A DNA stretch of 23,046 bases from a virus: the IMG/VR virus record IMGVR_UViG_3300022562_000189, positions 1 through 23,046 of that record; one strand, written 5' to 3'. The notes below the pieces were generated by a model. The model was not told the DNA's origin and did no database searches. It saw only the letters and a list, made by a program, of their open reading frames with translations. Shown one piece after another: positions 1 to 23,046 of this stretch; within the stretch, counting starts at the first letter, position 1; each line of letters opens with the position of its first letter. A program made the translations under genes and the position numbers.

Positions 1-2954
1 GCTGGTACAGTTAAAAATGCACTGATACCATCTTGACCCGCAGTAGCATCTGGAGCAGTGGCAGAAATACCAACATCTCCAGCAGGATATCTATTAGAAA
101 TCTGCCCTGCAGTATCTACTAATTCAAACCAAAATCTACCTTCAATAATTTCATCTGTTGGGAAATATATTCTAGTAGGGGATGGATCATCAGTAGGTGC
201 TGGAAATCTTTCTAATCCGCTACTTGCAGGAAAAGGACTTACAGGAAATACATAAGGAGAAGCATAATCATAGTAAATATTTACAGTTTGTAAATTATTA
301 TAAGTTACACCTGTATAGCTTATATCAAAAGATACATATCCTGCTCCAACTTCATTAGACTCAGCATTTGTAATAGTAATAGTATTAAAAACTGGAGTAT
401 TATGACTAAGAGTAGCATCACTCCAAGTAGAAGGATATCCTATTATTGGTACCGCTCTTACTGCTATTTCATAAGTTTCATTGGGCTCCATATCAAAAAT
501 ATCAACGGACTGTACAGCCGCGTCAACACCAACAGCACTATTAAAATCTCTATTAGCAGGAACATCTATGTAATGCCAAGGATCTCCATCTACATCATAT
601 GGGAAAGGACTGGTAGTTTCAGCTGGGCTGGAACTTCTTGCATACTTTACTCTGTAATAAGCAATATAATCATAGTTATGTCCTTGAACCCAATCAGGGG
701 ACATAGCTTTTAAATTAGGACCATCGAAAGTTAAACGAACAAAACTGCTTCGTGATCCACTAGGCTCTACTCTTTCTACATTTGTTGCGCTTAAATTTGT
801 AGGAGGATTTGCTGGAGTAGTTTTATTTTCTAGATATAAATCATCAGTATTTGGAACAGGATCATTAGCATATATACCAGTAGGCTTGTATAATCCCATA
901 TCGTGTTCACGCATAGTTAAATCTATCGTACCATTTTCATTGTACGACATATTTTCAATTTTAAATTGTTTATAACTATCCGTATTACCAGAACTATCTA
1001 AAGTAAAACTAGGTTGTATACTATTAGTTAAACCAAGTCTATCCATAGATACATATACTATATCTCCTACAGCATATTTCCAAGCTTTGCTATTACAATT
1101 TGCACGAATTACATATCCACGACGAGGAATTTCTAGCATCATTGTTGCTAGTTTTTCTGCCTGTTCTTTTTCTTGTATAAAAGGTAAAGATATTTCTGTA
1201 GTTATTTCTTCACCATCTTCCGCAATATATGTAGTCTGTTTTTGTGGATCAAACTCGGTTGATTCAAAAGTCCAACGACCATCTTGATCTTGGCGTTGTA
1301 TATAAGTACCTGTTACTACATTGTACATATCTGCTGTAGGTAAAGAAGTGATAACCTCTATACCTCCTTCAGCTAAATAACTTTCATCAAAATTATCTTC
1401 TGATTCCGTATTTGGATTATTATCCGGTTCTGTATATACTCCAGCATATAAACGATGTTTACCTTGACTATAAGCAAGTTCTCCAAGCCCTGCGGCTAAT
1501 AAACTTTCTAAAATATCAGCAGGACTTGCATCTGTTGTAAATGGTCCATCACATATTACGTAATCTAAATATGAAGCATCTACTGTTGGAGCATTACCTT
1601 GACTACGAAAGACATAACCACCATCATAAGAGTCTAGTACTGCTTTACAAATACTATCCCAATCTAATTCTACTATATCTCCACCAGTGGAGGCTCTTAG
1701 TCCATAATATTTATCAAGTAAGAAATCGAGTACACATAGAGCCCAATTATTAGAATAAATCCAAGTACTTTCTTTTTCTAATTGAGTTCCATAACTATCT
1801 GTTTGATAATCTGGTAATTGATGAGTACGAGCTACCCAATAATTTTCCCAACCGGCTGTTACATTTGGTTGTATATTAATACATTGTTTAATACATACAT
1901 AACCTGGTCCATCTGTAACAATATCTCCAACATAATATGTAACTCCACTATATAATCCTCTATTACCAGGATTATATTTAGTAGAGTCTGCAAGAGGATT
2001 GTATAGTCTTTTTCCTTTTATTTTAAAAGAAATTTCAGGAATACCAGTAGTTACTTCTTTATCAAATTTTAATCTAATATAACAATAAGAACAACGCTCT
2101 AATCGATGATTAAAATTCCAAGGAAGAATACCACTTTGATCTGGATCAGTAGTTGTAGGGTTTCTAGTTCCTGTATTAGTTACATAAGTATAAGGAGTAG
2201 TTGTTCGTTGAATGGAAGCACGAACTTCTTCTGAACGAGCAAAATCTTCATTATACCATAAAGTGTTCCAAGAACTATTACTATGAGTATCATATATCCA
2301 TTGTCCAGTAACAGGAATAATATATAAATTTTTCTTAAATAATTTTTCGTATGTAGCTCTTTCTTCAGCTTTACGAGCGGTATCCCAAAGTGGGTAGTTT
2401 ATATTAAACCAATTAGTACCACTAAATCTAGTATAATAATCTTCATTATCTGGAATATAACGATTTAAATTACCACGATATTCATGACCACTAGGAGATG
2501 AAACAGGTATATTATTGTTTGGCCAAAAATAATCAGCATAATCTACATTAACTGTTTTACCAATAACATTTTTGGAGTAACATCCGCGAATATCAATAGG
2601 TTTACCATCAAAATAAACGTACTCTATTTCTTCTATTGGATGTGCTGTTAGAGCAATAATTATATGCAACCATTTATTTGTATCCTCAGCATCATCTTTA
2701 TCATCTATATTACGAGTTTCTAAAAATACATAAGGACCACCAATTCGAGCCTCTCCATAAACAACAGCTCTTGGTTCAATAGCAGATTGAATACTAGTTT
2801 GAAGAGCTTTTTGTGCAGCTGCATCTTTCATTTTTGCTTTTAGTGCTTTTCCTGAAATATAGGATAAGCCTAAATTAGCAACAGTAGCTATTATAGCGGC
2901 AGCTTGCCACCCTTGTATAACAATAGTACCAATTACAATTTCTGCACCAGTCAT
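1..2954 (-). CDS. Central tail fibre / host-specificity protein (gpJ-like), 3' end outside window
   Basis: A reading frame runs without a stop from an ATG at 2954 to the window edge, giving 984 residues with the C-terminus missing. The N-terminus carries a hydrophobic helix (about residues 5-35, including VIQGWQAAAIIATVANLGLSY). The body is a long beta-rich region rich in Y, W, N and G, as in tail-tip proteins of the lambda J / GTA gp15 type. Near residues 715-830 there is a fibronectin type III-like segment, starting at PPTNLSA and closing with ETYEIAVRAV. The start overlaps the stop of the upstream NlpC-like gene (ATGA), which implies translational coupling. Known role of the family: it forms the distal tip and contacts the host receptor. 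The family call rests on position after the NlpC-like gene, size and fold signature. The receptor cannot be inferred. Confidence 0.85.
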   Translation of the reverse strand, partial: MTGAEIVIGTIVIQGWQAAAIIATVANLGLSYISGKALKAKMKDAAAQKALQTSIQSAIEPRAVVYGEARIGGPYVFLETRNIDDKDDAEDTNKWLHIIIALTAHPIEEIEYVYFDGKPIDIRGCYSKNVIGKTVNVDYADYFWPNNNIPVSSPSGHEYRGNLNRYIPDNEDYYTRFSGTNWFNINYPLWDTARKAEERATYEKLFKKNLYIIPVTGQWIYDTHSNSSWNTLWYNEDFARSEEVRASIQRTTTPYTYVTNTGTRNPTTTDPDQSGILPWNFNHRLERCSYCYIRLKFDKEVTTGIPEISFKIKGKRLYNPLADSTKYNPGNRGLYSGVTYYVGDIVTDGPGYVCIKQCINIQPNVTAGWENYWVARTHQLPDYQTDSYGTQLEKESTWIYSNNWALCVLDFLLDKYYGLRASTGGDIVELDWDSICKAVLDSYDGGYVFRSQGNAPTVDASYLDYVICDGPFTTDASPADILESLLAAGLGELAYSQGKHRLYAGVYTEPDNNPNTESEDNFDESYLAEGGIEVITSLPTADMYNVVTGTYIQRQDQDGRWTFESTEFDPQKQTTYIAEDGEEITTEISLPFIQEKEQAEKLATMMLEIPRRGYVIRANCNSKAWKYAVGDIVYVSMDRLGLTNSIQPSFTLDSSGNTDSYKQFKIENMSYNENGTIDLTMREHDMGLYKPTGIYANDPVPNTDDLYLENKTTPANPPTNLSATNVERVEPSGSRSSFVRLTFDGPNLKAMSPDWVQGHNYDYIAYYRVKYARSSSPAETTSPFPYDVDGDPWHYIDVPANRDFNSAVGVDAAVQSVDIFDMEPNETYEIAVRAVPIIGYPSTWSDATLSHNTPVFNTITITNAESNEVGAGYVSFDISYTGVTYNNLQTVNIYYDYASPYVFPVSPFPASSGLERFPAPTDDPSPTRIYFPTDEIIEGRFWFELVDTAGQISNRYPAGDVGISATAPDATAGQDGISAFLTVP

Positions 2955-3352
2955 TTAATTACCTTCCAAAACCCTTCACAATTTCTGTTGGGTACTTTTA
3001 AAAATTTTTTACCAGTAGTAGTTATAAAATAACTTCTACCACCATAATTAATTCCCATAATTATTTCATCTTTGAAAAAATAAGCAACAAGATCTCCAGG
3101 AGATACATTCTCCCAATCTTGTCTTATAGGTTGTTTAGTTAATTTAGTTACCAACTCTTCTAAATCGTCACAATTATAAAGTTTTTTTATTACGTCAAAA
3201 GCTTCTTCTTTAGTGGAATATTTTCCTCTAAACTCTTTTGCATAATCTATACCTGTGGCCTCTAATACTACATTAGCAGAAAAAAGACAGCAATCATGTT
3301 GTCCCCAGTTAAATGGTAATTTTTCATATTTATCTAATAATTCTTTTATCAT
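2951..3352 (-). CDS. NlpC/P60-like tail-tip protein (DUF6950 type)
   Basis: This 133-residue protein has the N-terminal pattern LPFNWGQHDCCLFSAN (about residues 12-27), typical of the short DUF6950 / phage NlpC-P60 tail proteins, followed by FRGKYSTKEEA and a PGDLVAYF strand. In the wider NlpC/P60 family the equivalent Cys is the nucleophile of a peptidoglycan endopeptidase carried at the tail tip. The segment where a catalytic His is expected (IIMGINYGGRSYF) has none, so the enzyme may be inactive or purely structural. That caveat is mine, from reading the residues. The ATG overlaps the stop of the upstream gene by 4 bases, and its own stop overlaps the start of the fibre gene. The position between a DUF2163-like gene and a J-like gene matches GTA gp14 and lambda gpK. 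Confidence 0.75.
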   Translation of the reverse strand: MIKELLDKYEKLPFNWGQHDCCLFSANVVLEATGIDYAKEFRGKYSTKEEAFDVIKKLYNCDDLEELVTKLTKQPIRQDWENVSPGDLVAYFFKDEIIMGINYGGRSYFITTTGKKFLKVPNRNCEGFWKVIK

Positions 3353-4080
3353 CTTTGTATTCTAACTGCATTAGTTGAATCACTACCGCGAACACCACGA
3401 CCACCATTACCCGTATTAATGCTAGCACTAAAAGTGATTGCTTTTCCGCCCCAATTAATTTCTTTATCTTTCAACGAATCAACATACTCAAATCCGCGGT
3501 CTAGTCTGGTAAATCCTGTTAGTAAACCGGATCCATCATGTAAAAAAGCATAGTAGGCTTTTTGAGTATGGTGATTAAATTTACCACCACGAGGACGTTC
3601 CCAGTCTCTTAATCTAGAAATTACATCTACTGTAATAGTAGCTGTGTCTGACAAATTAACACTCATAGTATCCATATGTCCTACAAATAGAACTACGGGA
3701 CCTTGAGATTCTGTACCATCATGTAATACTGAATTATCAGTATCTAATGCGGCTAAATAAATATAAACAGGTTGATTTTTATAATCAGTATTTACTGAAT
3801 CTTGAATATAATCAGTAGGGATTCCTGATAAAGTTAATTGAATACCATATGACTGTATATCAGTACCTTCTTCAGCAGAATTAATAGCACCTAAATTTCC
3901 AACTCCTAAATATTCTTGATCCCCTGCACCGGCTTCATCCCACCATACAGATTGTCCAGAAGAATTTAATCTTAAAATAGTATTAGCAGAATCCTTAAAG
4001 AACATCTTTACTAATATTACTAATTTTGAATTATCGCCCTCTAACATATTTGCAAGAGCATTACTTAATCCTCTAGTCAT
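3349..4080 (-). CDS. Tail-tip hub protein, DUF2163 / GTA gp13-like position
   Basis: I place the start at 4080, so the protein begins MTRGLSNALAN (243 residues). That ATG shares its A with the TAA of the upstream gene (TAATG), the junction style used repeatedly here, whereas the six codons further upstream lie inside the neighbour. The protein is beta-rich. Its features include LVKMFFKDS near the N-terminus, a central GPVVLFVGHMDTM strand, then SRLRDWERPRGGKFNHHTQ and a late RGFEYVDSL. These suit the baseplate-hub family that follows the distal tail protein in GTA-like tail modules. Gene order (tape measure, distal tail-like, this, NlpC-like, J-like) is the main evidence. No catalytic motif is visible. 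Assignment to the specific Pfam family is tentative. Confidence 0.65.
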   Translation of the reverse strand: MTRGLSNALANMLEGDNSKLVILVKMFFKDSANTILRLNSSGQSVWWDEAGAGDQEYLGVGNLGAINSAEEGTDIQSYGIQLTLSGIPTDYIQDSVNTDYKNQPVYIYLAALDTDNSVLHDGTESQGPVVLFVGHMDTMSVNLSDTATITVDVISRLRDWERPRGGKFNHHTQKAYYAFLHDGSGLLTGFTRLDRGFEYVDSLKDKEINWGGKAITFSASINTGNGGRGVRGSDSTNAVRIQR

Positions 4081-4703
4081 TAAAATTGCTCCACACAATC
4101 AATACTTAATTCGCCTAAAAATATTTTTGTACTAGATAATTTAGTAGCTTGTTCATCAGTAGTTAACATAAATTTACCTAGAGCAAAAGTTCCTGTTCCA
4201 ACTTGTTCTGTTGAATAGTTTCCTGAGCCTCTAAAAGCGGGCTCAACGTAATAAACAGCTGGATTTCCTGTAGTTGCTACAACTACTTTTATTTCCCTAG
4301 TTGAATTTACTGAGAATTTATCCCCAACAGCAAAAGCTCCTCCCGTTGGTGTTCCAGTAAAAGTAACTTGTACATTTTCTCCAGCAGCACTTACACTAGA
4401 AATTGTTGCAGTATTATTGGAATTTTGTCCTGTAGAAGTTGCCGGTTGAGAAAAATCATACATAAGAAACCTATTTGCCATACCCCGTAATCTAGCTAAC
4501 CAAGCTAACATAATATCTGTTTCTGTATTAGATAAATTACTATAACTTAGTCTTGCTGCCCATCGAGCACCAGGTAACTCAAGAGTTTTTATAGAGCCAT
4601 TAAGAGGGCTAGTACTTATTTGAGTATTGTAGTTTATTCCAAAAGATAAGCTGTCTGGAATGATTGGAGAACCACTATAAGTTGGAAAATTATATACTGC
4701 CAT
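4080..4703 (-). CDS. Distal tail / minor tail protein (DUF2460 or gpM-like position)
   Basis: This 207-residue protein directly follows the tape measure gene. Its N-terminal half (RWAARLSYSNLSNTETDIML then AWLARLRGMANRFLMYDFS, about residues 47-85) has the pattern seen in many phage minor tail proteins just after the tape measure: a strand, a short helix, then an RGxxNRF turn. The C-terminal half is a beta domain rich in T, G and V that looks like an inserted or appended carbohydrate-binding-like sandwich, though I cannot name it. The ATG overlaps the TAA of the tape measure by one base (TAATG). Expected role from position: the ring that joins tail tube to tail tip. Confidence 0.65.
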   Translation of the reverse strand: MAVYNFPTYSGSPIIPDSLSFGINYNTQISTSPLNGSIKTLELPGARWAARLSYSNLSNTETDIMLAWLARLRGMANRFLMYDFSQPATSTGQNSNNTATISSVSAAGENVQVTFTGTPTGGAFAVGDKFSVNSTREIKVVVATTGNPAVYYVEPAFRGSGNYSTEQVGTGTFALGKFMLTTDEQATKLSSTKIFLGELSIDCVEQF

Positions 4704-7700
4704 TATCTTCTACCTGCCTTTTTAGCAAATGATCCGCCACGATTTAATTCCTGAGTTACAGCCGCAATTGTTTGTTTACGTAACTGCTCCATTTGTTGCC
4801 TTATACGTAATTCTGATTGAGGATTAGCCTCTCTAAAATCATAATTATTAGTAACATTAACGGAAGGACTTGGAGAATCCATACGAACAGGAACTTCTCT
4901 ATTATTTGCTAAAGGAATAACCGCCTCTGATTGACCTGCTTCTCCTATATTTACAACTGTATCTTTAGTAACTACTCCTCCCTGAGCCATTGTTGGTGCT
5001 CCATAATATGCACCGACAACTTGAACGGCTGCTTTAGCATATTTCATCCAATCTTCTCCACCCCCATCTCCTGCACTTGCACAACTACAAGCCGCCATTC
5101 TTTGTAATTCTTTATATATACCAGTTAAATGAGCATTTGTAGTTGTTTGCTTAGCTATCATACTTGCCATATAAGCTTTATTAGATTGACAACATAATAC
5201 TAAAGAATTTAAAGAACCTGCTGCAGAAGTTAAATATCTAACTTTTTCTAAATCTCTACCTTCTGCTGTTTGTAAATATGTAAACTCTCTTTCCGCTCTA
5301 GCTGCTGCTGCTTCTTTTTCTGCTTCAGTTAAAGCTCTATTTTTTACTGCTTCTTCTGTAGCTATTGCTTGTTCAGTTGCATTTCTTGCAGCTTCTTTAA
5401 TTATCTTTTCTTCTAAACTACGGAGAGCTTTTTCTTGCGTTGCTTCTCCTTTACCTTCTTTTCCAAAAAGACCAGCAAATAGATTTCTAGTAAGTCCTTG
5501 TAAATTCTTTTTTGCAACATCTCCAATAGCTGTTCTGGCTGTAGCTTTTACTGCCTCTACTATGTCTACATTGCCTTCTATTAAATCATCTACAATAGAA
5601 TCTGTAAATGAATCAGTAGTTTTTTGAATTATTTCTGCCCACTCTTCTGCTGCTGTTTTCATTCCCTTAGCAAAATTAAGAGCTTCATTTTCCATTATAG
5701 TATGTAAATCAGCCCCAAATTGTCTTAAATCTTTAGGAATTGGATTATAACGATCTCCACGAGCACGTACATCTAATAATCTTTGTTCTAACCCTAATCT
5801 TAATTGAGTTTCTCTTTTTTGTGCTTTAATAGCTTCTAATTGAGTTTCAAGAGCGGTTACTTCTGCCTGACTAAATATTTTTCTATCAAGTAATTCTTTT
5901 GCACGAGTTACTTCAATTTCTAATAGACGCTCGTCTAAATCTAATTTATAAAGTTCATAATCTAATATTTTTTTACCAATTTCAGCTTGTTTAACTAAAT
6001 TAATATAAGAATTTTTATCATATCCTAGCCCTTTAAGTTTTGCTTCAACTCTCTCTATCTCTAACCTATTTAACTTTTCCTCATAATCTAATCGTGTTCT
6101 TAAAACTCTTTGTTCTTTTTTAGAAAGAGCAAGATTATGTTCTGCTTCATTTACAGCCTGTCGTGCTACGTCTAGTTTTGCTAGTAAATACTCTTTCTCT
6201 TCTTCTTGGGCTGTGCCACCACGTACAATTGTCTTATAGGTAGTTTCTTGTGCTTGTAAATATTTTTTGGCAGCGCTTAATCTAAGTTCCGCAGATCTAA
6301 TATTTTCTTTTTCCGCAATACTTGTCATAGTAATTAAACTAGTATAGTCTGGAGCATACTTAGATAACTCTTCCATAGACTTAGAAGTTTCTTGTGCAAT
6401 TTTTGCTTGCATATCTAATAATTTTCCAGCAGCAGAAGCAAATAAATCTATTTGTTTATCTTTTAATACATTTAATAATTTTTGAACAGCTTCTCTTGCT
6501 GAATCAGAACTTTTTATAAGGCTTTCAATTTCGGATTTTGATAAATCAAATATAGCCTGTAATTGCTCATTGGTTTTACTTAAAATATCAGTATTTAAAA
6601 AGCGTAATAAACCATCTTCACTTAAAATACCTGCTGCATCAGATTGAATTAAGTTTTTAAAGTCTTTTATTAAACCACTAGTTGCTCTAGTTAATTCAGG
6701 ATTAATAGTTAAATTAGTTAATTCCTCTCTTAATTTTGCTGCAGCACCTACTGATCTAACAAACTGTTCATTAATTGAACTCATAGAACCAGTTATTGAT
6801 TGAACTTGTATTTCTAATTTTCTACTTGCAGTTAAAACATCATCTAATCCTAATTCTTTAGGATCTATTTTAATATTTTGATACTTTTTAAGAGCATCTC
6901 TAACAGCTTCTAAATCACCAGTCCCATCTCTAGCCGCTTTAATTAAATCATGAATCTCTTTACCTACACCATGTAAGTTAGAAGTAATTTCTGAAGTATT
7001 AATATTAAATCCTGCTAAAATTCCTGCTTGTCCTAATTGTTCAACACTCTCAATAGTAGCTAATACTCCTTGTAATCCAGGACTGTTAGTAACTAGGTCT
7101 CTAGTAATGATTTTTATTTCTCTGGTTAACGTTAACTTATCTAATTCTTCTTGTAGTTGAATTGCTTTAGTTTCTGCTTCAGATAAAGCTTCAGATCGTA
7201 CTTTAATATCTAATCCATCATCTTTAATTCCCCCAGGACCTAAACTAAGACCTAGTATTGTTCTGCTAGCAGTTTTTAATCTTTTTTCTAACTCATCTAT
7301 TTGAGTATCAAGATTTTCTGTGTCTAAGAACGGTTCAATTTTTGGGCCTACTAAAGGTGCTAAAAGACCTTCTAATCCACTAAAAAGAGTATTAGAAAAA
7401 TTAAGGAAAAAAGTACTTAAATTTGCTTGAGTTTTTCTACCTGAAAAAACCTCATTTTGTAGACGACGTAAATTAGCTAATTTCTTAACATTATCGTCAA
7501 GTATTGAATTGAATTCTTCATATCTTTCATTAGCCTCTTTTATACTTTTAGCATCTTCGTCTCTAGATTTTATAAACTTATCATAAAGAGATTTACCAAC
7601 TTCAAATATTAACCATAAAGTAGTTAAAATAGGTATTGTTTTATTAATAGCTGCAGCAAATAATCTAGTTGCTGTGGCAGCATATCCCGCTGCTCTAGCA

Positions 7701-9322
7701 TATGCTTTAAAAGCTACACTGGCTCCACCCATTAATGCTGTAGTTCTTTTAATTCGTGTATTAACAGCGGCAAAAGCAGGTACAATAGATAATAATACTC
7801 CGCGCTGTTCAATCATTCTACCAACTAAAATTCTTTGTGCAGCAGTTAATCTAGTTGTTAATGCTGTTCCTTCTCTAATAGCACCTTTAAATCGTGTATA
7901 TTTAAGAAGTAAACCATTTACATGTCCTTCAAGAACTTTCGTTTCTCTTCCTAATTTTCTCTTTTTATTAATTACTCTATCTAAAGCATCTTGAGTTGCT
8001 CTTAAACTAGACGTTTCTGCATTAATAAAACCAGAACTTACTCCACGAAGAGGTTTTACTGGTTGTCCTGCTGCAATTCTTGCTCGTTGATTTAATGTTT
8101 TAGTAATTTGAGCTTGAACAACTTGAAGTTCACGAGTCATTTGTTTGCCCATATTTTTAAAGGCAGTTGAACCTTCTTGGGCTACTCTATTAAATAAACT
8201 TCTAGTTTTTTCACTAAATTTATTAACTTCAGATTCTGTTTTTGCTAAACTTGTTATTCTAGAAGCGGCTTCTTTTCGTGCTCCTTTTAAAGCGAGATCT
8301 AAATTTTTCTTTCTAGAATCATTTACACGTATTTGTGCAGCTGTAGTTTTCTTAGCTGTTCTTACTGCTTGAACTTCAATATTTTTAAAGGCTGCTATAG
8401 CTTTTGCTTGATAAGTAGCGGCATCAGGGGTTAACTTTCGTGCAAATACTGCACCCAAAGTAGCAATTAATGCTGCTGCAAATCTTTTAGATTCATTAAT
8501 AATTTCTACAAAAGCAGTACCTACTTTATTAGCTACTTGTAACCATTCATCTGCTACATCTCTAAGAGTAGTAAGCAAAGCTAAATAAGGATTTCTATCT
8601 AACTTAACATCGCCAAGAAGTTTTGCTCCTTCTTTTTGAATAGCATTAATGGTCGCTTGTTTCTTTTCATATATAGTTAATTCATTTGCAGTCTTACCTA
8701 ATTGTGCTGCATAATCTCTATATACTTGTTGAGTATCAATAACAACACCCAAAGTTGCAAGTAATTCTGTTCTACCACGTAAAACAGCACTATTAATTTT
8801 ATTAATATTAGCTTCTACAGAACCACCAAAAGTTTGAGAAATTTTAGCAGCTAATAAGGCTAATTCTTTTGCCTGTGTAGGAGTAGCTCCTGCAGCTAAA
8901 GTTTTATTAACAGATTCTAAAGAATCTTTTAATGCAAGATTATGTCCTGTAGCTGCTTGTACATCTCTAGCTAACCTCATCATATTTACACCAGTAACTC
9001 TAGACATATCTTCTGCTGCTTTCTGCATACTATAAAAGTCTGCGGCATCTCGAAGAATTTGAAATACTTGAGTTAAAGCAAATACGTGTGCAGCAATTGT
9101 TGCATAGGCACGAACAAGCCCTCCAAGCCCTTGTTGCTGCTTAGAGAAAGCTTTGGATGTGGATAAACTTTGCTTAGCTACACCTTCCTGTGCTCGCTTA
9201 GCTTTATTAGCTTCTAAAGTACTGCGCTTCAGAGCTTTATTTACAGACTCTGTATCTTTGGCCGCCTTTTTTCCGCCCTTAGACTTAATAGTTTGGTCTA
9301 ATTGAATTTTACGTTTTGCCAC
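4703..9322 (-). CDS. Tail tape measure protein
   Basis: At 1539 residues this is the longest gene in the window. It starts with GTG at 9322, nine bases after a strong AGGAG that lies inside the end of the chaperone extension, three bases after that stop. It is lysine- and alanine-rich and largely helical, with an extended coiled-coil stretch about residues 1090-1220. A hydrophobic patch lies about residues 500-570 (AFKAYARAAGYAATATRLF, TIPILTTLWLIFEVG). The C-terminus holds the tape-measure signature AQGGVVTKDTVVNIGEAGQSEAVIPL. A Cys-rich stretch precedes it (LVLCCQSN, then MAACSCASAGDGGG). Family knowledge: its length sets tail length, at roughly 1.5 angstrom per residue, so a tail near 230 nm would be expected. 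That number is inference. Confidence 0.93.
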   Translation of the reverse strand: MAKRKIQLDQTIKSKGGKKAAKDTESVNKALKRSTLEANKAKRAQEGVAKQSLSTSKAFSKQQQGLGGLVRAYATIAAHVFALTQVFQILRDAADFYSMQKAAEDMSRVTGVNMMRLARDVQAATGHNLALKDSLESVNKTLAAGATPTQAKELALLAAKISQTFGGSVEANINKINSAVLRGRTELLATLGVVIDTQQVYRDYAAQLGKTANELTIYEKKQATINAIQKEGAKLLGDVKLDRNPYLALLTTLRDVADEWLQVANKVGTAFVEIINESKRFAAALIATLGAVFARKLTPDAATYQAKAIAAFKNIEVQAVRTAKKTTAAQIRVNDSRKKNLDLALKGARKEAASRITSLAKTESEVNKFSEKTRSLFNRVAQEGSTAFKNMGKQMTRELQVVQAQITKTLNQRARIAAGQPVKPLRGVSSGFINAETSSLRATQDALDRVINKKRKLGRETKVLEGHVNGLLLKYTRFKGAIREGTALTTRLTAAQRILVGRMIEQRGVLLSIVPAFAAVNTRIKRTTALMGGASVAFKAYARAAGYAATATRLFAAAINKTIPILTTLWLIFEVGKSLYDKFIKSRDEDAKSIKEANERYEEFNSILDDNVKKLANLRRLQNEVFSGRKTQANLSTFFLNFSNTLFSGLEGLLAPLVGPKIEPFLDTENLDTQIDELEKRLKTASRTILGLSLGPGGIKDDGLDIKVRSEALSEAETKAIQLQEELDKLTLTREIKIITRDLVTNSPGLQGVLATIESVEQLGQAGILAGFNINTSEITSNLHGVGKEIHDLIKAARDGTGDLEAVRDALKKYQNIKIDPKELGLDDVLTASRKLEIQVQSITGSMSSINEQFVRSVGAAAKLREELTNLTINPELTRATSGLIKDFKNLIQSDAAGILSEDGLLRFLNTDILSKTNEQLQAIFDLSKSEIESLIKSSDSAREAVQKLLNVLKDKQIDLFASAAGKLLDMQAKIAQETSKSMEELSKYAPDYTSLITMTSIAEKENIRSAELRLSAAKKYLQAQETTYKTIVRGGTAQEEEKEYLLAKLDVARQAVNEAEHNLALSKKEQRVLRTRLDYEEKLNRLEIERVEAKLKGLGYDKNSYINLVKQAEIGKKILDYELYKLDLDERLLEIEVTRAKELLDRKIFSQAEVTALETQLEAIKAQKRETQLRLGLEQRLLDVRARGDRYNPIPKDLRQFGADLHTIMENEALNFAKGMKTAAEEWAEIIQKTTDSFTDSIVDDLIEGNVDIVEAVKATARTAIGDVAKKNLQGLTRNLFAGLFGKEGKGEATQEKALRSLEEKIIKEAARNATEQAIATEEAVKNRALTEAEKEAAAARAEREFTYLQTAEGRDLEKVRYLTSAAGSLNSLVLCCQSNKAYMASMIAKQTTTNAHLTGIYKELQRMAACSCASAGDGGGEDWMKYAKAAVQVVGAYYGAPTMAQGGVVTKDTVVNIGEAGQSEAVIPLANNREVPVRMDSPSPSVNVTNNYDFREANPQSELRIRQQMEQLRKQTIAAVTQELNRGGSFAKKAGRR

Positions 9323-9325
9323 GTA

Positions 9326-10122
9326 TTATATCTCCTGAGAACTGGGGGCTCCGCTTTTTCTTCTTTTCTCTATATCTTGATAGAGAATGTGATCTATATA
9401 ATTAATTATATAAAGTACATATTTTTTATAGGTAGAAGTATTTACTTCATAAATAGAAAAGAGTGTATCTATCCCTTGCAAAGATTTGCCTAGATACACT
9501 CCACTTACTCCTGCCCATTCTTCTTTTAATGTTCTATGTATTATGACAGCAACTCGAGTTTCTTCTAGCAAACTATCTAATTCTATTGGAAATTCTTCTT
9601 CATTAGGTTCTGTACCTAACATACTACACATTTCCAAATAATCTTCGACTGTTACTCCGCCGGCTCCTTGGTTTTGGACGTATCCTTTGAGCTTTTCTTG
9701 TTCTGTTTCGAGCTGCTTTGCGTAAAATTTGCTAAATCAGTAGTTATATCAGAAACCCATCCATCAAATAAAGTTGAGTTTTTAATTAATGCTAAAGCAT
9801 TTTCGTGAGTATAACTAACTGTATCTTCAGCTTTTATTTCTGTTTGATCGTCCACTAGGACAAATTTAGGCAAGTACTTAAATTTTAAGCCTTTCCAGCC
9901 TTTTATTGTACTTCTAACGTACTCATCTAAGAATTTTTCTTCATCTAACTCTGGATATACTCTGCGAGTTCTATGATCTAGTTTTTGTTTGGTACATCTT
10001 TCTTGTAATTTACTTAATTCATCTTTTCCTAAAAAGGTCAATTCAATTTCAAATCCTGGGCAATCAGGAAATTCAACTGTAACTGTTTTTTCGGGTAAGA
10101 TTAAGCTTTTAAGATCTAACAT
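9326..10122 (-). CDS. Tail assembly chaperone fusion made by -1 frameshift (gpGT-like)
   Basis: The chaperone frame (from 10122) and a second frame that ends at 9326 meet at the slippery heptamer A AAT TTT on the minus strand (9730-9724). After decoding AAT TTT, a slip of one base back lets translation continue as YAKQLETEQEKLKGYVQNQG and on through TVEDYLEMCSML to the stop at 9326. The fusion has 265 residues: 133 shared and 132 new. The -1 frame has a TGA just upstream of the heptamer and is open from there, exactly as expected for a programmed shift. The new part has no convincing start of its own (only a TTG at 9637). Family knowledge: most long-tailed phages make a G/GT pair that coats the tape measure protein before tube assembly. 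The C-terminus covers the ribosome binding site of the tape measure gene. Confidence 0.8.
9652..10122 (-). CDS. Tail assembly chaperone, unshifted product (gpG-like)
   Basis: This 156-residue protein lies between tail tube and tape measure genes. Its features are VTVEFPDCPGFEIELTFLGKDELSK near the N-terminus and the chaperone-like VRSTIKGWKGLKFKYLPKF at about residues 71-89. Residues after the slippery site at codons 132-133 form a low-complexity polar tail (SSSKQNKKSSKDTSKTKEP), a plausible disordered end for the major, unshifted product. In the lambda system the short form is made in large excess over the fusion. Gene position and the GWKGL pattern make this a confident chaperone call. The exact Pfam family is not claimed. 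Confidence 0.85.
   Translation of the reverse strand: MLDLKSLILPEKTVTVEFPDCPGFEIELTFLGKDELSKLQERCTKQKLDHRTRRVYPELDEEKFLDEYVRSTIKGWKGLKFKYLPKFVLVDDQTEIKAEDTVSYTHENALALIKNSTLFDGWVSDITTDLANFTQSSSKQNKKSSKDTSKTKEPAE
9724..9730 (-). promoter_or_regulatory. Slippery heptamer AAATTTT for -1 ribosomal frameshift
   Basis: The heptamer reads A AAT TTT in the chaperone frame, so it has the X XXY YYZ form in which both tRNAs can re-pair after slipping to AAA TTT. The stop in the -1 frame (TGA) lies 8 bases before it, and the -1 frame is then open for 132 codons. I see no strong hairpin immediately downstream. A GC-rich GCCGGCGGAG stretch about 65 bases on is too far to be an obvious stimulator. Confidence 0.75.
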
Positions 10123-10135
10123 AGGTAGTTCCCTC

Positions 10136-11155
10136 TTATAAATAATATTTTAATGTTATTTCGTCAGCTGCCCCTGGAGTAGACTCTAATGCTATAAAAG
10201 GTACATTTAAAGAAGCTGCCACAGACCATTCTGTATCAGGCAAGTTCAAATATACATTTGGCATTATAATATCTAATCTAGGAGTATTAGAAGAGCCACC
10301 TATACTTATTGTTATACTGGCGGTATTATCTTCTAAATAGCTTCTATTAGTATAAAGGTCAGTAAATAGTGTTTGTGCCGTATTTACTCCCCCGATGGAT
10401 TTTAAATAAAATCCTAATTCACCAGTTATTGATCTATCCCCTGTATAATGATCATTAACTGTCGTAAAAGTTCCTAAAATATCTCTACTTATAAAAGATA
10501 TTTGATTATCTATATTAATTTTCGAATTTAACAGATTTAAAGTATAATTTTTTGCTCCAATACTTAATGAAATTTCAGTAAACTTATTTGGAATACAACT
10601 TTTATAAGGGGTTAAATCTGTAGCAGTTGGTGGAGCATATGTATCATTTAAAGTTAAGCCTTTTCCTGAACAATACCACCTTATTTGTGCAATATCTGTT
10701 AATGAAATATCTATTTCTGCTCTTGTAAAAGTAACATCATCTACTCGATAAGTTGATGTTGGAAAAGCAAACCAAACAGTTGTTGCCAGTAACCTTGCTA
10801 TATTACTATTTGCAAATACTACTTCTGCACGATCAGCATAACTAGTGTATGCTGCTGCATATCCTGCTAACCCTTGAAAAGCTTTTCTACTTGTTAATTC
10901 AACGAAAGAAGTAGGTATCCCTGCATAAAGATAACTTGTAAATTCTACATTTACAGGACCTTCGGCAGCAGAAAAAACTGTAGGTGTTCTACTTCCTGTA
11001 GGGTTTATACTTTCTCTATTAACTGAAGTATAAGTTACTGAGGGTCTAATAGCAAAATCATTTTTTAACAATAATCTATCAGTATTTGTAGCATTCCAAG
11101 TAGCAGTTGCATTTGATATATATAATTCAGCATCTCGGTTTAGAATAAATGACAT
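10136..11155 (-). CDS. Second tail tube-like protein (paralogue of the upstream gene)
   Basis: This 339-residue beta-rich protein is a diverged copy of the 393-residue protein encoded just upstream. Matching blocks in the same order include RDAELYIS / RDTKVYVS at the N-terminus, AEIDISLTDIAQIRW / AEVDFSIDAIAQITW, CIPNKFTEISL / CIRNKLSTVEL, RSITGELGFYLK / REISGNMTAYLK, and MPNVYLNLP / MPHTHINVP. Placement just before the tail chaperone gene is that of tail tube genes. One copy probably forms the bulk tube. The second may form a special segment, a decoration layer or a tube end, which the sequence does not decide. A strong hairpin separates it from the upstream copy, so it may be made in smaller amounts. 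Confidence 0.75.
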   Translation of the reverse strand: MSFILNRDAELYISNATATWNATNTDRLLLKNDFAIRPSVTYTSVNRESINPTGSRTPTVFSAAEGPVNVEFTSYLYAGIPTSFVELTSRKAFQGLAGYAAAYTSYADRAEVVFANSNIARLLATTVWFAFPTSTYRVDDVTFTRAEIDISLTDIAQIRWYCSGKGLTLNDTYAPPTATDLTPYKSCIPNKFTEISLSIGAKNYTLNLLNSKINIDNQISFISRDILGTFTTVNDHYTGDRSITGELGFYLKSIGGVNTAQTLFTDLYTNRSYLEDNTASITISIGGSSNTPRLDIIMPNVYLNLPDTEWSVAASLNVPFIALESTPGAADEITLKYYL

Positions 11156-11177
11156 ATTACACCTTTACAGTTAAAAT

Positions 11178-11200
11178 AGGTAGGGGCAAAGCCCCTACCT
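11178..11200 (-). terminator. Strong hairpin after the first tail tube gene
   Basis: A perfect 10-bp stem (AGGTAGGGGC / GCCCCTACCT) with a 3-base loop lies between the two tail tube genes. On the minus-strand transcript it is followed by ATTTTAAC, a weak U tract. It may act as a partial terminator or a 3' stabiliser for the abundant upstream message. Confidence 0.7.
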
Positions 11201-11210
11201 TATTTATTTA

Positions 11211-12392
11211 TTAAGTTTCGTCTGGATAATATGTTACGGTTAACTCATTATTATATTCTAAATCGAATACTCCAGCACTATCTGTTGGTAGTGCAGTGAA
11301 ACCAATATCAACACTAAGTACATCTTCTACATTAACTGTAGGAACGTTAATATGCGTATGTGGCATATCAAATAATACCTGAGGTACATTAGTTGTTGTA
11401 TTTATGCCATTACCTGCATGAATCTTTAAAGCAAAATCTTGTGTAACTGTTGTGCTATCGGTTAATAAATCAGCCAATAGACCACCTGTTAAAGTAGCTC
11501 CTGTCTTTAAATATGCAGTCATATTACCACTAATTTCTCTAGTTCCTGTAAAACCACCACAAGGCTGATTAACTACACCTAAATTTTCTGGTGTTAAGAA
11601 TTCAATATTATTATTGATTGTTAATGAACCCCCGGTTAAGGCTACAGTATAAGAAGTGCCTGGGCTAGCATTATCAGTTAGTTCTACTGTACTCAACTTA
11701 TTACGAATACAAGTATAACTTGCGGGCGCTGTTACATAATCTCCCTCTGCTCCAGTAATACCGGAACCAGGAAAACGTGGAGTACCTGTCCAACCTTGAA
11801 CAGTTGTTAAGTCAGCTCCTGTTACAGATACTAGACTTGTGCCAAAACCACTCCAAGTAATTTGTGCAATTGCATCAATACTAAAATCAACTTCAGCTTG
11901 GTTAACTAAAGCTTGAGTAATATGATACCAATTATCGCCCATGTTAAAGATAAAGCTAAGAGGTAGTAATTGATTAGTATCTGAGGTACCAAAATCAACT
12001 GACATACCTTGAGTACTTGCTCCTAATGTAGTTGCAAGACCATTTTGTTTAGTTGTAATAGTGTTAGAAGCTTCAGCAGCTGCTAAACCTTCCCATAAAA
12101 CACGTTCTACAGCATCTGCTTGATTATCAGGTGAGGCACCCCATCTTGGACGCATATATGTAGTTACGCTCCATTCAACAGGATTTAACGAAGTTGTAAA
12201 TGCCTGTTGCCCTCTAGCAATGCCTGTGACCCCTGCCTCTGATACGGTAACAGTTTCGACATTAGTCTCAGCTGTAAAACTATATCCATCTAATACTGGA
12301 ACTTGCCAAGTATTCAGGTTGGTCATATCGGCAATGGCTGCTTGGGTAGATACATAGACTTTTGTGTCTCTTACTAGACTAAAAGTTGCCAT
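11211..12392 (-). CDS. Major tail tube protein
   Basis: This 393-residue beta-rich protein lies between the tail terminator and a shorter paralogue. It begins MATFSLVRDTKVYVS and has repeated T/G-rich strands, AEVDFSIDAIAQITWSGFG in the middle (about residues 165-185), FTGTREISGNMTAYLKTGA (about 275-295) and a final strand block ending YNNELTVTYYPDET. Gene position, size and the strong hairpin directly after its stop suit the abundant main tube subunit. It is the longer of the two copies and the one immediately downstream of the tail terminator gene, which is why I call this one the major protein. That choice between the two copies is inference. Confidence 0.75.
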   Translation of the reverse strand: MATFSLVRDTKVYVSTQAAIADMTNLNTWQVPVLDGYSFTAETNVETVTVSEAGVTGIARGQQAFTTSLNPVEWSVTTYMRPRWGASPDNQADAVERVLWEGLAAAEASNTITTKQNGLATTLGASTQGMSVDFGTSDTNQLLPLSFIFNMGDNWYHITQALVNQAEVDFSIDAIAQITWSGFGTSLVSVTGADLTTVQGWTGTPRFPGSGITGAEGDYVTAPASYTCIRNKLSTVELTDNASPGTSYTVALTGGSLTINNNIEFLTPENLGVVNQPCGGFTGTREISGNMTAYLKTGATLTGGLLADLLTDSTTVTQDFALKIHAGNGINTTTNVPQVLFDMPHTHINVPTVNVEDVLSVDIGFTALPTDSAGVFDLEYNNELTVTYYPDET

Positions 12393-12405
12393 TATTTAAA
12401 TCTCC

Positions 12406-12855
12406 TTAATTACTTCTTTGAATAGGATATCGTACTTCTAGTGTTATCTCTCCTACGGATGTGGGATGTAATAGACCTTCATCATCTACTATAGAAGTAA
12501 TTCTCATATCGGTGCAAATTTCTTCTGGTCCATTACCAAACACTAGTTCATTATTGGCGTCAATAACATATTCGATATCCTCAAAAATTTCTTCTAATAT
12601 TTCTTTTGAATCATCAGAAGTTACATAAATTCGTATTAAAATGTCTAAAAATCCCCAACTGAAATTACTAGGTAAATACTCTCTAGTTTCTGTTCCAGCG
12701 GTAAGACATACGAATGGGGTTTCTTGTACTTCATCCCAAAAACGTAGTTTTCCTTCTACATTTTTATATAAATCTTGATTGTAGGGGCTTCTACCGTCAA
12801 TCTCTTTTAAAAGACTAACTAGAGCATTTATTATTTTTGATCTTTTTGTTGCCAT
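12406..12855 (-). CDS. Tail terminator / tail completion protein (gpU-like position)
   Basis: This 149-residue protein starts MATKRSKIINALVSLLKEI. It has the layout of small tail terminator proteins: an N-terminal helix, a PFVCLTAGTE strand (about residues 47-56), a WGFLDILIRIYV strand, a charged helix (SKEILEEIFEDIEYVI) and a final GEITLEVRYP strand. It lies between the neck gene and the tail tube gene, the usual place for the protein that caps the finished tube and docks it to the head. The ATG shares its A with the TAA of the upstream gene. Confidence 0.75.
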   Translation of the reverse strand: MATKRSKIINALVSLLKEIDGRSPYNQDLYKNVEGKLRFWDEVQETPFVCLTAGTETREYLPSNFSWGFLDILIRIYVTSDDSKEILEEIFEDIEYVIDANNELVFGNGPEEICTDMRITSIVDDEGLLHPTSVGEITLEVRYPIQRSN

Positions 12856-14285
12856 TATGTCACCCTAGTTTTTAATCTTAATTGTGAAATTGCGAGTTCT
12901 TTGAATGCTTCTCTTACAGCTCCATGTATTAAAACTCTAGGATCTCTTAAAGGCCTGTGAAGTCTGCCTCCTGGTGCAAATACATCATAAGGGAAATGCA
13001 TCCAATCTACAGTTGCTTCAACTGTTTTTCCTGTAATAGATCTCATAGAGATTACTTGTGCGGAATGAGCAAACCTACCCGTTCTATAATTAAGTAGTTC
13101 TTTAGCTCCGCCTTTGCCCATCACTTTATCACGTAAAATACGATGCATATTTGCATTTATATAATTTTGTATAGAGGATAGACTTTGTCCGCCCGCTTTA
13201 TCTCCTTTTAATACAGGAGGAACTCCTCCTGCTTTTAATTTAACTTTTTCTTGTTCTTGAATAACACCTTTTAATGCTTTAGTATATTTTTTACCTTTAT
13301 ACTCAGTATCAATCCATAAATCTTCTAATTCTCGCATTTGTTCTTCTAGAGAATTAGGATTTGATACACTTAATTGTTCTAAGGCATCTAATAGTGCTCT
13401 TGAAATTCTATTATTAGTTTCTAAATCTTTTATAAATTCATTTAAAAACCAATCTCTTAAATTAGTTAAAGTAGCAGATCTACCTTGATTAATAATATCT
13501 ACTTCTAAGGCTATAGGTACTCTAGTTTTCCATTCTTTAAAACTTTTAGATCTACTTAACCCTTGTATTTTAAATGCTTTTTCAATATTATGTAAAAAAT
13601 CAGCATCCCATTCTATACTTATAACAAGATTTAATTCCTCAACCAAAGAAGGTTTTGTAGCTATTTCTTGCATAAATTTAGTAGTTAACTCTTCAAATTC
13701 TTTTTGTAGTTTTTCATCTAAAAAACTATCTTTTCCTGCTGTTTTACTAGAAAACATAGATTGTTGTGCTAAATCTGAAACTACTCCAACAATATGTCCA
13801 CCTTGAACCATATTTAAAAATGTTTTTGTAGACTTAACTGGAATTGAATCTTTAAGATTATTAATCGATTCTCTCCATTGTTTAAGTAAACTACTAAAGT
13901 CTCCTGTATGTTTTATAATCATAAACTCTTTATTTTTTTCTAAAGTTTTTGAAGTAGGAGTAATTCTAAATAATGTTTTATAAATATTATTAGCTATTCC
14001 TTTTGCTCCTGATAAAGCTTGTAACATTTCTTCTTTACTAAAAGGTAATTTTTCTTGTCTAGCTAAATAATTTCTATATTCTACAAGAGTGTGTTCAATG
14101 CTGCCGGGACTAACGTAAATAGCAGTGGATAAGTTATCATAAAGACGTTTACGAATTTTTCGATAGTTACCAGCATTTAATAAAGCACTCATAAAAAGTT
14201 GCATATATTGTTGTCTATTAATAGACTTTAATAAGTGATACCTATCTCTACCAGAAACAGTTATAGATATTGCTTTATTAGCCAT
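12855..14285 (-). CDS. Large putative neck / head-tail joining protein
   Basis: This 476-residue protein occupies the slot between head-tail connector and tail terminator, where HK97-like phages have a neck protein of only about 110-170 residues (HK97 gp10-like). The first 330 residues are mostly helical and basic, with several long amphipathic stretches. The last 110 or so (YRTGRFAHSAQVISM, then WMHFPYDVFAPGGRLHRPLRDPRVLIH) resemble the beta core plus GR-containing pattern of gp10-like neck proteins. So it may be a neck protein with a large N-terminal addition. Both junctions are TAATG. The function of the extra part is unknown. Confidence 0.5.
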   Translation of the reverse strand: MANKAISITVSGRDRYHLLKSINRQQYMQLFMSALLNAGNYRKIRKRLYDNLSTAIYVSPGSIEHTLVEYRNYLARQEKLPFSKEEMLQALSGAKGIANNIYKTLFRITPTSKTLEKNKEFMIIKHTGDFSSLLKQWRESINNLKDSIPVKSTKTFLNMVQGGHIVGVVSDLAQQSMFSSKTAGKDSFLDEKLQKEFEELTTKFMQEIATKPSLVEELNLVISIEWDADFLHNIEKAFKIQGLSRSKSFKEWKTRVPIALEVDIINQGRSATLTNLRDWFLNEFIKDLETNNRISRALLDALEQLSVSNPNSLEEQMRELEDLWIDTEYKGKKYTKALKGVIQEQEKVKLKAGGVPPVLKGDKAGGQSLSSIQNYINANMHRILRDKVMGKGGAKELLNYRTGRFAHSAQVISMRSITGKTVEATVDWMHFPYDVFAPGGRLHRPLRDPRVLIHGAVREAFKELAISQLRLKTRVT

Positions 14286-14923
14286 TATGCTCTCGGCCAG
14301 CCAAATTTATGAAAGGAAAATTCTTCTGCTACAGAAACTTTATATAGACTTAAAATTCTTTCTATATGAGAAGGAAAGTTTGCATCATTAAAAGGTAGAG
14401 CATTTTCTAAAGTAGCGCTGGCTAAAGATTTTCTTAAGCTTTTTTCTTCTTGTTCATAATAATGAACAATATCAAATACTGCTAATTTTAAATCAAAAGG
14501 CAGTTCTTCATATCCTGCTCTGTAAGAGATTTTAAAACTATTATGCTCTAAGTCACATGAATATAAAAAAGGAGTTCTTTGATTTTGTGTCATTACAATA
14601 CCATTTTCATAATCTACAATATATCCATTATAATTAGTATTTGCTCCCTCAGTTAATGCCGTATAATTTAATCCTGCATCTGGAGAAGTTTCTACAGAAT
14701 AAACTTCTAAAATTGGAAAATGGTTTAAAAATACTCTATTAGTCAAAGCACTATAATATTCTATAATACCAGGACTACTAGCATAATCTAAAAATACTCT
14801 ATTGCAGTAGTTTTCTACTAATTTAGAGACAGATACGATTAATGCTTGTCTTAAAGAATCTTTTTCAGTATTCTTTAAATCCTTATATTCTCTATATTCT
14901 TGTAAAGTGACTAAATCGGTCAT
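14285..14923 (-). CDS. Head-tail connector (HK97 gp6-like adaptor)
   Basis: This 212-residue protein starts MTDLVTLQEYREYKDL. It shows the adaptor pattern: a helix ending KLVENYCNRVFLDY (about residues 34-47), then a hairpin with FPILEVYSVET, an SYRAGYEELPFDLKLAVFDIVHYYEQ segment, and a final helix. YRAGY followed by LPxDLKxA is characteristic of the gp6-like connector family, which forms a ring below the portal. It follows the capsid gene, as expected. The stop overlaps the next start (TAATG), and a terminator-like hairpin stands between the capsid stop and this gene. Confidence 0.85.
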   Translation of the reverse strand: MTDLVTLQEYREYKDLKNTEKDSLRQALIVSVSKLVENYCNRVFLDYASSPGIIEYYSALTNRVFLNHFPILEVYSVETSPDAGLNYTALTEGANTNYNGYIVDYENGIVMTQNQRTPFLYSCDLEHNSFKISYRAGYEELPFDLKLAVFDIVHYYEQEEKSLRKSLASATLENALPFNDANFPSHIERILSLYKVSVAEEFSFHKFGWPRA

Positions 14924-14940
14924 AATATTTCCTCAAAATA

Positions 14941-14962
14941 TGGGGGAGGTTTCCCTCCCCCA
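14941..14962 (-). terminator. Strong hairpin after the capsid gene
   Basis: A 9-bp stem (TGGGGGAGG / CCTCCCCCA) with a 4-base loop is followed, on the minus-strand transcript, by TATTTTGAGG. It sits directly downstream of the protease-capsid gene and could limit read-through into the connector gene or protect the capsid message end. The short U tract makes full termination uncertain. Confidence 0.7.
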
Positions 14963-14976
14963 CTATTATTTAGTTA

Positions 14977-16392
14977 TTAAGATGAGAATACAAACTTAAC
15001 AACACCCTGACCCACGTCTAGATCCTTGAATCCAAAACGACGGGTTGCTACGTATCCACGCTTCTGGTTGAATACGTCAGTATCAGATTCTACTCGCATA
15101 CCACGTAGTTCACCCTTCAAGAAGTTTGTTGGGCGACATAGTACACCGAAAGAAGTACCCGCTACTGGGGTTTCGATATTTGTGTTATCAAACTGACGAG
15201 ATAGTACAACAGGCGTACCTGCGATTGCACCAATCTGGCCGGTTAGAACAGTAGCACGATCACCAATCTTATCCATTGTTAGGAAGGTAGTTGAGAAACT
15301 GGTTCCTAATAAGTGATAATATAAAGCTGGTGAAACAATCCAAACTAGATTGCTAGGATCATCTCCATATAGTCCTAAATTCTGACGAGCAGTAATAAAG
15401 TCATTATATGTTACAGATGCAACAGTGCTGCTAGAAGGAGAACTAATGCTAAAACTAACATCAGTTACAGAAGAACCTAGACCGGTTAGACCAGTAATAG
15501 GATCTGCTCCAGCTCCTGCACCGCGTAGTAGAGCTAGGTCAGCAGACTTAGCCATACGACGAGCCATAGCATCACGAATGATAGGTAGTAGGGCAACAAT
15601 GCTGTCCTCTTCCTCTTCGTAACCAATAAATTCTTTGGTTGCTAGCTTATATGCGGTGATTGTGTTTTCTTTCAACTGATGATCGACTGCGCTACCAGTA
15701 GAAGAAACTTCACCTGATCCAGGACTTTCCTGACCAGTCGCTAGACTAGAACGGAAGTTTGCATCAGGGATCCACTCTGCGTAACCTGCTTCTGGATTTA
15801 CAGGCATATGCATAGTAGGTGTGCTCATTGGGATAGTTGTAAATAGTGGCTCTACAATTAAATTCTCGCGCATTTCATTATGTACGCGTGTAGAGAACTC
15901 TTCTTCCCATCCAGATAGAGTACCAGACTCCCAGTGCTCACGTCCAGACTTCTGAACTAGGCGTTGGAAATACTTGGTTCCATCAATTGGCTTAGCGAAT
16001 AGCTTTGCCATAAATACTGCGTTATCTTTTTCTGCGTCGGTTAGGTTGTCCTCACCTGCATCAGAGGGATAATGCATCTTATTTTTTCTCATAGCAGACT
16101 GTAGCTCTTCTAGCTCACGCTGCTTCTCTTCTAATTCGGAAGCAAATTTTGTAGTTACTTCCTTAAGTGCGCCTTCCTTTTCTTCTTCTAGCTTGGCTTG
16201 TAGATCTTTCTTTACATCTTCTAATAGACGCTCTGCTGCGGTTTTAACCTCAATATCACGAGCCTCTTTAGCCTTGCGCTCTGCTTCTTTAGCAGCTTCA
16301 CGCTCCTCTAGAGCCTTCATTACTGTCTCGGCGACAGAAGAAGTCAAGGAACTAACATCAATTGAAGGAGTGCTCTTTTCACTCTTTTCCAT
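14977..16392 (-). CDS. Possible separate capsid product from an internal start
   Basis: Within the fusion, an ATG at 16392 (start of MEKSEKSTPSID) is preceded by GAGGAGA (16401-16407) with an 8-base spacer, as good a ribosome binding site as those of the separate genes here. It falls in the linker between the protease and the coiled-coil delta domain, so initiation there would give a 471-residue delta plus capsid protein free of protease. This would solve the stoichiometry problem of a fusion, much as lambda's nested C/Nu3 start makes extra scaffold. The site is seen in the sequence; its use is inference. Confidence 0.5.
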   Translation of the reverse strand: MEKSEKSTPSIDVSSLTSSVAETVMKALEEREAAKEAERKAKEARDIEVKTAAERLLEDVKKDLQAKLEEEKEGALKEVTTKFASELEEKQRELEELQSAMRKNKMHYPSDAGEDNLTDAEKDNAVFMAKLFAKPIDGTKYFQRLVQKSGREHWESGTLSGWEEEFSTRVHNEMRENLIVEPLFTTIPMSTPTMHMPVNPEAGYAEWIPDANFRSSLATGQESPGSGEVSSTGSAVDHQLKENTITAYKLATKEFIGYEEEEDSIVALLPIIRDAMARRMAKSADLALLRGAGAGADPITGLTGLGSSVTDVSFSISSPSSSTVASVTYNDFITARQNLGLYGDDPSNLVWIVSPALYYHLLGTSFSTTFLTMDKIGDRATVLTGQIGAIAGTPVVLSRQFDNTNIETPVAGTSFGVLCRPTNFLKGELRGMRVESDTDVFNQKRGYVATRRFGFKDLDVGQGVVKFVFSS

Positions 16393-16983
16393 TGGTTTAT
16401 TCTCCTCAATAGTTTCAGGGTTTTCTTTTTCGTCATTTATTAATGACTTCTTAAAAGCTTCAAATTCCCTTGGATTATCAAAACTTTTACTTACACTAAA
16501 TGTAGTATATGGGTTTGCAGGAACAGATACAACACTAACTTCGACTAGTTCGACATCTTTAATATTAAAAATATCTTCATCTGGGTCGTAGTCTAAGTCT
16601 TTCGCTATGAAGCCTACACTAAAGGCTTTAAGAATACCTTCCTGGATAAGGGAGTAGACTTCTGATGCTGACTTACTAATTTGCGCTTTAATGCTAAGTC
16701 CGTTATCAGTAGCGCGAACTTCCGTTGCTCTACCAATAGGCTTATCATGTCTATGATACGCTAGAATAATAGGATTAGCCTGATATGCTTTTAACGCATC
16801 GCGCTTCTTCCATGCTTTAGGATCAATGATATCTCTCATACGATCCATATCATTCGTACTCGCTGAACCTTCGATGATTAATGGGGAATCTTTATCTTCG
16901 GGGTCAACTTTCTTAAATGTAAGTGCAGTGTCGAAAGAAAAAACTTTTTGCTGAAGGTCGGGTTGATTACTCTTTATCTTCAT
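14977..16983 (-). CDS. Fused prohead protease and HK97-fold major capsid protein
   Basis: I start the 668-residue protein at ATG 16983, which has AAGGTG six bases upstream and overlaps the portal end by 17 bases. Earlier in-frame starts lie inside the portal gene. Residues 1-165 are an S78-type prohead protease with AYHRHDKPIGR (His near 77-79) and ILKAFSVGF (Ser 122), followed by ELVEVSVVSVPANP. Residues about 215-300 form a charged coiled coil like the HK97 delta/scaffold domain. From about residue 305 the sequence is the capsid shell protein (EPLFTTIPMSTPTMHMPV, then RGAGAGADPITGL, ending ATRRFGFKDLDVGQGVVKF). Family knowledge: the protease cleaves delta domains from the assembled shell. 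Fusions of this sort are known. An internal ribosome binding site may also give capsid protein without protease. Confidence 0.92.
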   Translation of the reverse strand: MKIKSNQPDLQQKVFSFDTALTFKKVDPEDKDSPLIIEGSASTNDMDRMRDIIDPKAWKKRDALKAYQANPIILAYHRHDKPIGRATEVRATDNGLSIKAQISKSASEVYSLIQEGILKAFSVGFIAKDLDYDPDEDIFNIKDVELVEVSVVSVPANPYTTFSVSKSFDNPREFEAFKKSLINDEKENPETIEENKPMEKSEKSTPSIDVSSLTSSVAETVMKALEEREAAKEAERKAKEARDIEVKTAAERLLEDVKKDLQAKLEEEKEGALKEVTTKFASELEEKQRELEELQSAMRKNKMHYPSDAGEDNLTDAEKDNAVFMAKLFAKPIDGTKYFQRLVQKSGREHWESGTLSGWEEEFSTRVHNEMRENLIVEPLFTTIPMSTPTMHMPVNPEAGYAEWIPDANFRSSLATGQESPGSGEVSSTGSAVDHQLKENTITAYKLATKEFIGYEEEEDSIVALLPIIRDAMARRMAKSADLALLRGAGAGADPITGLTGLGSSVTDVSFSISSPSSSTVASVTYNDFITARQNLGLYGDDPSNLVWIVSPALYYHLLGTSFSTTFLTMDKIGDRATVLTGQIGAIAGTPVVLSRQFDNTNIETPVAGTSFGVLCRPTNFLKGELRGMRVESDTDVFNQKRGYVATRRFGFKDLDVGQGVVKFVFSS

Positions 16984-18244
16984 TTTCACCTTGTACCTCT
17001 GGTTTAGGTTTTTCCTCGTCACCTGAATCATCCGAAGATGATCCGGATGGTCTACCTCCCTGACTTGGATCCACTGCAGATCCTGCAATGTTAGCAGGTA
17101 TTCTTAACTCGTCTGCGTGTTCGTCAGGTGCTGGATCCATTCTCAATTGGTCTCTAGCTTCATTGATAGTAATGATTCCAGTATTTACCAGACTGGTTAG
17201 TTGCGTTGTTTGATCCCTGATTTCAGGGGCTAACGCTGCTACACCAACCGTATCCGGCTTCATATCATACGCGAAGTAAGCCTCCACGGCTGCTACGAAT
17301 TTGTTCATTAGAGGTAGAACGGTTGTTAAATAAAATAACTTTAAGTTAGGGGTAAGGTTAGCATTATTTCCGGAATTTAGTAGAATAGGGGGAACGCCTA
17401 ATGCTTTTAGTATTTTGGTTTCATGACCATCTACTGAAGTCTCGAAATCTAGCTCACGCCACCTAATCTCAGATAGGGGATTAACCTTAAAATCTCCATC
17501 AAGAATAAGTGGACGACGTGCCCCTGCTTTTGGACTGTAAGAACGTCTCCAATTTTCTAAAATCCTTTGTTTAATTTTTGCATTTAGAATATTAGGAGTT
17601 GTTAATACCAATCCTGGAACTGCACCATTTTCAAAGAATAAGTCTTGAAAGTTTAACATCAAGTCTAATGTATTAATACTTCTTTGTGCACAGTACAGTC
17701 TAGAAACACCTTGATATATACTATCTGCGGCGTTTTCTTTAATATGAATAATCTCGTCTGTTCCAAACTTAGTTGTGGAATCATAAGTATAACCTTCAAC
17801 ACGTTTCTTTTTACCAACTTTAATTTCCATTAGGTGGGCTGGTAATTGAAATAACTCGTTTCCATCAAAGTATAAAAACGCGTTTCCATTTATAATTAGA
17901 TCCATAAACACTTCGCGACGAAATTGGTTTTGATCTACCTCAGAATTTGCCTGAAAGTTAAGTAGTGTTTCTACTTTTTTCTTTCGTACCATCTGAGGAT
18001 TTTTACTGTTAGGATTCAAAAACTTCGAATCAGTTGGAAGAGGATCCATAACAGATACGTTAATCTCTGCGGCGGAGTCTACTAGTAAATCAGTTCCTCT
18101 ACGAATTACTTCTAAACGATCATACGCTCTTTTAAAGTACATATCGCGACGAGTTGCATCTTTAGTATCGCCTTCGTCATAGTGAATCGCAGTTTGTCCA
18201 CGATTCATTTTGACATTCCACCACCAGTCTCTAATTGCTCCCAT
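16967..18244 (-). CDS. Portal protein (HK97 family)
   Basis: This 425-residue protein shows the HK97-type portal layout. An N-terminal stretch has YFKRAYDRLEVIRRGTDLL, then INGNAFLYFDGNELFQLPAH (about residues 116-135), DEIIHIKENAADSIYQGVSRL, then the stem region with FENGAVPGLVLTTPN, and a late NTGIITINEARDQLRMDP. The C-terminal 50 residues are acidic and Ser/Gly/Pro-rich. Portals form the 12-subunit ring through which DNA enters. The gene overlaps the end of the HNH gene by 14 bases and the start of the protease-capsid gene by 17 bases. Confidence 0.92.
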   Translation of the reverse strand: MGAIRDWWWNVKMNRGQTAIHYDEGDTKDATRRDMYFKRAYDRLEVIRRGTDLLVDSAAEINVSVMDPLPTDSKFLNPNSKNPQMVRKKKVETLLNFQANSEVDQNQFRREVFMDLIINGNAFLYFDGNELFQLPAHLMEIKVGKKKRVEGYTYDSTTKFGTDEIIHIKENAADSIYQGVSRLYCAQRSINTLDLMLNFQDLFFENGAVPGLVLTTPNILNAKIKQRILENWRRSYSPKAGARRPLILDGDFKVNPLSEIRWRELDFETSVDGHETKILKALGVPPILLNSGNNANLTPNLKLFYLTTVLPLMNKFVAAVEAYFAYDMKPDTVGVAALAPEIRDQTTQLTSLVNTGIITINEARDQLRMDPAPDEHADELRIPANIAGSAVDPSQGGRPSGSSSDDSGDEEKPKPEVQGENEDKE

Positions 18245-18611
18245 AGAATTTATCCCTTTGTTTTAATAGCCAGCGCTTTTGTTTTTCAGCGGTTGCTAAG
18301 GAAGGCTTCTGTCCATACACTCTGTGTAGGCGATTATTATGGCAGTGTTTACATAAGGTGGCTGTTTCTTCATAGAGTTCACGCTCGTGATCTTCAATAA
18401 AGGCATCCCGTACTTCCATTATATCATCTACACAATTTATAACTATACCTTTTAGCTTCTTCCACCGATTCCAAAGTAGGTCTACTGTGTAAAAGTGATG
18501 AAACTGTAGTTCGTCAGTTGTACCACAGATCTCACATTCTGAACCTCGTTTATAACGCGACTTTGCGCGATCTCTGACATACTTAACTTCTAGTCGTTTC
18601 AAGTCACTCAT
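18231..18611 (-). CDS. HNH endonuclease
   Basis: I choose the ATG at 18611 (126 residues, MSDLKRLEVKYV) because an AGGGAAG precedes it and the only earlier start is a TTG. The protein has the zinc-containing HNH layout: CEIC at about residues 26-29, FHHFY with the catalytic His pair at 38-39, and CKHCHNNRLH at 87-96, so two Cys pairs and the terminal N/H residues are all present. Family knowledge: HNH proteins encoded beside the large terminase (HK97 gp74 is the studied case) help the terminase cut concatemers, mostly in phages with cohesive ends. The gene has its own promoter upstream and leads into the portal gene. Confidence 0.88.
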   Translation of the reverse strand: MSDLKRLEVKYVRDRAKSRYKRGSECEICGTTDELQFHHFYTVDLLWNRWKKLKGIVINCVDDIMEVRDAFIEDHERELYEETATLCKHCHNNRLHRVYGQKPSLATAEKQKRWLLKQRDKFYGSN

Positions 18612-18630
18612 TTTCTTCCCTGTCAAACAT

Positions 18631-18664
18631 AGAAAAGCACCGTCCGATGCGGTGAATCGGACGG
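18631..18664 (-). terminator. Leader hairpin upstream of the HNH gene
   Basis: A perfect 9-bp stem (CCGTCCGAT / ATCGGACGG) with a 7-base loop is followed on the minus strand by TGCTTTTCT. It lies downstream of the promoter at 18704-18732 and 20-30 bases before the HNH start. It could therefore be an attenuator of the portal-capsid transcript or a terminator that catches read-through from the large terminase gene. Confidence 0.6.
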
Positions 18665-18703
18665 GCCCTAAATAGTAGGTTCTTTTTTATTCTATCTTTT
18701 ATT

Positions 18704-18732
18704 ATTCTAACAAAGTTTAAGCACTTTGTCAA
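18704..18732 (-). promoter_or_regulatory. Sigma70 promoter for HNH-portal-capsid transcript
   Basis: On the minus strand TTGACA is followed by 17 bases and TAGAAT (one mismatch to TATAAT). The upstream ATTAATTC, joined to TTGACA, is identical to that of the small terminase promoter. It lies in the 150-base gap after the large terminase gene. Confidence 0.8.
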
Positions 18733-18778
18733 GAATTAATATTGTTTATCTTTACGTTGTTTATCAAATATTGCGGTA

Positions 18779-20134
18779 TTACATAACACCGCCTGCCCCT
18801 TGTTCATACGTATAGATCGCATAGCGGATAGCGTCCGCCATATGAGAAGCTCGGTTGTGTTCGGGCTTCTGTGTCTCAATGTTCCAGACTCCATCGTTAG
18901 ATTGTCCTTTCCATTTATAATTACGCATTGAATGAATAACCTCAAAACAGTTCTCATCCACAATTAACCTTCCACTTTGTAAAACTGCTCCTACTGCTCC
19001 AATACCGTCTGGTACAGACTTCTTGGCATTAATAGTAGCGATTTCGTAAGTAGAAGCAAGGTCAAATCTTGTCTGTGCTGCGGCACTGTCTATAAAGATA
19101 TAATCTATATCCCACTTTTGTTCTAGTTTATGTATTGCGTGAGCATGTGCTTCTGTAGACTTTTTATGTTCAAAGTATTCTTCTAGTATAAAATATCTTT
19201 TCAATCCTGCCATTTCGCCTTCTAGTATATCTTCTACAGCGATTACAGCAAGAGCAGTAAAGTCACGAAATCCCATATCCAGACCAGCAATCTTATCAAA
19301 GCGATGAGGATATTCTAACACAAGGTTTTTAACAGGAGTAAGATCCTGTATAGCTTCATCAGGTAGTCCCCAAATCTGACCTTCGAATGTTACGAAGTTA
19401 GCAAGATATTCTTGTTCAAACTCTGCATTGGACATAGTAGCTTTTGCACGTCGTATATCTTCAGCAGTAGCACGAGGATTCTCTCGCCAGTCAGCATGAA
19501 TACTTACCCAATCTGAGTATTCTTCTTTATCATTAAATCCACGATCAAAGAACTCACGAAACCAGTTATCTCCACGAGGAGTAGAGATAAATATACATTT
19601 TGATTCCATTTTATCAAGTGTAGGACGTAGTGCAACATTGAAAGCTTTTTCACCTTCATCATTTAGTGCAGCTTCGTCAAAAATAATCAAATCATAAGAT
19701 CGTCCTACAGCACTATCTACTCTAGCAACAGAAGCTACACGAATCATACTTCCATTTGTTAACTCAATTACTCGATCTTTCGCATTGTCTTTTGTTTTTT
19801 CAATGTCAAATTTGCCTAATAGTTGTCTTTGTAGATCCCAACTAATTGAGGCTAGTGAGTAATCAGGTGCTATAAGTAGCATGTGAGTACCTGGGTATAG
19901 AGCGACGAGCTGGCCAATTATATTGGAAATATACGTTTTGCCTACTCGTCGCGACAAACAGGCTGTCACAAATCTATATTTAGGATTATTTATTGCATTA
20001 ATCAGGGCTTTCTGAGGACGATTCGGTTGTATCCCCAAGAGCTCCATATAGGGAGAAATCGGTATTTTCAGAAAGGGATTCGGATAGTTCTGAATCTCCT
20101 CCGTCGAAATATCCTGTCTTGATACTTTCAACAT
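18779..20134 (-). CDS. terL: Terminase large subunit
   Basis: This 451-residue DNA-packaging motor protein has an ATPase half followed by a nuclease half. Walker A is SRRVGKTY (residues 61-68), Walker B LIIFDEAAL (149-157) and the coupling motif ISTPRG (183-188). In the nuclease domain AGLDMGFRDFTAL gives Asp 286, DYIFIDSAAAQT gives Asp 349, and HMADAIRYAIY gives Asp 434, the three metal-binding acids of the RNase H-like fold. The ATG at 20134 has AGGAAG upstream, so I keep it, though an in-frame ATG at 20047 would also leave a complete ATPase. The first 137 bases overlap the preceding small gene in another frame. Confidence 0.94.
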   Translation of the reverse strand: MLKVSRQDISTEEIQNYPNPFLKIPISPYMELLGIQPNRPQKALINAINNPKYRFVTACLSRRVGKTYISNIIGQLVALYPGTHMLLIAPDYSLASISWDLQRQLLGKFDIEKTKDNAKDRVIELTNGSMIRVASVARVDSAVGRSYDLIIFDEAALNDEGEKAFNVALRPTLDKMESKCIFISTPRGDNWFREFFDRGFNDKEEYSDWVSIHADWRENPRATAEDIRRAKATMSNAEFEQEYLANFVTFEGQIWGLPDEAIQDLTPVKNLVLEYPHRFDKIAGLDMGFRDFTALAVIAVEDILEGEMAGLKRYFILEEYFEHKKSTEAHAHAIHKLEQKWDIDYIFIDSAAAQTRFDLASTYEIATINAKKSVPDGIGAVGAVLQSGRLIVDENCFEVIHSMRNYKWKGQSNDGVWNIETQKPEHNRASHMADAIRYAIYTYEQGAGGVM

Positions 20135-20282
20135 CTATTACTTCTTCCTTTACACAATCAAAAATTTCATATTTTTCTATTCCATATTTTTCAGCTCGAA
20201 TAGCTAGTTGTTCTTTTACTAGCTCTAAATCTTCCGTCTGATATATAGGTAATTTCCTTCTCACGGTTCTTAGAACGTACAT
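19998..20282 (-). CDS. Small protein of unknown function overlapping terL
   Basis: This 94-residue protein has an excellent start: AGGAG, five bases, ATG. Residues 1-60 look folded and charged (MYVLRTVRRKLPIY, LVKEQLAIRAEKYGIEKYEIFDCV). The last 35 or so are acidic and Ser-rich (DSELSESLSENTDF, TTESSSESPD) and lie where the gene overlaps terL by 137 bases in a different frame. The low-complexity tail may reflect constraint from terL. I do not recognise the family. Its position before terL and after a hairpin-rich gap suggests a packaging or regulatory helper, but that is a guess. Confidence 0.6.
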   Translation of the reverse strand: MYVLRTVRRKLPIYQTEDLELVKEQLAIRAEKYGIEKYEIFDCVKEEVIDVESIKTGYFDGGDSELSESLSENTDFSLYGALGDTTESSSESPD

Positions 20283-20463
20283 GTTTTCTCCTAGTAAGTA
20301 GAGGGGGTAGTCGCCACCCTAATCCTATTTATGGTTGGTTACACCTGGGGAAACCACTCCCGCGTTCATAGTGATGAACTGTACACCTACCCCCTTAAAC
20401 AGGTAGTGAAGAACGGCTATTCCTTTAATAGGGCCAACATTCTTCACTGGCGGCCTTAGCCGC
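20283..20463 (-). other. Hairpin-rich gap upstream of terL, possible structured RNA leader
   Basis: No ORF of note is present. On the minus strand the order is: GCGGC-TAAG-GCCGC; an 8-bp stem GTGAAGAA / TTCTTCAC enclosing a second stem (GG-CTATT pairs); then GGGGGTAG pairing with CTACCCCC about 80 bases later, which encloses GTTCAT-CACT-ATGAAC and GGGA-TCCC hairpins. GGGTGG-CGA-CTACCC is an alternative partner for the 3' side. The last stem ends 16 bases before the ATG of the 94-residue gene. It matches no riboswitch or ribozyme consensus that I know. Confidence 0.5.
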
Positions 20464-20488
20464 TAAAAAAGATGCGGCTCTCTCGCCG
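20464..20488 (-). terminator. Rho-independent terminator after the 154-residue gene
   Basis: GCGGC-GAGAGA-GCCGC followed by ATCTTTTTT on the minus strand: a GC-rich 5-bp stem with a good U tract. It lies about 35 bases after the stop of the preceding gene. Confidence 0.78.
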
Positions 20489-20523
20489 CTGTCACACCAC
20501 TAAGTAGGTGTCACTTTAAGATT

Positions 20524-20988
20524 TTAGCTATTAACAGTTTTAGCTACGGCAGCTGCGACAGCAGCTTCAAAAGCTTCTTTATCAATAGTCCACTGGCTGT
20601 TAATCGCGATGTCACGATGTGCTACAGCCTGCTTGCTAATCATGTTTGCAGTTTCAATTGCATTCTGAGTAGCTTGAACCATTAGATTTTGCATGTTAAA
20701 GCGAAAGTCGCTAGTACCCTGTAGCTGTGCTAAATCAACAGACTGGGTCTGGTCATATGTGCGCTTAGCATTTAGTCGGTTTAGATCACCAAAGAAACGA
20801 TCGCTCGCTCCCTGTGCTCCAGTTTGACCTGCTAATTGCTCTTCTACATTAGTATCTGCTGTTTGCTTATGAGATCCCTCAAAAGCAGTGGTTTCACGAG
20901 TAGAAGTACCAGCTCCAGCTCCCGCCTGACGGGCATCTGCTGCTGCACGATTAATAGGAATATCTAGGTCTTTATCTTCAGTTGTCAT
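20524..20988 (-). CDS. Phage protein of unknown function between terS and terL
   Basis: This 154-residue protein starts at an ATG preceded by AAGGTG. The N-terminal 60 residues are rich in A, G, T, Q and D and probably disordered (AAADARQAGAGAGTSTRETT). The rest is helical and amphipathic (FRFNMQNLMVQATQNAIETANM, then KEAFEAAVAAAVAK). There is no membrane segment or catalytic motif. It lies between the small and large terminase genes and ends in its own terminator, so it is probably co-transcribed with terS. A virion or packaging role is possible. I do not recognise the family. Confidence 0.7.
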   Translation of the reverse strand: MTTEDKDLDIPINRAAADARQAGAGAGTSTRETTAFEGSHKQTADTNVEEQLAGQTGAQGASDRFFGDLNRLNAKRTYDQTQSVDLAQLQGTSDFRFNMQNLMVQATQNAIETANMISKQAVAHRDIAINSQWTIDKEAFEAAVAAAVAKTVNS

Positions 20989-21042
20989 TGAGTTTTCACC
21001 TTAAAGTTTTAACTAGTGACAGGAGGCTAAACATTTATACAC

Positions 21043-21513
21043 TTATTTTCCTCCATTAAATAAGTGTTGTAGAAGGGCTCCGTAATTACCAGTTTCACCA
21101 AATTCATTAATTTGAACATTGGTTTGCTTGCCGGGGCCCGTCTTATCTCTGCTTGCTTGTAGTTTATTCATAGTTTCTACAAACTTAGTAGCTTTGTCCA
21201 AAATTTCTACAATATCTTTTGCCGAACCTATCTCTGCTTCATCTAATTCTTCCATTTTTCTGTCGATGATTTTTGACCAAATATCAGCGAGTTTAAATCG
21301 ATTTAAGTATCCAATATCATTAAATATCGAATCCACGTATTCTTTTACAGGCTTTTTATTTAGTGCACGCACGACTTCATTTCGCGGAATGTTTAGCATT
21401 TCAGCGGTCTCAGATATGTCTCCGGTTCGAAGATACGTATCTGCAATTTCAAGTTCTTCCGGTTGTATTTGTTCCGGTACTTTATCTTCTGAGTAAGTTG
21501 TCGGCAAAGACAT
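21043..21513 (-). CDS. terS: Terminase small subunit
   Basis: I start at the ATG at 21513 (156 residues, MSLPTTYSEDKV), which has GAGGAG ten bases upstream. A longer frame from a TTG at 21555 would begin inside the promoter. The N-terminal third contains a helix-turn-helix (TGDISETAEMLNIPRNEVVRALN, about residues 31-53). A long central helical hairpin follows (SKIIDRKMEELDEAEI, then KDIVEILDKATKFVETMNKL), and a short polar tail. That order of DNA-binding domain, oligomerisation helices and tail is typical of small terminases, which recognise the packaging site and hand DNA to the large subunit. It is the first gene of the minus-strand late block, directly behind a consensus promoter. Confidence 0.82.
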   Translation of the reverse strand: MSLPTTYSEDKVPEQIQPEELEIADTYLRTGDISETAEMLNIPRNEVVRALNKKPVKEYVDSIFNDIGYLNRFKLADIWSKIIDRKMEELDEAEIGSAKDIVEILDKATKFVETMNKLQASRDKTGPGKQTNVQINEFGETGNYGALLQHLFNGGK

Positions 21514-21545
21514 AAATTGAGTTCTCCTCTTATCAGTATATGGAC

Positions 21546-21574
21546 AGTATATCAAAATAGTAGTAAGTTGTCAA
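21546..21574 (-). promoter_or_regulatory. Consensus sigma70 promoter for terS
   Basis: On the minus strand TTGACA, 17 bases, TATACT: all -35 bases and five of six -10 bases match consensus. The predicted start is about 25 bases before the terS ATG. The 14 bases ATTAATTCTTGACA are identical to the other late promoter at 18.7 kb. Confidence 0.88.
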
Positions 21575-21633
21575 GAATTAATTTTAGCGCCGGTCTATTT
21601 TGAGAAAAACTCATAATGGTTTACGTGAAGAAG

Positions 21634-21692
21634 GGTCCGAAAACTAGGGGTGTCAAGAGGTCTGAAAACCGCCCGAGGTCTGAAAACCGCCC
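21634..21692 (+). repeat. Two tandem 18-bp repeats plus one diverged copy
   Basis: GAGGTCTGAAAACCGCCC occurs twice back to back (21657-21674 and 21675-21692). A third partial copy, GGTCCGAAAAC, lies at 21634-21644. They sit directly upstream of the sigma54-like promoter and between the divergent transcription units, so they are likely binding sites for an activator or repressor. Confidence 0.8.
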
Positions 21693-21699
21693 TCCTACC

Positions 21700-21715
21700 T
21701 GGCACGGATCTTGCA
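21700..21715 (+). promoter_or_regulatory. Sigma54 (-24/-12) promoter candidate
   Basis: TGGCACG-GATC-TTGCA matches the sigma54 consensus TGGCACR-N4-TTGCW at every specified base, with GG and GC correctly spaced. Transcription would start near 21726 and read into the 77-residue gene 105 bases on. The tandem repeats just upstream could bind the required enhancer protein, though they lie closer than usual. Confidence 0.55.
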
Positions 21716-21727
21716 TATCCCTGGCTG

Positions 21728-21771
21728 CCTATCATAATTTTTTATGCTTGTCAATTAGACCTATGTCTTAT
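21728..21771 (-). promoter_or_regulatory. Minus-strand promoter-like module with adjacent dyad
   Basis: On the minus strand a dyad (ATAAGAC-ATAG-GTCTAAT, one mismatch) abuts TTGACA (21749-21754), followed after 12 bases by TATGATAGG. The same TTGACA-N12-TATGATAGG arrangement recurs at 22561-22587. A -10 hexamer at normal spacing is poor, so promoter activity is uncertain. The dyad resembles that at 22919-22936. Confidence 0.4.
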
Positions 21772-21830
21772 ACACCTTTTCTGTGCTAGGTCTAAACTAT
21801 AGGTGAGAGGCAAAGACGAGGACACGAAAC

Positions 21831-22064
21831 ATGACGCAGCGAATTGCAATCTACCGGAACGGCGAACGGATTAAATATTTTCAAGGTGCTGACAAGGCCA
21901 TGAATAAGGCGATCCGCGAACTGGAAAAAACCTTCGATCAGATCGGGGCTGACAGCGAAGGTGATATGCTCGAACTGGATGGCGATCTGGGCACGGTTTA
22001 TATGTCGGAATATTCACACAATGCCGACACCTACGAGATCCACGCTTGGAGGCTCTGGAAATGA
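21831..22064 (+). CDS. Small protein of unknown function, first gene of a plus-strand operon
   Basis: This 77-residue protein starts MTQRIAIYRNGERIKYF. GAGGACACGAAAC precedes the ATG, and AGAGGCAAAGAC lies further upstream. It is acidic and mixed alpha/beta, with a helix at about residues 20-38 (KAMNKAIRELEKTFDQI) and a C-terminal EYSHNADTYEIHAWRLW. Codons are much more GC-rich at the third position than in the minus-strand tail genes, so the coding strand and origin differ. The stop overlaps the next start (ATGA), showing an operon. Divergent orientation from the late block suggests an early or regulatory gene. I do not recognise it. Confidence 0.75.
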   Translation: MTQRIAIYRNGERIKYFQGADKAMNKAIRELEKTFDQIGADSEGDMLELDGDLGTVYMSEYSHNADTYEIHAWRLWK

Positions 22065-22219
22065 CATTCCTGACATGGTTTCTTTTGGCGGTCATCATTC
22101 TCTCTGGCGTTGCTTCGGTCTGGGCGATCTGCGCACCTTCCGACGACGAACTGCTCCAAGGTAAAGACAAGGTGATTGATTTAACTCGTGCCCTCTCCCG
22201 GCGTCCCCATAACAACTAG
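22061..22219 (+). CDS. Small single-pass membrane protein
   Basis: A 52-residue ORF begins in the ATGA overlap with the preceding gene and ends just before a terminator. Residues 3-25 are strongly hydrophobic (FLTWFLLAVIILSGVASVWA), a clear membrane segment. They are followed by a short polar tail with acidic then basic residues (PSDDELLQGKDKVIDLTRAL, then SRRPHNN). No lipobox or catalytic motif is seen. Phage proteins of this shape include holin-like, superinfection-exclusion and inhibitor proteins, but nothing here chooses between them. The start overlap and terminator make it a real gene. Confidence 0.7.
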   Translation: MTFLTWFLLAVIILSGVASVWAICAPSDDELLQGKDKVIDLTRALSRRPHNN

Positions 22220-22229
22220 CCGCCGGACA

Positions 22230-22294
22230 GAGCCCGCCTGGCAGGCCACCTAAAACAGACTGAGATCGGTGGCGGGAGAGGCGGGCTCTCTTTT
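22230..22294 (+). terminator. Two-tier rho-independent terminator
   Basis: The outer 10-bp stem is GAGCCCGCCT / AGGCGGGCTC. The inner 6-bp stem is GCCACC / GGTGGC with a 17-base loop, separated by 5-base internal loops. TCTTTTG follows. It starts 11 bases after the stop of the 52-residue gene. GCCTG-G-CAGGC within the 5' arm can form a competing hairpin. Confidence 0.82.
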
Positions 22295-22300
22295 GCCCAG

Positions 22301-22324
22301 GTATATTAGATTCTTCTAATATAC
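22301..22324. promoter_or_regulatory. Dyad GTATATTAGA-N4-TCTAATATAC, copy 1 of ATTAGA-N4-TCTAAT
   Basis: A perfect 10-bp inverted repeat with 4-base spacer. The core ATTAGA-N4-TCTAAT recurs at 22541-22556 and 22729-22744 with different spacer bases, which is how operators for a dimeric repressor behave. Confidence 0.7.
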
Positions 22325-22367
22325 TGCGCCGACGGCGAAATGAGACGCATTCTCACTTAGATTTACA

Positions 22368-22399
22368 TTTACATGACAGCGCTGTCATGGCATGATAAT
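22368..22399 (+). promoter_or_regulatory. Long-spacer promoter candidate with central palindrome
   Basis: TTTACA (22368-22373) and GATAAT (22394-22399) are 20 bases apart, with the perfect 18-bp palindrome CATGACAGCGCTGTCATG (22372-22389) between them. That layout is typical of MerR-type promoters. The palindrome itself, with a central CG, also fits LacI-family operators. Confidence 0.4.
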
Positions 22400-22419
22400 T
22401 GCACTTGCTTCCTAACGTG

Positions 22420-22488
22420 TTGATTTATAAGGAATTATTATGGCGCACAAAATGTATTATGTTAAATCGCTAGGTCCTTATAAATCAA
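22420..22488 (+). promoter_or_regulatory. 14-bp inverted repeat sequestering a ribosome binding site
   Basis: TTGATTTATAAGGA (22420-22433) pairs perfectly with TCCTTATAAATCAA (22475-22488). AAGGA within the 5' arm is the ribosome binding site, six bases before the ATG at 22440 of an 18-codon ORF, and the 3' arm lies near the end of that ORF. In RNA this would shut the ORF unless ribosomes or a factor open it. Confidence 0.55.
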
Positions 22489-22496
22489 TAACTTAG
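22440..22496 (+). CDS. Candidate 18-residue leader peptide
   Basis: The ORF reads MAHKMYYVKSLGPYKSIT and stops with TAG. It has AAGGA six bases upstream and is enclosed by the inverted repeat at 22420-22488. It is too short for composition evidence. A leader-peptide or attenuation role is more likely than an independent protein, and it may not be translated at all. It contains the 12-mer ATTATGTTAAAT, which recurs at 22531-22542. Confidence 0.35.
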   Translation: MAHKMYYVKSLGPYKSIT

Positions 22497-22501
22497 CTAC
22501 T

Positions 22502-22517
22502 ATGACAGCGCTGTCAT
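22502..22517. promoter_or_regulatory. Second copy of the ATGACAGCGCTGTCAT palindrome
   Basis: This perfect 16-bp palindrome is identical to the core of that at 22373-22388, 129 bases away, and is followed by GCGTATAAAAGG. Two identical sites flanking a short leader ORF suggest looping or joint repression. Confidence 0.75.
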
Positions 22518-22540
22518 GCGTATAAAAGGCATTATGTTAA

Positions 22541-22556
22541 ATTAGATTTATCTAAT
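22541..22556. promoter_or_regulatory. Dyad ATTAGA-N4-TCTAAT, copy 2
   Basis: Perfect 6-bp half-sites with a TTTA spacer. The inner bases (T..A) extend the symmetry to 7 bp each side. It is followed by ATAT, as are the other copies. A 12-mer ATTATGTTAAAT directly precedes it and is also found at 22456. Confidence 0.7.
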
Positions 22557-22560
22557 ATGT

Positions 22561-22596
22561 CCTATCATATTCTGGCCTCGTTGTCAATACGTATTT
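22561..22596 (-). promoter_or_regulatory. Second TTGACA-N12-TATGATAGG module
   Basis: On the minus strand TTGACA (22582-22587) is followed after exactly 12 bases by TATGATAGG (22561-22569), as in the module at 21728-21754. The 10-bp palindrome AATACGTATT (22587-22596) abuts the TTGACA. Conservation of both blocks and spacing with unrelated spacer sequence suggests a functional promoter class. Confidence 0.4.
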
Positions 22597-22610
22597 TCCC
22601 TTATATCTTT

Positions 22611-22633
22611 GTTGCATTGCAACATGATATAAT
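22611..22633 (+). promoter_or_regulatory. Extended -10 promoter with upstream dyad
   Basis: TGATATAAT (22625-22633) is a perfect extended -10 element. No good -35 is present at the usual distance. The small dyad GTTGC-ATT-GCAAC (22611-22623) ends just before it and could be an operator. Transcription would start near the DnaA boxes and run through the 22-codon ORF and the hairpin cluster. Confidence 0.5.
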
Positions 22634-22640
22634 CAGGGCT

Positions 22641-22660
22641 TGTGGATAACCTGTGGATAG
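22641..22660. other. Two adjacent DnaA boxes, possible replication origin
   Basis: TGTGGATAA (reverse of TTATCCACA, the consensus box) at 22641-22649 and TGTGGATAG (one change) at 22652-22660 lie in the same orientation 11 bp apart, on one face of the helix. AT-rich DNA lies on the 5' side. Confidence 0.5.
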
Positions 22661-22664
22661 AATA

Positions 22665-22733
22665 ATGGAAATGATAATCTTTCTCGTTTGCATTTACTGC
22701 CTGCTAGGCGCATTTTGGGATCTTCTAAATTAG
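22665..22733 (+). CDS. Candidate 22-residue hydrophobic peptide
   Basis: The ORF reads MEMIIFLVCIYCLLGAFWDL then LN and stop. It is almost entirely hydrophobic, with two Cys. It begins 32 bases after the extended -10 promoter, and GGATAG upstream is a weak binding site. Its stop codon lies within the ATTAGA dyad at 22729. Small hydrophobic peptides of this kind include type I toxins and leader peptides. The evidence for translation is thin. Confidence 0.3.
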   Translation: MEMIIFLVCIYCLLGAFWDLLN

Positions 22734-22744
22734 AGGATTCTAAT
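22729..22744. promoter_or_regulatory. Dyad ATTAGA-N4-TCTAAT, copy 3
   Basis: Perfect half-sites with a GGAT spacer. It overlaps the end of the 22-codon ORF and borders the hairpin cluster at 22749-22882. TCTAATATA follows, as in copy 1. Confidence 0.7.
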
Positions 22745-22748
22745 ATAA

Positions 22749-22883
22749 CCTGGGGGCCAGGCTGCATTAGCTAACGCTAATGTAGCTTGCCCTAATGTAG
22801 GGCATCCTGATGTTGCGGTGCAGCATCGGGAATGGAACGGATCGCCGCGCGATGAAATCGCGCCTAGTTAGCTACCGCAGGGT
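22749..22883 (-). ncRNA. Compact multi-hairpin RNA, probably minus strand
   Basis: In 130 bases there are five hairpins: CCTGG-GGG-CCAGG (22749-22761), an 11-bp stem at 22761-22786, GCCCTA-ATG-TAGGGC (22789-22803), an 8 to 11-bp stem at 22806-22830, and GCGCGAT-GAA-ATCGCGC (22847-22863). The ends also pair: 22867-22880 with 22762-22775, in minus-strand RNA a 14-bp helix with one G-U pair and one G-A mismatch, which would close the others into a multi-branch. A consensus promoter upstream would start the RNA within a few bases of that helix. Two local stems carry G-U pairs only in the plus strand, so a plus-strand RNA is also possible. Confidence 0.5.
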
Positions 22884-22889
22884 TTTTAA

Positions 22890-22919
22890 ATTATACCATG
22901 TAACATGACGCAATGTCAA
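22890..22919 (-). promoter_or_regulatory. Consensus sigma70 promoter facing the hairpin cluster
   Basis: On the minus strand TTGACA, 18 bases, TATAAT: both hexamers are perfect, with TGG giving an extended -10. The expected start is about 22883. The -35 touches the dyad at 22919-22936. Confidence 0.8.
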
Positions 22920-22936
22920 TTAGACTTTGGTCTAAT
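22919..22936. promoter_or_regulatory. Dyad ATTAGAC-N4-GTCTAAT between divergent transcripts
   Basis: Perfect 7-bp half-sites with a TTTG spacer, related to the imperfect dyad at 21754-21771. Both are preceded by TGTCA and lie upstream of plus-strand genes with similar leaders. It abuts the -35 of the minus-strand promoter, so one protein could control both directions. Confidence 0.65.
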
Positions 22937-22999
22937 ATGAAAAAAAATTTTTCTTTGCTATTCTATCTTCGTTCCTAGAAAAAACCTGAGGGTAAAGAC

Positions 23000-23046
23000 A
23001 TGGCAAAAGGATGCAAGAAAAAGGACCGGAACCGTAGCAGAATTTC
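23000..23046 (+). CDS. Start of a plus-strand gene, cut by the window end
   Basis: The ATG at 23000 is preceded by TGAGGG with a 7-base spacer and opens a basic N-terminus, MAKGCKKKDRNRSRI, with no stop before the window ends. The leader TGAGGGTAAAGAC resembles TGAGAGGCAAAGAC in front of the 77-residue gene at 21831, and both genes follow an ATTAGAC dyad. Too little is visible to name it. Confidence 0.6.
   Translation, partial: MAKGCKKKDRNRSRI

Follow-up and report, generated by a model that had tools for sequence, protein, structure and literature searches.

The window analysed here is a linear IMG/VR virus fragment of 23,046 bases, extending 160 bases rightward beyond the segment under study (22611-22883). 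Its left 21.5 kb constitute a leftward module encoding tail, tape measure, major tail protein, portal, and large and small terminase, together with a single 703-aa frame (14977-17088) that matches both the head maturation protease and the major head protein families, in a fusion-like arrangement. The large terminase shares 46% identity with its counterparts in T5-type phages across 99% of its length, and the small terminase corresponds to PHROG 3802. At the DNA level, comparison of the window with named phages returned chance-level matches only. Judged by its sequence, the window represents part of the genome of a distant T5-like phage. Beyond the leftward module, two small genes read rightward (21831-22064 and about 22046-22219) and are succeeded by a Rho-independent terminator-like hairpin (22229-22295) that our terminator scan had missed; a search of IMG/VR gave no relative of the 77-aa neighbour gene. 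Two tandem copies of GAGGTCTGAAAACCGCCC (21657-21692) and a partial third copy (21634) sit between the small terminase and the first rightward gene, in a style akin to the GTGCAAATCCGACA repeats of T5. The next rightward frame begins at 23000, and the stretch from 22300 to 22995 is mainly non-coding. No initiator gene was found in the part of the early region present in the window.

Features of the non-coding stretch are summarized in Table 1. The sequence-only reading had described tandem DnaA boxes just after an extended -10 element reading rightward. Both are present, and the tandem pair exceeds chance (1 observed vs 0 expected from dinucleotide shuffles); a good -35 is absent at 17 bp from the -10. 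Two dif-like sites, which that reading missed, lie 100-200 bases farther left. Perfect XerD arms number 2 in the window vs 0.08 expected. The first site is flanked by an inverted repeat (22412-22433/22475-22496) and has an imperfect XerC arm, and the form of the second, TGCGTATAA-N6-TTATGTTAAAT, occurs in no fewer than 120 genome stretches, the majority of them proteobacterial. At the thresholds used, pattern matches to Fur and dif in the 23 kb are confined to 22339-22688, and the DnaA pair falls within the same 350 bases. No LexA box was found in the window within 5 mismatches. These matches were scored against general consensus sequences, from which the preferences of the host's own proteins may differ; the exact dif site of the window is absent from the bacterial genomes searched and so points to no host.

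Table 1. Positions of sites and predicted elements in the control region of the window
Feature	Position	Strand	Remarks
Palindrome GTATATTAGATTCTTCTAATATAC	22301-22324		First of four TTAGA/TCTAA operator-like sites
Fur-like box AATGAGACGCATTCTCACT	22339-22357		Weak; 3 mismatches to 19-bp palindromic consensus
Perfect palindrome CATGACAGCGCTGTCATG	22372-22389		Copy 1 of 2
dif-like site 1	22440-22467	+	Perfect XerD arm TTATGTTAAAT; 2 mismatches to relaxed dif consensus
Palindrome ATGACAGCGCTGTCAT	22502-22517		Copy 2 of CATGACAGCGCTGTCATG type
dif-like site 2	22515-22542	+	CATGCGTATAA-AAGGCA-TTATGTTAAAT; 0 mismatches to relaxed dif consensus
TTAGA/TCTAA palindrome 2	22541-22556		Operator-like
Motif TTGTCAATACGTATTTTCCCTTAT	22581-22604	+	Conserved in relatives, 22/24 in L008
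Palindrome TGTTGCATTGCAACA	22610-22624		Upstream of rightward -10
Extended -10 of rightward promoter	22625-22633	+	TGATATAAT; predicted start about 22640
Tandem DnaA boxes	22641-22660	-	TGTGGATAA, perfect (22641-22649), and TGTGGATAG, 8/9 (22652-22660); 11 bp apart; at predicted rightward start
Tiny hydrophobic frame of at most 26 aa	22653-22733	+	Putative
Fur-like box AATGATAATCTTTCTCGTT	22670-22688		2 mismatches; resembles T5 array unit
TTAGA/TCTAA palindrome 3	22729-22744		Operator-like
Predicted leftward structured RNA	22740-22883	-	Closing helix, internal hairpins, end hairpin 22759-22747; 3' end guessed
Perfect leftward promoter TTGACA-N18-TATAAT	22890-22919	-	TG precedes -10
TTAGA/TCTAA palindrome 4	22919-22936		Abuts leftward -35

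The perfect leftward promoter reported previously was recovered and lies beyond chance (1 observed vs 0.055 expected over the whole window). Its predicted start, near 22883, is three bases ahead of the closing helix of a hairpin cluster at 22749-22882. Folding of both strands bore out the earlier description of a 130-base multi-hairpin cluster with pairing ends: a 156-nt fold reached -69.3 kcal/mol (z -5.5) on the + strand, while the - strand gave -58.2 kcal/mol (z -4.5). Among 328 + strand stretches tiling the window, none had a lower energy than the + strand fold, although several others were comparable in z. The ends pair on both strands; the leftward strand forms the longer closing helix (22880-22867 with 22775-22762), and the opposite (+) strand folds better overall. 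A CCTGG-CCC-CCAGG hairpin with TTATATT behind it might terminate the leftward RNA near 22740. On these predicted folds, the closing helix and end hairpin likely mark out a discrete small RNA, about 130-150 nt long. Scans for homologues of the cluster returned chance matches only with 14-mers and one match, within a coding gene, with 20-mers, and thus no relative that could inform covariation.

Several further sites in the stretch look like targets of phage regulators. The TTAGA/TCTAA palindromes, the CATGACAGCGCTGTCATG-type pair, TGTTGCATTGCAACA and GTCAATACGTATTT, a motif conserved in the phage family, are most simply regarded as operators, and TTGTCAATACGTATTTTCCCTTAT is a probable phage operator or promoter element. 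A palindrome close to TGTCAATANGTATATNTACCTATTGACA occurs in the window (22581) and recurs in other contigs (L008 at 2001; L267 at 10442 and 12586; L268 at 1133; L005 at 1781 and 2970; L016 at 1486 and 3863); it is probably the operator of a phage regulator. In a set of 321 genomes, 15 contained TGTTGCATTGCAACA, at 16 sites in all vs 0 for the control. ATGACAGCGCTGTCAT was rejected as a common host site, being absent from the 321 genomes.

We compared this stretch with corresponding regions of related contigs. The closest of these (terminase 84-86%) stop short of the control region. In L006 and L009, with terminases 63-65% identical, TGTGGATAACC iterons spaced 11-12 bp apart lie in the gap that separates the small terminase side from the opposing small genes, with five perfect copies in L009, and two perfect and two one-mismatch copies in L006. 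Since DnaA arrays recur in relatives, the DnaA boxes of the window are not a chance occurrence. Fur boxes were found in L006, L008, L009, L010 and L016, with strong hairpins alongside; boxes in the relatives, as in T5, include strong matches. The hairpins of L008 at 36-290, 631-860 and 1961-2100 are extremely stable (z down to -12) and contain Fur-like cores between GGACACCCTCG arms. Two GTTTCA-N2-TGAAAC palindromes in L009 (39-90) resemble parS, and one of them fills a promoter spacer (TTGACTG...GATATAAT). The parS reading was set aside, as an operator is more likely at that position and parS was unenriched near DnaA arrays. In G015, dmp-like and A2/D3-like genes lie just past the gap region. 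The T5 transfer protein A1 (PHROG 1745) was absent from 13 relative contigs, all of them fragments, with T5 serving as the positive control, and a single-sequence search with T5 A1 likewise gave no match.

Entry of T5 DNA halts after the first 8-9%, which is still poorly understood (PMC13250531, 2026). According to the same paper, the stop signal is rich in direct and inverted repeats, palindromes and DnaA boxes, which may form structures or bind host components (PMC13250531). Within the annotated injection stop signal of T5 (AY543070, 9140-10149), we found a LexA box (9409-9428, 19/20), a Fur-box array (9552-9715) and DnaA boxes at 9437, 9449, 9498 and 9510, one perfect and three with one mismatch. 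At the thresholds used, matches to LexA, Fur and perfect DnaA boxes in the whole T5 genome occur only at 9409-9715 and 6098-6230, plus Fur at 231, all within the terminal repeat. Sites for CRP, ArgR, PurR, MetJ and Ter failed to cluster in the stop signal. DnaA and LexA boxes also lie beside the A2/A1 genes of Vibrio phages Cody and D232, Proteus phage PM135 and a Klebsiella phage. Across five complete Demerecviridae, every LexA site (at most 3 mismatches) is pre-early, the reversed control giving none, as are 26 of the 28 perfect DnaA boxes. Clusters of LexA, DnaA and in part Fur sites were observed at 6098-6230 and 9409-9715 in T5, 508-605 and 3245-3411 in NC_055849, 92449-97028 in NC_042090, 103257-107128 in OZ196701, and 100425-103977 in PP848850. 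Comparable clusters are thus conserved in T5-like phages, for which the presence of host-protein site clusters is well supported; that the sites clustered in the window form such a cluster is moderately supported.

A similar association was seen beyond these phages. Among the matches listed, 74 independent viral loci carry at least 3 DnaA boxes at 11-bp spacing. A Fur box lies within 200 bp of the array at 5 of these 74 loci (one of these, L163, is identical with contig L009), whereas the 459 kb lying farther off at the same loci contain none. Over the same distance, LexA was found at 3 loci vs 0.12 expected and dif at 2 vs none farther off, and scrambled Fur motifs gave nothing near the arrays; the probabilities of these enrichments are rough, the loci being drawn from the matches listed and the motifs having been picked after viewing the phage family of the window. 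In unrelated contigs, namely L165 with many near relatives (L146, L167, L168) and L150, DnaA-box arrays are accompanied by a perfect dif about 60-120 bp beyond.

Taken together, these findings lead us to favor, tentatively and at somewhat less than even confidence, the view that the segment is an early control or entry region that docks host DNA-binding proteins and also carries phage operators and a leftward non-coding RNA. On this view, the DnaA boxes most plausibly belong to a group of host-chromosome protein sites that T5-like genomes carry at their early end. Under this proposal, a mainly non-coding control region of ~650 bases (22300-22950), flanked by the leftward terminase module on one side and the rightward early genes on the other, would present sites for DnaA, XerCD and probably Fur, clustered with phage operators, that would be bound once the DNA is in the cell. 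As the rightward promoter is predicted to start at the DnaA pair, bound DnaA would hinder it, and the strong leftward promoter would yield an antisense structured RNA. In DNA entry and early transcription, the bound proteins might serve as a block, an anchor or a timing switch, a role also supposed for the T5 stop signal; an entry block, titration and promoter control are all conceivable roles. Against this proposal, the window contains only two DnaA boxes, its Fur-like boxes are weak and it has no LexA box, and the A1 gene was not found in the relative contigs. Furthermore, an array bound on DNA that is already internal does not by itself account for an injection stop, and several palindromes of the window appear to resemble phage operators.

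This last point is central to a rival explanation, which we consider possible but unlikely: an ordinary early control region in which the palindromes are operators for the phage's own repressor or activator that time its promoters, with the DnaA, dif and Fur-like sites incidental or serving for tuning. The repetition of the TGTCAATANGTATATNTACCTATTGACA-like motif in this and related phages, the four TTAGA/TCTAA palindromes, one of which abuts a perfect -35, and the L009 palindrome that occupies a promoter spacer are consistent with this explanation. It nevertheless leaves the dif sites unexplained, as well as the joint occurrence of LexA, DnaA and Fur sites, restricted to the pre-early region, in five T5-like genomes.

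The sequence-only reading had instead proposed an origin-like segment, in which a leftward antisense RNA would limit a rightward primer or initiator RNA at a DnaA-dependent origin, as in ColE1-type plasmids. The DnaA anatomy on which it was built holds, with 4-5 iterons in relatives; the promoters converge, and the predicted antisense start falls inside the rightward RNA. Cumulative GC skew, suggested there as a check, indeed has its minimum near 21-22 kb, but this coincides with the switch in gene direction and is therefore no independent sign of an origin. The suggested likeness to RNA I/II was not supported: no Rfam family, RNAI included, matched at the gathering score, in agreement with the earlier statement that no sequence match to ColE1 was seen, and the RNAI covariance model gave no match at E values up to 10. 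Given also that the comparable DnaA boxes of T5-like phages are accompanied, in the pre-early/injection-stop region, by sites for LexA and Fur and not by an initiator gene, of which the early-region part present here has none, we regard an origin as doubtful. We are similarly skeptical that the region serves as a sponge, with hundreds of replicated genomes titrating DnaA, Fur, LexA or XerCD, thereby halting host replication or shifting host expression. Clustered sites for several unrelated host regulators do recur in independent viruses, as a sponge would have it, but the sites per genome are few, and those of T5 lie in the first-entering repeat, where copy number would presumably be lowest when the early genes act. 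Finally, use of the dif-like sites as XerCD substrates, for resolving multimers or concatemers or for integration at the host dif, is very improbable despite their direct orientation, their perfect XerD arms and the perfect dif near DnaA arrays in viral contigs L150 and L165, as the two sites are just 75 bp apart in that orientation, the XerC arm of site 1 is imperfect, dif is absent from T5 and other relatives, and headful or repeat packaging would not need it.

A broader proposal is that several tailed-phage lineages build composite DnaA/LexA/Fur/XerCD docking arrays in early-entering DNA, where binding makes a T5-type stop or times early transcription. We consider this speculative and rather unlikely as a general statement. 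Repeats, palindromes and DnaA boxes were already known features of the T5 stop signal; the joint confinement of sites for LexA, DnaA and Fur to the pre-early regions of five genomes, and the presence of dif with DnaA in a distant relative, supply named host proteins to test. We found no paper describing this joint clustering in a search covering few subscription journals, and priority is not established.

Like ColE1 RNA I/RNA II, the region has converging promoters and a predicted short multi-hairpin antisense RNA that starts inside the opposing transcript; unlike them, it has no sequence or Rfam match and no known primer function, and it lies in a phage control region. With DnaA-dependent origins it shares a DnaA-box array, of two boxes in the window and about five iterons in L006 and L009. 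DnaA boxes clustered outside an origin are likewise found at datA and other DnaA titration loci, but those of the window are on phage DNA and mixed with sites for other proteins. The dif-like sites have the XerC arm, 6-bp centre and XerD arm of chromosomal dif in order, and site 2 fits the proteobacterial consensus; they differ in being present as two closely spaced copies off the chromosome. Relative to the T5 stop signal, the window has two dif-like sites, fewer DnaA boxes and no LexA box, and A1, encoded near the T5 signal, was not found in its relatives. Since it also lacks a demonstrated terminal repeat, the window should not be called a T5 injection stop signal. In both phages the leftward terminase genes give way, at a comparable turn, to small genes reading rightward, after which T5 has its terminal repeat. 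The two regions are alike in being non-coding and rich in palindromes and hairpins, in having DnaA boxes spaced 11-12 bp apart and Fur-like boxes, weak ones in the window, and in lying near the terminase end and the early genes.
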